Source: an uncultured Coriobacteriaceae bacterium
GTDB taxonomy: Bacteria > Actinomycetota > Coriobacteriia > Coriobacteriales > Coriobacteriaceae
DNA: 63,417 nt
NCBI GenBank assembly: GCA_949298635.1
Contig: CASFXG010000006.1
Location: 1 to 63,417, forward strand
Reading direction: 5' to 3'
The notes beneath the pieces were generated by a model, which saw nothing but the letters and a program-made list of their open reading frames with translations, had not been told where the DNA came from and made no database searches. Of the stretch, positions 1 to 63,417 are shown one piece after another (the stretch's first letter is position 1; every line of letters starts with the position of its first letter). The translations under genes were made by a program, and so were the position numbers.

Positions 1-53
1 CGGCGCCGCCGGTAGGGGCGCTGCGGGGTAATGCTCGGGTCGCGCTGAGGTAA
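1..53 (+). CDS. Possible 3' end of an upstream gene (partial)
   Basis: The third forward frame is open from the window edge to a TAA at 51-53, giving about 16 residues, and a good hairpin terminator follows at 89-123. That arrangement fits the tail of a gene that starts outside the window. The piece is too short for any family assignment and could be noncoding. Confidence 0.2.
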   Translation, partial: APPVGALRGNARVALR

Positions 54-88
54 TCGGCGTGTCGAGAGCATAGGCTGACGGAGAATAC

Positions 89-123
89 GGGGAGGCGCTG
101 CGTGGCGGCGCCTCCCTGTTTTG
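89..123 (+). terminator. Rho-independent terminator
   Basis: A GC-rich stem (GGGAGGCGC at 90-98 pairing with GCGCCTCCC at 108-116) with a 9-nt loop is followed by a short T-rich tail (CTGTTTT). It probably ends the transcript coming from left of the window. Confidence 0.7.
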
Positions 124-266
124 CTGAGTGCGGGTAGAAGAAATTGGAGCACTTAATTAAGTCTATAGGTATTGAATTGAAGTATGGTATCAACAATTCC
201 TCGGCACAGCGAGGTCAACGAGATAACGGCGCGCTCCATTCTGCGCTATCTCTTTGGAGGAAGATA

Positions 267-641
267 ATGTCTGTCCAAGATGTACATGCTCGGGTCACCC
301 GCGATAACGGATGGTGGGCAATTTCGGTAGATGAGATACCCGGCTTGTTTTCTCAGGCCCGTCGTCTTGATCAGGTTGAGGCCATGGTTCGCGATGCGGC
401 AGGTCTCCTTGGTTTTGAGGTGGCGGGCGTGGAGATCGTTCCCACGCTGGATGCCGATACGAAAGAAATGCTTGCCGAGCTCGAGCAGGCGCGCCGGGAT
501 GCCGAAGAAAAGCGGAGGGCAGCATCCAACCTTACGCGCCAAGCGATTAAACGGTTCCGTGGAGAGGGGCTTACGCTTCGAGACATTGCTTCTTTGGTAG
601 GACTATCTCAGCAGCGTGTTTCCGTTCTTATGAAGCAGTGA
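267..641 (+). CDS. HicB-like antitoxin with C-terminal helix-turn-helix
   Basis: The protein has about 124 residues. Residues 1-55 have the look of the HicB partial RNase H fold (GWWAISVDEIPGLF followed by a helix over the VEAMVRDAAGLLGF stretch). The last 40 residues form a helix-turn-helix (GLTLRDIASLVGLSQQRVSV) of the kind used by HicB antitoxins for DNA binding. The ATG at 267 is chosen because GGAGGAAG precedes it by 5 nt; the frame stays open upstream to 144 but has no comparable ribosome site there. No HicA toxin is adjacent, so this is a solitary regulator or an orphan antitoxin. The middle (LAELEQARRDAEEKRR) is a charged helical linker. Confidence 0.65.
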   Translation: MSVQDVHARVTRDNGWWAISVDEIPGLFSQARRLDQVEAMVRDAAGLLGFEVAGVEIVPTLDADTKEMLAELEQARRDAEEKRRAASNLTRQAIKRFRGEGLTLRDIASLVGLSQQRVSVLMKQ

Positions 642-876
642 ATCATTTGGTACGGGTTTACTTTTACTCACGAGTGGCAAAAGTCGCGCTGTTATTCAGC
701 TGCTCGATGCTGCTGGCAGCATTCTCGATTTGCGCGTTCCTCCCGGCAATCACTTGGAGAAGCTCGTTGGATCGCGTGACGGACAATGGAGCATCAGGGT
801 GAACGATCAATGGCGTCTATGCTTTCGATGGAACGGGTTTGAGGCGGAGGAGGTTGAGTTCTGTGACTACCACTAA
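634..876 (+). pseudogene. higB: Degenerate HigB-type toxin (5' end lost)
   Basis: In frame 1 the sequence from about 700 to the TAA at 874-876 reads as the C-terminal two thirds of a HigB/RelE-superfamily mRNA interferase: LDLRVPPGNHLEKL, then GQWSIRVNDQWRLCFRW, and a final CDYH. These are the diagnostic HigB motifs. Upstream the frame is open only back to a TGA at 631-633 and offers no ATG, GTG or TTG start, and the expected N-terminal helix is missing or scrambled. The stop overlaps the start of higA by 14 nt, the usual higBA arrangement. I read it as an inactivated toxin whose antitoxin survives; a sequencing or natural frameshift near 640-700 is the alternative. Confidence 0.6.
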
Positions 877-1147
877 TCCGTACCTTTCTACTCCTGGAGA
901 GATATTGCTCGAGGAGTTTCTACAGCCGTTGGGCATTTCGCAATATCGCTTGGCGAAAGCGATCGGGAAACCGCAGTCGGCCATTTCTGACATCGTCCAT
1001 GGGCGCCGGGCCATTACCGTCGAGATGGCGTGGCTGCTATCGCGCGCGCTTGGGACTACCCCTGAGTTCTGGCTAAAGCTCGAAGCTACGTATCAACTCA
1101 AGGCACTCGACGAGGCGGATATGCCGCAGGTTGTCTCTCTGGTGTAG
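863..1147 (+). CDS. higA: HigA-type XRE antitoxin
   Basis: A 94-residue helix-turn-helix protein of the HigA family. It opens with the family signature TPGEILLEEFLQPLGISQ and carries the HTH core (LAKAIGKPQSAISDIVHGRR) and the usual C-terminal helix ending in the EFWLKLEATYQL region. The start is a GTG at 863 behind AGGAGG at 848-853; the earlier in-frame TTG codons lie upstream of or next to that ribosome site. The gene overlaps the broken higB by 14 nt. In intact pairs HigA neutralises HigB and represses the shared promoter; here only repression of its own promoter or action in trans is possible. Confidence 0.85.
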   Translation: MTTTNPYLSTPGEILLEEFLQPLGISQYRLAKAIGKPQSAISDIVHGRRAITVEMAWLLSRALGTTPEFWLKLEATYQLKALDEADMPQVVSLV

Positions 1148-1162
1148 AAAGGCGTGCTCAAC

Positions 1163-1969
1163 ATGGAGAACTCGGATGGTACGCCAGGTGTTTTGACAGA
1201 TACCGCGTCATACACCGACCTAAACGCCCAGATCATCGATCAGTGGGTCGCTGATGGCTGGGAGTGGGGCACGCCCATCAGCCATGAGCGCTTTGAGGCG
1301 GCGTGCGCCGGCGACTGGTCCATGGTGCTCACGCCAACGCGCGAGGTGCCGCGCACGTGGTTCTTCCCGGACATGCGCGGCAAGCGTGTGCTGGGGCTTG
1401 CTGCGGGCGGCGGGCAGCAGATGCCCATCTTCGCTGCGATGGGCGCTGCGTGCACGGTACTCGACTACTCCGAAGCGCAGGTTGCCTCCGAGCGCATGGT
1501 GGCGGAGCGCGAGGGCTACGACATCGACGTGGTTCGGGCGGATATGACGCGCCCGTTGCCGTTTGCAGACGGATCGTTCGACCTCATCTTTCATCCGGTA
1601 TCGAACTGCTACATCGAGGACGTGCAGCCGGTGTGGCGCGAGTGCTTCCGCGTGCTCATGCCCGGCGGACGCCTGCTTGCAGGACTCGACAACGGATTCA
1701 ACTACGTGGTCGATGACGACGAGGAGCGCATCGTGCGCGACCTGCCGTTCAACCCGCTGCGCAACCCGTCGCTCATTCCCGCCGAAGAGCTCCCCGAGTG
1801 GGGTATGCAATTTTCGCACACGCTTGATGAGCAGGTGCGCGGGCAAATCCAGGCGGGCTTTCGCATCATGGATTTGTACGAGGATACGAACGGCTCCGGG
1901 CGCCTTCACGAGCTGGGTATCCCCACGTTCTGGGCGACCTGCGCGCAGAAGCCGCTCGGCTCGGCCTAA
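1163..1969 (+). CDS. Class I SAM-dependent methyltransferase
   Basis: About 268 residues with a Methyltransf_11-type core. Motif I is the stretch VLGLAAGGGQQMPIFAAMGA, the acidic residue after the second strand is in VLDYSEAQ, motif II is the DMTRPLPFADGSFDLIF region, and a VLMPGGRLLAGLDNG post-motif follows. This places it among small-molecule or lipid methyltransferases; the substrate cannot be read from the sequence. A GTG at 1154 is an alternative start. The TAA stop is immediately followed by a family B palindrome (CATTGGGGACTG...), one of several cases in this window where a repeat abuts a stop codon. Confidence 0.8.
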   Translation: MENSDGTPGVLTDTASYTDLNAQIIDQWVADGWEWGTPISHERFEAACAGDWSMVLTPTREVPRTWFFPDMRGKRVLGLAAGGGQQMPIFAAMGAACTVLDYSEAQVASERMVAEREGYDIDVVRADMTRPLPFADGSFDLIFHPVSNCYIEDVQPVWRECFRVLMPGGRLLAGLDNGFNYVVDDDEERIVRDLPFNPLRNPSLIPAEELPEWGMQFSHTLDEQVRGQIQAGFRIMDLYEDTNGSGRLHELGIPTFWATCAQKPLGSA

Positions 1970-2028
1970 CATTGGGGACTGTTCCCAATGTCAGAAATGG
2001 GTTGACGGGAACACGTCCCCAACCTACC
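1969..2028. repeat. Family B and family L palindromes
   Basis: Two adjacent inverted repeats fill the gap before prfC. CATTGGGGAC...TCCCAATG (1970-1990) is a family B copy with one loop change. GGGTTGACGGGA...GTCCCCAACC (about 2000-2026) resembles family L, which recurs near 59.7, 61.4 and 62.6 kb. Confidence 0.75.
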
Positions 2029-2100
2029 CATTGTGTGCGTGCACGTACGGCGCGAACCAGCTACAATACCGCAGGTTAGATTACACATGGAGGGAACTAC

Positions 2101-3714
2101 ATGCCAAGCCTTGCGGAGGAAGTGGCTTCGCGCCGCACGTTCGCCATCATCTCGCACCCGGATGCGGGCAAGACCACGCTCACGGAAAAGCTCTTGCTCT
2201 ATACCGGCACCATTCAGAGTGCCGGATCGGTGAAGGGCAAGTCGAGCGCTAAGCATGCGGTCTCGGACTGGATGGACATCGAGAAACAGCGCGGCATCTC
2301 GGTGACGTCGTCGGTGCTGCAGTTCACCTACGACGGCTGCTGCGTGAACATCCTCGACACCCCTGGCCACCAGGACTTTTCTGAAGACACGTACCGCACG
2401 CTCATGGCGGCGGACGCGGCCGTCATGGTGATCGACGGCGCCAAGGGCGTCGAGGCGCAGACGGAGAAGCTCTTCAAGGTGTGCGCCCTGCGCGGCATCC
2501 CCATCTTCACGTTCGTGAACAAGCTCGACCGCGAGATCCGCGACCCCTTCGAGCTCATGGAAGAGATCGAGACCGTGCTGGGTATCGGCACGTACCCCAT
2601 GAACTGGCCGATCGGCTGCGGCAGGAACTTCCGCGGCGTGTTCGACCGCGCCAGTCGTCGTGTGATCGCCTTCGAGGGCGATGGCCACGCGAACGCCACG
2701 AAGAAGGTGGGCGAAATCGAGGCGGAGCTCGGCGCGCCCGAGCTCGACGCGCTCATCGGCGAGGAAAACCACCACGCGCTCATGGACGACATCGAGCTCT
2801 TGGACGGCGCGGACCACGAGTTCGACCTCGAGGCCGTGCGCACGGGTAAGCTCTCACCGGTGTTTTTCGGCTCGGCGCTCACGAACTTCGGCGTGGAACC
2901 GTTCCTGAAGGACTTCCTGCGCCTGTCTCCCGCGCCCGGCGCGCATACGGACGCGCTTACCGGCGAGCCCGTCGATCCGGTCGAGCACCCGTTCTCGGGC
3001 TTCGTCTTCAAGATCCAGGCCAACATGGACAAGAACCATCGCGACCGCATCGCATTTCTGCGCATTTGTTCCGGCAAGTTCGAGCGCGGTATGGACGCCC
3101 TGCATGTGCAGGGAGGACGCAAGATCAAGCTCGCCACGGGCACTGCCATGATGGCCGACGACCGCGCCACGGTGGACGAGGCGTACGCCGGCGACATCGT
3201 GGGGCTCTTCGATCCGGGCATGTTCTCGATTGGCGACACGCTCTGCGCCCCCGCTGCGCGCGTGCAGTTCGCCGGCATCCCCACGTTCGCGCCGGAGCAT
3301 TTCGCCCGCGTGAGCCAGGTGGACACCATGAAGCGCAAGCAGTTCGTGAAGGGTATGGAGGAGCTTGCCCAAGAGGGCGCCATCCAGATCTTCCGCGAGC
3401 TCGGCGCCGGCATGGAGAGCGTGATTGTGGGCGTGGTGGGCACGCTGCAGTTCGACGTGCTCGAGCAGCGCCTGAAGAGCGAATACCGCGTGGAGGTGCG
3501 TCGTCAGCCGCTCGGCTACACGGACATCCGCTGGATTGCGAACGAGCCTGGCGAGGTGGACGTTGCTGCGCTCAACCTCACGCGCGACACGCTGCGCGTG
3601 GAGGACATGCGCGGTGGCAAGCTGCTGCTCTTCACGAGCCCGTGGAACGTGGATTGGGCGGTCGAGCACAACCCCGAGCTCAAGCTCTCGGAGTTCGGCA
3701 ACGTCACGTTCTAG
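2101..3714 (+). CDS. prfC: Peptide chain release factor 3 (RF3)
   Basis: A 537-residue translational GTPase that removes RF1/RF2 from the ribosome after termination. The G1 loop is HPDAGKTTL (about residues 20-28), followed by the switch region QRGISVTSS, G3 DTPGHQDFSEDTY and G4 NKLDRE, all diagnostic of RF3. The length matches the family (about 530). ATG at 2101 follows GGAGGGAACTAC. A possible -10 hexamer (TACAAT) lies near 2062. It stands alone, with noncoding repeats on both sides. Confidence 0.97.
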   Translation: MPSLAEEVASRRTFAIISHPDAGKTTLTEKLLLYTGTIQSAGSVKGKSSAKHAVSDWMDIEKQRGISVTSSVLQFTYDGCCVNILDTPGHQDFSEDTYRTLMAADAAVMVIDGAKGVEAQTEKLFKVCALRGIPIFTFVNKLDREIRDPFELMEEIETVLGIGTYPMNWPIGCGRNFRGVFDRASRRVIAFEGDGHANATKKVGEIEAELGAPELDALIGEENHHALMDDIELLDGADHEFDLEAVRTGKLSPVFFGSALTNFGVEPFLKDFLRLSPAPGAHTDALTGEPVDPVEHPFSGFVFKIQANMDKNHRDRIAFLRICSGKFERGMDALHVQGGRKIKLATGTAMMADDRATVDEAYAGDIVGLFDPGMFSIGDTLCAPAARVQFAGIPTFAPEHFARVSQVDTMKRKQFVKGMEELAQEGAIQIFRELGAGMESVIVGVVGTLQFDVLEQRLKSEYRVEVRRQPLGYTDIRWIANEPGEVDVAALNLTRDTLRVEDMRGGKLLLFTSPWNVDWAVEHNPELKLSEFGNVTF

Positions 3715-4064
3715 CGCTTGCGGGCGCTTGGCTCGAGCCCGGGCGCTTAGCTCAAACCGTTGCGAAAGCCAAATCGTATGACGCAAAAACCGTTGTGAAA
3801 TCAATATTTGAGTTTCACAACGGTTTGGCATGGCTATAGGCAGTAGACTCGCAAATGTCGTTCCTGCTACCTGGGGTTTTGTCATTTGAAAACATCGGTC
3901 TAGGCAACAGAAACGCATCAAACCGTTGCGGAATCAACATTTGAGTTCCACAACGGTTTGATGCGTGACAGCTCGTCGTCGATAGTGACGTGCGAGCTCG
4001 GTTTTGAGCTGGGCGTCTCGATGGCAATACACCCTTGGGGTGCTATTACCAGGGCGATGCTACC
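3715..4064. repeat. Noncoding gap with family C palindromes
   Basis: This 350-nt gap between prfC and mscL holds no credible gene. It contains two full copies of a palindrome with arms AAACCGTTG and CAACGGTTT around a centre of the form ATCAANATTTGAG: 3787-3826 and 3914-3965. The second copy has longer arms (CGCATCAAACCGTTG and CAACGGTTTGATGCG). A half copy lies at 3754-3767. No terminator with a U tract is visible for prfC. Confidence 0.7.
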
Positions 4065-4550
4065 TTACTGCTTGGGGGTGGGAGCAGCGGGCTCGGGGAA
4101 CTCGCCACCGCAGTGCGGGCAGCGGGTCGCGCCCTCCTTGACCTCCTCGAGGCAGAACGGGCAGGTGGGGGGCACCATCTCGACCTCGACCTCCTCGCCG
4201 TCCTTGCCGAGCACCTTGCTCGTGAGGCCCTTCGTGAGGCCGGAGCCCAGGTTCTGCGCCTTGTTGAACGCCTTCACGATGAGGAAGACCACGACGGCGA
4301 CGATGAGGAAGTTGATCACAGCGCTGATGAACGAGCTGAAGTCGATGCCGTTGTCCGTGCCGGGAACGGGGATGGTGAGGCCGGAGATCTCCGTGCCGCC
4401 GCCGCTCACGAGCTTGATGAGGGGGTTGATGATGTCATCGGTGAGCGAGGTCACGATGGAGGTGAACGCGCCGCCGATGATAACGCCGACGGCCATGTCC
4501 ATCACGTTGCCGCGGTTGATGAAATCCTTGAATTCAGTAATGAGGCTCAT
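4065..4550 (-). CDS. mscL: Large-conductance mechanosensitive channel with C-terminal zinc ribbon
   Basis: A 161-residue MscL that opens under hypo-osmotic membrane tension. The N-terminal amphipathic helix and TM1 follow the family ([20 protein letters not shown]), the periplasmic loop spans about residues 50-70, and TM2 is [19 protein letters not shown]. Most MscL proteins are about 130-150 residues with a C-terminal helical bundle. Here the tail has a four-cysteine pair, CPFCLEEV and CPHCGGEF (about residues 138-155), typical of a zinc ribbon. Start ATG at 4550 follows AAAGGACCTGCCC on the minus strand. It is divergent from the nuclease gene, with a 199-nt promoter region between them. Confidence 0.95.
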
Positions 4551-4749
4551 GGGCAGGTCCTTTCCCGAGGTTGCGCGAGGGCACCGCTCTCGCTGCAGAT
4601 ACGCCGTTTATTGCGTTGGTCATAATACACACTTTTGATGTGCTAAACCATCGGTTGACGTAAGCTCGAAAGATGTCCACATAGCCTGCGAAAATCGCTT
4701 ATATGCCCTTGATAAGATAGCCTTTGATTGGAGAGTTGGGGGACTATCA

Positions 4750-5709
4750 ATGTCGATGCTTCTTTGGATGAAACGCCTGCGGGCGCGTGCCGCGCAGGCG
4801 CTGGTGCTCGTGTTCGCATGCCTGTTCGCGCTTGCGGGCGCTGCTGGCTGCAGCAGCGATGGCGGCGTAGACGGCACAGGCGCGACGGTATCGGTAAGCG
4901 AATCTGCCCTCGAGGCGGGTCAACTCGACGAAACGGAGCTCCCAGAATATACCGGAGAGCCGGTCGTCGAGGTAAACGGCAACGAGCCTAACTTCACCGA
5001 GGAAGATCTCGACGGCCCCTCGGAGTATTACTCGAACCTCGACAGCCTCGGGCGTTGCGGCGTAACTATGGCGATCGTGGGCGAGGAGACCATGCCCACC
5101 GAGGAGCGCGGGGACATCAGTGAGGTGCACCCGTCGGGTTGGCAGGTCACGTTCTACGATGACATCGTCCCCGACCAGAACATTTACAACCGCTGCCATC
5201 TCATAGGGTTCCAGCTCGCCGGCGAGAACGCCAACGAACGCAACCTCATCACCGGCACCAATTACATGAATCACGAGGGCATGCTGCCCTACGAGAACGA
5301 GGTCGCCGATTACGTGTGGGAAACGGGCAACCACGTGCTGTACCGCGTGACGCCCATCTTCGTGGGCGACGAGCTCATGGCGCGCGGCGTGCATATGGAG
5401 GCGGAATCCGTCGAGGACGGCGGCGCGGGTGTGTCGTTTAACGTGTACTGCTTCAACGTGCAGCCCGGGCTCGAGATCGACTATGCGACGGGTGAGAACT
5501 GGCGCGCGGAGTCGGCATCCTCTGAGTCGGCGGAGACGGGCGGAGCGACGGAGACCACGTATGTATTGAATACAGGGTCGATGAAGTTCCACATGCCCGA
5601 TTGCGATTCGGTCGAGGATATTCGCGAGCACAACCGCGAGGAGTATACGGGCACGCGCGACGAGCTCATCGCGCGCGGGTACGAGCCGTGCGGCGGGTGC
5701 CATCCGTAA
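4750..5709 (+). CDS. DNA/RNA non-specific endonuclease, secreted lipoprotein
   Basis: A 319-residue exported nuclease. Residues 1-35 are a lipoprotein signal with a lipobox LAGAAGC, so it is probably anchored outside the membrane. The NUC-type core includes NRCHLIGFQLAGENANERN (active-site histidine in RCHLIG, metal-binding asparagine nearby) and ITGTNYMNHEGML. The C-terminal 45 residues (YVLNTGSMKFHMPDC...CGGC) form the small cysteine-containing domain often attached to Gram-positive nucleases. Such enzymes degrade extracellular nucleic acid for nutrients or act during DNA uptake. ATG at 4750 follows GGGGGACTATCA. A lipase-like membrane gene follows 62 nt downstream. Confidence 0.88.
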   Translation: MSMLLWMKRLRARAAQALVLVFACLFALAGAAGCSSDGGVDGTGATVSVSESALEAGQLDETELPEYTGEPVVEVNGNEPNFTEEDLDGPSEYYSNLDSLGRCGVTMAIVGEETMPTEERGDISEVHPSGWQVTFYDDIVPDQNIYNRCHLIGFQLAGENANERNLITGTNYMNHEGMLPYENEVADYVWETGNHVLYRVTPIFVGDELMARGVHMEAESVEDGGAGVSFNVYCFNVQPGLEIDYATGENWRAESASSESAETGGATETTYVLNTGSMKFHMPDCDSVEDIREHNREEYTGTRDELIARGYEPCGGCHP

Positions 5710-5771
5710 GCGAAATTCGGTAGGTAGGCAGTTTGGGCGGCGCACGCTGCGGCGTCGCGAAATGAGGGACG

Positions 5772-7166
5772 ATGGATGAGCAGACGGAGGCCGTGGACGA
5801 GCAGGTTGAAACTGCGGCCGAACGGGTTCGGGGCGAAGCCCCGCGTTTGAAGGGCAGGCACCGCTGGGCGAAACGCATCGCGCTGACGCTTCTGCTGGTC
5901 GCTGTTGCCGTGGGTACCATGCTTGCCATCGCGATTGAGCGGCGTTTGAACGAGGAGCGCCTGGGCATTGCGGCGGTCGAGGCTCCGAGCGCACCGCGTG
6001 AGCTCGAGGATTCCTCGGGCAAGACCGGTGCCTTCACGGCGCATGTGGGCTACACGAGCATGGCGGCGACCGAGGGTCAGCAGGTCGCGACCGATGTGGC
6101 CTGGGATGATCGCTGGTTCTTCCAAGACCCGACCGTCTACAACCACGAGCTTGCGACGACATGCTCGGTGCTCTCGGCGGTGGCAAACGCGGAATCCGCC
6201 TACTACCAGGAGGGGAGCGACGCGCCCGCGTACATGGAGGAGGCGCTCGCGGAGCTGGGATTCGACGACATCTCGACCGCGTCGTACCAGTATCGGAGCG
6301 AAATCTTCGACGAGGTGGTGGACTTTATCGTCGGCACGGACGATGTGGTGGCGTATTCCGTGGCGACGAAGCGCATCACCGACAACGACGGCAACACGCG
6401 TACGCTCTATCTCGTTGCGATTCGCGGTAGTTATGGTTCCGAGTGGTTGAGCGACCTCAATATGGGCGACGCCTCGGACTACGATATGGACGCCATCGAC
6501 CACGAGGGCTTCATGCGCGCCGCGCAGGAGATCGTCGACGATCTTGAGCAGCGCATTACCGAGGACGCCGAACTCAACGGCGTGGGCGACGTGTCGCTGC
6601 TCTTCTGCGGGCACTCGCGCGGAGCTGCGACGGCGAACCTTGCTGCCGCCTATGCGAACGAGCGCACGCAGGGTTTGCGCCCGCTCGCGCCGCTCGAGAA
6701 CATCTACTGCTACACGTTCGCCACACCCACCGTGACGCCGGTCGCTCACGCGCATGAAGCGCTCTACAACAACATCTTCAATATCATGAACCCCAGCGAC
6801 CTCGTGCCGCGCCTACCGCTTGAGTCGTGGGGGTATCACCGTTATGGGCGCGACTTCTACCTGCCAGGTACGGGTGACGCGGCGTTCGACGAGCATTACG
6901 ACGAGATGCAGGTGGCGTTCGAGGAGAATGTGGGGGCGGAGTCTCCTTACGTGCCGGAGGATCGCGCGCGGGTGGATGCTTTGGTCGAGGAGCTGGGGCG
7001 CCAGGTGCCCACGGTGGACGACCTCGCCTCGGTGGGCGGCGTGACGTCGGTCATGCGCGATCTGCTCATGGATATCAACGTGATGCAGGTGCTCTACAGC
7101 CATTATCCGAACGTCTATATCGCCTGGATGCAGGTTATCGACGGGGACGACCTCACGCTGGCGTAG
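5772..7166 (+). CDS. Lipase class 3-like (Mbeg1-type) membrane-anchored hydrolase
   Basis: A 464-residue protein with a charged N-terminal tail and one transmembrane helix near residues 37-57 (IALTLLLVAVAVGTMLAIAI), leaving the bulk outside the cell. The alpha/beta hydrolase nucleophile elbow is GHSRGAATANLAAAY, and TFATPTVTP matches the strand carrying the catalytic aspartate region; a later histidine (SWGYHRYGRDFYLPG) fits the third member of the triad. This arrangement matches the lipase 3/DUF2974 group. Real substrate unknown: it may be a lipid esterase. ATG at 5772 follows GAGGGACG. Together with the upstream nuclease it suggests a pair of extracytoplasmic scavenging enzymes. Confidence 0.75.
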   Translation: MDEQTEAVDEQVETAAERVRGEAPRLKGRHRWAKRIALTLLLVAVAVGTMLAIAIERRLNEERLGIAAVEAPSAPRELEDSSGKTGAFTAHVGYTSMAATEGQQVATDVAWDDRWFFQDPTVYNHELATTCSVLSAVANAESAYYQEGSDAPAYMEEALAELGFDDISTASYQYRSEIFDEVVDFIVGTDDVVAYSVATKRITDNDGNTRTLYLVAIRGSYGSEWLSDLNMGDASDYDMDAIDHEGFMRAAQEIVDDLEQRITEDAELNGVGDVSLLFCGHSRGAATANLAAAYANERTQGLRPLAPLENIYCYTFATPTVTPVAHAHEALYNNIFNIMNPSDLVPRLPLESWGYHRYGRDFYLPGTGDAAFDEHYDEMQVAFEENVGAESPYVPEDRARVDALVEELGRQVPTVDDLASVGGVTSVMRDLLMDINVMQVLYSHYPNVYIAWMQVIDGDDLTLA

Positions 7167-7190
7167 GTGGCTGTCTTTTTGGCCTCCCGC

Positions 7191-7358
7191 CGGGCGAATG
7201 TAAAGTCACCCCGGGGAGCCCCGCGTAAAATTACCCCAGGGGCTTTTTTACATTGCTCTACTAAATAAGTCTTCAATTTGAGACTATGCCAAGCAATGTA
7301 AAAAAGCCCCTGGGGTAATTTTACGCGGGGCTCCCCGGGGTGACTTTACATTCGCCCG
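7191..7358. repeat. Family K: perfect 66-bp inverted repeat with 36-nt spacer
   Basis: The arms at 7191-7256 and 7293-7358 are perfect reverse complements over 66 bp. Each contains the blocks AATGTAAAGTCACCCCGGGG and TACCCCAGGGGC separated by CCCGCGTAAAAT. The spacer (7257-7292) itself has a small AGTCT/AGACT hairpin. The RNA form would be a very stable 168-nt hairpin and could also stop transcription on both strands. Partial copies of the CCCCAGGGG block occur at 52741-52784 and 59637-59662. Confidence 0.9.
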
Positions 7359-7446
7359 ACACAAACGCATCCGTCCCCAACGTGACGCGGTAGCTGTAGT
7401 ACCATGTGCGCGAAAGCGAATCCGTGCGAGGAGATTGGAGCCCGCT

Positions 7447-9024
7447 ATGAGCAGCTGGCTGAACGACGCCGTCTTCTACGAGATCTATCCGCAAAGCTTC
7501 TTCGATACGAATAGCGACGGTATCGGCGACCTACCGGGCATCGTCGAGAAGCTCGACTACATTTGCGAGCTGGGCTGCAACGCGCTGTGGCTGAACCCCT
7601 GCTTCCTCTCGCCTTTCGGAGACGCCGGCTACGACGTGGCAGATTACTGCCAGGTCGCGCCGCGCTACGGTACGAACGACGACCTCGTCTGGCTCTTCGA
7701 CGAGGCGCATGCGCGCGGCATGCACGTGCTGCTCGACCTCGTGCCCGGACACACCTCCATCGAGCACCCGTGGTTCCAGGAGTCGCAGCGGGCGGAGGCG
7801 AACGAATATACCGGTCGCTACGTGTGGACGGATAGCGTCTGGACGCCGGTGGGCGACGTCCCCGGGATGAACGGCGTGCTGCGCGGCGTCTCCGAGCGCG
7901 ATGGCGCCGTCGCGGTGAACTTCTATGCGTTCCAGCCGGCGCTGAACTACGGATTCGCCGAGGTCACAGAGTCGTGGCAAAGCGCTATGGATTCGCCGGA
8001 GGCCCTCGCCACGCGCCAGGCCATGAAGGATGTCATGGCGTTTTGGCTCGAGCGCGGCTGCGACGGCTTCCGCTGCGACATGGCGGGGTCGCTCGTGAAG
8101 AACGACCCCGGGCAGGAGGGCACCATCAAGGTGTGGCAGGATATCCGTGCATTCTTGGATGCCGCGTACCCGGATGCCGCTCTTATCTCCGAATGGGGTG
8201 AGCCCGATAAAACGATTCGCGCGGGCTTCCACATGGACTTTCTGCTGCAGTTCGGCACGTCGCACTACCTCGACCTTTTCCGTTGCGAGCACCCGTTCTT
8301 CGCGCGCGAGGGCGCGGGCGATGCAAGCGAGTTCGTCGCCACGTACCAGCGCAACCTCGACCTTACGGACGGTCGCGGCCTTATGTGTATCCCCTCTGGC
8401 AACCACGACATGGAGCGCCTGCGCCGCTTCCTCGACCCGGAGGAAATGAAGATGGCGTTCGCGTTCATCATGTCCATGCCGGGCTGCCCGTTCGTGTACT
8501 ATGGCGACGAGATCGGCATGCGGCACCTCGACGTGACCTCGGTGGAGGGTGGCTATATCCGCACCGGTGCCCGCTCGCCCATGCAGTGGGGGCGCGGCGG
8601 GAACATGGGGTTCTCGAACGCACCGGCAAGCGAGCTCTATATTCGGCAGGATGACGCGCCCGATGCCCCGACCGCCGAGGCTCAGATGGCAGACGAGCAC
8701 TCGCTGTGGTGCGAGGTTCAGCGGCTTATCGCGTTGCGTCGTGAGACGCCGGCACTCAGCGTGATGGGTTCCGTGGAGTTCGTGTACTGCGAAAAGGATG
8801 CCTACCCGCTCGTGTACCTGCGGAGCGAGCGCACGGCAGAGGGAGAACCCGTGCCGGGCGGTCAGCGTGTGCTCGTCGCACTCAACCCCGCCGCGCGCCC
8901 GGTCGAGGTCCCGTGCCCGCATGAGGCGGCTCGCGCGATCTACACGCTGGGCGAGCTCGCAACGCTCGCGGCCGGAACCCTCAGCATGCCTGCCTCCAGC
9001 GCCGCCTTCTTCGAACTCAAGTGA
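7447..9024 (+). CDS. GH13 family alpha-glucosidase/amylase-type enzyme
   Basis: A 525-residue cytoplasmic GH13 hydrolase without a signal peptide. Visible conserved regions: the N-terminal strand AVFYEIYPQSFFDTNSDGIG, region I LLDLVPGHTS (Asn replaced by Gly-His), region II DGFRCDMAGSL with the nucleophile aspartate, region III ISEWGEP with the acid/base glutamate, and region IV SGNHDMERL with the transition-state aspartate. The QSF and DGIGD motifs point to the oligo-1,6-glucosidase/alpha-glucosidase side of the family rather than an extracellular amylase. ATG at 7447 follows GGAGATTGGAG; an upstream in-frame TTG at 7435 overlaps that ribosome site. The TGA stop is also the start of a family A palindrome. 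Confidence 0.9.
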   Translation: MSSWLNDAVFYEIYPQSFFDTNSDGIGDLPGIVEKLDYICELGCNALWLNPCFLSPFGDAGYDVADYCQVAPRYGTNDDLVWLFDEAHARGMHVLLDLVPGHTSIEHPWFQESQRAEANEYTGRYVWTDSVWTPVGDVPGMNGVLRGVSERDGAVAVNFYAFQPALNYGFAEVTESWQSAMDSPEALATRQAMKDVMAFWLERGCDGFRCDMAGSLVKNDPGQEGTIKVWQDIRAFLDAAYPDAALISEWGEPDKTIRAGFHMDFLLQFGTSHYLDLFRCEHPFFAREGAGDASEFVATYQRNLDLTDGRGLMCIPSGNHDMERLRRFLDPEEMKMAFAFIMSMPGCPFVYYGDEIGMRHLDVTSVEGGYIRTGARSPMQWGRGGNMGFSNAPASELYIRQDDAPDAPTAEAQMADEHSLWCEVQRLIALRRETPALSVMGSVEFVYCEKDAYPLVYLRSERTAEGEPVPGGQRVLVALNPAARPVEVPCPHEAARAIYTLGELATLAAGTLSMPASSAAFFELK

Positions 9025-9087
9025 GACTTTCTTACCAGGTCTTATAGTCTCAGAGTGGGACTTTCACACCAGGTCTCAGAGTCTCAC
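9021..9087. repeat. Two family A palindromes
   Basis: Copies at 9021-9052 (diverged, includes the GH13 stop codon) and 9055-9087. Family A is a 33-bp imperfect palindrome of the form GTGGGACTTTG...AGACCTGGTGCC...AAAGTCCCAC; 11 clear copies lie in this window. Confidence 0.85.
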
Positions 9088-9143
9088 CTATGTGCCGAGC
9101 GCAGGGTCTTGCTCGCTTATGACAGCTTGAAATCAGGGTTCAT

Positions 9144-9191
9144 GATGCAGATTAATCCGTTGCAACGCATGCAAACGGATTAATCTGCATC
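9144..9191. repeat. Family D palindrome
   Basis: A 48-bp inverted repeat with arms GATGCAGATTAATCCGTT and AACGGATTAATCTGCATC. Diverged copies sit at 22752-22799 and 44168-44215, always close to family A copies. Confidence 0.8.
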
Positions 9192-9224
9192 CTCATGAGC
9201 ATGTAAACTCATTGTCATGTAAAA

Positions 9225-9258
9225 AGCCCGCCGACGCGAATTGTCGGCGGGCTTCTTC
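9225..9258 (-). terminator. Rho-independent terminator of the CmpB-like gene
   Basis: A perfect 11-bp stem (AGCCCGCCGAC at 9225-9235 with GTCGGCGGGCT at 9243-9253) is followed on the minus strand by TTTTTAC. It lies between convergent genes, so it may also serve the GH13 transcript (TCTTCT on the plus strand). Confidence 0.85.
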
Positions 9259-9266
9259 TGTGCGAG

Positions 9267-9299
9267 GTGGGACTTTAAGACCCGGTGCTAAAGTCCCAC
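9267..9299. repeat. Family A palindrome
   Basis: A nearly perfect copy: GTGGGACTTTAAGACC...GGTGCTAAAGTCCCAC, between the terminator and the end of the downstream convergent gene. Confidence 0.85.
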
Positions 9300-9312
9300 C
9301 TTATGCGGCGAG

Positions 9313-10608
9313 CTAATTCGCAGCGGCGGCGTTGGACTCGACACGGTTGGAGTCCTCGGGCGTGATCTCCATGCTCTGGAAACGATGCTGCATGTAGTCG
9401 TTATCGAAGTACTTCGCGTAGAACTCCTCGACCGGTGCCGTTGCATTCACACCCGAAAGTCGCTCGTACCAGCAGTCGAGCGCCTGCAGCGTCATGACAC
9501 CGTTTACGAGCATGAGCACGGCGCACACGGCGGTGAGCGAATAGCGGAGCTTCCAGGGGATGAGGTTGATGAGCTTCAGGAGGCGCGGCAGGCAGAGCTT
9601 GATCCATACGAAGCCGAGCGCGCCCCACATGCACATGAAGAGCGTGCTCGTGCGGCCGCCGAAGATCTCGGCGATAGGATCGGGGAAGAGGCCGAAGATG
9701 GTCGAGCCGCTGTAATCCCATGCGACGGCACCGAAACCAATCTGCATGAATAGCGAGGTCGCCGCCTCGAAGAGGCCACCGATTACGGCGCTCACAACGA
9801 AGATGAGGATGGGATTCGCCTTGTAGAAGCGGTTGAGCGCGATCGTCATGAGCAGCGCGCCGAAGCCGTAAATGGGTGAGAAGGGGCCGAAGAGCATACC
9901 CGCACGGTCTTGGTACACGCCAGGGTCAACGACCACCATGTGGTAGATCGTCTCGATGATGAGGCCGAGGAAGCAACAGACCACGAAGACCCAGAACAGG
10001 TTGAAGAAGTTGAGCTCGATGAAACCCTTGCCCTCGAGGTCGCGTCCGAGCATGCCCTTCTCTGCCGCCTCGCGATCTTCTAGGTCACGGAGTTGGCGCT
10101 GCAGCTCGCGCTCTTGGTTGAGCGAGGGGTCGACGGTTACGGAGAGCGCGACCAAGATAGCGAGCTGGATGCCCGGGCGGATGAGCTCGCTCCCGATGCC
10201 CTGCAGCATGATGAGCACAAGCATTTCGGCGATGGTCGTCGCGATGAGCACATGCGAGATGAGCGCCGCGTGGCGGCGATGGTTGCGCAGCAGCGAGATG
10301 CCGAACACCACGAGCGCGATGGCGTTCGCCACCGTGATGGCGACGCCGATGGTGAATGTGATGACCGTGAGCGTGGGGTCGATGTTCACGCTGAGTCCCG
10401 CCGGGTCTACAACGAGTGCCCAGCCCCACACGAGCATGAAGATGCCGAGCACCGGCGCGGTCACGATGCCGTCGATGAGGCAGAGCAGGCCATAGACCTT
10501 GATGACGAACGGAATCTTCTTCTGCTCCTCGGGCGTTGAGATGTTCGGATCGAGGTCGTTCTTGGAGTCGTCGAGCTGCTCGACCGTAGGCTTGCTAGGT
10601 GCGTCCAT
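9313..10608 (-). CDS. Putative ABC-transporter type IV (CmpB-like) membrane protein
   Basis: About 431 residues. Residues 1-40 are polar; four hydrophobic helices then precede a charged segment (QRQLRDLEDREAAEKG), and a second membrane half matches the CmpB-like family: NLFWVFVVCCFLGLIIETIY, then FGPFSPIYGFGALLM, and FGGRTSTLFMCMWGALGFVW. The family name is historical, and no ATP-binding partner is encoded nearby, so transport is not established. The ATG at 10608 (second of two) is preferred because AAGAAGG precedes it by 7 nt; the ATG at 10614 would touch that ribosome site. Confidence 0.75.
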   Translation of the reverse strand: MDAPSKPTVEQLDDSKNDLDPNISTPEEQKKIPFVIKVYGLLCLIDGIVTAPVLGIFMLVWGWALVVDPAGLSVNIDPTLTVITFTIGVAITVANAIALVVFGISLLRNHRRHAALISHVLIATTIAEMLVLIMLQGIGSELIRPGIQLAILVALSVTVDPSLNQERELQRQLRDLEDREAAEKGMLGRDLEGKGFIELNFFNLFWVFVVCCFLGLIIETIYHMVVVDPGVYQDRAGMLFGPFSPIYGFGALLMTIALNRFYKANPILIFVVSAVIGGLFEAATSLFMQIGFGAVAWDYSGSTIFGLFPDPIAEIFGGRTSTLFMCMWGALGFVWIKLCLPRLLKLINLIPWKLRYSLTAVCAVLMLVNGVMTLQALDCWYERLSGVNATAPVEEFYAKYFDNDYMQHRFQSMEITPEDSNRVESNAAAAN

Positions 10609-10765
10609 GGGCATCCTTCTTCTCAATTGGTAGGCGGTGACCCGTTTGCGCGGGGCGTCCGCGTGAGTCACGTCATTGTACCGTGTTTCATGGCATTTCG
10701 CGCTCTAGGGTGAGGTTTCTGTGTGCTGTTGCCGCGTCAGCGTTACGTAAAACCAGCGCTTTTTA

Positions 10766-10793
10766 TTGACGAAGAGCTCTCTTTGCCCATAAT
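10766..10793 (+). promoter_or_regulatory. Sigma-A type promoter
   Basis: TTGACG at 10766-10771 and CATAAT at 10788-10793 are separated by 16 nt. It would start transcription near 10800, just before an 8-codon leader ORF and the membrane-protein gene at 10857. Confidence 0.6.
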
Positions 10794-10808
10794 CATAAGG
10801 AGTTTCTA

Positions 10809-10835
10809 ATGACTGGACATACGCTGCGCACATGA
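10809..10835 (+). CDS. Possible 8-residue leader peptide (uORF)
   Basis: AAGGAG at 10798-10803 is followed by ATG at 10809 and the reading MTGHTLRT, ending in TGA at 10833-10835, 21 nt before the ATG of the next gene. Ribosome site spacing is good. Whether it is translated or regulatory cannot be told from the sequence. Confidence 0.3.
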   Translation: MTGHTLRT

Positions 10836-10856
10836 TTGCGTGTCGAAAGGAGACCT

Positions 10857-11258
10857 ATGTCTACGAATTGCAAGATCGTGAAGGGTATCAGCCTCGTGCT
10901 CATGCTCCTCGCTATCGGTTCCATCATTTTCGCGATTACCGGGGTTATGGGTGCCGATGCGGTCGCCGAAGCCGCCGGTAGCGATGCGCTCCCCATCAAG
11001 GTAGCGAGCGTGGTTCTCGGCGTCGTTGGCATCTTCGAGTTCTTTGCTGGCGCCTTTGGCGTGCGCGGGGCCAACAACCCGGCACATCTTTCGCCGTTCA
11101 TCATGTTCGGCATCGTGATGGTGATCGCCAACATCGTGGAGATCGCTCTTGCGGTCATGGGCGGGTCTGGCCCCATCTGGCTCAGCATCGTCTACGCCGC
11201 GGCGATGCTCGTGGCGGTGTTCTGCGCGCTTCGCGCCAAGAGCGAGGCGCTGCGCTAG
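10857..11258 (+). CDS. Small four-helix membrane protein of unknown function
   Basis: A 133-residue hydrophobic protein with about four transmembrane helices: residues 9-29 (ISLVLMLLAIGSIIFAITGV), 47-66, 79-101 (SPFIMFGIVMVIANIVEIAL) and 107-125. There is no signal peptide cleavage site and no catalytic motif. I do not recognise a named family. ATG at 10857 follows AAAGGAGACCT. It is a monocistronic unit: promoter at 10766, a possible leader peptide, and a strong terminator at 11287-11328. Confidence 0.8.
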   Translation: MSTNCKIVKGISLVLMLLAIGSIIFAITGVMGADAVAEAAGSDALPIKVASVVLGVVGIFEFFAGAFGVRGANNPAHLSPFIMFGIVMVIANIVEIALAVMGGSGPIWLSIVYAAAMLVAVFCALRAKSEALR

Positions 11259-11286
11259 AGTTGCGCATCAAAATCGCTGCATTCAG

Positions 11287-11332
11287 CAAAACCCGGTGCC
11301 GACGACGAACGTTCGGCGCCGGGTTTTTTCTT
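11287..11332 (+). terminator. Rho-independent terminator
   Basis: AAAACCCGGTGCCGA at the left pairs with TTCGGCGCCGGGTTTT at the right, with a short loop and a tail of six T residues. It ends the small membrane-protein transcript. Confidence 0.9.
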
Positions 11333-11377
11333 GACGAGCGAAACAATCACAGCTCTAGGCCGAGGGTCTTGCACGAT

Positions 11378-11442
11378 GACGTCGACATTTTCCGCCACTT
11401 TCTTGCTCAAGAATGAAAAAACTGGCGAAAAATGTCGACGTC
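11378..11442. repeat. Family E palindrome
   Basis: Arms GACGTCGACATTTTTCGCCA (right arm read in reverse complement) and GACGTCGACATTTTCCGCCA, with a loop containing the TTCTTGCTCAAGAA self-complement. Single copy in the window. Confidence 0.75.
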
Positions 11443-11449
11443 GCGAGTA

Positions 11450-11482
11450 GTGAGACTTTTACACCGGGTCTCAGAGTCCCAC
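11450..11482. repeat. Family A palindrome
   Basis: GTGAGACTTTTACACCG...GTCTCAGAGTCCCAC, a 33-bp copy. Confidence 0.85.
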
Positions 11483-11516
11483 TCCGTTGCGAGGCGAAGG
11501 CCTGTCCCGTATGTCA

Positions 11517-11543
11517 TGACATTGGGGACTGTCCCCAATGTCA
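11517..11543. repeat. Family B palindrome overlapping the aroF stop
   Basis: TGACATTGGGGACTGTCCCC then AATGTCA, a perfect 27-bp palindrome around ACTGT. The last three bases (11541-11543) are the stop codon of the minus-strand DAHP synthase gene. Confidence 0.9.
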
Positions 11544-12569
11544 GATGCGGTCGGCGAGGTCGAGGATGAGGCGCTCGGTCTTCTCCCAACCCAGGCACGG
11601 GTCTGTGATGGACTTGCCGTAGACGCCGCCGTCGATGGGTTGGTTGCCGTCCTCGAGGTAGCTTTCCACCATGAAGCCGCGGATGAGCTGGCGAATCTCG
11701 GGCGAACGGCGCATGGAGTCCGCGACCTCGTGCGAGATGCGAGTCTGCTCGAGCGGGCGCTTGCCGGAGTTGTCGTGGTTGCAGTCCACGATCACTGCGG
11801 GGTTGGCGAAATCTTCCTTCGTGTACTTTTCCGCCAGGCGCTCGAGGTACTCGTAGTGATAGTTGGGGTAGTTGAGCCCGTCTTCGCCAATGTACCCGCG
11901 CAGCACGGCGTGTGCGAGCGGGTTACCTGTGGTTTCGACCTCCCAGTTGCGGAACAGGAACGTTTGCGGCTGCTGCGCGGCGTAGATGGAGTTGAGCATG
12001 ACGCTCGTGGACCCGCCGGTGGGGTTCTTCATGCCAATGGGCATGGGCACGCCCGAGGCAACGAGGCGGTGCTCCTGGTTCTCGACGGAGCGGGCGCCTA
12101 CGGCGATGTAGCCCAGCACATCGATGAGGTACTGGTAGTTCGTGGGGTAGAGCATCTCGTCGGCGGTGAACATGCCGGTTTCCTCGGCAACGCGCAGGTG
12201 CATGCGGCGAATGGCCTTCACGCCGCCCAGAAGGTCGCTCGGGCCCTCGGGGTCGGGGTTGTGGAGGAGCCCCTTGTAGCCGGTGCCCTTCGTGCGCGGC
12301 TTGTTCGTGTAGACGCGCGGGATGATGAAGATCTTGTCGCTCACGCGTTCGGCAAGCTTTGCAAGGCGCGTGACGTAGTCGAGCACGGAGTCCTCGCGGT
12401 CTGCAGAGCACGGGCCCACGATCATGAGACGACGGTCGTCCTCGCCGCGCATGATCGCAGCTACTTGGGCGTCGAAGGCGGGCTTCTGCGCAGCGGCTTC
12501 GGCCGAGAGCGGCATCTCCTCGCGGATCTCTTTGGGAATGGGCAGCAGGCGCTTGAACTTCATGGACAT
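11541..12569 (-). CDS. aroF: 3-deoxy-7-phosphoheptulonate (DAHP) synthase, class I (AroFGH type)
   Basis: A 342-residue enzyme joining phosphoenolpyruvate and erythrose 4-phosphate at the entry to the shikimate pathway. Conserved class I motifs: LMIVGPCSADRED, the PEP-binding PRVYTNKPRTKGTGYKG, ARSVENQEHR, IGMKNPTGG and DCNHDNSGKRP (metal and substrate ligands), ending in GVYGKSITDPCLGW. The N-terminal 30 residues correspond to the extension used for feedback inhibition in AroF/G/H, but the effector amino acid cannot be predicted. ATG at 12569 follows AAGGAACCCGCC on the minus strand. The gene stands alone, away from other aro genes. Confidence 0.95.
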   Translation of the reverse strand: MSMKFKRLLPIPKEIREEMPLSAEAAAQKPAFDAQVAAIMRGEDDRRLMIVGPCSADREDSVLDYVTRLAKLAERVSDKIFIIPRVYTNKPRTKGTGYKGLLHNPDPEGPSDLLGGVKAIRRMHLRVAEETGMFTADEMLYPTNYQYLIDVLGYIAVGARSVENQEHRLVASGVPMPIGMKNPTGGSTSVMLNSIYAAQQPQTFLFRNWEVETTGNPLAHAVLRGYIGEDGLNYPNYHYEYLERLAEKYTKEDFANPAVIVDCNHDNSGKRPLEQTRISHEVADSMRRSPEIRQLIRGFMVESYLEDGNQPIDGGVYGKSITDPCLGWEKTERLILDLADRI

Positions 12570-12700
12570 GGCGGGTTCCTTGTCTAGCCGATCGTCGCCG
12601 GGCGCGGCCGTCGGGACGATAGATGGTTCGTGGTGCACCATTATGCCGTTCCCAGGCGGCGCTCGCCATCGTTCTAAGTCCCGAAACCCATTTGTTACAG

Positions 12701-12780
12701 GCGCGATTAACACTTTGGGGACGGGGTCAGAAGTGTTGAATTCAACACTTCTGACCCCGTCCCCAAAGTGTTAATCGCGC
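12701..12780. repeat. Family F: perfect 80-bp palindrome
   Basis: The sequence is an exact palindrome with no spacer, centred on a GAATTC at 12738-12743. The outer block is GCGCGATTAACACTTTGGGG and the inner block ACGGGGTCAGAAGTGTTGAA. Shorter family F copies occur at 21497-21556, 28571-28634, 30557-30616 and 30623-30686. Confidence 0.95.
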
Positions 12781-12799
12781 TCGCAGCTTGAGCAAAACG

Positions 12800-13771
12800 T
12801 TAGCCGGCTTTGCTCACGTCCTTTTGGTAGCGTGCGTAGTTGTCGTCCCAGGATCGGTAGGCATCGTCGCCTGCGTGCGAGGGGACGTGGAACTCCCGGC
12901 GCAGGAGGACGCCCATGGCGCTCGTCGTCTTCTGGGCGCCGTGCAGGTTGAGATGGTCGCCCTTGTCGAACGTATCGCGCTCCCAGTCGATATCGACGCG
13001 TGAGCTTCCCATATTGAAGTCGATGTATGGCACGTCGAGCCCTGCGGCCGTCTGCTCGGCGCACGCATGGCGGCTCAGCGACCAGTTCTTCACGCTCGGT
13101 GTGCTCACCAAAACGAGCTGTGCGCCGTTCTCGCGGCAGATGCGCGCGATGTCGTCGAGGTACCACCGGTTGAGCGCAGGGATGCTCGCGGTCTCACCCT
13201 TCGGCTCCATATAGGTGCGCGACCGTTCGGCGCTGGCCGCGTTCACCGAGGTGCGCAGCCGATACCCCTTGTTCGGATCCGCCCACGTGGCGCGCGGCGT
13301 CGAGGTGAAATCCTCCGGCCGCAGGCTCTTCCAGCGGCTATGGTACTCGAAGACCGGGAAGATATCGGAGAGCGCGCGCATAGCGGCGAATCCCGTGGGC
13401 GTCGCGCGAAAGAGGCAGTTCGTCTCGAGCACCACGATGCGCGGGCGCTGGTTCTGCAAAGCCTTCAGGAGAATCGAGCGCGTGTAGGGGAGACGCTGGG
13501 CGCTCGTGGCAGCCACATACGAGGTGATGCCCTGCTCACCCCAGAGCTGGAGCGGCGAAAACGAGCAGTACGCCTCGGAATCGCCCAGGAAGAGCACGTC
13601 GATGCTATCGCGCGGCTCGCCGAGCACGCCGAAGGCGGGGGCGTCGGCCTGGCCGAATTCCACCTGGTTGTTCTTCGGGACGACGACGCGTGAGGCGAGG
13701 GCGAGCAGGCAGATTATGCCCGCTGTCACAAAGGCGGCGAAGACAACGTGCCGCATACGGGGAAGGTGCAT
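12800..13771 (-). CDS. DltD-like SGNH/GDSL-family membrane-anchored hydrolase
   Basis: A 323-residue protein with one N-terminal membrane anchor (about residues 8-30, VVFAAFVTAGIICLLALAS) and an extracytoplasmic SGNH domain. The nucleophile serine lies in LFLGDSEAYCS (S65) and the catalytic Asp-His pair fits GDHLNLHG near the C-terminus. It is last in the Dlt-like operon, directly after the MBOAT gene, the position DltD holds in D-alanylation operons. It is clearly shorter than and different from classical DltD (about 400 residues), so I call it DltD-like by context and fold only. Start ATG at 13771 follows AAAGGATCACC. Confidence 0.7.
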   Translation of the reverse strand: MHLPRMRHVVFAAFVTAGIICLLALASRVVVPKNNQVEFGQADAPAFGVLGEPRDSIDVLFLGDSEAYCSFSPLQLWGEQGITSYVAATSAQRLPYTRSILLKALQNQRPRIVVLETNCLFRATPTGFAAMRALSDIFPVFEYHSRWKSLRPEDFTSTPRATWADPNKGYRLRTSVNAASAERSRTYMEPKGETASIPALNRWYLDDIARICRENGAQLVLVSTPSVKNWSLSRHACAEQTAAGLDVPYIDFNMGSSRVDIDWERDTFDKGDHLNLHGAQKTTSAMGVLLRREFHVPSHAGDDAYRSWDDNYARYQKDVSKAG

Positions 13772-13872
13772 GGTGATCCTTTCGGTGGGATGCGGGAAGG
13801 AGGGGAACTTACCGCGGGAGCGCGCCGCGCCGTATCGTTATCCAGCGAATCTCTCGGCTTCCGCATCCCGTG

Positions 13873-15474
13873 CTAGAACGAGGCGTACATGGGGTCGACG
13901 GGGACATAGCCCGTGCCGTACGCGCCGAAGATGACGACGAGGAAGAAGAGCGCGCAGCACATAAGGCACGGCGCAAGATGAGAGACGCGCCATAGTCGCT
14001 CGGCGCTCCATGTTCCCCGCTCGCGCAGGACGCCCACGACGAGGAGTGCCACAAGTACGATGACCAGGCAGGCGGCATCGGCGGAGGAGAGGCCCAGCTT
14101 CGCCACGGTTCCGTCGAAGAGCGAACTAATCGAGGGATTCCGCACCGCCTCGGCGAGAAGCTTCAGCGCCGCTCTGCCGCCGGGCGCGCGGAAGAAAATC
14201 TCGCCCACCACGACGATGCCGAGCGTGCGGACGTGCTGCAGGGCGCGCCATACCGTGCCGTCGCGACGGATGCCCAGGCGCGGACACCATTCCTGCGCAA
14301 GCACTTCGGCAAATCCGCCGAGCCATATGACGGCAAACCAGTAGAGGCCGAAAAGTACGTACTGCCCGCCTGCGCCATGCCAGAGCCCGTTGCCGAACCA
14401 CACGGCGAGAAGCGCGACGCCGCTCGCCGCGACTGAGCCCATATGGTTTCCCAGCAGCTTGCGTGCCGCGTGACCCACATGCTTCACCGGGGCGCTGAGC
14501 GAGACGGGGTAGAACACGTAATCGCGGAGCCAGAGACCCAGCGTGATGTGCCAGCGCTGCCAGAATTCGGACGCGGTGCGCGAGAAGAAGGGCTGGCGGA
14601 AGTTCTCGGGCAGCACGATGCCAAAGATCCTGCCCGTGCCCACCACGAAATCCATGGTGCCCGAGAAATCGCAGTACAGCTGCAGCGTATAGAGGGCGCC
14701 CGCCAGCAGCGTGATGCTTCCGCCATAGGAGTCGGCGCTCGCGAAGACGGCCTTGACGAGCATGTTCACCCGGTTGGCGACCAGGTATTTCTTCGCAAGG
14801 CCCCAACAGATTCGCACAGCGCCCGTCGAAAGTCCCTCCGCCGTGATGGGGTTGCCCGCCATGAGGGCACCCGCGGTCTGGTCGTAGCGGCAGATGGGGC
14901 CTTCCATGATCTGCGGGAAGAAGGCGAGGAACAGGGCGAGACGACCGAGGTTTCTGTCGGCGGTGATGCGCTGGCGGTACACGTCGACGAGGTACGAGAT
15001 CGCCTGGAGCGTGTAGAACGAGATGCCGATAGGTGCGGCGATGCTGGCGACGTGTTCCGGCCAGGTGATGCCGAGGGGCGCAAGGAGCGGGGTCGCCAGC
15101 GGGGCGAGCACCCGTGCGGTGAAGGGAACGTACTTGAAGCAGAAGAGCATGCCCATGTTCACGAGGATGCCGAGGGTGAGCACAGCTTTCATGCGTCGTT
15201 GGTATGCGCGTTTCACCGTGCGCCGCTCGGCACCGGGCTCCTTGAGCGCCGCGGCACGCGCTTGGATGAGACGGCCGAGCCCCAGGCCGGTGAGCCAGAT
15301 CGAGGCTGTCGCGGCAAGGAGGAAGGCGATCAGCACCCCGCTGATGCTCCAGAAGAAGGCGTAGCTCGCCGCGAGGAGCACAGCCCAGCGCGTGCGGCGC
15401 GGAACGAGTTGGTAAGCGAGCATCGTCACCGGCAGGAAGGCGCCGAGCACCGCGAAGGAGAAGTACGATGTCAT
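13873..15474 (-). CDS. DltB-like MBOAT O-acyltransferase
   Basis: A 533-residue polytopic membrane protein with about 11-12 hydrophobic segments. The MBOAT core is seen in FWQRWHITLGLWLRDYVFYP and in GNGLWHGAGGQYVLFG, whose histidine is the conserved membrane-embedded catalytic residue. DltB moves D-alanine from the carrier protein across the membrane to lipoteichoic acid; by neighbourhood this protein should do the same for whatever acyl group the operon loads. ATG at 15474 follows AGGAGACCGTC, only 9 nt after the carrier-protein stop, so the two are translated together. A long opposite-strand open frame here is a composition artefact. Confidence 0.85.
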   Translation of the reverse strand: MTSYFSFAVLGAFLPVTMLAYQLVPRRTRWAVLLAASYAFFWSISGVLIAFLLAATASIWLTGLGLGRLIQARAAALKEPGAERRTVKRAYQRRMKAVLTLGILVNMGMLFCFKYVPFTARVLAPLATPLLAPLGITWPEHVASIAAPIGISFYTLQAISYLVDVYRQRITADRNLGRLALFLAFFPQIMEGPICRYDQTAGALMAGNPITAEGLSTGAVRICWGLAKKYLVANRVNMLVKAVFASADSYGGSITLLAGALYTLQLYCDFSGTMDFVVGTGRIFGIVLPENFRQPFFSRTASEFWQRWHITLGLWLRDYVFYPVSLSAPVKHVGHAARKLLGNHMGSVAASGVALLAVWFGNGLWHGAGGQYVLFGLYWFAVIWLGGFAEVLAQEWCPRLGIRRDGTVWRALQHVRTLGIVVVGEIFFRAPGGRAALKLLAEAVRNPSISSLFDGTVAKLGLSSADAACLVIVLVALLVVGVLRERGTWSAERLWRVSHLAPCLMCCALFFLVVIFGAYGTGYVPVDPMYASF

Positions 15475-15483
15475 GACGGTCTC

Positions 15484-15717
15484 CTAGAAGCCGCTCTCAC
15501 GCAGGCGGTCGACCATGGCCAAGATGCCGGCAACGGAGTTGAAGTTTTGCGGCACGATCTCCACAGCGGGGATGGTGATGTCGAAGGCGTCCTCAAGATC
15601 GGAGACGAGGGCGAGGATCGTAAGGGAGTCGAGCACGCGGCTATCGACAAGATCCGTCCTCGAGGCGAAGTCGACGCCGGATTTGAGCTCTTCGAGCAAG
15701 GAGATGATGGTTTCCAT
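15484..15717 (-). CDS. Acyl/peptidyl carrier protein (DltC-like)
   Basis: A 77-residue acidic carrier protein. The phosphopantetheine serine is S31 in RVLDSLTIL, the DSL motif shared by DltC and ACPs; the four-helix pattern (ISLLEELK, LTILALVSDLEDAF, VAGILAMVDRL) is clear. It lies between the PLP enzyme (62 nt upstream) and the MBOAT gene (9 nt downstream). In the Dlt pathway this protein carries the activated amino acid as a thioester. Start ATG at 15717 follows AAAGGAAGCTCCC. Confidence 0.88.
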   Translation of the reverse strand: METIISLLEELKSGVDFASRTDLVDSRVLDSLTILALVSDLEDAFDITIPAVEIVPQNFNSVAGILAMVDRLRESGF

Positions 15718-15779
15718 GGGAGCTTCCTTTCTATCGTCCTATCAATAGATGCGCAGTTGCATGCGTCTGGGGATTGCGG

Positions 15780-17084
15780 TTACGCGTCCGCGTGGGGGCT
15801 CGGTTGCTCGGATGCACAGAGTGCCCAACGGGGCGTGTTGAAGGGATTGGTCCGGATGCCCTCGCGCACCAGCCGGCTTCGCCCGCCTGCGTCGACGATG
15901 GCGATACGCGGAAGGTCGCGGCTCAAGAACAGCGAGATGCCCTCGGTCATGCTGTAGGCACCCGTCTTCTCGAAGGCGAGGACGCTGCCGAGCGTGAGTC
16001 CTGGCAGGGGAAGCTGCTTTGCAAGCAGGTCGTTCGTCGTGCAGAGCGCTCCGCACACGGTCCACGCTTCCGGTTCTGCGCCTTCACCCGGGGAAGGGGC
16101 GTCCACATCCGCGCGCTTCACCGACCCGGGAGAGCGCGGTTGCTCGGCGGTACGGCCGTTCACCAGATGCACCGGCGGCTGGCGCATGGCCATGGATTGG
16201 CCGAAGTACACGAGCTGGTTGATGCCGCCGTCGACGATGGCGTAGCTCTGGCTGCCCACGCGCTTCGCGTCGACGACTCTCGTGAGGTAGGTTCCGCATG
16301 AGGCAACGAGGCTCCGTCCGAGTTCCAGCACGATACGCCCGTCGAATTCGAGGCTCGCGAGCATGCGCGCATACGCGGTGAGGAACGCCGGCTCGTCGAG
16401 GTCGTCGCCGGGGAAGTACGCAACGGGGAGCCCGGGGCCGATCTCGAGCTCGCGCGGCCGCCAGCCGAGGGCGCGGTCGAGCTGAAGCATGAGCGAGGAG
16501 AGGGCGTCGAGTTCCCGGCCGAGCCGCGCGAGCGAGGTCTTCTGCGTACCGGTGAAGAGCTGGATGCCGAGCGGCTCGAGGTGCTCGTGGGCAAGCGCGC
16601 GCCGCGCCGCTTCGATAAGATCCTGCCGGTCCATGCCGAACTGGCTTCCGTTGCTTAAGCGCAGCAGCACGCGTACACGTTCGCTGCGACGGTTCGCGAG
16701 CGCCTCCACGAGGTCGAGTTGGCCGAGCGACTCGATCGTCACCGCTGCGGGCAACCGCGCGCCACCGAGCGCGCTCGCGATGGTCTCCTCGTCTTTGTAC
16801 ACGCCGGAGATAACGAGCTTCGACTGCGGCATGCCGAGCGTCCGGCAGATGCGGTATTCGCCGGGCGAGCACACCTCGAGCCGGTCGACGAGCGGAGCGA
16901 CCTCAGGCAGCACGAACGGGTTCGCCTTCATGGCGAAGCAGAGCTCAAGTGGCTCTTGAAAGACGCTTCGCAGGTAGTGTACGCGCTCGGCGAGGACGCG
17001 TTCGTCGAAGACGTAGAGCGGGGTGCCGTATGCCTGCGCAAGCGCGGAAAGCTCGGCGTCGGTGAGGTGCGAATCTGTCATCAT
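15780..17084 (-). CDS. Fold type III PLP-dependent decarboxylase-like enzyme in a Dlt-like operon
   Basis: A 434-residue protein of the diaminopimelate/ornithine decarboxylase superfamily. The PLP lysine is K53 in FAMKANPF, the phosphate loop is ELEIGPGLPV (usually a GGG loop), and the second-subunit active-site motif is CGALCTTND (C348, D352; compare GPxCESxD). The ring-stacking histidine of DAP decarboxylase (HxGSQ) is replaced: the local sequence is QLFTGTQ, with Phe. Residues 310-340 are a low-complexity insert (proline, alanine, glutamate). The gene starts with an ATGA overlap with the adenylating enzyme; a second ATG at 17081 has better spacing to AGGAGG. It is probably an amino-acid decarboxylase or racemase that prepares the operon's substrate. 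Confidence 0.75.
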   Translation of the reverse strand: MMTDSHLTDAELSALAQAYGTPLYVFDERVLAERVHYLRSVFQEPLELCFAMKANPFVLPEVAPLVDRLEVCSPGEYRICRTLGMPQSKLVISGVYKDEETIASALGGARLPAAVTIESLGQLDLVEALANRRSERVRVLLRLSNGSQFGMDRQDLIEAARRALAHEHLEPLGIQLFTGTQKTSLARLGRELDALSSLMLQLDRALGWRPRELEIGPGLPVAYFPGDDLDEPAFLTAYARMLASLEFDGRIVLELGRSLVASCGTYLTRVVDAKRVGSQSYAIVDGGINQLVYFGQSMAMRQPPVHLVNGRTAEQPRSPGSVKRADVDAPSPGEGAEPEAWTVCGALCTTNDLLAKQLPLPGLTLGSVLAFEKTGAYSMTEGISLFLSRDLPRIAIVDAGGRSRLVREGIRTNPFNTPRWALCASEQPSPHADA

Positions 17085-18820
17085 GACCTCCTCGTTTGCG
17101 TGACGGATGCAGGGGACGGGGTGACGGATGCAGGGGACGGGGTGACGGATGCGGGCAAAGGAGCGGCGGATGCCCCTCGCAGGGTGACGAGTGCAAGGAG
17201 CGCGCGGCGGTCGACCTTGCCGTTCTTGGTGAGCGGCATGGCGTCGACGCGGATCGCGCGGGCGGGGACGAGGGGTATGGGCAGGCGCTTCGCCACGGCG
17301 GCGCGGAGCTCCCTGCCTTCAGCCGTGCCCTCGAAGAAGGCGTAGATGCGATGCCGGCTTTCGTCATACGCGCAACGGCAGCGCTCGACGCCCGGCTCGC
17401 GTTCGAACGCGGTGTCGATCTCTTCGAGCTCGATGCGGTGGCCAAGATGCTTGATCTGGTTGTCGATGCGCCCGCAGAAGAAGAGCTCGCCGCCTTCTCC
17501 CACGCTTACACGGTCGCCCGTCTTATAGAGCGTCTCGGGGAGCGCGTGCGCGAGCGGGTTCTGCACGAACGCCGCCCCGGTGCGCTCGCGGTCGCCGTAG
17601 TATCCCAGCGCGATGTCCGGGCCGCCCACGTAGAGCTCGCCCTCTTGGCCGGGCTCTGTGACCGGACGTCCCGCCTCGTCGAGCACGAGCACGCGACGGT
17701 TGGGGAAGGTGTCGCCGAGCGGCAGGTTTCCCGGGTAGGTGCGTTCGCGGTCGACCACGTGGTAGAGGCAGTTACACGTGACCTCGGTGGGGCCGTAGAG
17801 GTTTGCAAAGGTCGCTGCAGGGAGCTTCTGCATCCAACGCGCCAAGTGCGGCATGGGCATGACCTCGCCCGAAAACAGCACGAGGCGGATACTCGGCAGC
17901 TCCCCACCGTCGAGCGCATGCAGGCTGCTTACGAGGCAGAGTGCCGCGACCGCCCATACAAGCGCCGTTACCCGGCGCTCGCGCAGCGCGTCGACGAGTT
18001 CCGCCGGGGTGCTGAAGAGGCGTCTGGGCAAGATGGCAAGGGTAGCGCCGACGGCGAGCGAGCCGTAGATGTCCTTGACGGAGATGTCGAAGTCGAAGGG
18101 TGCCTGGTTGCCCATGACATCGCGGGCTCGGATGCCGAACGTCTCGACGAAGCCGTCGATGAACCCGCAGATGGCGCGGTGGCTCACGGCCACGCCCTTG
18201 GGCGTTCCCGTCGATCCTGAGGTAAAGAGCACGTAGGCGGGAGCGGTGTCGACAAGGATTCGCGCCTGGGCGGCGAGCGCTTCGGTATTGCGGGAGTGGA
18301 CGAGGAGCTCCTCGACGGTGAAGATGCGCGCAGTGGGGAAGCAGGCGTTTGCCGCTTCACTCGTCTCCTTGTTTGCGATGACCAGCGGGGTTGCGCCGTC
18401 TGAGGAGAGCGTGCCGAAGATGCTCGCCGCGCGCTCCGCGGGCGTTCCGGGGTCGACGGGCACGTAGAAGCCGCCTGTCATGAGCGTGCCCAAGAAGGCG
18501 GCGAGCATGTGCGCACTCTTCTCCATGAAGATCACGACGGGCTGTGGGCGTGTGGGCGCGGTGGCCGGGGCGGGCGCGACTGCCGTGTCGCTTGCGTCCG
18601 CGAGGGTCGTTTGCATCTCCAAGAGCGCGCTGCCCACCCGCTCGCTCATGGCTTCGAGCTCGCGGTAGGTATAGGAGCCGGTCTCGTCCACCACCGCTAC
18701 GGATTCCGGTCGGGTACGTGCTGCCCTCTCGAGGTAGGTGAGAGGCGTCGAGACGCGGTATCGTTCGTGTGGCGCGCTCGCGGCCTCGTGGGTGCGTCGG
18801 AGCGCTCTGCGGTCGTCCAT
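17081..18820 (-). CDS. DltA-like amino acid adenylating enzyme
   Basis: A 579-residue ANL-superfamily ligase. A3 is VLFTSGSTGTPKGVAVSH, the substrate-pocket strand is APFDFDISVKDIYGSL (close to DltA, with the aspartate that holds an alpha-amino group), A5 is NLYGPTEVTCN, A7 is LYKTGD and A10 is KNGKVDR. It should adenylate an amino acid and load the carrier protein encoded two genes later. The last 20 residues are an extra tail made of a repeated 7-residue unit (SVTPSPA) from a 21-bp tandem repeat at 17100-17157. ATG at 18820 follows GGGAGGAAGCCC; an upstream in-frame ATG at 18844 lacks a ribosome site. It is first in the Dlt-like operon. Confidence 0.85.
   Translation of the reverse strand: MDDRRALRRTHEAASAPHERYRVSTPLTYLERAARTRPESVAVVDETGSYTYRELEAMSERVGSALLEMQTTLADASDTAVAPAPATAPTRPQPVVIFMEKSAHMLAAFLGTLMTGGFYVPVDPGTPAERAASIFGTLSSDGATPLVIANKETSEAANACFPTARIFTVEELLVHSRNTEALAAQARILVDTAPAYVLFTSGSTGTPKGVAVSHRAICGFIDGFVETFGIRARDVMGNQAPFDFDISVKDIYGSLAVGATLAILPRRLFSTPAELVDALRERRVTALVWAVAALCLVSSLHALDGGELPSIRLVLFSGEVMPMPHLARWMQKLPAATFANLYGPTEVTCNCLYHVVDRERTYPGNLPLGDTFPNRRVLVLDEAGRPVTEPGQEGELYVGGPDIALGYYGDRERTGAAFVQNPLAHALPETLYKTGDRVSVGEGGELFFCGRIDNQIKHLGHRIELEEIDTAFEREPGVERCRCAYDESRHRIYAFFEGTAEGRELRAAVAKRLPIPLVPARAIRVDAMPLTKNGKVDRRALLALVTLRGASAAPLPASVTPSPASVTPSPASVTQTRRS
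17100..17157. repeat. 21-bp tandem repeat at the 3' end of the adenylating-enzyme gene
   Basis: Two full 21-bp units (17100-17120, 17121-17141) and most of a third are identical (GTGACGGATGCAGGGGACGG plus G). The unit is a multiple of three, so it adds heptapeptides to the protein without a frameshift, and copy number may vary between strains. Confidence 0.85.
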
Positions 18821-18859
18821 GGGCTTCCTCCCAAGTCGTTCCATCTGATTCGACGTAGG

Positions 18860-18914
18860 AGTATGCGGGGCGAACCTTCAGCGATTCTGAGCGCTTTCTA
18901 AAGGTTTCTTTAGG
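18860..18914 (-). promoter_or_regulatory. Candidate response-regulator site and promoter of the Dlt-like operon
   Basis: In the 186-nt gap between the sensor kinase stop and the adenylating-enzyme start, two tandem 10-bp half sites (TTTCTAAAGG and TTTCTTTAGG, 18895-18914) look like an OmpR-family recognition element. A possible -10 (CATACT on the minus strand, 18865-18860) lies about 30 nt downstream in the direction of transcription. This is pattern reading only. Confidence 0.35.
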
Positions 18915-18918
18915 TTGG

Positions 18919-18962
18919 CGAGGGGCTGCGGGCGACAGCCCGAGGGGCTGCGGGCGACAGCC
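18919..18962. repeat. 22-bp perfect tandem duplication
   Basis: The unit CGAGGGGCTGCGGGCGACAG plus CC occurs twice without a gap (18919-18940, 18941-18962) in the leader region between the kinase gene and the Dlt-like operon. Confidence 0.85.
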
Positions 18963-19006
18963 GTTTCGAGTGGACGGCGGCGGGGCGGTATCTCAGCCCG
19001 CCGTAC

Positions 19007-20656
19007 TCACGGCGCGACGGGTAGGTCGATGACGAACTCCGTGGCGAAGCCCTCGCGCGGCGGCTTCGCCACGTAGATCGTGCCGCTCATGAGGCTGATG
19101 CACTTCTGCGTGATGGCGAGCCCGAGGCCTGTGCCTGCGTTCGAAGTGCGGGCTGTGTTGCGGGTCACGAACGGGTCGAAGAGCGTGTCGGCGATCTCGG
19201 GCGCGATGCCGTCTCCGGTATCGGCGACCGAGATGCGCACAAGCTCGTCGCGCGGGTTTGCGGCGGGTACGCGCTCACAGAAGATGGTGACCTGCGTTCC
19301 TGCCGGGTTGTGCTGGCATGCGTTGCCCACCAGGTTGAGCAGGGCGCGGCGGAACAGCTGCTCGTCTACGAGTATGGGAGGAAGTTCCTCGGCAGCGGCA
19401 TTCGGCAGCTTCACCTCGACGCTGCAGTCGGACTGTTCGGCAACAGACGTCGCCTCATGTGCGATATCACGTAGCAGTTCGCCCACGTGCCGCCGCTCGA
19501 GGTGCGGGATGTAATCGGGGTGATCCATCTTTGCGTATGCGGCGAGCGTGTCGATGAGCTCGCTTGCGGCGAGCGACTTCTCGGCGATGATGCGGTGGTA
19601 GCGCTGTTCATCCTCTTCGGGGACGCGTCCGTCGCAAAACGCCATGGCATAGCCGTAGAGCACGGCAAGCGGTGTCTTGAGGTCGTGCGAGAGGTCGGCG
19701 ACGATGCGCTTCTGGCCGTCGCGGGCGTCGCGCAGCATGTCCATGAGGCCAATGAAATTGCGGTAGACGGGCGCGAGCTCGACGGGGATGGTCTTCTCGG
19801 CCTCCTTCGCCCGCGCGATGCCGTCACCGCCCCCGTCTGCTCGGTAGGCGTCGATCGCCCGGTCGAGGGGGAGCGTCACGCGCTTCATCTGGTGCACGAG
19901 GTACCACGCTGCGCCGCCGGTGAGGACGATTGCTACGGGTATGGCATAGAGCCAAAGGCGGTTGGCCTCCGCGACCGCACGCGCGAACGACGCGTCGGTG
20001 ACGAGCGGCGAGACGAGCACGAGCGTGCGTCCCGCTCCCGAGACGGTGGTGTAGTCGTAGCGCTCGACCGCCATGCGGGCGTTGTAGGCGCCTTTGATGA
20101 AGTCGAATTCGCGCTGCGTGAGCTGGCCGCGGTCGGCGAAGAGGTCGCCTTCGACCACCGTAAGGTCTTCGTCGAGGACGCACCAGGCGTCGGCATCCAT
20201 CATGCCGGATTCACCGTCGAGTCCGCAGAGCGTGATGCGGTAGCGCGTGGAGCCGTCGTTATCTTCGCGCAGGACTTCGTAGAACTGATTGTCCTCGTAG
20301 TCGTTGATCATCTCGAGGTCGCTCGAGAGGATGCGCTCGGCGACCTTCTCGCTCGAGGCGTAGAGCCTGGCGCCGCGCGCGTCGAAGATCGCGATGCCGC
20401 ACGAGGCGAGCTCGGGGGTGTCGAGCTCGTTGAAGCGGTCGTGCTCGAGGGCGGTCTCGTAGGTCAGGACGGTTTCCATGGTGGGGAAGGCGTTCGCGAG
20501 GCGCGTGTCGCTTATGACCGTGACGCCTGCGACGAGGGCGAGGAGCAGCACGGCGTATATGACGATGCAGGCCAGGCAGCGCCGCGCGAGGCTGCTCGAG
20601 GCACGGGCGAGGTGTTCAGATGCCCAGGTACGGGCACGAAGAAAGAAGTTATCCAT
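19007..20656 (-). CDS. Membrane sensor histidine kinase
   Basis: A 549-residue two-component sensor. TM1 is about residues 28-49, a 180-residue extracytoplasmic sensing domain follows, TM2 is about 236-255 (LYAIPVAIVLTGGAAWYLVH), then a linker, the HisKA box IVADLSHDLKTPLAVLYG with phospho-acceptor H324, and HATPase motifs NLVGNACQHNP, DTGDGI and GTGLGLAI. ATG at 20656 overlaps the regulator's stop codon by 8 nt (ATGGATAA), implying translational coupling; a TTG 21 nt upstream is less likely. The Dlt-like operon begins 186 nt downstream in the same direction, which suggests cell-envelope stress or cationic peptide sensing by analogy with known dlt regulators. Confidence 0.92.
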   Translation of the reverse strand: MDNFFLRARTWASEHLARASSSLARRCLACIVIYAVLLLALVAGVTVISDTRLANAFPTMETVLTYETALEHDRFNELDTPELASCGIAIFDARGARLYASSEKVAERILSSDLEMINDYEDNQFYEVLREDNDGSTRYRITLCGLDGESGMMDADAWCVLDEDLTVVEGDLFADRGQLTQREFDFIKGAYNARMAVERYDYTTVSGAGRTLVLVSPLVTDASFARAVAEANRLWLYAIPVAIVLTGGAAWYLVHQMKRVTLPLDRAIDAYRADGGGDGIARAKEAEKTIPVELAPVYRNFIGLMDMLRDARDGQKRIVADLSHDLKTPLAVLYGYAMAFCDGRVPEEDEQRYHRIIAEKSLAASELIDTLAAYAKMDHPDYIPHLERRHVGELLRDIAHEATSVAEQSDCSVEVKLPNAAAEELPPILVDEQLFRRALLNLVGNACQHNPAGTQVTIFCERVPAANPRDELVRISVADTGDGIAPEIADTLFDPFVTRNTARTSNAGTGLGLAITQKCISLMSGTIYVAKPPREGFATEFVIDLPVAP

Positions 20657-21395
20657 TGAATCGGTATCCAATGCCACGGACGGTTTCGATATAGCGGGGG
20701 TTGAGCGGGTCGTCTTCGAGTTTGGCGCGGATGTTCGAGATGTGCACCATCACGCTCGATTCCCCGCCAAAGGGCTCGCCGCTGATCTGGGCATAGAGCT
20801 GCGCCTTGTCGAACACCCGGCCGGGCGCCGCCATGAGGGCGGCCATGATTTTGAGCTCGGCTGTGGTGAGCGGGACGGTTTCACCGCGCTTGGTGAGTAG
20901 GAAGCGGGCTTTGTCGAAGACGAGGTCGCCTGCGACGAGGGTATCCGCCGGCTCTTGCACCGAGGCGGTGCGCCGTGCGGACGGGAGCTCGACGGTGCTT
21001 GCGGAGGAGCTGTCGCTCTTTGGCGCGTTTGTGCCATTCGCGCGCCTGAGCATGGCGCGGATGAGCGCGGTGACTTCGAGCGGGTCGAAGGGTTTTGCGA
21101 TGAACCCGTCTGCCCCGGCGTCGAGCCCCACGATCTTATCGGCTGGCTGCGAGCGCGCCGAGATGATGATGACGGGAATGCCGCTCTCGCGGCGGAGCGC
21201 CTTGATGAAATCATAGCCGTTCATGCGCGGCATCATGATGTCGACGAGGGCGATGTCGACGTGGTGCTCGCGCGCGAGCTCGAGCGCCTGCTCGCCGTCG
21301 TTGGAAGCAAGCACATCGTAGCCGCTGCCCGAGATGTAGAGCCGCAGCAGCTCCACGATGTCCTTATCATCCTCTGCGATGAGCACGGTTGCCAT
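20649..21395 (-). CDS. OmpR/PhoB-family response regulator
   Basis: A 248-residue regulator. The receiver domain (1-118) has the acidic pair EDD at residues 8-10, the phosphorylated aspartate D52 in ALVDIMMPRMNGYD, a conserved S/T in IIISARSQ and the lysine in FIAKPFDPLE. A 40-residue serine/alanine-rich linker leads to a winged-helix DNA-binding domain ending in the typical YIETVRGIGYRFNG. ATG at 21395 follows AAGGGGGTATCC; an earlier in-frame start at 21428 lacks a ribosome site. It forms an operon with the kinase downstream. Confidence 0.93.
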   Translation of the reverse strand: MATVLIAEDDKDIVELLRLYISGSGYDVLASNDGEQALELAREHHVDIALVDIMMPRMNGYDFIKALRRESGIPVIIISARSQPADKIVGLDAGADGFIAKPFDPLEVTALIRAMLRRANGTNAPKSDSSSASTVELPSARRTASVQEPADTLVAGDLVFDKARFLLTKRGETVPLTTAELKIMAALMAAPGRVFDKAQLYAQISGEPFGGESSVMVHISNIRAKLEDDPLNPRYIETVRGIGYRFNG

Positions 21396-21496
21396 GGATA
21401 CCCCCTTCACGTGCCGCGATTGTAGCAAGGCGGGGAAGCGCGGGGGCGGTCTGCCACGGGCATTCCATAGTGCTGAAGGAAGAATTAAGTGTGTGT

Positions 21497-21556
21497 CACT
21501 TTGGGGACGGGGTCAAAAGTGTTGAATTCAACACTTTTGACCCCGTCCCCAAAGTG
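21497..21556. repeat. Family F palindrome (60 bp, perfect)
   Basis: Exact palindrome centred on GAATTC: CACTTTGGGGACGGGGTC and AAAAGTGTTGAA on the left, mirrored on the right. Confidence 0.9.
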
Positions 21557-21565
21557 TTAGTCAAA

Positions 21566-21631
21566 CGAACCAGCCAATAGGGACGGGGGTTATTGGCTCG
21601 CCAAAATCCCCCGTCCCTATTGGCTGGTTCG
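21566..21631. repeat. Family G palindrome
   Basis: A 66-bp inverted repeat with arms CGAACCAGCCAATAGGGACG and its reverse complement, the loop containing TTATTGGCTCGCC. It shares the GGGACGGG core with families F and L. With the family F copy it fills most of the 304-nt gap before the patatin-like gene. Confidence 0.85.
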
Positions 21632-21699
21632 CTCCCTGCTTTTGACGGTTTTGAAGGGTATACTCAATAGTCCGTGAGAATCGAGGCGAATTTCAAGAC

Positions 21700-22641
21700 A
21701 TGGCGAATGGCAAACGAGCTGCCAAAAGCGGCGGCGACTACATGGTTTCAGACGTGAAGACCCCCGAGGAGCGTCCGGCGTTCGCGCCACCCACGCACAC
21801 GACAGGCGTGGTGTTCGAAGGCGGCGGCTTCCGCGGCCTCTATACCGAGGGCGTTTTCGACGTGTGGCTCGAGCATGACATCTTCGCCACACATGTGGTG
21901 GGTGTCTCCGCAGGCGCGACGTTCGGCTGCAATTACAAGTCCTGCCAAGTGGGGCGCGCGCTCCGTTATAACGCGCGGTTCTGCCAAGATCCGCGGTACA
22001 TGGGGCTTAAGAGCCTCGTCACTACCGGGAACTTCTTCAGCCGCGATTTCGCGTTCGGACGTCTGCCGTGGGAATTCGACATTTTCGACACGCCGACCTA
22101 CGCCGCGAACCCCATGCGTTTCACGGGCGTCGCGACGGACATCGAGACGGGCGAGGCGGTGTACCACGACATGAATGCCGGTGACGTGACCGACGTGGAG
22201 TGGATGCGCGCTTCTTCAGCGATCCCTGGACTTTCGCGCCCCGTCGAGCTCGAGGGGCGAAAGCTCCTGGATGGCGGTACGGCGGACTCGATCCCCTTCC
22301 GCTGGATGCTCGACCAGGGGTACGAGCGCTGTGTGGTGGTGTGCACGCAGCCGGAGGGGTACCGCAAGGAGCCGAACAGTCTTATGCCTGCGCTCCGCGT
22401 GATGCTGCGGCACTATCCGGCGCTCGTGGAACTCTTGGCGAACCGTCATGAGCGCTATAACGCACAGCTCGACGAGCTCGCGGAGCTTGAGAGCGCGGGC
22501 GAGGTGTTCGTTATCCGGCCGAGTGAATCGGTGAAGGTGCCTATCTCGATCAAAGATCCTGCCGAGCTCGAGCGCGTCTACGAGATCGGCCGCCGCGACG
22601 GCGAGAGGACACTTGCGGCGCTCAAGGAGTACCTGGCCTAA
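21700..22641 (+). CDS. Patatin-like phospholipase (acyl hydrolase)
   Basis: A 313-residue patatin-fold hydrolase with a Ser-Asp dyad. The oxyanion loop is FEGGGFRGLY (about residues 45-54), the nucleophile serine is in VGVSAGATFG, and the catalytic aspartate is in LLDGGTADSIP. No signal peptide is present, so it should be cytoplasmic, acting on phospholipids or acyl-CoA as in the bacterial YjjU/RssA group. ATG at 21700 has only a weak ribosome site; an in-frame ATG at 21742 is an alternative. It is monocistronic and followed by family A and D repeats. Confidence 0.88.
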   Translation: MANGKRAAKSGGDYMVSDVKTPEERPAFAPPTHTTGVVFEGGGFRGLYTEGVFDVWLEHDIFATHVVGVSAGATFGCNYKSCQVGRALRYNARFCQDPRYMGLKSLVTTGNFFSRDFAFGRLPWEFDIFDTPTYAANPMRFTGVATDIETGEAVYHDMNAGDVTDVEWMRASSAIPGLSRPVELEGRKLLDGGTADSIPFRWMLDQGYERCVVVCTQPEGYRKEPNSLMPALRVMLRHYPALVELLANRHERYNAQLDELAELESAGEVFVIRPSESVKVPISIKDPAELERVYEIGRRDGERTLAALKEYLA

Positions 22642-22676
22642 GGCGAGGTGACGATCTGGCACCGGGCGTCAGATTA

Positions 22677-22915
22677 GTGGGACTTTGAGACCTGGTGCTA
22701 AAGTCCCATAAGATTCCCTCTCGGCAACATCGCCGTGAATCCGATGTTCATAATGCAAATATGTCCGTTATGACGCCCCCTAACGGATACATCTGCATCC
22801 TAAAGCGCGAAAACAAGCGCCGGAACCCCAATCCACCCCTGCCATGGGACTCAGAGACCTGGTGCCAAAGTCTCACTCGAACGTGGGACTCTGAGACCTG
22901 GTGCCAAAGTCTCAC
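22677..22915. repeat. Cluster of palindromes: A, D, A, A
   Basis: Most of the 370-nt gap before the DUF2130 gene is repeat: family A at 22677-22709, family D at 22752-22799 (diverged arms AATGCAAATATGTCCGTTA and TAACGGATACATCTGCAT), and family A at 22844-22876 and 22883-22915. The last two are near-identical direct copies 7 nt apart. Confidence 0.85.
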
Positions 22916-23011
22916 GGCGGTTCTGTCCGGACGGCGCGATACGCTACCATACGTAGCAGAAAGACGATGCGCCGCCGCGCCGAGGTGCCATGCGGGGAGA
23001 GGGGCAAGGCG

Positions 23012-24622
23012 ATGAACGAGATCAAATGTCCGAAGTGCGGAACCGTATTCCAGGTTGATGAAAGCGGCTACGCCGACATCGTACGTCAGGTGCGCGACAA
23101 GGAGTTCACGCGCCAGCTCGAGGAGCGCCAGGCGTCGATGGAGCGCGAGCGGGCTCAGGCGATCAAGCTTGCCGAACAGCAAGTGAGAAGTGCGCTCGAA
23201 CAGGAGGTCTCGGATCGCGATGCCCAGCTTGTCAAACTGCGTGCCCAGCTCGACGGCGTCACGTCCGAGCGCGAGCTCGCCTGCAAGCAGGCTGCCACTG
23301 AAGCGCGTCAGGAGCTCAGCGAAGACATCTCGAAACGCGATTCCCAGATCGCCGAACTTAAGGCACAGCTTGAGGCGGCTCGCGCGGAGCAGGCGCTCGC
23401 GAGCGATAAGGCGGCGGCCGAGGCGCGCGAAGATGCCCAGAAGCGGCTTGCCGAACTGCAGCGCGTCTGCGATGATCTGCAGCGCCAACTCCAGGACGCC
23501 AAGGGCGCGGCGAAGCTCGAGGCGGTGCAGGCGCGCGCCGAGCTGCAAGAGGGGATTTCGGCAAAAGATGCTCAGATTGCAGAGCTGAAGCAGCGCCTTG
23601 CGACGGGCGAGGCGGAACGCGAGCTCGCCGTGACCCGCGCCGTGGCCGCGGCAGAGCGCGAGCGCGACGAGGCCCGCACGGCGCTCGCGAGCGAGCAGGC
23701 GCTTCGCGAGAGCGAACGCAAGCAGATGGAGGCGGCGCATGCCCTCGAGCTCGAGCAGGAGCAGAAGGCGCATGGCGAGATCGTTCGCCAGCGGGATGAG
23801 GAGATCGAGCGCCTGCGCGACATGAAGGTGCGCCTTTCCACCAAGATGGTGGGCGAATCGCTCGAGCAGCACTGCGAGACGGAGTTCAACAAGGTGCGCA
23901 TGGGCATGTTCCCGAACGCGTTCTTCGAGAAGGACAACAAGGCCGTGGCCGGCGAGGGCGACAGCCGCCCTACGAAGGGTGACTTCATCTTCCGTGATTT
24001 TGCCGAAGACGGCACCGAGTTCATCTCCATCATGTTCGAGATGAAAAACGAGAACGACGAGACGGCAAAGGCGAAGAGGCACAAGAACGAGGACTTCTTT
24101 GCCAAACTCGATGCCGACCGCACGAAAAAGGGCTGCGAGTACGCCGTGCTTGTGTCGCTCCTCGAACCCGAAAGCGAGCTCTACAACGAGGGCATCGTGG
24201 ACGTGAGCTACCGCTATCCCAAGATGTACGTCATCCGCCCGCAGTTCTTCATCCCGCTCATCACGCTGCTGCGCAACGCGTCACAAAAAGCAGTGGACTA
24301 CAAGCGGGAGCTCGCCAACCTGCGCCAGCAGAACATCGATGTCACGAATTTCGAGAAGAAACTCGAGGAGTTCCAGAACGGGTTCTCCACGAACTTCGAG
24401 CGCGCGAACCGTAAGTTCAACGAGGCGATCGATGGCATCGACAAGACGATCGGCCAGCTGCAGAAGATCAAGGAGGCGCTCATTTCGAGCGACCGCAACC
24501 TGCGGTTGGCGAACGACAAGGCGCAGGGGCTCACCATCCGCAAACTCACGCTCAAGAACCCCACGATGAAGGCCGCTTTCGAGGCCGCGCGCGAGGAGAG
24601 TGAGGAGCCCGCCGACGAATAA
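23012..24622 (+). CDS. DUF2130 coiled-coil protein
   Basis: A 536-residue protein. It starts with a short zinc-finger-like CPKCGTVF motif, then has about 260 residues of heptad-like coiled coil with repeating units of the form [19 protein letters not shown] globular DUF2130 domain follows (about residues 285-450; for example [20 protein letters not shown]). The spacing of acidic residues and the EMK tripeptide recall a PD-(D/E)XK nuclease fold, which is an inference. ATG at 23012 follows GAGAGGGGCAAGGCG. A second coiled coil ends the protein. Cellular role unknown. Confidence 0.8.
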
Positions 24623-24688
24623 TGCGGCTCGTGCCGTTTGATACAATCCGTGCGGACTGGTTTTCATCGTGTTGATGGCGGGGGAAGC

Positions 24689-25684
24689 ATGAATCGAATT
24701 CGCCAGGTGCTGCTGGGTGGGGAGCTCGATCCGGTGGTGCTCGAGCAAGCGGAGCGCTCCACGTTCGTTCGCATCGATGAGCCGCTGCGGCAGTACTCTT
24801 CGTTCTTCATGCGGCTCGTCGTGGCGGCGATCATCGCCACGGCGGGCGTTGCAGCAGATTCTGCGACGACGATTATCGGCGCGATGCTCGTGGCGCCGCT
24901 CATGTCGCCCATGCTGGGAACGGCACTCGCGGTCGCGATTGGGCGTCCCGCGAAAGCGCTCAGAGCGTTTGCACTCACGGCGCTCGGCATGGGTATCGCC
25001 GTCGTCGTGACAATAGGGGTCACGGCGATCATTCCTGTGGATGTGGACATGAGCACGAATACGCAGGTGCTCGCGCGCACCTCGCCGCGCCTCGTCGACC
25101 TTATCATCGCGCTCGCGTCCGGGTTCGTGGCGGCGCTCGCGTCCATTCGCAGCGACATTCCCGACGCCGTGCCGGGTATCGCCATCTCGGCCTCGATTGT
25201 GCCGCCGCTGTGCGTGGTGGGCGCGGCGCTCTACGAGGGCGTGTTCGATGCTGCGGTGGGAGCGTTTCTGCTCTTCGTGACGAACTACGTAGCGATCCAG
25301 ATCATGGGCGGCGCGGTGTACCTCATCGCCGGCTTGGGAACCCGCGCGCTTTCGGTCATCGAAGGCAAGGCACGGAGCCTGTGGTACGGTGCGGTGGGCA
25401 TCGGAGCGCTCGTGGTGGTGCTTCTGCTCGCATCGACGAGCTTTTCGGTGGTACACGAATCCGAGCAACTGCGTTCTGTGCAGAATGTCGTGGCGGCGTG
25501 GGTCGGTGGGACGGATTGGCGGATCTCGCGCTTCGAGCTCGAAGACGGCTCCCTGCATCTCGAAGTCGCCGGAACTGGCGAGGAGCCGAGCGTCGAGCAG
25601 CTGAACCGTGAGCTCATAGATGCGGGCGTGGAACTCGATGAGGTCTCGCTCGCCGTGGTCGAGGAACATCGCGTACTCAACTAA
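24689..25684 (+). CDS. DUF389 integral membrane protein
   Basis: A 331-residue membrane protein of the DUF389/TIGR00341-type group. About six transmembrane helices lie between residues 35 and 260 (VAAIIATAGVAADSATTIIG, then ALTALGMGIAVVVTIGVTAI, and PGIAISASIVPPLCVVGAAL). The soluble tail (about 265-331) is an alpha/beta segment. The PGIAISASIVPPLC region is the family signature. Function is not established. ATG at 24689 follows GGCGGGGGAAGC; it is 67 nt downstream of the DUF2130 gene and may share its transcript. Confidence 0.82.
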   Translation: MNRIRQVLLGGELDPVVLEQAERSTFVRIDEPLRQYSSFFMRLVVAAIIATAGVAADSATTIIGAMLVAPLMSPMLGTALAVAIGRPAKALRAFALTALGMGIAVVVTIGVTAIIPVDVDMSTNTQVLARTSPRLVDLIIALASGFVAALASIRSDIPDAVPGIAISASIVPPLCVVGAALYEGVFDAAVGAFLLFVTNYVAIQIMGGAVYLIAGLGTRALSVIEGKARSLWYGAVGIGALVVVLLLASTSFSVVHESEQLRSVQNVVAAWVGGTDWRISRFELEDGSLHLEVAGTGEEPSVEQLNRELIDAGVELDEVSLAVVEEHRVLN

Positions 25685-25836
25685 CGCCGCGCATTTGGGA
25701 CGGGGCACGTATAGGGACGGGTTCACTCAAGCTGTGGTTTAATCAATAGCCTGCACGTACTTGGTTCCCTATGTGAGAAAATAGCACGTCTCTGTAGTAA
25801 CGAGGGTTCAATCGCTTTTGCGTGAAAGGTTCTATC

Positions 25837-26451
25837 GTGGAATTCGTCATCCTATACCTCTTGGTGAACATCGCGGCGGGCGCGCTCGCATGCTTCATGG
25901 GCAAGCGCCTGTTCTACATCGTTTTGGGCGTCTTGGTGTTCCTCGGCGTGTTCAACATCGCGCTCACGGCTACGGACGGTTCGCCTGCGTCCTTCGCGAT
26001 CGCTGCCGTGCTCGGCATCATCGCGGCGCTGCTTTCCAAGTACGCCTACAAGGCGGGCGTCTTCCTCATTGGATTTTTCGCAGGCGCCGCGCTCGGCTTC
26101 TTCATTGGTATGCTCGTTCCCAACATGAGTGACTACCTGATGATCATCGTGGTCCTTGCTGGTGCCCTCGTGGGTCTTGCCGCCGTGCGCTGGTGCGACC
26201 TGTTCGTGCGCATCGGCACGGCGTACACGGGCGCGAGCTTCCTCGTCTCGAACGCGCTCGCAGCCGTCCTCGCGTTTCCCCAGCTTCTCGAGCACGCGGT
26301 TCCGGGCGATGCGATGGCGACGTTCGACGCGCTTGCGGGCTTCATCGGCGGCGAGTTCTCGGCTGCCTATTCCACGCCGTTGCTCATCGGCACGCTTGTG
26401 CTCGCGATTGCGGGCGTGATCGTGCAGGGGAACACCAAGGTGAACAAGTAG
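25837..26451 (+). CDS. Polytopic membrane protein, DUF4203-like
   Basis: A 204-residue protein that is almost entirely membrane, with about seven hydrophobic helices and repeated glycine-rich segments (VFLIGFFAGAALGFFIGMLV, then VVLAGALVGLAAVRWCDL). This pattern recalls the TMEM198/DUF4203 group but I would not insist on it. GTG at 25837 is chosen because AAAGG lies 7 nt upstream; the in-frame GTG at 25822 has no ribosome site. Function unknown. Confidence 0.7.
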   Translation: MEFVILYLLVNIAAGALACFMGKRLFYIVLGVLVFLGVFNIALTATDGSPASFAIAAVLGIIAALLSKYAYKAGVFLIGFFAGAALGFFIGMLVPNMSDYLMIIVVLAGALVGLAAVRWCDLFVRIGTAYTGASFLVSNALAAVLAFPQLLEHAVPGDAMATFDALAGFIGGEFSAAYSTPLLIGTLVLAIAGVIVQGNTKVNK

Positions 26452-26646
26452 CCCTGATTCCCGATTTCTCCCGAGTGGGACGAATTGCGCACGATATAGG
26501 GATGCGGCCGGCGGGGTCGATGCTGTTGGGATTAACCGCGCCCGATGCGGAAATACTGAGAGCAGGGATGATCCTGCTGCAATGAACCGCATACGATGCG
26601 GAAGAGCGGTTGCAGGGCGTCGCGTTCGCGCAGGGGAGGTGTCGGC

Positions 26647-27579
26647 ATGCGGGTCATCGTCGAGACGCAAAGCCGCGCACGTGCCCGCGTCCGCGTCCAA
26701 ACGTGGCGCGTCCTCATACGCTTCTTCGAGGCGCTTGCCGGCGTTCCACTCGCTCCGCGGGAAAACGGCGTTACCTTTCGGCACATCTCCCCTATCCGCC
26801 AGGCGATGCACAATGTGGTTCCCGTTCAGCTGCGCGGCAACCGCCAGGCGCTCGCGATGACGATGGGGTTGCTCTTCGGATCCATCCACGCCTTGTTCGC
26901 GCTGCTGAATATCGTTGCCGGTCTGCTCATGAGGTCGTGGTGGATCTTCTCGGTGGGCGTTGTCGTCGCGGCGCTCAACGCGGGCAAGTCCTACCTTGCC
27001 TCCGGCGCGCTCATGAGTGTGGTGACGGAATATGCGGGCGGGGAGACCGATTCGCTGAGGCGTTGCCGGAGGGCGGGGATCGCGCTCATCGCGCTAGTGC
27101 TCGGCATGTCGAAAACGCTCGAGCGCATCGTGCTTCAGGGGTTCGGCGACGGCTATCCCGGTGCGCTTTTGTACGTCTACGCGGTCTATGCGCTCGTGCT
27201 CATTGCGACGGCACTCGTCAACCTGGTGCGCGCGCGGCGCGAGGAGACGCTCGCGGTCAAGGGTGTGCGTGCGTTCAACCTGGCAAGTGCGTTGATTTCC
27301 ATCTTCGCACTGCAGGCGGTCTTGCTCTCGCGCGTGGATTGGGGGAGCCTGCCCGCATGGGTTTCGCGCGATGCGGTGGAAGCCGCAGTCGTAGGGTCGG
27401 TGAGCCTGTGCATGGTCGGCATAGGGCTTTGGCTCGCGGTTTCGGCGACGGTGCGCCTCACGAATCGGCGTGATGGCGGCGTGCGTGCTCGGAGGCGGCG
27501 CGGCGCTGGGCGCACGAAGGGGCGGCGAGGGGCTGCTCGGCGGTCGGGCAGCCGGTTCCGCCGCACGCCTTCGACCTGA
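26647..27579 (+). CDS. Hypothetical membrane protein with arginine-rich tail
   Basis: A 310-residue protein. Residues 1-70 are polar and basic; about six transmembrane helices follow (for example ALAMTMGLLFGSIHALFALL, then WIFSVGVVVAALNAGKSYLA, and SVSLCMVGIGLWLAVSATV). The last 35 residues are very arginine- and glycine-rich and should face the cytoplasm. No family recognised. ATG at 26647 follows AGGGGAGGTGTCGGC. The 195-nt region upstream has repeated GATGCGGAA motifs but no clear promoter. Confidence 0.65.
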   Translation: MRVIVETQSRARARVRVQTWRVLIRFFEALAGVPLAPRENGVTFRHISPIRQAMHNVVPVQLRGNRQALAMTMGLLFGSIHALFALLNIVAGLLMRSWWIFSVGVVVAALNAGKSYLASGALMSVVTEYAGGETDSLRRCRRAGIALIALVLGMSKTLERIVLQGFGDGYPGALLYVYAVYALVLIATALVNLVRARREETLAVKGVRAFNLASALISIFALQAVLLSRVDWGSLPAWVSRDAVEAAVVGSVSLCMVGIGLWLAVSATVRLTNRRDGGVRARRRRGAGRTKGRRGAARRSGSRFRRTPST

Positions 27580-27590
27580 ACTGTCGAGCG

Positions 27591-28520
27591 CTAGACCTCG
27601 TTGACGAGCGGTTCACCCGCTTGCAAGCGACGCAGGTTCTCGGCCGCGATGCGTGCGACGTTGTCGAGCACCGTGTAGAGGTGGAACTGTCCTGCTACGT
27701 GCGGCGTGATGAGCAGATTCGGTGCGCTCCAGAGCGGGTCGTCGGCGGGAAGCGGCTCGGGGGTCGTGACATCGAGTGCTGCGCCCGCGATGTGGCCCTG
27801 CTTGAGCGCTTCGATAAGATCTGCCTGAACCACGAGGTCGCCGCGGCCGCCGTTCGCGAAGTAGGCGGTTGGCTTGCACCGAGCGAGGAACTCGGCATCC
27901 ACGAGGCCGCGCGTGGTGGGCGAGCTCGGCAGGAACGCGGCGATCACGTCTGCTTCGGGGAGTAGCCCGGGTAACTCGTCCATGGCGTGGATGCTCTCGA
28001 AGCCGTCCGGCACAGCGCCGAGGTGCCGGCGCACGCCCCGCACGTGCGCGCCGTGTGCGCGAGCGAGCTGGGCGAAGTGCAGGCCGATGTCGCCGGCGCC
28101 GAGCACGAGCACCTGCGCGCCCGCCATGGTGGTCACCGGGCCGCGGTCTGTCCACGAGTGCGCCCGCTGGTCGTCCCGGTATCCGTCGAGGTGCTTCATG
28201 AGCATGAGCACCATCGTGTAGACATGCTCCGAGACCGCTTGCCCGTAGGCACCCACGGCGTTGGCGAGCGCCGCGCCTGCGGGCATGATGCCCGGCGCTG
28301 CATACGCATCGTGCCCCGCAGAGTTGAGCTGCAGGAGGCGGAGGTTGCGGGCGAGGGCGAGCCGCGCGGGCGGGAGGTTTCCTACGATGACGTCGGCCGC
28401 GGCGATCGCTTCATCCGTCGCTTCGGCGCTCGAGGCGTAGGTGAAAGACGCGCCCGTCGCCGCGGCTTCAATCACCGCGCGTTGCGCCTCGTTGAACGGC
28501 GGCAGCACCAAGATGTTCAT
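27591..28520 (-). CDS. D-isomer specific 2-hydroxyacid dehydrogenase
   Basis: A 309-residue NAD(P)-dependent dehydrogenase that should reduce a 2-keto acid to the D-hydroxy acid (or the reverse). The Rossmann motif is VLVLGAGDIGLHFAQLA (about residues 132-148), the catalytic arginine lies in ANGGRGDLV, the glutamate in the LDVTTPEPLPADDPLW segment, and the histidine in ITPHVAGQ. Substrate specificity is not readable; the GDIG dinucleotide loop and the QLNSAGHDAY segment resemble the YP_ or GhrA-like clades. ATG at 28520 follows AAGGAGTTTCGC. It ends 12 nt from the convergent membrane-protein gene, with no room for a terminator. Confidence 0.88.
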   Translation of the reverse strand: MNILVLPPFNEAQRAVIEAAATGASFTYASSAEATDEAIAAADVIVGNLPPARLALARNLRLLQLNSAGHDAYAAPGIMPAGAALANAVGAYGQAVSEHVYTMVLMLMKHLDGYRDDQRAHSWTDRGPVTTMAGAQVLVLGAGDIGLHFAQLARAHGAHVRGVRRHLGAVPDGFESIHAMDELPGLLPEADVIAAFLPSSPTTRGLVDAEFLARCKPTAYFANGGRGDLVVQADLIEALKQGHIAGAALDVTTPEPLPADDPLWSAPNLLITPHVAGQFHLYTVLDNVARIAAENLRRLQAGEPLVNEV

Positions 28521-28570
28521 GCGAAACTCCTTCAACACGTCACGATGGGCGTCACTCTGGGGACAGGAAC

Positions 28571-28634
28571 GTCACTTTGGGGACGGGTACGTTTGTGCCG
28601 TTTTCGACACAAACTAACCCGTCCCCAAAGTGAC
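28571..28634. repeat. Family F palindrome
   Basis: Outer arms GTCACTTTGGGGACGGGT and the reverse complement ACCCGTCCCCAAAGTGAC, with a loop containing the mirrored GTTTGTG/CACAAAC words. A separate half copy (CAAAGTGACGC) follows at 28640. Confidence 0.85.
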
Positions 28635-28660
28635 GCCCTCAAAGTGACGCGGCGGGGCGG

Positions 28661-29404
28661 CTAGGCGAGAGCCTCCGATGCAGCCTTTTTGATGCCACCC
28701 CACATGGCGAAGCCCCATACGGGCGTCGAGTCCATGAACTGCAGCTGGTGCTCCACCGGATCGACCACCACGGGCAGCGTGAACGCGGCGAACTTGGCCT
28801 TCGGCTTCTCCTTGACGAACTGGACGGCGCCGGGGTTCATGGGGTGCTGCAGCATGACGGGGTAGATGGCGACGCCTTTCTGCAGGCCGCGCGGCACGCC
28901 GGAGTAGTTATGCAGCGCCCAGTCGGTGCACGCGGTGGCGTAGTCACGCATCTCGTTGTAGCCCACGAAGTCGTTCGCATAGATGAAGAAGTACTGGTGG
29001 ATGTTCGCGAGCGCGGCGGAGAAGCGCTTCGTCACGAAGAGGTATGTTTGAAGCTCCGGCACAATTTGGGGCGTCTCACCCAGACGCGCGGCAACCTGCT
29101 GCACGTAGGCGGGAAGCGCTTGCTGCGCCAAGGAATACGACGCGGGAGCTTGAGGTTGCGGAGCGGCGGGAGCTTGGGGCTGTGCGGCGACGGGCTGCGC
29201 GGGCGCGGGGGCGGGTGTCGGTTGAACGACAGGCGCGGGCGCGGGTTGAACGGCGGGCGCCGCGGAGACGGGCGTTGGCACACTCGCGGGCGTCGCGCCC
29301 GTACCGGGGGCGATCGGTTCATTCGGCGAGCTTACCGGCGTGCCGCATACGCCGCAGAAACGTGCTCCGTCATTGAGTTGGGCACCGCACTTCGTGCAAA
29401 ACAT
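28661..29404 (-). CDS. Zinc-ribbon domain protein with proline/alanine-rich linker
   Basis: A 247-residue protein. Residues 1-22 form a zinc ribbon (MFCTKCGAQ...RFCGVCG). Residues 30-100 are a flexible linker made of proline, alanine and glutamine. Residues 105-247 are a compact alpha/beta region (QTYLFVTKRFSAALANIHQY, and FAAFTLPVVVDPVEHQLQF) that I do not recognise. No membrane segment is visible. ATG at 29404 follows AAAGGAGGTCGTG. Function unknown; the layout is common among Coriobacteria and Clostridia paralogues. Confidence 0.7.
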   Translation of the reverse strand: MFCTKCGAQLNDGARFCGVCGTPVSSPNEPIAPGTGATPASVPTPVSAAPAVQPAPAPVVQPTPAPAPAQPVAAQPQAPAAPQPQAPASYSLAQQALPAYVQQVAARLGETPQIVPELQTYLFVTKRFSAALANIHQYFFIYANDFVGYNEMRDYATACTDWALHNYSGVPRGLQKGVAIYPVMLQHPMNPGAVQFVKEKPKAKFAAFTLPVVVDPVEHQLQFMDSTPVWGFAMWGGIKKAASEALA

Positions 29405-29498
29405 CACGACCTCCTTTATGGGTTGATGCCTAGATGATACGACACATCGCGCGCGCCGCAGATATAATGTTCTCGACATGCCGCTGGGAAGGGGAATT

Positions 29499-29840
29499 AT
29501 GGCTGCTCCGGGTAAAGGCCGCATCGTCGGCATTGTGCTCGTCGTCGCGTTTATCGTGGTCGCGGGCTTTTTCTTCAATCCGTTTGCATCTAACGTGCCC
29601 GAGGGCGTCGACACGGACGCGACCGAGCTTCGTTCCGTCACCTGGAGCGGCGACGACTACGAAGTCGTGACGTTCGAGGACGAGCTGTTCGTGCTCAATC
29701 CGGAGAACGTCGAGGTTTATGCGTTGGACGAAGATGTGACGCGTGACTTCATCTCGCGCGATCGCAATACGCTCTGGCTGCAGCAGCGTACGGTCGAAGG
29801 GCTTGGCCTCGACGCTGTGGAGCTCGAACCGGCGGCGTAG
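29499..29840 (+). CDS. Small single-pass membrane protein
   Basis: A 113-residue protein with a membrane anchor at residues 9-29 (IVGIVLVVAFIVVAGFFF) and an acidic outer domain rich in beta-prone residues (YEVVTFEDELFVLNPENVEV). No known family. ATG at 29499 follows GGAAGGGGAATT; the ATG at 29478 overlaps the spacing of that site and is less likely. It is monocistronic, ended by a bidirectional hairpin at 29897. Confidence 0.6.
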   Translation: MAAPGKGRIVGIVLVVAFIVVAGFFFNPFASNVPEGVDTDATELRSVTWSGDDYEVVTFEDELFVLNPENVEVYALDEDVTRDFISRDRNTLWLQQRTVEGLGLDAVELEPAA

Positions 29841-29896
29841 CGGGGGCGCGGTTTCTGTGCGCATTAGGTTTCTGCGCGCAGCATCGATATTCAGCA

Positions 29897-29932
29897 AAGA
29901 CCCTCGGGGCGCGTCTCGCTCCGAGGGTCTTG
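29897..29932. terminator. Hairpin between convergent genes
   Basis: AAGACCCTCGG pairs perfectly with CCGAGGGTCTT around a 13-nt loop. The U tract is weak on both strands, but the site is where two convergent transcripts should end. Confidence 0.5.
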
Positions 29933-29972
29933 TTGGCATGGCGTCTCTGACGGGAAGAAGCCGCTCGACGTT

Positions 29973-30494
29973 CTACGCGATGCGGTAGATATAGTCCTCT
30001 TTGCGCGGGGCTGCCGCGGGCGCTGGCTCGGCGGCATAGCCGAGGATGCAGTTGCCGATGCCTTCGTACTCGTTCGCATCGAGTCCCAGCCGTGCGAGGA
30101 TCTCATGGCCTTCAGGCGATTCGAATTCCTCCTTGGCGCGGTGGATCCAGCAGCTTGCGAGCCCCAAGTCGTGCGCGGCGTTCAGCATGTTGCCCATCAC
30201 GAGCGAACCGTCGTAGACGTGCGTGGGGACGTCTTTGCGTGCGAGGACGACGAGCACGACGGGCGCGCCGTAGAACGGGTCGCCGTCGCCCTCCATGATG
30301 CGCGCGTTGAGTGCCGAGAGCTGGTCGCGCACCTCTTTGTTCGTGATCGCGACGATGATGGGGGATTGCCTGCCCATGCCGGTGGGCGCGAACGTGCCCG
30401 CCTCGAGAACCTTGTCGATGAGTTCGGGAGGAATCGGGTCGGGCTTGAAATTCCTGCAGCTACGGCGTGTGATGAGCGCTTCGATGGTGTTCAT
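29973..30494 (-). CDS. Nitroreductase-family FMN oxidoreductase
   Basis: A 173-residue flavoprotein of the nitroreductase family. The N-terminal ITRRSCRNFKPDPIP is the FMN-phosphate binding stretch, followed by LEAGTFAPTGMGRQSP, and the conserved YDGSLVMGNMLNAAHDLGLASCW helix region (in parts) and GNCILGYAAE near the end. Small nitroreductases of this kind reduce nitro compounds or flavins with NAD(P)H; the physiological substrate is unknown. ATG at 30494 follows AAAGGACGGTGGCC; a GTG two codons earlier is possible. Confidence 0.9.
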   Translation of the reverse strand: MNTIEALITRRSCRNFKPDPIPPELIDKVLEAGTFAPTGMGRQSPIIVAITNKEVRDQLSALNARIMEGDGDPFYGAPVVLVVLARKDVPTHVYDGSLVMGNMLNAAHDLGLASCWIHRAKEEFESPEGHEILARLGLDANEYEGIGNCILGYAAEPAPAAAPRKEDYIYRIA

Positions 30495-30556
30495 GGCCAC
30501 CGTCCTTTCATCTTGCGGTATCTGTCAAGTCATTTGTACCCAGAACAGAAGCGCGA

Positions 30557-30686
30557 CACTTTGGGGACGGGTACGTTCGTGTCGAAAACGTCACAAAGAT
30601 ACCCGTCCCGAAAGTGACGCCCAACACTTTGGGGACGGGGTCAAAAGTGTTGAATTTGGTACTTTTAACCCCGTCCCCAAAGTGTT
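30557..30686. repeat. Two adjacent family F palindromes
   Basis: 30557-30616 (CACTTTGGGGACGGGTAC and GATACCCGTCCCGAAAGTG) and 30623-30686 (AACACTTTGGGGACGGGGTC and GACC-type mirror ending AAAGTGTT). The two copies are separated by 6 nt and together form most of the leader of the PurF-like gene. Confidence 0.85.
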
Positions 30687-30785
30687 GCTTGCGAAAAAGT
30701 CGGCAATCCGGGCGTTTGCGGCCACGCGCAGGCAAGTCGCTTGTATACTGAAGTGCGTTCAATCGTGCCGACAGGAAGGCGAGAC

Positions 30786-32216
30786 ATGGGCGGTTTCTTT
30801 GGCGCAGCTTCGAAGCGCGATGTTGTTCTGGACGTATTCTTCGGCGTCGACTATCACTCGCATCTCGGCACGCGCCGTGCTGGCATGGTGTTCTGCGATG
30901 GCACGGGCGGGTTCAACAAAGAGATCCACTCCATCGAGAACACGCCGTTCCGCTCGCGGTTCGACAAGGACATCGAGCGCTTTCACGGCACGAGCGGTAT
31001 CGGCTGCATCAGCGATACCGACCCGCAGCCCCTGCTCGTGCGCTCGCATCATGGTACGTTCGCCATCACCACTGTTGGTGCCATCAGCAACGCCAACGAG
31101 CTCATCGATGAATACTTCGAACGCGGTGGCGCGCAGTTCATGGCGATGAGTTCTGGCGCGGTGAACCACACCGAGCTCGTGGCGGCGCTCATCAACCAGA
31201 AGGACGACCTTGTAGAGGGCATCATGTTCGCCCAGCGCTCCATCAAGGGATCGCTCACGCTACTCGTGATGACCGAGGACGGTGTGATCTATGCCGCGCG
31301 CGACCCACACGGTCGCCTGCCGGTAATCATAGGCCGCGACGTGAACGGCGATGGCTATTGTGTGTCGCTCGAGAGCTTCGTCTACCATAAGCTGGGCTAC
31401 GAAGACGAGTACGAACTCGGCTCCGGCGAGATTGTGTGTATTACCCCCGAGGGCTACGAGACCGTGGCGCCGGCAAGCGGCGAGATGAAGATCTGCGCGT
31501 TTTTGTGGGTGTACTACGGCTATCCCAATTCGAACTACGAAGGCATGAACGTTGAGGTCATGCGCTATCGCAACGGGCATATCATGGCGCGCGACGAAGC
31601 GCTTGCCGGGACGCTGCCCGAGGTCGACTACGTCGCGGGCGTCCCGGACTCCGGAACGCCGCACGCCATCGGCTACGCTAACGAGTGTGGCGCCACCTTT
31701 GCCCGTCCGTTCATCAAGTACACGCCCACGTGGTCGCGTTCGTTCATGCCTACCAACCAGACAGTGCGCGATCGCATTGCCGAGATGAAGCAGATTCCCG
31801 TACCCGAGCTTATCCGCGACAAGCGCCTGCTGTTTGTGGACGATTCGATCGTGCGCGGCACGCAGCTCGGCAATACGGTGAACTTCCTCTACGAGACTGG
31901 TGCCGCCGAGGTGCACATGCGCTCCGCGTGCCCGCCCATCATGTTCAGCTGCCCGTACCTCTCATTCTCGCGTGGCAAGTCCGACATGGACCTCATCGCG
32001 CGTCGCGTGGTACGCGAGCTCGAGGGGCCGGAGGGCGACAAGCACCTCGATGAGTACGCTGACAGCTCCACAGAGCGCGGCGGCTGCCTGCTTAAGCGCA
32101 TCTGCGAGCAGCTCGGCTTCGACAGCCTGGGCTTTCAGAGCCTGCCCGGCATGCTCGAGGCGATCGGCATCGATCCCACGAAGGTCTGCACCTACTGCTG
32201 GGACGGCCACGAGTAG
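30786..32216 (+). CDS. PurF-like amidophosphoribosyltransferase lacking the N-terminal cysteine
   Basis: A 476-residue protein with the full PurF layout: an Ntn-hydrolase glutaminase domain (1-230; DYHSHLGTRRAGM, CISDTDPQPLLVRSHHGTFA) and a type I phosphoribosyltransferase domain with the PRPP loop LLFVDDSIVRGTQ (about 348-360). In standard PurF the mature protein starts with Cys-Gly-Val/Ile-Phe-Gly and that cysteine is the glutaminase nucleophile. Here the start is MGGFFGAAS, with glycine at that place. The C-terminus has a CTYCWDGHE cysteine pair. It may use free ammonia, or serve another phosphoribosyl transfer. ATG at 30786 follows AGGAAGGCGAGAC. Confidence 0.85.
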   Translation: MGGFFGAASKRDVVLDVFFGVDYHSHLGTRRAGMVFCDGTGGFNKEIHSIENTPFRSRFDKDIERFHGTSGIGCISDTDPQPLLVRSHHGTFAITTVGAISNANELIDEYFERGGAQFMAMSSGAVNHTELVAALINQKDDLVEGIMFAQRSIKGSLTLLVMTEDGVIYAARDPHGRLPVIIGRDVNGDGYCVSLESFVYHKLGYEDEYELGSGEIVCITPEGYETVAPASGEMKICAFLWVYYGYPNSNYEGMNVEVMRYRNGHIMARDEALAGTLPEVDYVAGVPDSGTPHAIGYANECGATFARPFIKYTPTWSRSFMPTNQTVRDRIAEMKQIPVPELIRDKRLLFVDDSIVRGTQLGNTVNFLYETGAAEVHMRSACPPIMFSCPYLSFSRGKSDMDLIARRVVRELEGPEGDKHLDEYADSSTERGGCLLKRICEQLGFDSLGFQSLPGMLEAIGIDPTKVCTYCWDGHE

Positions 32217-32274
32217 TCATAACGGTGGGGACAGCCCCAACGCCATGGCAATGGGGGCAGGCGCTGGGGTGGTT

Positions 32275-32303
32275 CTGCCAAAAGGGACTGTCCCCTTTGG
32301 CAG
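32275..32303. repeat. Family B-like palindrome
   Basis: CTGCCAAAAGGGACTGTCCC then CTTTGGCAG. It keeps the GGGACTGTCCC core of family B but has different flanking arms (CTGCCAAA/TTTGGCAG). Confidence 0.8.
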
Positions 32304-32330
32304 GCGGGCGCGACTGCAGAGGAGTTGTCT

Positions 32331-32861
32331 GTGCGGACGTTCATAGCACTTGAGCTGCCGGAACTGTTCGAAGACGAGGTCACGGCGCTGGCGCGTCAGC
32401 TGCGCGACGTGGTCGATGGGCGCTTTATGCGTCGGGAGACCTATCACGTGACGCTGGCGTTTCTGGGCGAGGTGGACGAGGCGGGCGTGCGCGATGCCAT
32501 GGCGGCGCTCGATGAGGCGTGCGTGGGGCGCTCGGCCGTGGAGCTTGCGTCGGATGGCCTGGGCACGTTCGGGCGTCCGCGTGATGCGACGCTCTGGTTG
32601 GGATTGCGGCCGACGCCTGAGCTTTTGCTGCTTGCAGGCGATGTGCGCCTCGCGCTCGATGCGTACGGGGTCGCCTACGATCGCAAGACGTTTCGCCCGC
32701 ATATCACGCTCGTTCGCCGTGCGCGCATGCCGCAGGGGGAGTTGCCAGCACTCGTGTTCCCGGAGCCGGGTCAGGCGGCGCGCGTGACCCTCTTCAAGAG
32801 CGAGCTTTCTTCCGAAGGCGCGACCTACAAGCCGCTGTACACCGTCGAGCTTGCTCGTTGA
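32331..32861 (+). CDS. thpR: RNA 2',3'-cyclic phosphodiesterase (2H family)
   Basis: A 176-residue 2H phosphoesterase of the ThpR/LigT group, which opens 2',3'-cyclic RNA ends to 2'-phosphates. The two catalytic HxTL motifs are TYHVTLAFLGEV (about residues 39-50) and FRPHITLVRRAR (about 123-134). It begins with the family pattern RTFIALELPE. GTG at 32331 follows GAGGAG by about 6 nt; a TTG at 32325 is a worse candidate. Length is typical. Confidence 0.9.
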   Translation: MRTFIALELPELFEDEVTALARQLRDVVDGRFMRRETYHVTLAFLGEVDEAGVRDAMAALDEACVGRSAVELASDGLGTFGRPRDATLWLGLRPTPELLLLAGDVRLALDAYGVAYDRKTFRPHITLVRRARMPQGELPALVFPEPGQAARVTLFKSELSSEGATYKPLYTVELAR

Positions 32862-33024
32862 CGGCGCGAGGGAATACGTTGTCGGTACGGCGGCAGGTGA
32901 ACCGAGGTGCACCTCGTTTTTCCTGCGCGCGGCGGGCGGGTACGATGCCTGTGCGCGGGCACGATGCGCACGGGCGTCGGCTCGATGAGCCGCGCGGTGT
33001 AGGGCATCGCGGTTATTTCGAAAA

Positions 33025-33113
33025 TTGAACCTTTCAGCTCCACGGTGCGTGCTATACTGCTCGAAATTGAACTTTGAACTAAGAAAGACAAGATAGGTTC
33101 AAGTTAATTGAAC
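33025..33113. promoter_or_regulatory. Cluster of TTGAAC hexamers, candidate operator of the HTH-aminotransferase gene
   Basis: TTGAAC occurs at 33025-33030, 33067-33072, 33074-33079 and 33108-33113, and its complement GTTCAA at 33097-33102, giving the inverted pair GTTCAAGTTAATTGAAC. A possible -10 (TATACT) is at 33053-33058. The cluster ends 26 nt before the start codon at 33139. The protein encoded there has its own HTH, so autoregulation is plausible. Confidence 0.5.
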
Positions 33114-33138
33114 TAATTCAATGCCGACGGGAGGCGCC

Positions 33139-34731
33139 ATGGCGGATCAAACGTTTGCAGAACGGCTGCGGCAAGCGATGCATGCGTGCGGCATGAAGCA
33201 AGCCGACCTTATCCAGGCGGCGGCAGCACGTGGCGAGAAGCTGGGAAAAAGCCAGGTTAGCCAATATGTGAGCGGTAAGGTGATGCCGCGGCCTCGGGTC
33301 GTCGACCTGCTCGCGAACATCCTCGACGTTGCGCCGGCGTGGCTCGTGGCAGGGGAAAGCGCTGTTCCGGCGAGTACCGTCTCAAACGAGAACCTGCCCC
33401 CGGAAGCCTCTGGCGCTCGAACCCACACGCCTGCTCGAGCTGCCGCGCGGTCTGAGGCCGCCTCCAACTCCGTACCTCCGCAAGCATCCCCGCACGACCA
33501 AAGGAGCACCGCCATGCGCCAGTTCAATAAATCATCCAAGCTCGACAACGTTCTCTACGACGTCCGCGGTCCCGTGGCCGACGAGGCCGCCCGCATGGAG
33601 GGCGAGGGCCTGCGCATCCTCAAATTGAACATCGGCAACCCCGCGCCGTTCGGCTTCCGCACGCCGGACGAGGTTGTGCAGGACATGCGCCAGCAGCTGC
33701 CGGACTGCGAGGGCTACTCAGATTCGCGCGGCCTCTTCTCCGCGCGCAAGGCCATCATGCAATACGCCCAGCTCAAGCACCTCCCCAACGTCACAATGGA
33801 CGGCATCTACACGGGCAACGGCGTCTCGGAGCTCATCCAGCTCACCATGAACGCGCTGCTCGACAACGGCGACGAGATCCTCATTCCGAGCCCGGACTAC
33901 CCCCTTTGGACTGCCTGCGCCACGCTCGCCGGCGGCATCCCGGTGCACTATATCTGCGACGAGCAGGCGGAATGGTGTCCCGACATCGCGGACATCGAAT
34001 CGAAGATCACGCCCGCGACGAAAGCCATCGTCATCATCAACCCCAACAATCCCACGGGTGCCGTTTACCCGCGCGAGATCCTGGAGCAGATTGTCGAGGT
34101 CGCGCGCAAGCACCAGCTCATGATCTTATCCGACGAGATCTACGACCGCCTGTGCATGGATGGCTACGAGCACATCTCGATCGCCTCGCTTGCGCCGGAT
34201 CTGCCGTGCGTCACGTTCTCCGGCCTGTCGAAATCGCACATGATCGCCGGGTATCGCATCGGCTGGATGATCCTTTCCGGCAACAAGCGCTGCATGGGCG
34301 ATTTCATCTACGGCATCAACATGCTTTCGAACATGCGCCTGTGTTCCAACGTGCCGGCGCAGTCCATCGTGCAGACGGCGCTCGGCGGGTACCAGAGCGT
34401 GGAGCGCTATGTGGAGCCGGGCGGACGCGTCTATGAGCAGCGCAACTATGTGTACGAGGCGCTCAACGCCATCGACGGCATCACGGCGGTGAAGCCCAAG
34501 GCGGCGTTCTACATCTTCCCGAAGATGGACGTGAAGAAGTTCAATATCACCGATGACGAGCAGTTTGCCCTCGACCTTCTGCACGAGAAGCGCATCCTCA
34601 TCACGCGCGGCGGCGGCTTCAACTGGGGCGCGCCGGATCACTTCCGCATCGTCTACCTGCCGCGCATGGGTGTGTTGCGCGAGGCTATGGCGGACCTCGC
34701 CGACTTCTTCGAGCATTATCGCCAGAGCTAG
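33139..34731 (+). CDS. XRE-type HTH fused to AlaA-like aminotransferase
   Basis: A 530-residue fusion. Residues 5-70 are a Cro/CI-type helix-turn-helix (MKQADLIQAAAARGEKLGKS and QVSQYVSGKVMPRPRVV). Residues 75-125 are a low-complexity linker. From residue 126 the protein is a fold type I aminotransferase close to AlaA (alanine:2-oxoglutarate): NPAPFGFRTPDEV, INPNNPTGAVYP, and PLP lysine K365 in FSGLSKSHMIAGYRIGW. An internal AAGGAG lies just before the ATG at 33514, so the catalytic part may also be made alone. ATG at 33139 follows GGGAGGCGCC. The HTH suggests a metabolite-responsive autoregulator. Confidence 0.88.
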   Translation: MADQTFAERLRQAMHACGMKQADLIQAAAARGEKLGKSQVSQYVSGKVMPRPRVVDLLANILDVAPAWLVAGESAVPASTVSNENLPPEASGARTHTPARAAARSEAASNSVPPQASPHDQRSTAMRQFNKSSKLDNVLYDVRGPVADEAARMEGEGLRILKLNIGNPAPFGFRTPDEVVQDMRQQLPDCEGYSDSRGLFSARKAIMQYAQLKHLPNVTMDGIYTGNGVSELIQLTMNALLDNGDEILIPSPDYPLWTACATLAGGIPVHYICDEQAEWCPDIADIESKITPATKAIVIINPNNPTGAVYPREILEQIVEVARKHQLMILSDEIYDRLCMDGYEHISIASLAPDLPCVTFSGLSKSHMIAGYRIGWMILSGNKRCMGDFIYGINMLSNMRLCSNVPAQSIVQTALGGYQSVERYVEPGGRVYEQRNYVYEALNAIDGITAVKPKAAFYIFPKMDVKKFNITDDEQFALDLLHEKRILITRGGGFNWGAPDHFRIVYLPRMGVLREAMADLADFFEHYRQS

Positions 34732-34794
34732 GTTTTGATAAAATCCAGACGGACTGGTTGTATCATTTCGCACCTTGGACGCGGAGGAGTGCGT

Positions 34795-35265
34795 ATGTCG
34801 GAGAAGCGCAGCGACGTCATTTCGTGGGACGAGTTTTTCATGCGCGTGGCGCTCGCTGCCAGCATGCGCAGCAAGGATCCGAACACGCAGGTCGGGGCGT
34901 GCATCGCCGACACGAACCACCGGATTCTCTCCGTGGGGTACAACGGCACGCCCTCCGCGCTCACCGATGACGAGTTCCCGTGGGGCGTTTCGGACGATCC
35001 TTTGAACGACAAGCACAGCTACGTGGTGCATGCCGAGGCGAATGCCGTGCTCAACTATCGCGGCTCGCTCAAGGACATGAGCGGCGCCACCGTGTACGTG
35101 ACGCTCTTCCCATGCAACGAGTGCGCGAAGATCCTGGCGCAGGTGGGTATCGGCGAGGTCGTGTACTTGAGCGACAAGTACGACGGCACCGAGGGTAACC
35201 TCATCTCGAAGCGCATCCTCACCTCGTGCGGGATCACGTTCCGAGGGATGGCACTGGGGGAGTAG
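34795..35265 (+). CDS. Deoxycytidylate (dCMP) deaminase family protein
   Basis: A 156-residue zinc deaminase of the ComEB/dCMP deaminase group. The zinc site is HAEANAVLN (His and catalytic Glu) and PCNEC (two cysteines), with the N-terminal WDEFFMRVALAASMRSKDPN and the substrate loop SVGYNGTP. It supplies dUMP for thymidylate synthesis in species that use this route. ATG at 34795 follows GGAGGAGTGCGT. It lies 63 nt after the aminotransferase gene and might share its transcript. Confidence 0.92.
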   Translation: MSEKRSDVISWDEFFMRVALAASMRSKDPNTQVGACIADTNHRILSVGYNGTPSALTDDEFPWGVSDDPLNDKHSYVVHAEANAVLNYRGSLKDMSGATVYVTLFPCNECAKILAQVGIGEVVYLSDKYDGTEGNLISKRILTSCGITFRGMALGE

Positions 35266-35324
35266 GCGGGAGCCAAACTCCTTGCGCGCTGCGCTCGCAA
35301 ACGCCTCAGTATGCTGTAGAGGGG

Positions 35325-35471
35325 AACTGGTTACAACCAGTTGCGATTCACTGCGCCGAAAAAGAGCAGCTAGGCTCCCTAGACTCTCCTAGAGAGCAGT
35401 GGGTGTAACAGGTTACATCTTTTGGAACCGTATCCTGTTTCACCACTGGTGCCGAATTGGTCAAACCAATT
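35325..35471. promoter_or_regulatory. Three palindromic operator candidates before the GH4/PTS operon
   Basis: AACTGGTTACAACCAGTT (35325-35342), TGTAACAGGTTACA (35404-35417) and AATTGGTCAAACCAATT (35455-35471) are short inverted repeats built on GGTTAC/GGTCAA half sites. They sit 85-230 nt upstream of the GH4 start in a 288-nt gene-free region. They are good candidates for sites of the RpiR-family regulator encoded in the operon and for a second, LacI/GntR-type regulator. Confidence 0.55.
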
Positions 35472-35553
35472 GTTTACAGTGGCAATGTGCCGGTTTGCAC
35501 AGGGCCCGTTGCATCCGCTGGCATGGCAAGTAAGCCATGGTCTAGGAGGTGCC

Positions 35554-36960
35554 ATGAAACGCTACTCAGTAGTGATCTGCGGAGGTGGGAGCACCTATAC
35601 GCCCGACATGATCGAGCTGCTCTGCCTGCTGCAGGATTCGTTCCCGCTGCGCAAGGTGAAACTCTACGATATCGACGCCGAGCGCCAGGAGATTGTGGGC
35701 AAGTTCGGCGAAGTCATGTTCCGCGAGTACTACGAGGGCCTGGAGTTCTCGTATACGACCGATCCTGCGGAGGCGTTCGAGGACATTGACTTCGCCCTTG
35801 TGCAGATTCGCGCCGGCGGTATGGGGCTGCGCAACGCGGACGAGAAGATCCCGTACCAATACGGGCGCATCGGCCAGGAGACGTGCGGCCCGGGCGGCCT
35901 CGCCTACGGCATCCGCAGCGTGCCCGCCATGATTCAGCTCGTGAAGGACATCCGTCGCTATTCGCCCGATGCCTGGATCATCAACTACGCGAACCCGGCG
36001 GCGATCGTCGCCGAGGCCACGAAGCGCGCCTTCCCGGGCGACACGCGTCTCGTGAACATCTGCGACATGCCGCCCGATGTGCTGAACCACTATCTGCCGC
36101 TCATCGGCAAGAAGCGCTCGGACATCTGGCCGGTGTACTTCGGTCTCAACCACTTCGGCTGGTTCACGCGGTTGCTCGACCGGAAGACCGGCGAAGACGT
36201 GCTGCCGGAGCTGCTCGACCATATCATGAGCAACTACGACGAGATCCACGCACAGTTCAAGAGCCGCATTCGCGGGCCTGAAGACCATTGGGGCATCACG
36301 TTCCTCGACCATCTCGAGATGATCCGCGACTTCCCCTATTCGCTGCCGAACAGTTACAACCTGTACTACGTGTATCCCGATCGCACCTATGCGCACTACA
36401 CGCCCGAGCACACGCGGTACGACGAGGTCATCGCAGGCCGCGAGCACGACGTGTTCACGTGGTGCAACGCGATTTCCGAGCTCGGGCACATGAAGGGCAC
36501 GGAGTATGACCTCACGGATAAGATCGCCGCGAAGCGCGCGAGCATCCGCGACCTGGGTGTTGAGACCGTGTATGCCGACAACGATGTGCATGCGGCGTAC
36601 CTTGTCGAACTCGTGCTCTCGATTGTGAACAACGCGATGGAGCCCGCGCTCGTCATGACGGAGAACAAGGGCATCTGCCCGAACCTTGATCCGGGCATGA
36701 TGCTCGAGGCCACGTGCCTCGCGGGCGCGCAGGAGCTCATGCCGTTGCAGGTGGGCGAGGTGCCGGCGTTCGAGAAGGGTCTCCTCGAGAACCAGTATGC
36801 CTGCGAGAAACTGCTCGTCGATGCCATCTTCGAGCATAGCGACATGAAACTATTGCAAGCGTTCACCGAGAACCGCCTCGTGCGCGACGCCGATGTCGCC
36901 AAGAAGATCATCGCCGATTTCAAGGTGGCCAACGGTTCCGAATGGCCCGAGTTCGCGTAA
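35554..36960 (+). CDS. GH4 family phospho-alpha-glucosidase (6-phospho-glycosidase)
   Basis: A 468-residue NAD- and metal-dependent glycosidase that should hydrolyse a phosphorylated disaccharide delivered by the PTS. The NAD loop is VVICGGGSTYTPDM (residues 6-19), the substrate segment is the NYANPAA motif, the metal-binding cysteine is C170 in NICDMPP and the metal histidine is H200 in GLNHFGWF. In GH4 the tetrapeptide after this cysteine sorts specificity: CDMP marks 6-phospho-alpha-glucosidases (GlvA/MalH), while 6-phospho-beta-glucosidases have CN(V/I)P. ATG at 35554 follows AGGAGGTGCC. First gene of a sugar operon. Confidence 0.92.
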   Translation: MKRYSVVICGGGSTYTPDMIELLCLLQDSFPLRKVKLYDIDAERQEIVGKFGEVMFREYYEGLEFSYTTDPAEAFEDIDFALVQIRAGGMGLRNADEKIPYQYGRIGQETCGPGGLAYGIRSVPAMIQLVKDIRRYSPDAWIINYANPAAIVAEATKRAFPGDTRLVNICDMPPDVLNHYLPLIGKKRSDIWPVYFGLNHFGWFTRLLDRKTGEDVLPELLDHIMSNYDEIHAQFKSRIRGPEDHWGITFLDHLEMIRDFPYSLPNSYNLYYVYPDRTYAHYTPEHTRYDEVIAGREHDVFTWCNAISELGHMKGTEYDLTDKIAAKRASIRDLGVETVYADNDVHAAYLVELVLSIVNNAMEPALVMTENKGICPNLDPGMMLEATCLAGAQELMPLQVGEVPAFEKGLLENQYACEKLLVDAIFEHSDMKLLQAFTENRLVRDADVAKKIIADFKVANGSEWPEFA

Positions 36961-36984
36961 CGGACAGGAAGGGAGGACCTTATC

Positions 36985-38307
36985 ATGATGGAAAGACTCA
37001 CCAGCATGCTGGAGAAGTACATCTATCCTGTTGCTGCCAAGTTCCAGGAGAATAAATTCCTGATGGCGATTCAATACGGCATGATGTTGTCGACGCCGCT
37101 TTTGCTCGTCGGCGCGTTTGCATGCATCATCAGTGATTTCCCACTCGATGCGTTCCAAACGTTCATGGCGGGTCTTGTTGGCGAGCAGGTCTGGGCAGAT
37201 TGGAACTGGAGCATCTTGAACCCGGCAACGATCGGCCTCTTGAGCCTCGTTGCTATGAGCGGCACCTCCTACGAGCTCGCGCGTCGCAACGACGTGGCGC
37301 CGATGCCTGCGGTGGTCATCTCGTTCATGTGCTTTTTCATTCTCATTCACGCAGATGAAAACGGCATGATCGCCCTGGGCGAGTTCACGGCGACAACCCT
37401 TTTCCTCGGGCTCATCATCGCCATTACCACCGGGCAGATCTACGCGCTGTGCATCAAGCACAACCTGACGATCAAGATGCCCGCGGCGGTGCCCGAGTTC
37501 ATTTCCTCGCAGTTCGCCGCGCTTATTCCCGCGGCAATTTGTGCCGTTGTCTACATCATCGCGCGCTATGCGATTCAGGCGACGCCGTATGTGACCGCGT
37601 CCGATCTCATCTATGGCATTTTGCAGATGCCGCTTACCGCTGCGGGTACGACGCTCCCCGGTACGCTCATCGCCTCGTTCTTCAACGATTTTCTCTGGTT
37701 CTTCGGTATTCATGGCACGAACGTCGTCCAGTCTGTGATGGGGCCGCTGTGGGAGGCCGCGCGTGCGGCCAACTTCGAGGTATATGCTGCCGATCCGTTG
37801 GCGCTGCGCCCCTTCGTGGCGACGACCGCCTTTACCGATATGGTCATCTTCCTCACGGGCACGGGTCTTACCTTGCCGTTGTGCATCGAGATGGTTTTCA
37901 TGTGCAAGTCCGACCGTTTGAAGGCGGTTGGAAAGGGCGCCATCATCCCGGGTATCTTCAACGTGAACGAGCCCGTGACGTTCGGCTTGCCCATCGTGCT
38001 CAACCCGATGCTGCTCATCCCATACGTGTTTGGCCCGCTCATTTGCGTTGCGCTTGCCTATATCGTAATGGAGATTGGTATCGTTCCGCGGCCGACAGGC
38101 GTTCCGGTTCCTTGGACGCTCCCGGCGCCGTTCGGCGGTTGGATGATGTGCGGAGATTGGCGTGGCGGTGCGCTGCAAATCGTCATTCTGCTTCTCCAAG
38201 GGCTTTTCTACTGGCCGTTCATCAAGGTTCTGGATCGCCAGTATACGAAGGAAGAGCAGGAACTTGCCGCTGCTGAGCAAACTCAGGTAGAAGGATCCGG
38301 CGTCTAG
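36985..38307 (+). CDS. PTS Lac/cellobiose-family transporter subunit IIC
   Basis: A 440-residue permease of the Lac (cellobiose/lactose) PTS family with about ten transmembrane helices. Family signatures: the N-terminal YPVAAKFQENKFLMAIQYGM, GIHGTNVVQSVMGPLW, and PGIFNVNEPVTFGLPIVLNP, the region around the catalytic glutamate. It imports and phosphorylates a disaccharide with the IIA and IIB encoded three and two genes downstream. ATG at 36985 follows GGAAGGGAGGACC (a second ATG is adjacent). It lies 24 nt after the GH4 gene. Confidence 0.95.
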   Translation: MMERLTSMLEKYIYPVAAKFQENKFLMAIQYGMMLSTPLLLVGAFACIISDFPLDAFQTFMAGLVGEQVWADWNWSILNPATIGLLSLVAMSGTSYELARRNDVAPMPAVVISFMCFFILIHADENGMIALGEFTATTLFLGLIIAITTGQIYALCIKHNLTIKMPAAVPEFISSQFAALIPAAICAVVYIIARYAIQATPYVTASDLIYGILQMPLTAAGTTLPGTLIASFFNDFLWFFGIHGTNVVQSVMGPLWEAARAANFEVYAADPLALRPFVATTAFTDMVIFLTGTGLTLPLCIEMVFMCKSDRLKAVGKGAIIPGIFNVNEPVTFGLPIVLNPMLLIPYVFGPLICVALAYIVMEIGIVPRPTGVPVPWTLPAPFGGWMMCGDWRGGALQIVILLLQGLFYWPFIKVLDRQYTKEEQELAAAEQTQVEGSGV

Positions 38308-38393
38308 GGCAAGACACGACACGGCGGGATCGGGTGCGCATGCGGGCTCGATCCCGCTTCGGGCGTGAAGGACGCCCGTCGATAGGGGACAGC

Positions 38394-39056
38394 ATGATTC
38401 GCAGGCTCATAGCGTATTTCATCGACTGGTATATCGCGTTGATCATCATGAATACGATGCTTATCGCGGCTGCCTATCTGCTTACCGGCAGAATGTTCGT
38501 GGGCTCGCTCGCGCTTACGTATTTCGATGCCGATGTTCAGCTTCCGCTCCTGCTCATGCTCGTGGCTGTAGAGGTGATTTTATACAGCGTCGTTCCGCGT
38601 TTCGTGTGGCGAGGGCAAACGATCGGCAAGCGCCTCCTTCGCGTGCGCATGGTGACGGTTTCCGGTGAAGCACCTGGCCTGCCCCGTCTGATGTTGAGGG
38701 ATCTTGTCGCGATTACCGTGGTGGAGGGATGCTTCTCGCCACTGAGCAACTATGTGCGAAACTACCTCATGCTGTTTCTCGAGCGCGATATTATTCAGTA
38801 TACGGTATGGTTTAGCTGGGGAATCGGCGTTGTCTCTGTGCTGTTGCTCCTGTTGTCAAAGCGCAAGAGGATGCTTCACGATGTTATCGCGGGAACCGTT
38901 GTGACCGTTGTGGCACCGAACGTCCCCGATGCGTCCGATAGGGAAAACGACGATGCTGGCGCGAATGCGGAGGAGACAAGACAAGAAGCAGAGGACTCCA
39001 ACGTTGCAGTCTCAACGGACGTGGTTGAGGACAGCAGCTCTGCCGATGGGAGGTGA
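38394..39056 (+). CDS. RDD-family membrane protein inside the PTS operon
   Basis: A 220-residue protein of the RDD family: IRRLIAYFIDWYIAL (the R and D positions), a central QTIGKRLLRVRMVT region with the first conserved basic motif, and RKRMLHDVIAGTVV at the end of the membrane part. Four transmembrane helices are visible. The C-terminal 45 residues are acidic and disordered. RDD proteins are suspected ion exchangers; its place between IIC and the regulator is unusual. ATG at 38394 follows AGGGGACAGC. A small hairpin lies in the 86-nt gap after IIC. Confidence 0.8.
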   Translation: MIRRLIAYFIDWYIALIIMNTMLIAAAYLLTGRMFVGSLALTYFDADVQLPLLLMLVAVEVILYSVVPRFVWRGQTIGKRLLRVRMVTVSGEAPGLPRLMLRDLVAITVVEGCFSPLSNYVRNYLMLFLERDIIQYTVWFSWGIGVVSVLLLLLSKRKRMLHDVIAGTVVTVVAPNVPDASDRENDDAGANAEETRQEAEDSNVAVSTDVVEDSSSADGR

Positions 39057-39061
39057 GGCAC

Positions 39062-39787
39062 ATGGACGTTCAACAGATGGAACGATGGAACAGCCTTTCC
39101 GTATCGGAGATACAAATCCTTCGCGAGATTGTCGCTCGCCTAGATCACGGTGAGGAGAAGATCCCCATTCGATCGGTGGCGCAGGCTTCGTTCGTCTCGA
39201 CGACAAGTGTCGTTCGTCTTGCGAAGAAGCTCGGTTTCGATGGTTTCAGCGAATTGCTGTACTCTCTGAAGCACGAGCGCATGAGCACGTTGTCTCCGGG
39301 TATGCCGGGGTTTTGCGAACGAATCATCGCGGGCGAGACTTCGCTTGACGAACTAGAGGCGCTTGCGCAAACACTCTCAGCGGTGCCAGGCATGCGCGTT
39401 CACCTCATGGGTGTCGGATACTCCGATCTCACCGCCCAATATCTAAGCAATCGCTTGCTCGAACACGGGTTCTTCGCCACGACGAAAAGCCCTCTTGATT
39501 TTCGAGACGATCGGCAGTTTATCGTCATCTTTGTGAGCGAAAGCGGAGAGACGAGAGACTTGACGTTCGTACAGGATCGGATTTCCTCCCGTGGTGTTGA
39601 AGACTTCGTGTTCACCGCTGATGAGTCAAGCACGCTTGGGGCGCATTCCCGCCATTGCATATTGGTCGATCGTCGTGGATGCCGTGCAGAAAAAGACCCG
39701 GACTACTTCGTTATCAATTGCCTCACGCTTATCGAGGATTTGATGGCAAGGATTAGAGACCTTCAGAAGGATGAGGAGGAAGCATGA
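39062..39787 (+). CDS. RpiR/MurR-family transcriptional regulator
   Basis: A 241-residue regulator. The N-terminal HTH_6 domain is clear (IPIRSVAQASFVSTTSVVRL and AKKLGFDGFSELLYSLK), and the C-terminal half is a SIS sugar-phosphate binding domain (MRVHLMGVGYSDLTAQYLSN, VIFVSESGETRDL). It should sense the sugar phosphate made by this operon. ATG at 39062 follows GGGAGG by 8 nt; a GTG at 39053 overlaps the ribosome site. Its TGA overlaps the IIB ATG (ATGA), so the regulator and the transporter parts are translationally coupled. Confidence 0.92.
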   Translation: MDVQQMERWNSLSVSEIQILREIVARLDHGEEKIPIRSVAQASFVSTTSVVRLAKKLGFDGFSELLYSLKHERMSTLSPGMPGFCERIIAGETSLDELEALAQTLSAVPGMRVHLMGVGYSDLTAQYLSNRLLEHGFFATTKSPLDFRDDRQFIVIFVSESGETRDLTFVQDRISSRGVEDFVFTADESSTLGAHSRHCILVDRRGCRAEKDPDYFVINCLTLIEDLMARIRDLQKDEEEA

Positions 39788-40077
39788 ACGTATTGCTGAT
39801 CTGTTCAATGGGAGCCTCTACGGCGAACATGTGCAAGAAGATCGAAGAGGCTGCGGCTGCGGAGGGCTTGGAGCTCGAAACGCAGGCGGTGGCCATGGCG
39901 ATGATGAACGATAAGATCGACTGGGCGGACGTCGTGCTCGTGGGTCCGCAGATTCGGTTCATGTTGGATAAGGTGCGCGCCGCTGCCAAGGACAAGCCGG
40001 TCGAGGCGATCGACATGATGGCGTACGGCATGATGGACGGCGCCAAGGTGCTCCAGCAGATCAAGGGGATGATGTAG
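39784..40077 (+). CDS. PTS Lac/cellobiose-family subunit IIB
   Basis: A 97-residue cytoplasmic phosphocarrier. The phosphorylated cysteine is C7 in LLICSMGASTANM, the family P-loop-like signature, and the rest follows the IIB fold (VVLVGPQIRFMLDKV). It passes phosphate from IIA to the sugar on IIC. Starts with an ATGA overlap with the RpiR gene. Confidence 0.95.
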   Translation: MNVLLICSMGASTANMCKKIEEAAAAEGLELETQAVAMAMMNDKIDWADVVLVGPQIRFMLDKVRAAAKDKPVEAIDMMAYGMMDGAKVLQQIKGMM

Positions 40078-40078
40078 G

Positions 40079-40417
40079 ATGGCAGACGACGTCGTGGCGG
40101 CCGAGGGCGCTAGCGAGCTCGCGAGCCCGCCATATGAGGCCGTGAGTTTTCAGATCATCTCGTTCGCGGGGACGGCGAAGAGCTGCTACCTCGAGGCAAT
40201 CGAGCTCGCGAAGGCTGGCGACGACCCGAGCGAGCTCATCGCCCAGGGCGACGAGGCATTCCGCGCCGCGTCCGAGGCGCATCACGAGGCGCTTCAGATG
40301 GAGGCGAAAGGCACGCTGGGATGCGGACTCTTGCTCATCCACGCTGAGACGATTCTCATCAGCGCGGAGACCATCAAGGGGCTTCTGCCCACGATCGTCG
40401 AGCTCGCACAGCGCTAA
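40079..40417 (+). CDS. PTS Lac/cellobiose-family subunit IIA
   Basis: A 112-residue helical protein of the Lac-type IIA fold: helices around ISFAGTAKSCYLEAIELAK, EAHHEALQMEAKG, and LLLIHAETILISAETI. The histidine in LLIHAE matches the phosphorylated residue of LacF/ChbA; the second histidine of the common HAQDH motif is absent. It begins 1 nt after the IIB stop, on GGGGATGATGTAGG. Last gene of the operon; an imperfect hairpin (CGCGCCGTTTGGC...GCCGAACGGCGCG, 40429-40471) follows without a good U tract. Confidence 0.9.
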   Translation: MADDVVAAEGASELASPPYEAVSFQIISFAGTAKSCYLEAIELAKAGDDPSELIAQGDEAFRAASEAHHEALQMEAKGTLGCGLLLIHAETILISAETIKGLLPTIVELAQR

Positions 40418-40619
40418 GCATCAAAGTCGCGCCGTTTGGCGGCTTGGGCACCAAACCCTGCCGAACGGCGCGAACCGTCCCGTGAGCGGTTGTTCTATGC
40501 TGCCCTCATTACAAAACGCTAACAGTTTCCTGACGTATTTCCTGCAGCCCGCGGGTAGCTTGTAGTAAAGCGCCCCGCCGCGTGGTGTTGGCGCTGACGT
40601 TGCGGAAAGCGAGGACACC

Positions 40620-41132
40620 ATGGAGACCCTGCAGGCAGTCATAGGCAAGCGCGACAGCGAGTTCACCGGCCTCAAGGGGCAGCTGCTGAAGTATCTCGGT
40701 ACGGCGTTCTTCTTTACCGTGTTCGGCCTGCTCATCGTGGCCGCGGGCGAGCGACACACGGCGATTGCGCCGGTGACGGAACCCGCTTCCGACCTGTTCT
40801 TCGCGTGCGCCGTTTCGCTGTACCCGGTGTGCGCCTGTGCGTCGCACCTTGCCAAGATGACGCGCGCGTATCGTGCGGGCGAGAAATTCGAGCTCGCGGG
40901 CGTGGTGCTCGCGGCATATGGTCGCGAGGGTGCGGCGCGTGCAGAAGAGGAGCAGGCGTCGATGCTCGAAGGGCGCGACCTTGTGCTCGCGATGCGCGCC
41001 GAGGGAACGGATGCGGTTGTCGACCGCTTCGGGCGCGACGGGGCATTTCGCATGAGCCGTGCGGTTTATCTCCTCACGATTGTCGTGTTCGCCGCCATTT
41101 TCGTGGCGATGCTCGTCGTGGCACCGTTCTAG
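40620..41132 (+). CDS. Hypothetical membrane protein
   Basis: A 170-residue protein with three probable transmembrane helices: residues 27-43 (LGTAFFFTVFGLLIVAAG), 57-78 and 147-168 (AVYLLTIVVFAAIFVAMLVV). The central 60 residues are charged and contain a helical EEEQASMLEGRDLVLAMRAEG. No family recognised. ATG at 40620 lies behind AAAGCGAGGACACC. Confidence 0.65.
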   Translation: METLQAVIGKRDSEFTGLKGQLLKYLGTAFFFTVFGLLIVAAGERHTAIAPVTEPASDLFFACAVSLYPVCACASHLAKMTRAYRAGEKFELAGVVLAAYGREGAARAEEEQASMLEGRDLVLAMRAEGTDAVVDRFGRDGAFRMSRAVYLLTIVVFAAIFVAMLVVAPF

Positions 41133-41237
41133 ATAACCAATACTTTTGCATAGGGCGTTGTAGATGCTCTTCTGAGCGTGTGGCGGCATGCGCCGCGTGC
41201 GTCTTTTGTGCGTCTACAAATTCTGCAGCAGGGTGAG

Positions 41238-41360
41238 CGTTCGACCTCCTACACTGGTACGCGCGCTAAACGGCGCCGGCCGGAAGGCCATTGGATGAGG
41301 GCGCGGCGGTACAGCCGTGGTAAGACGCCCCTAAGAGACCCGGAAGGGTAGGAGGAACGT
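41238..41360 (+). ncRNA. Structured 5' leader that can sequester the ribosome binding site
   Basis: CCTCCTAC (41245-41252) is the exact complement of GTAGGAGG (41348-41355), the Shine-Dalgarno of the gene at 41361; flanking bases extend the pairing (CGTTC with GAACG). Inside lie hairpins GGCC-GGAA-GGCC (about 41277-41288) and ACCC-GGAA-GGGT (41338-41349), both closed by GNRA-type loops, and a stem GGGCG...CGCCC (41299-41330) holding CGGC-GGTACA-GCCG. The outer and last hairpins compete for the same bases, the layout of a two-state regulator. I could not match it to a known riboswitch class. Confidence 0.5.
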
Positions 41361-42392
41361 ATGGCAGAGTACAACGAGAACGAGAACATGACGAATCTGG
41401 ATGAGACGATGAACGTCGTCGAGGAGGCGCTCGAGGTCGAGGAGGCTATCGAGGAAGCCGCTGAGATCGTAGAGGCTGCCGAGGAGGCTGAGCTCGCGGA
41501 GGATGTCGAGGACGACCTCGTTGCCGAGAATGACGACGAGGACGACGAGGCTGCTAACGCCCCCGCGCCTGAGGAGCTCGACGACCTGCTGTTTGATAAG
41601 GTGAACCGTGCGGCTCGTCTGCTTCGCAACCGCAAGTCCGCGCTTGCCGATGAGGCTGCCGAGGAGGCCGAGCGCACGAAGGACCTCGTGCGCGCGCTGC
41701 GCCTGCTCGAGCTCAAGAGCCGTATGGAAGAGAAGGAGATGGCAGACCTTCTGGGCATGCGCCTGCGTGCTCTGAACGAGCTACTGGTCGAGGCCGAGAA
41801 GCACGACATCGTTGGCCGCATTGAGCCCGAAGACGGCGACATGCGCCACATCGTGGTCTTCGCGAGCGAGGACGCCGTGGCGATGGCCGAGGCGCGCGGC
41901 AGCAAGCGCAAGAAGCTCGTGCCCACGCTTTCCTCGGACGATGCTCGCACGCTGCTGGGCATCCTTGACGCCATCATCAACCCGCTCACCGAGATGGGCT
42001 GCGATGTCGACCGCTCGCGCGATGATCGCGGCGGCGACCGTGGTGGTCGCGGCGGCTTCGGTGGCCGCGGTGGCCGTGACGATCGCGGTGGTCGCGGTGG
42101 CTTTGGTGGCCGTGACGACCGCGGCGGACGTGGCGGCTTTGGTGGCCGTGGCGGCGACCGTGGTGGCCGTGGCGGTTTCGGCGATCGTGATCGTGGCGGA
42201 CGCGGTGGCTTCGGTGGTGACCGCGGCGGCCGTGGCGGCTTCGGCGGCCGTGACGACCGTGGCGGGCGCGGCGGCTTCGGCGACCGCGGTGGCCGTGGTG
42301 GTTACAACGGCGGTGGCCGTGGCGGCTTCGGCGGCCGTGACGACCGTGGTGGTCGCGGCGGCTTTGGTGGCCGTGGCGGGTATCGCGGGTAA
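41361..42392 (+). CDS. Winged-helix protein with C-terminal RGG-box RNA-binding tail
   Basis: A 343-residue protein in three parts. Residues 1-70 are extremely acidic (runs of Glu, Asp and Ala). Residues 72-200 resemble a MarR-type winged helix: VNRAARLLRNRKSALADEAA, LKSRMEEKEMADLLGMRLRA, and a wing-like VGRIEPEDGDMRHIVVFAS. Residues 218-343 are RGG/RGGFGGR repeats typical of RNA-binding, phase-separating tails. A DNA- or protein-binding winged helix fused to an RGG tail is unusual in bacteria. ATG at 41361 follows GTAGGAGGAACGT. The gene has its own leader and terminator. Confidence 0.8.
   Translation: MAEYNENENMTNLDETMNVVEEALEVEEAIEEAAEIVEAAEEAELAEDVEDDLVAENDDEDDEAANAPAPEELDDLLFDKVNRAARLLRNRKSALADEAAEEAERTKDLVRALRLLELKSRMEEKEMADLLGMRLRALNELLVEAEKHDIVGRIEPEDGDMRHIVVFASEDAVAMAEARGSKRKKLVPTLSSDDARTLLGILDAIINPLTEMGCDVDRSRDDRGGDRGGRGGFGGRGGRDDRGGRGGFGGRDDRGGRGGFGGRGGDRGGRGGFGDRDRGGRGGFGGDRGGRGGFGGRDDRGGRGGFGDRGGRGGYNGGGRGGFGGRDDRGGRGGFGGRGGYRG
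42010..42390 (+). repeat. Coding tandem repeats (RGGFGGR/D units)
   Basis: The 3' third of the gene is made of imperfect 27-39 bp units of the form GGTCGCGGTGGCTTTGGTGG CCGTGACGACCG. Copy number is likely to vary by recombination. Confidence 0.85.
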
Positions 42393-42431
42393 ATCCTGCG
42401 CTGCGTTACGGCCAAGTTCGCATAGGGCGAT

Positions 42432-42463
42432 GGGGAGGTGTCCAGCAGGGCGCCTCCCCTTTT
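42432..42463 (+). terminator. Rho-independent terminator
   Basis: GGGGAGGTG and CGCCTCCCC form the stem (one G-T pair), followed by TTTTCG. It ends the winged-helix/RGG transcript. Confidence 0.85.
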
Positions 42464-42483
42464 CGTAAACAAGGTTCGCCGAA

Positions 42484-42518
42484 CAAAAAAGAGGGGCCGC
42501 TCATTTGAACGACCCCTC
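42484..42518 (-). terminator. Rho-independent terminator of the rubrerythrin gene
   Basis: On the minus strand GAGGGGTCGTT pairs with the GGCCCCTC side, followed by TTTTTTG. It lies 28 nt after the rubrerythrin stop. Confidence 0.8.
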
Positions 42519-42545
42519 AAAACAGCCAGGCTGTTTTCGTGCGGT

Positions 42546-43103
42546 TTAGCCGAAGTAGCGCTTAAGCAGGCCGGCGAACGCTTTGCCGTGGCGAGCCTCG
42601 TCGCGCGCCATCTCGTGCACGGTGTCGTGGATGGCGTCGAGGCCGGCGGCCTTGGCGCGCTTGGCGAGATCGGTCTTGCCAGCGGTGGCACCATTCTCGG
42701 CCTCAACGCGCATCTCGAGGTTCTTCTTGGTGGAGTCGGTCACGACTTCGCCCAGGAGCTCAGCGAACTTGGCGGCGTGCTCGGCCTCCTCATAGGCGGC
42801 CTTCTCCCAGTACAGGCCGATCTCGGGGTAGCCCTCGCGGTGTGCGACGCGCGCCATGGCGAGGTACATACCAACCTCGGAGCACTCGCCCTCGAAGTTG
42901 GCGCGGAGGTCGTTCACGATGTCCTCGGAGACCTCGGGGAGCTTGCCCACGCCCACGACGTGCTCGGCAGCCCAGGTCATATCGCCGGCCATCTTGGTGA
43001 AGCGGGAGCCGTCAACGCCGCACTGGGGGCACTTGAAACCCTCGGGCAGCTCCTCACCGTCGAACTCTTCAACGTAACCGCAAACGGGGCAAACGAACTT
43101 CAT
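42546..43103 (-). CDS. Reverse rubrerythrin (NADH peroxidase-type)
   Basis: A 185-residue diiron protein that detoxifies peroxide in anaerobes. Unlike classical rubrerythrin, the rubredoxin-like Fe(Cys)4 site is at the N-terminus (CPVCGY and CPQCG, residues 5-28) and the ferritin-like four-helix domain follows, with ligand motifs [31 protein letters not shown] and [15 protein letters not shown] at 43103 follows AAAGGAGTGCACC. A Fur/PerR-like palindrome lies 96 nt upstream, and a strong terminator follows, so it is a single-gene stress unit. Confidence 0.93.
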
Positions 43104-43198
43104 GGTGCACTCCTTTGAGTAGGAAATCGCGCGTCTTGGCAACGGTTGTAACCAAGCGCGCCTAACGTCTCCGATTATGGCAAATTGTTGGCGGAGTT

Positions 43199-43219
43199 GA
43201 ATCATATTGAGAATGATTC
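43199..43219. promoter_or_regulatory. Fur/PerR-like operator candidate
   Basis: GAATCAT (43199-43205) and ATGATTC (43213-43219) are a perfect 7-bp inverted repeat with a 7-nt centre (ATTGAGA). The AT-rich core stands out from the GC-rich surroundings and lies between the divergent rubrerythrin and restriction enzyme genes. Confidence 0.5.
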
Positions 43220-43329
43220 TTAAAAGCACGCACGACCTTCACAGTAAGTAATACAAGGGTAACTTGAGATAGGGCATCGTGGCCGGGTCACCATGCGCTA
43301 TGCTGTTCTCGACCGTGAAAGGAGCAAAG

Positions 43330-44055
43330 ATGGCCGTGCACGCCTACGGGCTTTCGTGGATTGACGAGCAGCGTCTCTTCGAGGTGGCAGATCATGTTTT
43401 CGGCAAGATGCTCGCCGCACGCAGTGGCAAGCCGCTTCCGCCCGACCCGTTCACGCTGGTGGCTCAGGCGAAGCTTCTCGATGAACCGCTTCAGGCCATC
43501 GTCGATTTCGACGATCTTCGTTCGCGGAATAAATCGCTTTCGAACGCTATCGGGCTGTGGCATCAGAAGGTGCTCGGGCTGTCGCCGCGCCTCATCGAGC
43601 TCGGATCGAACGGTGGCGGCGTGGATTTGCGCACGGCGCCGGACGTGCTGCTTCCCACGTGGGAAAAGCCCGGGTATTTCGAGGTAAAGAATCGCTTCAA
43701 CACCATCAAGGCGTCGGACGAGAAGGATGTTTGGGATAAGCTGAAGTTGCTTGCGCAGAGCAACGGTGCCGTATCGTACCTGGTTCAGGTGATTCCCGGC
43801 GCGCACGAGCCCTACGACCGGCCGTGGGTGCCCTCGGGACGCACGTCGGACGAGCGCGTCCGCTGCTGCGACGGTGTGACGGCGTATGCCTTCGCGTTCG
43901 ATCGGCCGACGGCTCTGCACGAGCTGTATCGTGCGATGCCGGCGGTCTTGGACGATGTGCGCATGGAGCATGGGCTGTCGCTCGCGACGGCGGTCGAGGA
44001 CGAGCTCGCTGACCGTCTGTTCAACGACGTGTTCCCGGGGGAACCGGCGAAGTAG
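43330..44055 (+). CDS. Probable type II restriction endonuclease (Eco47II/Sau96I-like)
   Basis: A 241-residue protein with a PD-(D/E)XK nuclease core: PD at residues 104-105 and EVK at 118-120 (TAPDVLLPTWEKPGYFEVKN). The preceding IGLWHQKVLG and following NRFNTIKASDEKDVWDKL stretches fit my memory of the Eco47II family, whose members cut GGNCC/GGWCC; the exact site cannot be read here. A cytosine methyltransferase gene follows 319 nt downstream in the same direction. ATG at 43330 follows AAAGGAGCAAAG. Confidence 0.7.
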   Translation: MAVHAYGLSWIDEQRLFEVADHVFGKMLAARSGKPLPPDPFTLVAQAKLLDEPLQAIVDFDDLRSRNKSLSNAIGLWHQKVLGLSPRLIELGSNGGGVDLRTAPDVLLPTWEKPGYFEVKNRFNTIKASDEKDVWDKLKLLAQSNGAVSYLVQVIPGAHEPYDRPWVPSGRTSDERVRCCDGVTAYAFAFDRPTALHELYRAMPAVLDDVRMEHGLSLATAVEDELADRLFNDVFPGEPAK

Positions 44056-44079
44056 GCCATGCGCCAGGTGGCCCCGTGG

Positions 44080-44215
44080 GTGGGACGCCGAGACCCGGTG
44101 CCAAAGTCTCGCAGGAACGAGGTGGGACTTTGGCACCAGGTCTTAACGTCCCACTTCCGGGATTCATGATGCAGAATTATCCGTTTGCGCGTGCCACAAC
44201 GGATAAACTTGCATC
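44080..44215. repeat. Palindrome cluster: A, A, D
   Basis: Family A copies at 44080-44112 and 44122-44154 (opposite orientation to each other) and a family D copy at 44168-44215 (GATGCAGAATTATCCGTTT and AACGGATAAACTTGCATC). It lies inside the restriction-modification locus, between the endonuclease and methyltransferase genes. A degenerate A-like remnant is at 44255-44277. Confidence 0.85.
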
Positions 44216-44322
44216 GCGAAGCCTGGTTCACCAAGTATCGTCGCGCGAGATGTTCAGTCGGGACTCAAATTCCCACCTTCCTGTTTGACGGGCGCGCTGT
44301 TTTGTCCGCATGGTAAGATATG

Positions 44323-44353
44323 GTAACCCCTGCATAGGTAGGGGTTATTTTTT
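44323..44353 (+). terminator. Intrinsic terminator/attenuator directly before the methyltransferase gene
   Basis: AACCCCTGCATAGGTAGGGG and TT form a stem (AACCCCT/AGGGGTT) followed by ATTTTTTG. It is only 22 nt upstream of the methyltransferase start, so it either ends the endonuclease transcript or acts as an attenuator for the methyltransferase. The stem is also a palindrome that a regulator could bind. Confidence 0.7.
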
Positions 44354-44374
44354 GGACGAAAAGGATGGATGCCG

Positions 44375-45655
44375 ATGAGCGCTGCGGCAAGCGAGTCTAC
44401 GGAACGGTCTGCAGAAGACTTGGTCACGGCGTCGGCCGCTGCGGCCGAGCTCGGCGTTTCGGTCGACACGGTGCGCCGCTGGAGCAAGCTCGGCCTCATC
44501 AAGGATACGCGCGACGCTCGGAACCGCCGGCTGTTCTCGCGCGCGGAGCTTGAGCGCCTGCACCGCAAACTTAACGGCGAAGGCGAATCGCAGTACCGCG
44601 TGCTCGAGAGCGGGGAGCTCTTCGATGGTGCGACCTGCATCGACCTCTTCGCGGGCGCGGGGGGAACCGCGCTCGGCTTCCACAACGCGGGGCTCAAGCA
44701 CGTGTACCTCAACGAGATTGACCGCGACGCGGCGGCGACGCTTGTGCACAACAGCGAGACCCACGGGTTAGGTTGGAACGTCGACAACCGCGACGTGTGC
44801 GAGGTCGATTTCACAGGCATGCAGGCCGAGGTCATCCAGGCGGGGTTTCCGTGCCAGGCGTTCAGCTATGCGGGCAAGAGCCGCGGCTTCGAGGACACAC
44901 GCGGCACGCTCTTCTTCGAGTTCGCGCGTGCCATTCGCGACGTCCGGCCGAAGATTGCCATCGGCGAGAACGTGCGCGGTCTCGTGAAACACGACGGCGG
45001 GCGTACGCTCACTACGATGCTCGAGACGCTTGACCAGCTAGGATACCGCGTGCGCTACCGCGTGCTGCGCTCGCAGTACCTCGATGTCCCGCAGAAGCGC
45101 GAGCGCCTCATTATGTTCGCTGTACGCCGCGACCTTGACCTTCCGTTCATCTTCCCGCGCGAACGCGATTACTTCATCACCCTGCGCGAGGCGCTACGCG
45201 GTTGCCCGGCGAGCCCGGGGCAGGAGTATCCGGAGAAGAAGCGCCGCGTGATGGAGCAGGTGCCGCCGGGCGGGTATTGGCGTGATCTGCCGGAAGAGGT
45301 GCAGAAAGAGTACATGGGCGGCAGCTATTACCTCACCGGAGGCCGCACCGGCATGGCGCGGCGCCTCTCGTGGGACGAGCCGAGCCTCACGCTCACGTGC
45401 GCGCCGGCGCAAAAGCAAACCGAGCGCTGCCACCCGGAAGAGACGCGTCCGCTTACTGTGCGCGAATATGCGCGCATCCAGACCTTCCCGGACGATTGGG
45501 AGTTCTGCGGATCCATGGCGCACCAGTACAAGCAGATCGGCAACGCCGTGCCCGTGAACCTGGGGTACCATGTGGGCCGCTGTGTGCTTGCCGCGCTCGG
45601 CTACATTCCCGTGGACGACGGCATGGATGTGATCTTGCCGGAGGCGGGGGAGTAG
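44375..45655 (+). CDS. DNA (cytosine-5) methyltransferase with N-terminal HTH
   Basis: A 426-residue m5C methyltransferase. Residues 8-68 are a MerR/excisionase-like helix-turn-helix (TASAAAAELGVSVDTVRRW, KDTRDARNRRLFSRAELERL). The catalytic part then shows motif I (CIDLFAGAGGTALGFHNAG), IV with the catalytic cysteine (AGFPCQAFSYAGK), VI (ENVRGLV), VIII (QKRERLIMF), IX (REYARIQTFPDDW) and X (QIGNAVPVN). The HTH probably makes it a repressor of the restriction unit, as in SsoII-type enzymes. ATG at 44375 is 9 nt after AAGGA; an ATG at 44369 is too close to it. Confidence 0.92.
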   Translation: MSAAASESTERSAEDLVTASAAAAELGVSVDTVRRWSKLGLIKDTRDARNRRLFSRAELERLHRKLNGEGESQYRVLESGELFDGATCIDLFAGAGGTALGFHNAGLKHVYLNEIDRDAAATLVHNSETHGLGWNVDNRDVCEVDFTGMQAEVIQAGFPCQAFSYAGKSRGFEDTRGTLFFEFARAIRDVRPKIAIGENVRGLVKHDGGRTLTTMLETLDQLGYRVRYRVLRSQYLDVPQKRERLIMFAVRRDLDLPFIFPRERDYFITLREALRGCPASPGQEYPEKKRRVMEQVPPGGYWRDLPEEVQKEYMGGSYYLTGGRTGMARRLSWDEPSLTLTCAPAQKQTERCHPEETRPLTVREYARIQTFPDDWEFCGSMAHQYKQIGNAVPVNLGYHVGRCVLAALGYIPVDDGMDVILPEAGE

Positions 45656-45831
45656 GAGCCGCTCGCTCGCTACTCGCTACTGCAGGGTCTCCTGGCTACT
45701 TTCCGTACACCTCGTCATGTGTCAACGTCTTACTTTTGTCCGCACGGGGGTCGATACTACGCTCGTACCGAAAAGGGCGTGCCAGTGGCTGTAGGAGAGC
45801 CGCCGGCGCGCATCGACCAGAGGAGGTCGCC

Positions 45832-46158
45832 ATGTACGAGCCGTCGCCTGTTCTCATGTCGTTCCACATTGCTGGCTTCCAGCATTGGGATGGCGCTCGT
45901 GTGCTGGGGGAGCTTACAGCGGGCATGGAGCTCGATCTTGTGCCGGAATTCGATAACCCACATGATCCCAACGCCATTGCTATCCGTTATGGGGGTGCAA
46001 AGCTCGGCTATGTCCCGGCGGATTTGAATGAGGTGCTCGCCACGCTCATGTTCTATGGTCACGGAGACGTGTTCGAGTGCGTTGTTCAACAGGTCGCACC
46101 GGAGCGCAGTCCGTGGCATCAGGTGCGCGTGGGTGTCTACGTGTCGGATGCGCGGTAG
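45832..46158 (+). CDS. HIRAN-domain protein
   Basis: A 108-residue single-domain protein. The HIRAN signature is clear: FHIAGFQHWDGARVLGEL, ELDLVPEFDNPHDPNAIAI and LGYVPADLNEVLATLM. HIRAN domains bind DNA ends or 3' single-strand tips, usually as part of helicases; a free-standing form next to a restriction-modification pair may help process damaged or cut DNA. ATG at 45832 follows AGAGGAGGTCGCC. Confidence 0.88.
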   Translation: MYEPSPVLMSFHIAGFQHWDGARVLGELTAGMELDLVPEFDNPHDPNAIAIRYGGAKLGYVPADLNEVLATLMFYGHGDVFECVVQQVAPERSPWHQVRVGVYVSDAR

Positions 46159-46184
46159 ATCGCGGTAGCAGGAGCTGAGCTTGG

Positions 46185-46214
46185 AAAAAAGAGGGCGCAC
46201 GGTCGTACGCCCTC
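46185..46214 (-). terminator. Rho-independent terminator of the SDR gene
   Basis: On the minus strand GAGGGCG and CGCCCTC pair around an inner GTAC...GTGC hairpin and are followed by TTTTTTCC. It lies 30 nt past the SDR stop and 27 nt past the convergent HIRAN gene. Confidence 0.85.
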
Positions 46215-46243
46215 CGAAGCTTCCGGTGAACAGACGCCAGTGC

Positions 46244-46984
46244 CTAGACCGTCATGCCGCCATCGACCGCGAGCACTTCGCCGGTGATATAGGAAGCAAG
46301 GTCGCTTGCGAGGAACACGAAGGCGTTTGCAACGTCCTCCGGCTGGCCAACGCGCTTGAGCGGGATACCCGCCTCGATGGGAGCGATGACCTCTTCAGGC
46401 AGGCACGCTACCATGTCGGTCGCAGTAACGCCCGGCGCAACGGCGTTCACGCGAATGCCGGCGGGACCCAGTTCACGGGCGAGCGAGATGGTGAGGCCAT
46501 TCACGGCGAACTTGCTCATGGGGTAGGCGACGCCTGAGGGCTGACCCATCTTGGCAACCATCGAGCTTGTGTTGATGATCACGCCGCCGGCTTCAAGTAC
46601 GCGTGCCGCAGCCTGGCAGCCGTTGAAGACGCCTTTGATGTTGATGTCGACGATACTGTCGAGGTCATTCGGCTGATACTCATCAAGCGGCTGGGACTGC
46701 GAGATGCCCGCGTTGTTGCATACGATCTCGAGTCCACCGAAGTGATCCTTGACCTCACGGAATGCCGCTTCGAGTGCAGCTTCGTCGCCCACGTTCGGCC
46801 AGATGCCCATAACGGGCGCCTCGGGGTTCTCGGCGAGGATGGCATCGACGGCCTTTTGCGCCGTCTCCTCACGGCTGCCGCACAGGGCGACGCTGGCGCC
46901 TTCCTCGAGGAAACGCTTCACGATCGCAAGTCCGATGCCGCGCGATCCTCCTGTAACGACGGCGGTCTTTCCTTTGAGTAGCAT
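46244..46984 (-). CDS. Short-chain dehydrogenase/reductase (FabG/hydroxysteroid dehydrogenase-like)
   Basis: A 246-residue classical SDR. Cofactor loop TGGSRGIGLAI (residues 11-21), NNAGISQSQ, and the catalytic Ser-Tyr-Lys set in INTSSMVAKMG and AYPMSKFAVNG. DINIKGVFNG and APGVTATDM are found both in 3-oxoacyl-ACP reductases and in bile acid BaiA-type 3-alpha-hydroxysteroid dehydrogenases. With no fatty acid genes nearby and a likely gut host, a steroid or bile acid activity is possible but unproven. ATG at 46984 follows AAAGGAGCACC. Confidence 0.88.
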   Translation of the reverse strand: MLLKGKTAVVTGGSRGIGLAIVKRFLEEGASVALCGSREETAQKAVDAILAENPEAPVMGIWPNVGDEAALEAAFREVKDHFGGLEIVCNNAGISQSQPLDEYQPNDLDSIVDINIKGVFNGCQAAARVLEAGGVIINTSSMVAKMGQPSGVAYPMSKFAVNGLTISLARELGPAGIRVNAVAPGVTATDMVACLPEEVIAPIEAGIPLKRVGQPEDVANAFVFLASDLASYITGEVLAVDGGMTV

Positions 46985-47335
46985 GGTGCTCCTTTCGACT
47001 GGCGCGCCCGATGCCGGGGCACCTGGCACGGTTCTGCGTTGAGCACCATAACGCGACACGCGCGCGAACGGGCGAATGGCGGGAAGAAATCGGTGTACGG
47101 TGACCCCGGAATCGGCGATTGGAAAGCGCGCGGTTTGAGCTCGTCCCGCGCCCGGAGCTATCTGTTGAATTCTCGGAAGGAAATACTATCGGAAGTGAAT
47201 TCATGCTCACTACCGTTAAAGAGGCAATAACGGAAGTGAGATGGGCTTCACTTCCGGTTGATATGCCCTAACGGAAGTGAGATGGGCTTCACTTCCGTTG
47301 CACCTGTTCGGAGCGTTCTTGTTTTCAGTAACGGC
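46985..47335. repeat. Gene-free gap with three family I palindromes
   Basis: The first 200 nt show nothing recognisable. The rest has three spaced palindromes: ATCGGAAGTGA...TCACTACCGTTA (about 47188-47217), AACGGAAGTGAGATGGGC and TTCACTTCCGGTT (47228-47260), and TAACGGAAGTGAGATGGGC and TTCACTTCCGTT (47269-47299). Copies two and three are direct repeats 42 nt apart. They could be repeat elements or an operator array. Confidence 0.7.
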
Positions 47336-50089
47336 CTATGCCTCCAGCAGCTCCTCGATCTCACCGGCGCGGTAGTTCTTGAACACGACCTCGCTCTCTT
47401 CCTGCGTGGCGTCGAGGTCGACGTCGGCCATGATGCCGAAGTCGTTGTCGCCGTCTGCGTCGTGGAAGACCTGGTGCACGTGCCACACATGCTCCGTCTG
47501 CTCGTCGCGCTCGTCGATGCTGAAGTGCGCCGTCGAGCGCGCGTCGGCGTCGAGCAAGAGCTCTTCATGGGCGTCAAAGAACGCGTCGAGCACGTGCTGC
47601 CAGCGCACCTCGCCCATGCCCCACTCGCCGTCGAGCTCGCCAAGCTCCCCTGCACGCCGCAACGCCGCAAGGCGCACGCGATGGAAGAGGGCGTTGCGGA
47701 CCAGGAGCGTCATGCCGCGGCGGTCGGCCACGACGGCGTCCGCGCTGCCGGGTGGCACCAAATCGAGCGCGGCGGTGTCGCCGGCGGCCGCCCATTCGTC
47801 CACAAGGCTCGAGTCGACGCTACGTACCAGCAGGCCGAGCCACGAGATGATGTCTTCGAGCTGCTCATTCCGCTTGTCCATGGGCACGGTGCGGTCGAGC
47901 GAACGGAACGCTTCGGCCAGGTAGCGCAACAAGATGCCCTCGGATCGCGCGATGCCGAGCTTCTGGATGTATCCCTTGAAGTCCGCGGCGCTCTCGAGCA
48001 TGTCACGCAGGACGGACTTCGGTCTGAGTGCGTAGTCCGCTGCCCACGGCACCTTCGTGCAGTACTGGGCGAACGCAGCGTCGAGCATGTCTTCAAGCGG
48101 CTTGGGGTAGGTCACGTCCTGGAGGCGCTCCAAGCGCTCCTCGTAGTCGATGTCGTCCGCCTTCATGGCCGCCATCGCGGCGTCGCGCGCCTGGCGCTCC
48201 TGCGCGCGCAGCACCTGCTTGGGATCTTCGAGCGTCGCCTCTACCATGGAGATGAGGTCGAACGTGTACGTTTCGCTTTCGGGGTCGAGGAGCTCGAGCG
48301 CGGCAAGCAGGAACGGCGAGAGCGGCTGGTCGAGGGCGAAGTCCTCGGGCAGATCGACGGTAAGGGAGTAGTTCACGGTGGGGGCGGGTGGGACTTTGAC
48401 ACCGGGTCTCAAAGTCTCATCCGGTGGTAACGCGGCCGCGCCTTCGGGTGGGACAAAAAGACCTGGTGCCAAAGTCCCACTGGGCAGCTCTTCGCGCACT
48501 ACGACGCCGGTGTCGATGAGCGTGGCGAAGATCTCGTCCGCACGCGTCTCGAGTTTGAGCTTCTCCTCGGGCGTCTGCAGGCTGCGCTCGATGAGGTCGT
48601 GCACGCGGGCACGTGCGTCGCCGCCGCGCTCGACCATAGAGAGCACCATGGAGTTCGTGACGCACATGCGCGGCCTGAGCGTTTCCGGTGCAGCTTCGCA
48701 CAGGCGCTCGAACGTCTGCTTGTTCCAGGTCACGAAGCCCTCGGGCGGTTTCTTCTTCTTGAGTTTGCGTAGCTTCTTGGGGTCGTTGCCTGCTTTGGCC
48801 ATGAGCTTTGCGTTCTCGATATCGTGCTCCGGCGCCTCGGCGATCACCATGCCCTCGGTATCGAAACCCGCGCGGCCGGCGCGTCCGGCGATCTGATGGA
48901 ACTCGCGTGCCCGCAGGCGGCGCATTTTGTAGCCGTCGAACTTGGTGAGCGCGGTGAGCACCACGGTGTGGATGGGCACGTTGATGCCCACGCCGAGTGT
49001 GTCCGTGCCGCAGATCACCGGCAACAACCCCTGCTGTGCCAGCTTCTCGACGAGCAGGCGATAGCGCGGCAGCATGCCGGCATGGTGCACACCCACGCCG
49101 TTCGCGAGCAGGCGCTTCAGAATCTTGCCGAAAGCCGTGGTGAAGCGGGTCCCCTTGGCAGCGTCTTTGATGGCTTCGCGCTGCTCTTTGCTGGCGACGC
49201 CGAAGTTCGCGAGCGACTGTGCCGTGGCGAGCGCCGCATCCTGCGAGAAATGCACGATGTAGAGCGGTGCTTCGCCATGCCTCAGTGCGAGTTCGACCGT
49301 GCCCTCGAGCGCGGTGTCGACGTAGTCGTAGGCGAGCGGCACGGGGCGCGGCGCGTCGGTGACTTCGTCCACGGGCGTACCGGTCTGCTCATAGAGCGCC
49401 GCTGCGATATGGCTCACGTCGCCGAGCGTGGCACTCATGAGCATGAACTGCGTGTGCGGCAGCGTGAGCAGCGGCACCTGCCACGCCCAGCCGCGGTCGG
49501 GATCGGCGAAGTAATGAAACTCGTCCATGGCGACGACGCCCACGTCCGTGTCCTCGCCCTCGCGGAGCGCCTGGTTGGCAAGGATCTCTGCCGTGCAGCA
49601 GATGACGGGTGCCTGCGTGTTGATGTGCGTATCGCCGGTGATCATGCCGACGTTGTCGCGGCCGAGTACCTCGACCAGATCGAAGAACTTCTCGCTTACG
49701 AGTGCCTTGATGGGCGCCGTGTAATACGCGCGCCGTCCCTGCGCCATGCCGAGGAACAGCATGCCGAGCGCGACGAGCGACTTGCCGGAGCCCGTGGGTG
49801 TGCCCAAGATTACGTGGTCGCCCGCGGCGAGGTCCATGAGGGCTTCCTCCTGGTGCGGCCAGAGCTCGATGCCGCGCGCCTCGCACCATGCGAGGAAGCG
49901 CTCGAATGCTTGGTCGGGCGTAAGCCAGGGTTCGGGTTCTTCGCCTTCTTCGGGCTCCCACCAGCTGGGGGAGAGCGCGCCGAGCGACCCGTGCTCGCCC
50001 GTGCTGCCGGTGCCGGCAGCGAACGAGCTGGCCGATGCGGGGACAGCGCCTGCGTCCTCCGTTTGCCGCGTTGTTTCCTTGGATGCCAT
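47336..50089 (-). CDS. DExH-box RNA/DNA helicase (Ski2/HelY-like)
   Basis: A 917-residue superfamily 2 helicase. Walker A is GTPTGSGKS (residues 96-104), motif II is DEFH (189-192), motif III is SATLG, and motif VI is QIAGRAGR. The size and C-terminal helical region place it with the Ski2/Mtr4-like HelY proteins found in Actinobacteria, probably for RNA turnover. Residues 537-548 and 557-568 are encoded by two in-frame family A palindromes (48388-48480), inserted in a segment between the ATPase core and the C-terminal domain. ATG at 50089 follows AAGGACGGAAC. Confidence 0.92.
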   Translation of the reverse strand: MASKETTRQTEDAGAVPASASSFAAGTGSTGEHGSLGALSPSWWEPEEGEEPEPWLTPDQAFERFLAWCEARGIELWPHQEEALMDLAAGDHVILGTPTGSGKSLVALGMLFLGMAQGRRAYYTAPIKALVSEKFFDLVEVLGRDNVGMITGDTHINTQAPVICCTAEILANQALREGEDTDVGVVAMDEFHYFADPDRGWAWQVPLLTLPHTQFMLMSATLGDVSHIAAALYEQTGTPVDEVTDAPRPVPLAYDYVDTALEGTVELALRHGEAPLYIVHFSQDAALATAQSLANFGVASKEQREAIKDAAKGTRFTTAFGKILKRLLANGVGVHHAGMLPRYRLLVEKLAQQGLLPVICGTDTLGVGINVPIHTVVLTALTKFDGYKMRRLRAREFHQIAGRAGRAGFDTEGMVIAEAPEHDIENAKLMAKAGNDPKKLRKLKKKKPPEGFVTWNKQTFERLCEAAPETLRPRMCVTNSMVLSMVERGGDARARVHDLIERSLQTPEEKLKLETRADEIFATLIDTGVVVREELPSGTLAPGLFVPPEGAAALPPDETLRPGVKVPPAPTVNYSLTVDLPEDFALDQPLSPFLLAALELLDPESETYTFDLISMVEATLEDPKQVLRAQERQARDAAMAAMKADDIDYEERLERLQDVTYPKPLEDMLDAAFAQYCTKVPWAADYALRPKSVLRDMLESAADFKGYIQKLGIARSEGILLRYLAEAFRSLDRTVPMDKRNEQLEDIISWLGLLVRSVDSSLVDEWAAAGDTAALDLVPPGSADAVVADRRGMTLLVRNALFHRVRLAALRRAGELGELDGEWGMGEVRWQHVLDAFFDAHEELLLDADARSTAHFSIDERDEQTEHVWHVHQVFHDADGDNDFGIMADVDLDATQEESEVVFKNYRAGEIEELLEA
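48388..48480. repeat. Two family A palindromes inside the helicase gene
   Basis: Copies at 48388-48420 and 48448-48480 lie in the coding sequence on the minus strand. Each is 33 bp (11 codons) and they are read in the same frame: GTLAPGLFVPP and ETLRPGVKVPP. They are joined by 27 bp encoding PEGAAALPP-type sequence. Confidence 0.92.
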
Positions 50090-50290
50090 GTTCCGTCCTT
50101 CTCGTGAGGTTTCGCCTTTCATTATCATCCATATTGCCGGCTGCCGCCCTCGCGATCGTGTGCCTGAGGCGCATCTTGTATGCATGGCAGGCTTCGCGTT
50201 CACGACCATCATGTTAAAGGTTCGCGCCATGCACCTGTTCGACTGTTCGTGCGCGTACCATGAGCTGGTCGTTCAAGGAGAGGTTCGCAC

Positions 50291-51295
50291 ATGCGCCACA
50301 TACGCCGTCTGAGTGCGTTCATATCGGGGCACATGCCCTTCATCGTCCCGGTCTGCCTCGTGTTGGGCATCGCGTTTCCCCAGGTTCTGGGGCCGGCGAA
50401 GGTCACGGTGCCGTACCTGTTTGCCATCATCACCTTTCAAGGCTCGCTCAACACCTCGCTGCACCAGGTAGCGGAGACGTTCCGCCGCCCGCGTGAACTC
50501 CTCGCCATCCTCTCGGTCACCGTCGTGCTCATGCCGGCGCTCGCTCGTCTCGCCGCAGGCATTATCTTTTCCGATTCGGGCATCATCACCGGCATCGTGG
50601 TGGAGTACAGCATTCCCATCGCGGTCATGAGCTTCATGTGGATCGATATGTATCGCGGCAACGCGTCGCTCGGCCTCGCGGCGATCCTCATCTCCACGGT
50701 GCTCGCGCCCGTGACGTTGCCGCTCGCGTTGCGCGTGCTCATGGGGGCGTCGGTGACGGTCGACCCTTGGTCCATGGTGGGCGACCTTGTGTTCATGATC
50801 GCTCTGCCGGCCATCGCGGGCGTTGCAGTGAACGAGTTGTCGAAAGGATGGGGCCACGAGACGCTTGCGCCGAACCTCGGTGCGTTCACGCGGCTCTTCT
50901 CGGTCTTCGTGGTCGCCTGCAATTCCACGGGGCTTGCTCCCTACGTGCGCTCGTTCGACCCGCTGGTGCTCGAGGTCGCGGTGTTCATTTGCGTGTTCGC
51001 GACGCTCGGATTCGTGCTTGGCTTAGGTATGGCTCGCCTCCTAGGGCTTTCCGTGCAGGACATGCTCTCCATGGTGTTCTGCGTTGGGTTGCGGAACATT
51101 TCGTCTGGCTCGGTCATCGTGGCGCAGTTCTTCCCGGGGTCGGCCATTATCCCCGTCATGGCGGGGACGCTCTTCCAGCAGATCTTGGCCGCCGTGTTCG
51201 GCTCGTTGGTGCAACGACTTACGGGCGAGGAGCGGGAGCGTCAGCACAAGCGCGTGCGTCTGGCACGACTTCGCGAGCGCGGGAAGCGGGAGTAG
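50291..51295 (+). CDS. Bile acid:sodium symporter (BASS) family transporter
   Basis: A 334-residue membrane protein with about ten hydrophobic helices in two inverted halves. The family regions are PYLFAIITFQGSLNTSL and the second-half crossover FCVGLRNISSGSVIVAQFFP, where the conserved asparagines that bind sodium and substrate lie. BASS proteins carry bile acids, pantoate or other organic anions with sodium; the substrate is not readable. ATG at 50291 follows AAGGAGAGGTTCGCAC. It is divergent from the helicase gene. Confidence 0.82.
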   Translation: MRHIRRLSAFISGHMPFIVPVCLVLGIAFPQVLGPAKVTVPYLFAIITFQGSLNTSLHQVAETFRRPRELLAILSVTVVLMPALARLAAGIIFSDSGIITGIVVEYSIPIAVMSFMWIDMYRGNASLGLAAILISTVLAPVTLPLALRVLMGASVTVDPWSMVGDLVFMIALPAIAGVAVNELSKGWGHETLAPNLGAFTRLFSVFVVACNSTGLAPYVRSFDPLVLEVAVFICVFATLGFVLGLGMARLLGLSVQDMLSMVFCVGLRNISSGSVIVAQFFPGSAIIPVMAGTLFQQILAAVFGSLVQRLTGEERERQHKRVRLARLRERGKRE

Positions 51296-51389
51296 CGCGG
51301 GCGGGCCTTCGTACCCGTTGCTTCCGGCACACCTGCTGCGGAGAGGCGTTCGGCGCCGTGCCGCGGCTGGGTAACGGGAGTTGCCGTCG

Positions 51390-52292
51390 TCACCGTGCTC
51401 GCGCATCACTGTTGGGGGTTGCCGCCTTACCTTTCGCCATGCGGTTCCGTGCGTTCACGACGTACCCCTCCATGCCGAGCGGCACATAGGCGAGCGAGTT
51501 TAGGTCGCGAGGAAGGTATTCGGCAAGGCTTTGCTCGGCATCGCGACCGGCTTGGATGTGCGCAGGGGTCGGCGCGGCTGCCGGTGTTGCGCAGATGCCG
51601 TACACGGCGGCGCCTTGTGCCGCGAGGCGCGCCTCGTATTCCGTCTCGGGGTGTCCCGGGTGTTCTGCGCGCACGTCATCGGACGCCCAATGCAGCGCGT
51701 ATCCGGCGGCTTCGAACTGGGTGAGCGCGTAATCGCGCAGCGGCTGGCTGTCGGTGCGCAACGTGATGCGGGCGTCCGGCGCGAGGAGTGCGCGATACGC
51801 GAGCAGATGCTCGACGTTCACTAGCCGTTTGCTAGCGAACTTGCGCTTGGGAAACGGCGTGGGGAAGTTGAGCGTGATGCCTGCGAGCTCGCCGGGGGCG
51901 AAGATGCGTTCAAGGGATTCCGCGCTGCGGGGCAAGACGAGGGCGTTCTTCAGCTCGCCTTCGACGATGCGTTGCGCAGCGTACGCGATGCAGATAGGCT
52001 CCGTGTCCATGCCCAGGTAGAGCGAGCGCGGGTCGCGCGCGGCGCAGGCGGTGAGGTAGGCACCCTTGCCGCAGCCGAGGTCGAGGTATACGGCGTCGAA
52101 CGTGCCTGCTGCGGGCGCGGGGGAGGTTGCCGGGTCGTCGGCGGTTGCGGCGCTTGCCGAGTGGACGGGCGCGCACGCTGCCGCCCAGGAGCCGCGGTAC
52201 GTTTCCGGCGCGACCTCGATGGCGTCTGCATAGCGCTCAAGGCGCTCTTCGAGTACGAAGTTTTTCGGCGTGCGGATGTGCGTCTGTCCCAT
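51390..52292 (-). CDS. trmB: tRNA (guanine-N7-)-methyltransferase
   Basis: A 300-residue TrmB, which methylates G46 of tRNA. SAM motif I is VYLDLGCGKGAYLTACA, the next acidic residue is in LGMDTEP, and TLNFPTPFPKRKFASKRLV carries the family PxPWPKxRHxxxR-type catalytic/tRNA motif. TLRTDSQPL follows the usual TD(N/S) site. An alanine/proline-rich insert lies at about 40-62, and the C-terminal 60 residues extend beyond the typical 220-residue protein. The start codon lies 2 nt after the stop of the upstream methyltransferase gene, so the pair is translationally coupled. Confidence 0.9.
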   Translation of the reverse strand: MGQTHIRTPKNFVLEERLERYADAIEVAPETYRGSWAAACAPVHSASAATADDPATSPAPAAGTFDAVYLDLGCGKGAYLTACAARDPRSLYLGMDTEPICIAYAAQRIVEGELKNALVLPRSAESLERIFAPGELAGITLNFPTPFPKRKFASKRLVNVEHLLAYRALLAPDARITLRTDSQPLRDYALTQFEAAGYALHWASDDVRAEHPGHPETEYEARLAAQGAAVYGICATPAAAPTPAHIQAGRDAEQSLAEYLPRDLNSLAYVPLGMEGYVVNARNRMAKGKAATPNSDARAR

Positions 52293-52294
52293 GC

Positions 52295-53131
52295 TTAGGC
52301 TTTCATGACGGGTTCGCTGCCGGGGGTGCGGCGAAGCAGCACGTAGCGATTAAGGTTTCCGGCGCGGCCGTCGGCGGAGTAGCGCTCGAACGGGCGCACC
52401 GTGCCGGCAGGCAGCGCCTCGATGAGCTGGTCGATCTCGCGCTCCTCGAAATGGTGGCAGTAGCGCAGGCTCGTGCCGTCCTGCCAGCCCAGGAGGTGAT
52501 CGCCGGGCTCGAGGGCGTCGAGTATGGCAGACTCAAGCAGGCCGTGCTCGCGAGCGGCCTCTTCGGCCTCATGCGCTTTCGAAGCAAGTCGTTCGTCGTG
52601 CATGAACTGCCAGAACGACACCGCGATGATGCCCCCGGGAGCCGTGTGGCGCACAAGTTCTTGCAGCACCGCGACGCGGAGCTCAAAGCTCGGCACGTGG
52701 TGCATGAAGCCGAAGCAACAGGTGATGGCGCACGCATCGGTAAAAATACCCCAGGGGTTTTTTAACATCTCCGGGGTGCCCGGAGCTGCGTCGAGCAGCG
52801 CGCCAAGGATATCGACGTCATGGTAGACGACGCCCGCCGGCAGCGATGGCCCCGTTGCCAGCTCGCCGCAGTTATCGACCGCATGGAATTCGAAGCGCGC
52901 TCCCGGCAACTCCTCGGTAAGGAACCGCTCGAGCCGCATGTTTCCGCAGGCAAGGTCGAGCACCTTGAGGGGCTTGCCCGGCGCGAGGGCATCGATGCAG
53001 GCCGCCGCGTGCGCTGCGATGCGCCGCCAGCCGTCCCACGGCGCCTCGCGCGTGGCAGAGAAACTCGCGGCGTTTGCGCGGTAGAAGCGCGTGTTCAAGT
53101 CTATGAGCTGTCGGGCAATCGAGGCGTCCAT
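52295..53131 (-). CDS. Class I SAM-dependent methyltransferase coupled to trmB
   Basis: A 278-residue methyltransferase. Motif I is VLDLACGNMRLERFLTEEL, the ribose-binding acid is in HAVDNCGEL, and FGFMHHVPSFELRVAVLQEL with APGGIIAVSFWQF mark the later motifs. Substrate unknown; coupling to trmB and the small size fit a tRNA or ribosome modification role, which is an inference. Residues 116-130 (APGTPEMLKNPWGIF) are encoded by a family K repeat at 52741-52784. ATG at 53131 follows AAGGAACAC. Confidence 0.82.
   Translation of the reverse strand: MDASIARQLIDLNTRFYRANAASFSATREAPWDGWRRIAAHAAACIDALAPGKPLKVLDLACGNMRLERFLTEELPGARFEFHAVDNCGELATGPSLPAGVVYHDVDILGALLDAAPGTPEMLKNPWGIFTDACAITCCFGFMHHVPSFELRVAVLQELVRHTAPGGIIAVSFWQFMHDERLASKAHEAEEAAREHGLLESAILDALEPGDHLLGWQDGTSLRYCHHFEEREIDQLIEALPAGTVRPFERYSADGRAGNLNRYVLLRRTPGSEPVMKA
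52741..52784. repeat. Family K fragment inside the methyltransferase gene
   Basis: AAAAATACCCCAGGGGTTTT and TTAACATCTCCGGGGTGCCC match one arm of the 66-bp family K inverted repeat (7191-7256) in order: TACCCCAGGGG, TTTTTTACAT and CCGGGG blocks. It is read through in frame on the minus strand. Confidence 0.8.
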
Positions 53132-53231
53132 GTGTTCCTTCACTAATCGAGTCGGTACCAGTATGATAAGCAGTCGGCGGCTTCGTTTCGACGAGAGCGG
53201 AGCACCTTCGCGAAAACGGAGGAGATGCACC

Positions 53232-54431
53232 ATGCCCGCAGGACTCCTGCCCATAATCTACTTGGCCTTCATCAGCCTCGGCCTGCCCGATGCGGCGCTT
53301 GGATCCGCCTGGCCGCTCATGGCGCCGGCGCTCGGAGCGGGGATTTCCTGGGTCGGCGCGGTGACGATGATCATTTCCGCCGGCACAATCGTGTCGAGCC
53401 TCATGTCGGTGCGCGTGGTCGAGCGCTTCGGCACGGGACGCGTGACCGCGGTGAGCGTGCTTCTCACGGCGGCGGGCCTGGCCGGCTTCGCGCTTTCGGG
53501 CGAGTTCTGGCAGCTCTGCCTCTGGGCGGTGCCGTACGGCCTTGGTGCCGGAGCGGTCGACGCGGCGCTCAACGCCTACGTGGCTGTGCACTACGAGTCG
53601 CAGCATATGAGCTGGCTGCACTGCATGTGGGGCGTGGGCGCGAGCGCGGGGCCTCTCATCTTGGCGCAGTGCCTCGGCGTGGGCACGTGGTCGCTCGGAT
53701 TCTTGGTACTCGGCGGAATCCAGGTCGCGATCGTCGCGGTGCTCACGCTGTCGCTACCCTTGTGGAAAGAGAAGAAGCTACCGCACTCCGCTGCGGGGCA
53801 GGTGGTCGAAGAGTCCGGTGGCGACCGCGTTCGGACAACGCGTTTCTCGCGCATGGAGCTCTTGCGCCGCGACGGCGTGCCGGCGGTGCTGCTCTGCTTT
53901 TTCTGCTACTGCGCTCTCGAGTCGACCTGCGGCAACTGGGCGGCCACCTATTGCACGCTCGGACGCGGCGTCTCGGCGGAGGTCGCGGCGAGCTGGGCGT
54001 CGTTTTTCTACATCGGCATCACGGTGGGGCGGGCGCTGAGCGGCTTTATTTCCCTCAAGGTGCGCGATCATAACATGATTCGGTTGGGGCAGGCGCTGGT
54101 CGCTGTGGGGATCGCCTGCATCGTGCTGCCGTTGGGCGAGTCAGTGCTGCTTTGCGGTCTGGTGCTCGCAGGGCTTGGCTGCGCGCCCATCTACCCATCG
54201 ATCATCCATGCCACCCCGGCGCGCTTCGGCGACGACGTGGCGCTCGCCCTCACGGGCATGCAGATGGCGTTTGCCTATGTGGGAAACCTTGCGATGTCGC
54301 CGCTCTTCGGCGTGCTCGCCCAGATGGTGAGCATCGAGCTGTACCCGTTCTACCTCGCCGCGCTGCTCATCGTGATGGTCGCGGCGGGCGAGAAGCTCAA
54401 CGCCGTCATGCGCCGCCGGGCCGTCGCCTAA
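53232..54431 (+). CDS. Major facilitator superfamily transporter
   Basis: A 399-residue carrier with about 12 hydrophobic helices in two halves around a charged loop (LPLWKEKKLPHSAAGQ, about residues 175-210). It opens with the IIYLAFISLGLPDAALGSAW pattern seen in sugar- or peptide-type MFS carriers; VERFGTGRV and KVRDHNMIRLG are the loop 2-3-type motifs in each half. Substrate unknown. ATG at 53232 follows GGAGATGCACC. It is divergent from the trmB pair. Confidence 0.88.
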   Translation: MPAGLLPIIYLAFISLGLPDAALGSAWPLMAPALGAGISWVGAVTMIISAGTIVSSLMSVRVVERFGTGRVTAVSVLLTAAGLAGFALSGEFWQLCLWAVPYGLGAGAVDAALNAYVAVHYESQHMSWLHCMWGVGASAGPLILAQCLGVGTWSLGFLVLGGIQVAIVAVLTLSLPLWKEKKLPHSAAGQVVEESGGDRVRTTRFSRMELLRRDGVPAVLLCFFCYCALESTCGNWAATYCTLGRGVSAEVAASWASFFYIGITVGRALSGFISLKVRDHNMIRLGQALVAVGIACIVLPLGESVLLCGLVLAGLGCAPIYPSIIHATPARFGDDVALALTGMQMAFAYVGNLAMSPLFGVLAQMVSIELYPFYLAALLIVMVAAGEKLNAVMRRRAVA

Positions 54432-54487
54432 GGTCGCGACGCAGCGCCGAACGGTTGCGAAGGGTGCCATAAAGCGGTCCCGATCAT

Positions 54488-54627
54488 GTTCGAGCGCCGA
54501 GTATGAGCGGGATTTGTCATCCGCCGAGTAGACGACGCAAATCCGTTGCACTTTCCTGCGGAAACGCAAGAAAAACGGGGCGGCTACTCGGCACATGGCG
54601 AATCCCACTCATACTCGGCGCTCGAAC
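54488..54627. repeat. Family J long inverted repeat
   Basis: Arms of 27 bp at 54488-54514 (GTTCGAGCGCCGAGTATGAG...) and 54601-54627 match with one mismatch. The 86-nt interior holds further complementary words (CCGCCGAGTAG and CTACTCGG; CTTTCCTGCG and CGCAAG). It fills most of the 285-nt gap before the Elp3-like gene. Confidence 0.8.
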
Positions 54628-54702
54628 TGGGTTTGCAAGCCGCCGAGCGCTCGCGCGGGACGCTCGATATGCAGGCGGAGCACCCGCAAGCAGCGCATGC
54701 GG

Positions 54703-54719
54703 TACAATCTTGGCTCATG
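54703..54719 (+). promoter_or_regulatory. -10 element with likely leaderless start
   Basis: TACAAT (54703-54708) ends 8 nt before the ATG at 54717, and no Shine-Dalgarno sequence precedes that ATG. Transcription would start at or next to the start codon, giving a leaderless mRNA as is common in Actinobacteria. Confidence 0.45.
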
Positions 54720-56780
54720 GAAGAGATCATCTTGCAGATACTCGCCGCGCTGCGCCGCGGGGAGACGGTCGACGACCGCGCGCTCGTAAAGCTCGTGCAC
54801 GCGGCCGCCAAGCGTTCCGGCGGCGATAAGCGCGCGTTCGCGAAGCGCCGGCTCCTGCCGTTCTACCAGCGCGTGCGTCGTGAAGAACCCGAGCGCTGGG
54901 CAAGCTGGGACGTCACGCCGGAGCTCGAGGCAGCGCTCGTCAACGTGCTTCGCATGAAGCCGCGTCGGTCAGCCTCGGGCGTGGCGACGATCACGGCGAT
55001 CACCAAGCCGTGGCCGTGTTCCGGCTCGTGCGTCTTCTGCCCGAACGACGTGCGCTGCCCCAAGAGCTATCTGCACAATGAACCTGCCTGCGCTCGTGCC
55101 GAGGCGGCCTGCTACGACCCGTACCTGCAGGTTTCCGCGCGGCTCACGGCGCTCGCCCAGATGGGGCACGCCACGGATAAGATCGAGCTCATCGTGCTCG
55201 GCGGCACGTGGAGCGATTATCCGGAGGAATATCAGACCTGGTTCGTGTCGGAGCTGTTCCGCGCGCTCAACGACGACGCCATCGCGGGCGAGGCGGCGAA
55301 TCCCATGCTGCGCGGGTTCGCGGATGAGCCGGGGGTTGAGCCGGGGACGGAGAGCGCGGCGCATGCCGAAGATCCCGCTTGCGACCCGGTCGGTCAAGCT
55401 GCGCCCGGCGTCCCTGTGATTCCACCAGGCGTTCGCGAGCGCCGCGCCCAGTACGAGGCGTGCGGGTTAATGCCGAAGGCCGCGCCCGCCGCCGCGTCGG
55501 CACCCGAGGCGGGTTCGTGGTTGCCGCTCGACGTCCTCGAAACCACGCAGCGCGCCGTCGACGCCGGCAAGCTCACCTACAACCAAGCGGTCGCGCACCT
55601 CTACGCGGGGAGCTCCGCGTGGTGCCAGGCAGCGAAGTGGCAGCGCGCCACGCTGGCCGACCTCGAGCGCGAGCACGCGCGCAACGAGCGGGCGCGGCAT
55701 CGCGTGGTGGGGCTCGTGGTCGAGACGCGGCCGGACGCCATCACGCCCGAGGCGCTCGTCAACATTCGTCGGCTCGGCGCCACGAAGATTCAGATGGGCG
55801 TACAAAGCGTCGACCAGCGCATTCTCGATAAAAACGGCCGCAATACCACGGTTGGGCAGATCGAGCGGGCGTTCGACCTGCTGAGGCTCTTCGGCTTCAA
55901 GATCCATGCGCACGCCATGGTGAACCTGCTCGGCGCCACGCCCGAGAGCGACTGCGCGGATTACCGGCGTTTCGTGACCGACCCCGCGTTCCAGCCAGAC
56001 GAGGTCAAGCTCTACCCGTGCGCGCTTATCGAGAGTGGGCGCCTGCGCGAGCGCTATGAAGCGGGGGAGTGGGTTCCCTACGCGGAGGACGAGCTCGTGG
56101 GCGTGCTCGCAGACGACGTCCTCGCCACGCCTGCGTTCTGCCGCGTGTCGCGTATGATCCGTGACTTTTCGTCCGGCGACATCATGGCGGGCAACAAGAA
56201 GCCGAATCTGCGGCAGATGGTGGAGGAGCGGCTTGCGCGTGCGTCTGCCGCCGGAGGCGCGCCCGTGCGAGAGATCCGCTACCGCGAGATTGCGACAAGC
56301 GAGGTGGACGTGGACGCGCTCACGCTCGACGTGGTGCCCTACGAGACGCGCGCCACGAGCGAGCGCTTTCTGCAGTGGGTGACACCCGAAGGTCGCATCG
56401 CCGGCTTCCTGCGCCTCTCCCTGCCAAAAGCTGAGGCCGTCGTCGCGCTCGCCGCAGAGCTGTTTAGTTCAGGTATCCCATCAACGCCTGTCCCCAATGT
56501 CATGACATTGGGGACTGTCCCCAATGTCAGAGCAGGTGAAGCCATGATTCGCGAGGTGCACGTCTACGGCATGGCGACGCGCGTGGGCGAGGACGGCGCG
56601 GCGGCGCAGCACCACGGGCTTGGTCGTCGGCTCATCGAGCGCGCCTGCGAGCTTGCGCGCGAGGCAGGCTACGAGCGCATCAACGTCATCAGCGCCGTGG
56701 GGACAAGGGAGTACTATAGAATGCTAGGGTTCCACGACCATGGACTGTACCAGCAGAGGAGTCTCGATGAACGAGGATAG
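54717..56780 (+). CDS. Elp3-family radical SAM enzyme with GNAT domain (tRNA uridine modification)
   Basis: A 687-residue bacterial Elp3 homologue. The radical SAM cluster is CSGSCVFC (C101, C105, C108) followed by PNDVRCPKSYLHNEPACARA, and the later barrel has VVETRPDAI, IQMGVQSVD and KIHAHAMVNLLG. A GNAT acetyltransferase domain follows from about residue 540 with HHGLGRRLIERACELA and YYRMLGFHDHG. Residues 185-260 hold a proline/alanine-rich insert. Residues 591-605 (TPVPNVMTLGTVPNV) come from an in-frame family B repeat at 56489-56530, within the GNAT domain. The start lacks a ribosome site and seems leaderless. Confidence 0.9.
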   Translation: MEEIILQILAALRRGETVDDRALVKLVHAAAKRSGGDKRAFAKRRLLPFYQRVRREEPERWASWDVTPELEAALVNVLRMKPRRSASGVATITAITKPWPCSGSCVFCPNDVRCPKSYLHNEPACARAEAACYDPYLQVSARLTALAQMGHATDKIELIVLGGTWSDYPEEYQTWFVSELFRALNDDAIAGEAANPMLRGFADEPGVEPGTESAAHAEDPACDPVGQAAPGVPVIPPGVRERRAQYEACGLMPKAAPAAASAPEAGSWLPLDVLETTQRAVDAGKLTYNQAVAHLYAGSSAWCQAAKWQRATLADLEREHARNERARHRVVGLVVETRPDAITPEALVNIRRLGATKIQMGVQSVDQRILDKNGRNTTVGQIERAFDLLRLFGFKIHAHAMVNLLGATPESDCADYRRFVTDPAFQPDEVKLYPCALIESGRLRERYEAGEWVPYAEDELVGVLADDVLATPAFCRVSRMIRDFSSGDIMAGNKKPNLRQMVEERLARASAAGGAPVREIRYREIATSEVDVDALTLDVVPYETRATSERFLQWVTPEGRIAGFLRLSLPKAEAVVALAAELFSSGIPSTPVPNVMTLGTVPNVRAGEAMIREVHVYGMATRVGEDGAAAQHHGLGRRLIERACELAREAGYERINVISAVGTREYYRMLGFHDHGLYQQRSLDERG
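56489..56530. repeat. Family B palindrome and a half inside the Elp3-like gene
   Basis: GTCCCCAATGTCATGACATT and GGGGACTGTCCCCAATGTCA: a full GACATTGGGGACTGTCCCCA ATGTC copy preceded by a half copy, read in frame as TPVPNVMTLGTVPNVRAG. Confidence 0.9.
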
Positions 56781-58059
56781 GCAGGCCGAGGGCAAGCCCG
56801 CAGGCGCGACGGTACAAGAACCGGCTGCGGCGTCGCGTGGAGCGGAGGAGCGCAGGGTTCCGAGTGACATCGAGACGAAGCTTCTGGGCGACGCCCCGGC
56901 CGATACACCGGAAGAGCTTGAGGCAAAGGTTGCCGGCAAGGTGCTCGCGGGCACGCGTGGCGCGAGCGCACCTGTGAAGCAGGCGGCGGTGACGGTGGGC
57001 ATCGTGGCGCTCGTGTTGGCGCTCGCGTTCGTCTTCCAGCTGGCGCAGTTCCCCGCTCCGGTAATCGGCGTCATCGTGGTCGTCGCGATTGTGATGTTCG
57101 CGCTCGTGCTGGTGAACCCGCACGTCGTGCGCACGCAAGCCGGCCGCGCGCTCGTGTACACGCGGCTCGCGAAGGGGCAGCCCGTGCGCGTCATGCGCCT
57201 GGGAGGCGTGTACCAGTCTGCGACGTATCTGGGCTTTCAGAGTTGCGAGCCGGTGTTCAAGTACATCAAGGCCTTTGATGTGGTATTCGATGCCGAAGAT
57301 GCCGTGCGCGCGGCGACCGGACATGGCGTAGAGCGCGTGCTCGCGCTGGGCGGCGGTGGGTTCTCATGGCCGAAACATGCGATTCTCGACCATGACTGCC
57401 TGCATGTGGACGTGGTCGAGATCGATCCGGCAATCATTCAGGCGGCGCGCCGCTGGTTCTATCTGGACATGATCGAGCGCTACGCGGGTCGGCGTCTGCG
57501 CGTGCACGAGGGCGATGGCCGGGCGGTGCTGGACAAGCGGGCGCGTAGGCTGGAAGCGGGCGAGCCCAAGGCGCAGCGCTACGATGCCATTGTGAACGAC
57601 ACGTTTTCCGGCGGAGAGCCCGTTCGCGAGCTTGCCACCGTCGAGGCGGCGCAGGCAGTGCGCACGTGTCTCAACTCAGGCGGCGTGTACGCAACGAACG
57701 TGGTCGCGCGTGACGGCGACACCAGCGCGCTGCGCAACACCGTCGCGACGCTCTCGCAGGTCTTCGCCCATGTGCACGTGATCCCCGTGGAAGAGGACAC
57801 CTGGGCGAGCGACGACAACTACATCGTTGTGGCGACGGACGGGGATACGACCTTCCCCGGCACCGTGCCGTTTGACGAGGAGTTTCTGGGCGAGATGCTG
57901 CGGGATGAGGGGAATGTTGCTGAACGACTTGATGTGGCGCAAGATTCCCTAGAGAGGCTCGGCGGGCTTCGCGCTTCCTTCGGCGATTCTGAGGCTCTCG
58001 TCAATCTCGATGATGTGCAGATGAGGAACGCAATTTCGAGTCGCTATACCTGTTCGTAG
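56767..58059 (+). CDS. Spermidine synthase-fold membrane protein
   Basis: A 430-residue protein. Residues 1-70 are polar, two transmembrane helices lie at about 75-93 and 97-116 (GVIVVVAIVMFALVLVNPHV), and the rest is a spermidine synthase-like Rossmann methyltransferase fold: VLALGGGGFSWPKH, VDVVEIDPAII, VHEGDGRAVL and YDAIVNDTFSGGEP. The decarboxy-SAM/putrescine active-site set is not complete, so a true spermidine synthase is unlikely. The last 45 residues are weakly conserved-looking and end against a truncated PIN gene. ATG at 56767 overlaps the Elp3 gene by 14 nt and follows GAGGAGTCTCG. Confidence 0.78.
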   Translation: MNEDRQAEGKPAGATVQEPAAASRGAEERRVPSDIETKLLGDAPADTPEELEAKVAGKVLAGTRGASAPVKQAAVTVGIVALVLALAFVFQLAQFPAPVIGVIVVVAIVMFALVLVNPHVVRTQAGRALVYTRLAKGQPVRVMRLGGVYQSATYLGFQSCEPVFKYIKAFDVVFDAEDAVRAATGHGVERVLALGGGGFSWPKHAILDHDCLHVDVVEIDPAIIQAARRWFYLDMIERYAGRRLRVHEGDGRAVLDKRARRLEAGEPKAQRYDAIVNDTFSGGEPVRELATVEAAQAVRTCLNSGGVYATNVVARDGDTSALRNTVATLSQVFAHVHVIPVEEDTWASDDNYIVVATDGDTTFPGTVPFDEEFLGEMLRDEGNVAERLDVAQDSLERLGGLRASFGDSEALVNLDDVQMRNAISSRYTCS

Positions 58060-58062
58060 CGA

Positions 58063-58308
58063 TTGGAATCCACCGCTCGCGAGGCCATCGGCCTGCTCAT
58101 GGATCTGCTCGGCATCGCGCCCGTCGGCGCGGAAGAATGCGAGCTGTCGCTCCATGCGGGAGAGCCGGATTTCGAGGACGGGCTCGTCCGCGCCGCCGCA
58201 GAGCTCAACGACGTCGATTTCATCCTCACGCGTGATGCCCGTGCGTTCAAGCGGTCGCGCGTGCGGGCGGTGACCTGCGCGGAGTATCTCGAAATATTCG
58301 CCGAATAG
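58063..58308 (+). pseudogene. Truncated PIN-domain (VapC-like) toxin, C-terminal part
   Basis: An 81-codon frame with only a TTG start and no ribosome site. Its second half reads GEPDFEDGLVRAAAELNDVD then FILTRDARAFKRSRVRAV, matching the last strands and two of the acidic catalytic residues of a PIN nuclease. The N-terminal LIDTN-type half with the first catalytic aspartate is missing. A near-identical copy of the last 40 codons occurs at 61388-61515. It follows the preceding gene by 3 nt. Confidence 0.6.
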
Positions 58309-58349
58309 CTACTCCCGGCTCGATAGGATGAAACGGCTAATCGATTCCT

Positions 58350-58400
58350 ATGATAGAATCCTTTCAGAATCACTTCTTAATTCTTAAAGGATTCTATCAT
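58350..58400. promoter_or_regulatory. Operator overlapping the start codon of the Phd-type antitoxin
   Basis: ATGATAGAATCCTTT (58350-58364) and AAAGGATTCTATCAT (58386-58400) are a perfect 15-bp inverted repeat with a 21-nt AT-rich centre. The right arm includes the ribosome site (AAAGGA) and the start of the ATG, so the antitoxin complex could repress its own synthesis. Confidence 0.7.
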
Positions 58401-58665
58401 GATGATTAAATCTTCCACAGCGCTTCGGAGTGACTATAATTCGATTTCCGCACTCGCTCACGAGACGGGCGAGCCTGTCTACATCACAAAAAACGGTGAC
58501 GGCGATTTGGTCGTTATGAGCATCGAGGCGTTTGACGGGTATCGGCGAGATCTGGAGCAGCGCGCTGCCGTTTTAGAAGCGGAAGCCCGGAGGCTTGCAG
58601 GTGATGCGACCTACAGCGTCGACGAGGCGCGATCCATGCTGAAGGAGCGTTATGCCCGGGCGTGA
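58399..58665 (+). CDS. Phd/YefM-family antitoxin
   Basis: An 88-residue antitoxin. The N-terminal Phd fold is typical (STALRSDYNSISALAHETGE, PVYITKNGDGDLVVMSIEAF), and the C-terminal helix that wraps the toxin is LAGDATYSVDEARSMLKERY. ATG at 58399 follows AAAGGATTCTATC inside the operator palindrome. It overlaps the toxin gene by 14 nt. Confidence 0.9.
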   Translation: MMIKSSTALRSDYNSISALAHETGEPVYITKNGDGDLVVMSIEAFDGYRRDLEQRAAVLEAEARRLAGDATYSVDEARSMLKERYARA

Positions 58666-58960
58666 ACCTCGAATTCTCCAAGCAGCTTGGGAGGATATAT
58701 CCAGCATCGCCGATTATCTGGTGCAAAACGCGAGCGTTCGCACGGCCGAGGAGACTACGGATGCCATTCTCGGCACGATAGAGCTGCTGGGCTCCATGCC
58801 GTACCTGGGCCCACTTCATCATGATCCGGTCTTGCAGAAGATGGGATACCGGAAGCTCATATGTGGTTCGTATCTCTGCGTGTATCGAATTATCGATGAT
58901 GTCCCCACGGTATACCGCGTGTTCCATGCGCATCAGGATTACACGTGGCGCATGAAGTAA
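58652..58960 (+). CDS. RelE/ParE-superfamily toxin
   Basis: A 102-residue toxin: ILQAAWEDISSIADYLVQNA at the N-terminus, then YLGPLHHDPVLQKMGYRKLI, and the final strands YLCVYRIIDDVPTVYRVFHA. The order and size fit ParE/RelE ribosome- or gyrase-targeting toxins; which of the two cannot be told. It is translated with the antitoxin through a 14-nt overlap. Confidence 0.88.
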   Translation: MPGREPRILQAAWEDISSIADYLVQNASVRTAEETTDAILGTIELLGSMPYLGPLHHDPVLQKMGYRKLICGSYLCVYRIIDDVPTVYRVFHAHQDYTWRMK

Positions 58961-59068
58961 GAGTTTGAAGGTAGGGCGTTTTCGACGTGCGGCGGGCGTG
59001 AGCGGATTTCGGCATATCTTGCCGTGGTACAATAAGGCCACGTACTGCAGCAGCGAAAGGCGACGATC

Positions 59069-59338
59069 ATGGCGGTTTGCGTTCCGGTCAGAGACATGAA
59101 AGACACGGCGGCATTCGCCAAGCTCGTTAAGGAATCCCCCGAACCTATCACGGTTACCAAGAACGGCTACAGCGAGTTCGTGGTCATGCGCAGCGAGGAC
59201 TACGACATGATGCGCGAGGAGGTTGCAAAAGCGCGCCTTGTGCGGGTGCTGGCTGATGCCGACAATGCATATGAGCAGGGCGAGTATGTAGACGGTGCCA
59301 CCTTTATCGCTGCCATGAGGGAACAGTATGGCTTGTAG
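59069..59338 (+). CDS. Phd/YefM-family antitoxin (second locus)
   Basis: An 89-residue antitoxin: VPVRDMKDTAAFAKLVKESP, EPITVTKNGYSEFVVMRSED, and a C-terminal helix with EQGEYVDGATFIAAMREQYG. It is not a recent copy of the antitoxin at 58399. ATG at 59069 follows AAAGGCGACGATC, and a TACAAT lies 40 nt upstream. Confidence 0.9.
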   Translation: MAVCVPVRDMKDTAAFAKLVKESPEPITVTKNGYSEFVVMRSEDYDMMREEVAKARLVRVLADADNAYEQGEYVDGATFIAAMREQYGL

Positions 59339-59633
59339 TTATGTTCTTCTCCCTCGGGCGCAGATGGATTTCGAAAACATCGTTCGCTATCACTCCGTCG
59401 AGTTGGCAAGCCCTCCGGCTGCCGCACGATTCGTTGGCGAGTTTGAGAAGAACATCGCCTTAGTTTGCGGGCAGCCAGAGATGTACCCGCTCAGCCGTAT
59501 GAGCGAGGTGGCCGCACGGGGCTATCGGGCGATGCCGGTGATGCGCTACATTGTTCTGTACGCTCATCGCGAAGGCAAGATTGTGGTCGCGCATATCTTC
59601 CACTCGCTTCAGGATTATGCGCGATACGTATGA
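59328..59633 (+). CDS. RelE/ParE-superfamily toxin (second locus)
   Basis: A 101-residue toxin: YVLLPRAQMDFENIVRYHSV, the central RYIVLY strand after MSEVAARGYRAMPVM, and the end IVVAHIFHSLQDYARYV. Overlaps the antitoxin by 11 nt. A family K fragment begins at its stop codon. Confidence 0.88.
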   Translation: MACSYVLLPRAQMDFENIVRYHSVELASPPAAARFVGEFEKNIALVCGQPEMYPLSRMSEVAARGYRAMPVMRYIVLYAHREGKIVVAHIFHSLQDYARYV

Positions 59634-59636
59634 TGT

Positions 59637-59711
59637 CGAAACCCCTGGGGTAATTTGACATGCGCTCGCACTCCCAAAGTGGGTTGAAACGAACCTGTCC
59701 CCAATCAACCC
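59637..59711. repeat. Family K fragment and family L palindrome
   Basis: AAACCCCTGGGGTAATTTGA (59639-59658) matches the family K arm. GGGTTGAAACGAACCTGTCC and CCAATCAACCC (59682-59711) is a family L copy. Confidence 0.75.
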
Positions 59712-59735
59712 AAGGAGAGGCTTGTCTCGTGTGGG

Positions 59736-61040
59736 CTACGCGGTCAAGCAGGTAAGCGGGATCGCGTAGATTCTCTCGTCGACCTCACGTGCATATTCCG
59801 ACACGCCGGTGATTACCGCCATGAACTCTGGCGGTCGCGTTCGGCTTGCGGGGTTTGCGGCGAGCTTGCGCTTGAGCGCCTTGAGATGCTCGACCGCCTC
59901 GTCAACTTTTCGTTCGCTCGTTTTGAATTCAAATGCAGCCCAGGTGCCTCCGGCAAGTTCCACGATCGCATCGGCCTCGAGGCCGGCATCGTCGCGGTAG
60001 TAGCGAACCGGATTGCCCGCAGCAGTTTCGAGGGCACTTGCATACACCATGAGGTCGCGGATGCAAAGGTTCTCGAAGATCGTGCCGAACGTCTGCCAGT
60101 CTTCGAAGAGGCGTTCGGGCGACATGCCGAGCAACGCAACGGAGAGCGATGGGTCGGCGAGATAGCGCTTCGGTTTTGTGCGAACTCGCTTGGGTGAGCG
60201 GGCTGCCGGCATCCAGCCGGGGATCTCATCGAGAAGGTACAAACTTTTTAGCGTGTCCAAATACGATGCAAGTGTGACCTCTGAGGTCCTGCCTGAAGCG
60301 GAGGCGTCCTCCATGTCCGCGAGAAGCGTCTTATACGTAGCCGCTTGCCCTAGGTTGCGCGCGATTGCGAACAGGAGCCTGCCGGCAATATCGCCGCTCT
60401 TCCCCAGGCGGGGAATGCTCTCATATTGGAGCAGCTGCAGGTATTCGTGGGCGACGACCTGGGCATCTTGGGGTTCAAGGTCTATCGCTTCCGGCCAGCC
60501 TCCTCGGCATGCAAGGCGAACAATATCCTCAGCCCTCGTTTCGTTCTTAACGGGCGTGAACTCTCCGCGGAATAGTCCTTCGAGGGACACGCTCTGATTA
60601 GAATCGCCGCTCTCTGCAAGGCTCATGGGCCACATGCGTATGCGCGCGATGCGTCCCGCGCCGCTATGGCTGGGCATATCGTCTTCTGAATCGGCGTCTT
60701 TGCGTAGCGGTGTGGAAGAGCCGGTGAGAATCCATGCCCCGCGCCGACCACGTGTGCGGTCGCACTCATGCCTCACATAGTCCCAGATCGCGGGCGCGCG
60801 CTGCCACTCATCGATGACATGGGGTTGCTCGCCGATAAGCATCGCGGACGGGTCGTCGCGAGCGAGGGCGAGGGAGCGGTCAACATAGCTCACGCTCTTC
60901 GCATGGGCGAGTGCAGTCCAAGTTTTGCCGCACCACTTGGTTCCAGCGATTTCGATAGCTCCGAATATCTTCAGGTAGCGTTCGACCTTCTTGTCGACGA
61001 TTCTGGGGAGATATCCCTCAGGGTGGACGTGTTCGCTCAT
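59736..61040 (-). CDS. AAA ATPase with C-terminal DUF4143 nuclease-like domain
   Basis: A 434-residue protein. Walker A is GTKWCGKT (residues 33-40), Walker B is IDEWQRAPAIWD, sensor 1 is ILTGSSTP, and the lid region is FEGLF/RGGWPEA-like. The C-terminal DUF4143 part has a PD-(D/E)XK-like set: YYRDDAGLEADAIVEL and AAFEFKTS. These proteins are widespread in gut bacteria, often in defence or toxin-antitoxin islands; the role is unknown. ATG at 61040 follows AAAGGAGGGCAT. Confidence 0.88.
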   Translation of the reverse strand: MSEHVHPEGYLPRIVDKKVERYLKIFGAIEIAGTKWCGKTWTALAHAKSVSYVDRSLALARDDPSAMLIGEQPHVIDEWQRAPAIWDYVRHECDRTRGRRGAWILTGSSTPLRKDADSEDDMPSHSGAGRIARIRMWPMSLAESGDSNQSVSLEGLFRGEFTPVKNETRAEDIVRLACRGGWPEAIDLEPQDAQVVAHEYLQLLQYESIPRLGKSGDIAGRLLFAIARNLGQAATYKTLLADMEDASASGRTSEVTLASYLDTLKSLYLLDEIPGWMPAARSPKRVRTKPKRYLADPSLSVALLGMSPERLFEDWQTFGTIFENLCIRDLMVYASALETAAGNPVRYYRDDAGLEADAIVELAGGTWAAFEFKTSERKVDEAVEHLKALKRKLAANPASRTRPPEFMAVITGVSEYAREVDERIYAIPLTCLTA

Positions 61041-61276
61041 ATGCCCTCCTTTGTTCGGAGTATACCGGAATATCGCAGGCATAATGAGGTCTATGAGAAA
61101 AAACGAAGAAGTAATTTAAGAAATTCCGCTAGAGTAACTTTAGAAAATCCGTCATTTTCACCTTAGTTTTTCCTATTAACTCGCGTCGGATTTTCCGTAT
61201 GAGTAACAGGGCTTCAAGACATACGGGCTTGCGCTGTATCGCCGGAAGGCCAAATCCCCGGAACGAGGGTTGATTT

Positions 61277-61378
61277 GGGGGTTGATTGGGGACGTGCTCC
61301 ATCCGGGGGTTGATTGAGGACGTGCTCCATCCAACCCATTGCGTGCCGGACGGGTTGAAACGAACCCGTCCCCAATCA
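61277..61378. repeat. 28-bp tandem repeat and family L copy
   Basis: The two 28-bp units (61277-61304 and 61305-61332) differ by one base (GGGGAC versus GAGGAC). The family L copy GGGTTGAAACGAACCCGTCC and CCAATCA (61352-61378) runs into CATTGGGGACAGG, a family B-type half. Confidence 0.8.
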
Positions 61379-61387
61379 TTGGGGACA

Positions 61388-61515
61388 GGCTCGTCCGCGC
61401 CGCCGCAGAGTTCAACGACGTAGATTTCATTCTCACGCGTGATGCTCGTGCATTCAAACGGTCGCGCGTGCGGGCGGTGACCTGCGCGGAGTATCTCGAA
61501 ATCGTTACGGGATAA
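61388..61515 (+). pseudogene. Second copy of the truncated PIN gene (last 40 codons)
   Basis: Reads RLVRAAAEFNDVDFILTRDA then RAFKRSRVRAVTC and ends EIVTG with TAA at 61513-61515. It matches 58180-58308 at more than 90 percent by eye, mainly with third-position changes. It has no start codon and abuts a repeat at GGGGACAGG, where the other copy has GAGGACGGG. Confidence 0.6.
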
Positions 61516-61598
61516 CTCCGCAAACAGCTTGCTTTACATGCTTTACAGGCTATCCGCAGCGCGCTACCATCAAGCTAGGCTATTTCGAGGAGGCAGCT

Positions 61599-62099
61599 AT
61601 GACTCGGGCGAATGCTGTGGTAGGGGCGCCGGTTCGTAAGAAAGCTGCGGAGGATGACTTTCGGCCTGCACGCGCGACGCGTGGGGTGCGGACTCGGCCG
61701 GGTCTTTCGGCAAATCCTGAACAAAAGCCCGCGCAAGCCCAGGTGAACGCGCGCATCGATGCCAATTTGAAAGCCTCGGGCGATGCCGCGCTCGCCGCCG
61801 CTGGGCTCACGCCTACACAGGCGGTGCGCATGCTGTGGTCGCTTGCCGTGCGCTATCAGGATGAACCGGAGAAATTGCGCGCCACCCTTGACCCAGATTC
61901 CGCCGAACCTTCTGCAGACGAACTTGCCGAACGCCAACGCAAGGCGGCCGCATATCATAGATGCCTTTCCCTGTGGCAAGATGTCCGAACTACGCTGAAC
62001 ATAACGGAACAAGATCCAGAGCGTAACGAATTATCCGATCGAGAATACACCGACCTGCTCAGGGACGAGCATTTTAGGGAGAAGGGTTATCTGCTATGA
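61599..62099 (+). CDS. RelB/DinJ-like ribbon-helix-helix antitoxin, extended
   Basis: A 166-residue protein. Residues 1-48 are basic and look disordered. Residues 49-78 are a ribbon-helix-helix of the RelB/DinJ type: QVNARIDANLKASGDAALAA and AGLTPTQAVRMLWSLAV. The rest (79-166) is charged and helical. The gene overlaps the PIN toxin by an ATGA. Pairing of a RelB-type DNA-binding part with a PIN toxin is a common mix. ATG at 61599 follows GAGGAGGCAGCT. Confidence 0.8.
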   Translation: MTRANAVVGAPVRKKAAEDDFRPARATRGVRTRPGLSANPEQKPAQAQVNARIDANLKASGDAALAAAGLTPTQAVRMLWSLAVRYQDEPEKLRATLDPDSAEPSADELAERQRKAAAYHRCLSLWQDVRTTLNITEQDPERNELSDREYTDLLRDEHFREKGYLL

Positions 62100-62590
62100 A
62101 AAACGCGCCCACGCTCCTTATCGATACGAATATCTGGATCGATGCTTTTGACGGTGATCGCAAACAGCATATGCGCGCCCATGTCTTGCTCGACACTGCA
62201 TTCGAACGGGGCGTGACGTTGGCATTCGCTGTGAGCAGCCTTAAGGACGTGTACTATGCGCTCTCTAGCGCATTAAAGCACCAAAGTAGGACGGTGAATG
62301 GCGTGCTGAGCGAGGAGGATGCACGCTCGGCAGAAGCATACGCCTGGGCGTGTGTCCAGAACATGCAAGAGATCGCCACACCGGTTGCGGTAGATGTCTC
62401 AGACGTATGGCTTGCGGGGAAATTTCGAAGCCAGATGCATGATTTCGAAGATGCGCTCGTGGCTGCCGCGGCGTCGCGTTGCCATGCCGATGTACTCGTC
62501 ACGAATGACGAGCGGTTCCTGCGGCACAGCCCCGTGAATGCCATGGATGCGGCGGATGCGCTCACGTATGTGACGCTATCGTCTCTGTAG
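62096..62590 (+). CDS. PIN-domain toxin (VapC-like)
   Basis: A 164-residue PIN ribonuclease. The first catalytic aspartate is D10 in LLIDTNIWIDAF, further acidic residues lie in VSDVWLAGKF and HDFEDALVAAAA, and the last motif is VLVTNDERFL. Length is slightly above typical VapC. It starts with an ATGA overlap with the antitoxin. A family L repeat follows 11 nt after the stop. Confidence 0.88.
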   Translation: MKNAPTLLIDTNIWIDAFDGDRKQHMRAHVLLDTAFERGVTLAFAVSSLKDVYYALSSALKHQSRTVNGVLSEEDARSAEAYAWACVQNMQEIATPVAVDVSDVWLAGKFRSQMHDFEDALVAAAASRCHADVLVTNDERFLRHSPVNAMDAADALTYVTLSSL

Positions 62591-62601
62591 CCGAGTGGGA
62601 T

Positions 62602-62631
62602 GGGTTGAAACGAACCCGTCCCCAATCAACC
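62602..62631. repeat. Family L palindrome overlapping the helicase stop
   Basis: GGGTTGAAACGAACCCGTCC and CCAATCAACC. The TCA at 62626-62628 is the complement of the TGA stop of the minus-strand gene, so the repeat begins in the last codons. Confidence 0.85.
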
Positions 62632-63417
62632 TGTCCACTCGCGGACACGGGTGCGCATGCCTTCGATGTCGAGTACGCCCTCGGCGAAGCCCTTGCGCAC
62701 GAGCTCTGCTGGTAGCAGCTCGTCGTACTTGTCGAAGTAGGGCACCTCGCCGGGGTAGACGAGGTCGAGGGGGTCGAAGTCCTTCTCTGCCTCCGCTTGG
62801 AGCACGCTCCAGAACGTATCCTCATCTGCGCGCATGCGGAATTGGATGAAGTACGGCCGCGACGGGTCGAGGCCGCGCAGCCCAATCTCGCCCGCGCACT
62901 TGATCTTCAGCAGCCGCTCGAGCGCCAAGAACGCATAGCTTCCCAGCCAAGGGAAGAGCACCCAGGTGTCGCCGCCCAGATTGATGAGGGGGCGCTTCGC
63001 CGCGCCGCTCTGTTCGGCCGTCCACCGTGCCTGGCGCAGGCGCGCCCGTGCGTTGTCGAGCAGGTACGGGTATACCTCGTGCTCCGCCAGCACGCGGCGC
63101 ATGCGCTCGAGCACGTGCGTGTCGATGTCGCCCGCGCAATCGCCGAAGTACGCCGGCACGCGACCTTTCACCTGCGTGCAGTACACAAGGTGGCGCTTCC
63201 AGTCCACTTCCTCCACAAGCCAGCAGTGCCCGGCGATGGCGATGCGTTCTCCCGGGGGCGGCGGGTTCACGATGGTGCCGAGCTCCGCGCTCTCGCAGCG
63301 CACGGTGAACTCCTCGTTCTCTTGGAACACGGCGTAGAACTTGAACGAGTTCGTGATGCGTTCGCCCGCGAGCCCCACGATGAGGCCGCCGCCCTCGGTG
63401 GATTGGATCTGCTCCGT
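62626..63417 (-). CDS. Lhr-like DEAD/DEAH helicase, C-terminal part (runs off the window)
   Basis: The frame is open to the right edge, giving 263 residues without a start; the gene begins outside. The sequence (STEGGGLIVGLAGERITNSF, FQENEEFTVRCESAELGTIV, EVDWKRHLVYCTQVKGRVPA, and LRGLDPSRPYFIQFRMRADE) fits the C-terminal accessory region of large Lhr-type SF2 helicases. Function would be nucleic acid unwinding in repair; confidence in the exact family is moderate because the motor domains are not visible. Confidence 0.65.
   Translation of the reverse strand, partial: TEQIQSTEGGGLIVGLAGERITNSFKFYAVFQENEEFTVRCESAELGTIVNPPPPGERIAIAGHCWLVEEVDWKRHLVYCTQVKGRVPAYFGDCAGDIDTHVLERMRRVLAEHEVYPYLLDNARARLRQARWTAEQSGAAKRPLINLGGDTWVLFPWLGSYAFLALERLLKIKCAGEIGLRGLDPSRPYFIQFRMRADEDTFWSVLQAEAEKDFDPLDLVYPGEVPYFDKYDELLPAELVRKGFAEGVLDIEGMRTRVREWTG

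Follow-up and report, generated by a model that had tools for sequence, protein, structure and literature searches.

In many Gram-positive bacteria, the D-alanylation of teichoic acids sets the surface charge, the resistance to cationic peptides and the signalling to the host. The Dlt pathway (DltA, DltC, DltB and DltD) comprises a stand-alone adenylating enzyme, a carrier, an MBOAT protein and a membrane SGNH protein, and dlt operons are often under two-component control. Two further systems pair a ligase with a PLP enzyme: in exosortase A systems the TIGR03098 and TIGR03099 genes, for an AMP-forming ligase and a fold type III PLP enzyme, are neighbours, and in the butirosin system (BtrJ-BtrI-BtrK) the ligase is an ATP-grasp enzyme, not a DltA-type adenylation enzyme. 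In the pocket of DltA, Leu198, Met201 and Cys269 contact the methyl group of D-Ala (PMC4176424, PMC8972799, PMC11253843), and another DltA-like adenylation enzyme, AlmE, serves envelope aminoacylation in the glycylation of Vibrio lipid A (PMC11253843). Precedents for the succession of loading enzyme, acyl carrier protein (ACP) and PLP enzyme come from antibiotic pathways. BtrK acts on glutamate bound to the carrier BtrI and turns it into a GABA thioester by decarboxylation (PMC7857480), VinN of the vicenistatin pathway loads 3-methylaspartate on VinL, where VinO decarboxylates it only after thioester loading, and FlvN activates Asp, fluvirucin B2 having a beta-alanine starter (PMC11284099).

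The stretch of DNA analysed here (the window) comprises 63,417 nucleotides of an uncultured Coriobacteriaceae bacterium (assembly GCA_949298635.1, contig CASFXG010000006.1, positions 1 to 63,417). Five co-directional genes occupy its minus strand from 18820 to 12800, in the order adenylating (A) enzyme, PLP enzyme, carrier protein, MBOAT and SGNH protein, and a sensor kinase and a response regulator are located directly upstream (21428-19007). The features are as follows.

17081 to 18820, minus strand: A enzyme, a DltA-like stand-alone adenylation protein with an altered specificity pocket (TIGR01733 and TIGR01734 scores, pocket comparison).
15780 to 17084, minus strand: fold type III PLP enzyme, BtrK-like, a predicted carrier-bound amino acid decarboxylase (PF02784/PF00278, family profile, tree, motif counts).
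15484 to 15717, minus strand: ACP with the phosphopantetheine Ser31 in a DSL motif (PF00550; Ser invariant in 80 of 80 sequences).
13873 to 15474, minus strand: DltB-like MBOAT acyltransferase with His366 in NGLWHG (MBOAT / LTA_dltB; TIGR04091, 146.2 bits; DltB structures 6bug and 8jem).
12800 to 13771, minus strand: SGNH-fold protein, DltD-like, apparently membrane-anchored (AlphaFold model, Foldseek, conserved motifs).
19007 to 20677, minus strand: sensor histidine kinase, probable regulator (HisKA and HATPase_c).
20649 to 21428, minus strand: OmpR-type response regulator, probable regulator (Response_reg and Trans_reg_C).

The original prediction, made from the letters of the window, had described an order that mirrors dlt with an extra fold type III PLP gene coupled to the adenylating gene, and this description holds: all five genes are present in that order, and the stop of the A gene overlaps the start of the PLP gene in ATGA at 17084-17081. 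The A gene starts at 18820 with an ATG and a good ribosome-binding site (GGGAGG), the mechanical open reading frame beginning at 18844. Pfam and NCBIfam assign four of the five genes (AMP-binding / AA-adenyl-dom, Orn/DAP/Arg decarboxylase N and C domains, PP-binding, and MBOAT / LTA_dltB), and the SGNH gene has no match in either. Scans for promoters and terminators gave nothing that clearly exceeds shuffled sequences.

Then, is such an arrangement conserved? Genome contigs were scanned with the PLP protein, which yielded 80 loci; most come from gut Clostridia and Coriobacteriia, and Erysipelotrichaceae account for a few. The order A-PLP-ACP-MBOAT-SGNH, in one direction, is found in 66 of them (Coriobacteriia, Lachnospiraceae, Oscillospiraceae and Erysipelotrichaceae) and is therefore far beyond chance, and the A-PLP-ACP trio stays together in 76; the five-gene operon is a real, conserved system. 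Several of the loci outside the 66 are truncated by contig ends. MBOAT and SGNH genes are placed upstream of the A gene in L046 and L082, and L076 has an additional ACP-MBOAT-SGNH set. Eight loci carry the trio without an adjacent MBOAT gene (L042, L043, L052, L053, L057, L061, L067 and L077); among them, L043, L052 and L061 have gene neighbours that include, by Pfam, glycosyltransferases, a DegT aminotransferase, a UDP-sugar dehydrogenase, and EpsG or a polysaccharide pyruvyl transferase. Within the Coriobacteriia the PLP family occurs in 40 of 298 genomes and in 21 of 124 genera. The genome of the window and Enorma massiliensis appear to belong to one genus.

The A enzyme of the window reaches 322.8 bits against TIGR01733 and 265.5 bits against TIGR01734 (DltA), the latter below the cut-off of 559.85. 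Among specific families it matches amino acid adenylation domains and DltA best, and its PDB alignments are dominated by linear gramicidin synthase. The specificity pocket was read from an alignment of the family with B. cereus DltA (3dhv), in which 79 sequences were readable; a Coriobacteriaceae DltA also turned up, and was used as the query to obtain the 3dhv sequence. Asp197 of DltA, the binder of the amino group, is retained in 79 of 79, and the enzyme of the window retains DltA Lys403, Arg408 and Lys492 as well. The residues around the methyl group of D-Ala, unlike these, are all replaced in every readable sequence, Leu198 by Val or Ile, Met201 by Lys and Cys269 by Ser, which correspond to Ile254, Lys257 and Ser325 in the window (numbered on the open reading frame of 587 residues). 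The lysine points to a substrate bearing a second carboxylate, and Lys at that pocket position is also found in glutamate-type adenylation codes. The full specificity code is nearly constant across the family; the pocket is likewise unchanged in the loci without a nearby MBOAT gene, which lie in polysaccharide clusters in those examined. Therefore, to judge from the code, a single substrate throughout the family is likely. An ordinary DltA is ruled out by the low score together with the replaced pocket, and as to a classical dlt operon elsewhere, which the original prediction had kept in view, no DltA above the TIGR01734 cut-off was found in any of the 21 operon genomes tested.

The PLP protein shares its catalytic set with the decarboxylases of its fold. 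The active-site Lys, Cys and Asp that had been read from the window (Lys53, Cys348 and Asp352) are invariant in 81 of 81 family sequences, and so is the whole series of Schiff-base Lys, pyridine Glu, Arg, catalytic Cys, Asp and Tyr. The histidine of HxGSQ had been read as Phe, which is Phe177 here, and the family has Phe in 61, Tyr in 20 and His in none of the 81 sequences. Moreover, the position after the catalytic Cys, a Glu in LysA, is occupied by Thr in 75 sequences and by Ser in 6, and the LysA motif CE(S/T)xD is CTxxD in the window. The same two changes are carried by BtrK (YTGTQ and CTPED).

The single sequence of the window matches both LysA and BtrK (about 22% structure-based identity to the latter), and its 168.6 bits against TIGR03099 (cut-off 478.45) and 167.5 bits against TIGR01048 (LysA, cut-off 297.9) are effectively equal and both below the cut-offs. 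For the family profile, BtrK (2j66/7ru7) is the best match in the PDB, with 196 bits versus 171 bits for the top LysA, and all family members scanned match TIGR03099. Comparison of the modelled fold does not separate BtrK from LysA, structures of LysA and of D-Orn/Lys decarboxylase ranking at least as high as BtrK. A phylogeny of the PLP protein had been proposed in the original prediction, and in a maximum-likelihood tree the protein groups with BtrK: a 100/99 branch parts the operon family, BtrK and actinobacterial TIGR03099-like enzymes, which also adjoin an A enzyme, from the LysA proteins, most of which were drawn from the operon genomes themselves. Because the tree has no root and the stem of the operon clade is long, the split alone is claimed.

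Of the 21 operon genomes, 20 encode a separate and better LysA (262-435 bits), the exception being Erysipelothrix inopinata, where none was found. A separate true LysA is also held by G101, a genome of the same genus as that of the window, at the identical place as in G001 (the genome of locus L003). In the window's own genome, which is 86% complete, no second LysA was found, and in G320, a congener of 99% completeness, the operon-type protein is present but no LysA. The circumstance named beforehand as telling against the idea, that the PLP gene is the only lysA of its genome, is thus literally the case in the incomplete genome and not in 20 of the 21 operon genomes; it counts for little, as both are present in a congener and in many other genomes. 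An identity of the PLP gene with lysA is ruled out by these separate LysA proteins and by the lost HxGSQ and CE motifs. By its sequence, the PLP enzyme is BtrK-like and not a LysA.

The ACP gene sits directly downstream of the PLP gene. The score of the MBOAT protein against TIGR04091 is under the cut-off of 375, the two DltB structures are the only PDB matches of the family profile, and the His of WHG is invariant in the family. For the SGNH family, a PDB sequence search gave only chance-level matches, and structure prediction was therefore used. The AlphaFold model (pLDDT 96.1) finds SGNH hydrolases and enterococcal DltD (6pfx/6o93) in Foldseek, with TM-scores to DltD of only about 0.4; the motifs GDS (Ser65) and D-x-GDHxN (Asp269, Asp272 and His273) are conserved, and a long N-terminal helix (residues 3-30) looks like a membrane anchor in the model.

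Compared with the Dlt pathway, the operon shares the kinds of four proteins and Asp197. It differs in its extra decarboxylase-type PLP gene, in the order A-PLP-C-B-D, in DltA and DltB scores far under the curated cut-offs, and in the loss of all three methyl-contacting residues. With the butirosin system it shares the BtrK-best PLP profile, the aromatic residue in place of His, the CT at the catalytic Cys and the carrier partner, although the butirosin product enters an aminoglycoside and not, as proposed here, an envelope polymer. With VinN-VinL-VinO and FlvN it shares an A enzyme, a stand-alone ACP and a PLP decarboxylase that would act after loading; the vicenistatin pathway ends in a polyketide macrolactam, whereas the operon has MBOAT and SGNH transfer proteins. 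The exosortase A-associated pair belongs to the same families, but the window is far below both cut-offs, with 165.6 of 592.35 bits for TIGR03098 and the TIGR03099 score given above. The AlmE system, unlike the operon, handles glycine and Gram-negative lipopolysaccharide and, to our knowledge, has no PLP enzyme. The papers searched gave no description of this operon, and nothing pertinent on a dlt operon with a decarboxylase, on beta-alanine on teichoic acid or on the function of the exosortase ligase. The parts are each of a known kind, and what is new is the combination of a Dlt-type envelope system with a predicted step of carrier-bound decarboxylation.

We consider it probable, though well short of certain, that the operon is a relative of dlt which, instead of D-alanine, attaches to an envelope polymer an omega-amino acid formed on the carrier. 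The A enzyme would adenylate a dicarboxylic amino acid, preferably aspartate and secondly glutamate, via its side-chain carboxyl and load it on the ACP. The PLP enzyme would then remove the free alpha-carboxyl of the bound substrate, giving beta-alanyl-S-ACP or 4-aminobutyryl-S-ACP; this cationic group would cross the membrane by means of the MBOAT protein, and the DltD-like SGNH protein would assist in its transfer to the envelope polymer. The main argument for loading before decarboxylation is the co-occurrence of a putative carboxylate-binding Lys in the A pocket with a downstream decarboxylase: the invariant Lys suits a free carboxylate, a group that the substrate has only until it is decarboxylated.

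A point against loading through the side chain comes from VinN. When its residue positions, taken from reviews, are set against the DltA-based alignment, the Ser of VinN Ser299 is present, but Phe231 is Val or Ile, and Lys330 and Arg331, which face the carboxylate in VinN, are Cys and Asn. The family also has a one-residue gap relative to DltA near the beta13-beta14 loop, whose placement is ambiguous (a loop one residue shorter is a trait of VinN). The pocket Lys could instead hold the side chain of an acidic amino acid activated at its alpha-carboxyl, a substrate that the PLP enzyme would be unable to decarboxylate.

A polymer of the lipoteichoic type is a possible acceptor: a search of the window's own genome for the teichoic acid polymerase family PF04464 found none, and an LtaS-like protein is encoded there, although its 56 bits are far under the equivalog cut-off. 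The adjoining two-component system probably controls the operon; in the flanks covered, 35 of the 80 loci have such a system upstream or downstream.

How does this reading compare with the alternatives? In the best of them, the PLP enzyme decarboxylates the free amino acid, turning for instance Asp into beta-alanine or Glu into GABA, and the omega-amino acid is loaded by the A enzyme once complete, which leads to the same decoration. The gene set and the class of product would be identical, and fold type III decarboxylases of this kind also use free amino acids (PMC7857480). However, neither beta-alanine nor GABA offers an obvious partner for the invariant Lys257, the substrate motif is CT as in BtrK and not CE, and both BtrK, the nearest solved relative, and VinO use carrier-bound substrates (PMC7857480, PMC11284099), so that we regard this route as unlikely.

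Somewhat less probable still is a D-aminoacylation with a built-in racemase, in which the alpha-carboxyl is the site of loading and the aminoacyl group is epimerised, or changed in another way, by the PLP enzyme on the carrier, for example from L- to D-aminoacyl-ACP. The DltA-like A enzyme and the DltB- and DltD-like transfer proteins would suit it, and Pfam Ala_racemase_N matches the PLP protein at 6e-7, but the decarboxylase-type N and C domains score higher, Cys348 and Asp352 are invariant in all 81 sequences, and an alanine racemase is encoded separately on contig 51 of the window's own genome. These results also sort the examples given in the original prediction, which had suggested a pathway for an unusual amino acyl group. 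Its core, a group other than D-alanine, is borne out by the changed and constant pocket and by the kinship with BtrK, and beta-alanine fits. Lysine does not, in view of the CTxxD motif and of the true LysA elsewhere in nearly all operon genomes, and a racemisation product gains no positive support because the Cys and Asp of decarboxylases are invariant.

An omega-aminoacyl group destined for a small molecule (a peptide, lipid or glycan) rather than an envelope polymer is a fairly remote prospect. It is recommended by the trios without a nearby MBOAT gene in exopolysaccharide clusters and by the A-PLP-ACP trios of natural product pathways (PMC11284099), but in most loci the trio is linked to MBOAT and SGNH genes whose products count DltB and DltD among their solved relatives, and the operon is flanked by no NRPS or PKS genes within the 9-24 kb stretch examined. 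Finally, it is hardly credible that this is a normal dlt operon next to an acquired lysA gene that serves lysine synthesis outside the modification: the PLP protein is indeed the sole LysA-family match in the 86%-complete genome, but the comparative data already contradict this with the linked trio, the separate LysA proteins, the lost motifs and the vanished D-Ala pocket.

Taking the loading of a dicarboxylic amino acid and its decarboxylation on the carrier as the preferred reading, we lean slightly towards the wider claim that many gut Clostridia, Coriobacteriia and Erysipelotrichia decorate an envelope polymer with carrier-made beta-alanine or GABA in place of D-alanylation, as a second, conserved kind of Dlt system. 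Esters of beta-alanine or GABA should be the more stable ones in comparison with D-alanyl esters, since their amine is more distant from the ester bond. If beta-alanyl or GABA groups are indeed present in these common gut lineages, their surface chemistry would be misread from annotation, in which the operon genes register as weak matches to dltA and lysA, and models of how these bacteria resist antimicrobial peptides and are recognised by the immune system would need to change. The operon, a widespread relative of dlt carried by this gut bacterium and many of its neighbours among the Clostridia and Coriobacteriia, would then take carrier-bound decarboxylation beyond antibiotic pathways and into the cell envelope at large.

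The block from the response regulator gene to the SGNH gene is exactly enclosed by two copies of a perfect palindrome, GGGGTCA(A/G)AAGTGTTGAATTCAACACTT(T/C)TGACCCC, which occurs in 16 copies across the genome assembly to which the window belongs, versus 0 copies there of its reversed control. The window contains the following repeats:

12723-12758, palindrome copy, enclosing the block
21509-21544, palindrome copy, enclosing the block
30636-30651, palindrome half copy
17100-17152, 21-bp unit repeated exactly in tandem (2.5 copies), in the 3'-terminal part of the adenylating enzyme gene

The tandem repeat encodes the Pro/Ser/Thr-rich tail of the adenylating enzyme, which faces a gap across most of the family alignment. 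Two SGNH-family genes are present in the Enorma massiliensis locus (L003), and a further locus contains:

L011, 9037-13026, tandem array of four SGNH-family genes, downstream of a single MBOAT gene

A dltA-dltB pair of classical appearance was observed at locus L116 of a Coriobacteriaceae metagenome assembly (G010), which carries the new operon as well; this bin may be mixed. In Actinomycetota f40 and related genomes (loci L165-L185), a DltA-like adenylating enzyme with the pocket motifs FDAGLNQF and YGLTEAFRST directly adjoins a TIGR03099-like PLP enzyme, a pair distinct from that of the operon; the L165 PLP enzyme scored 424 bits against TIGR03099, slightly below the cut-off.

The trio of adenylating enzyme, PLP enzyme and carrier protein is also housed in apparent exopolysaccharide clusters at four loci (L043, L057, L061 and L077), where its companions are DegT aminotransferase, hexapeptide transferase and EpsG genes. 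An amino sugar may be the acceptor of the omega-aminoacyl group from these trios.
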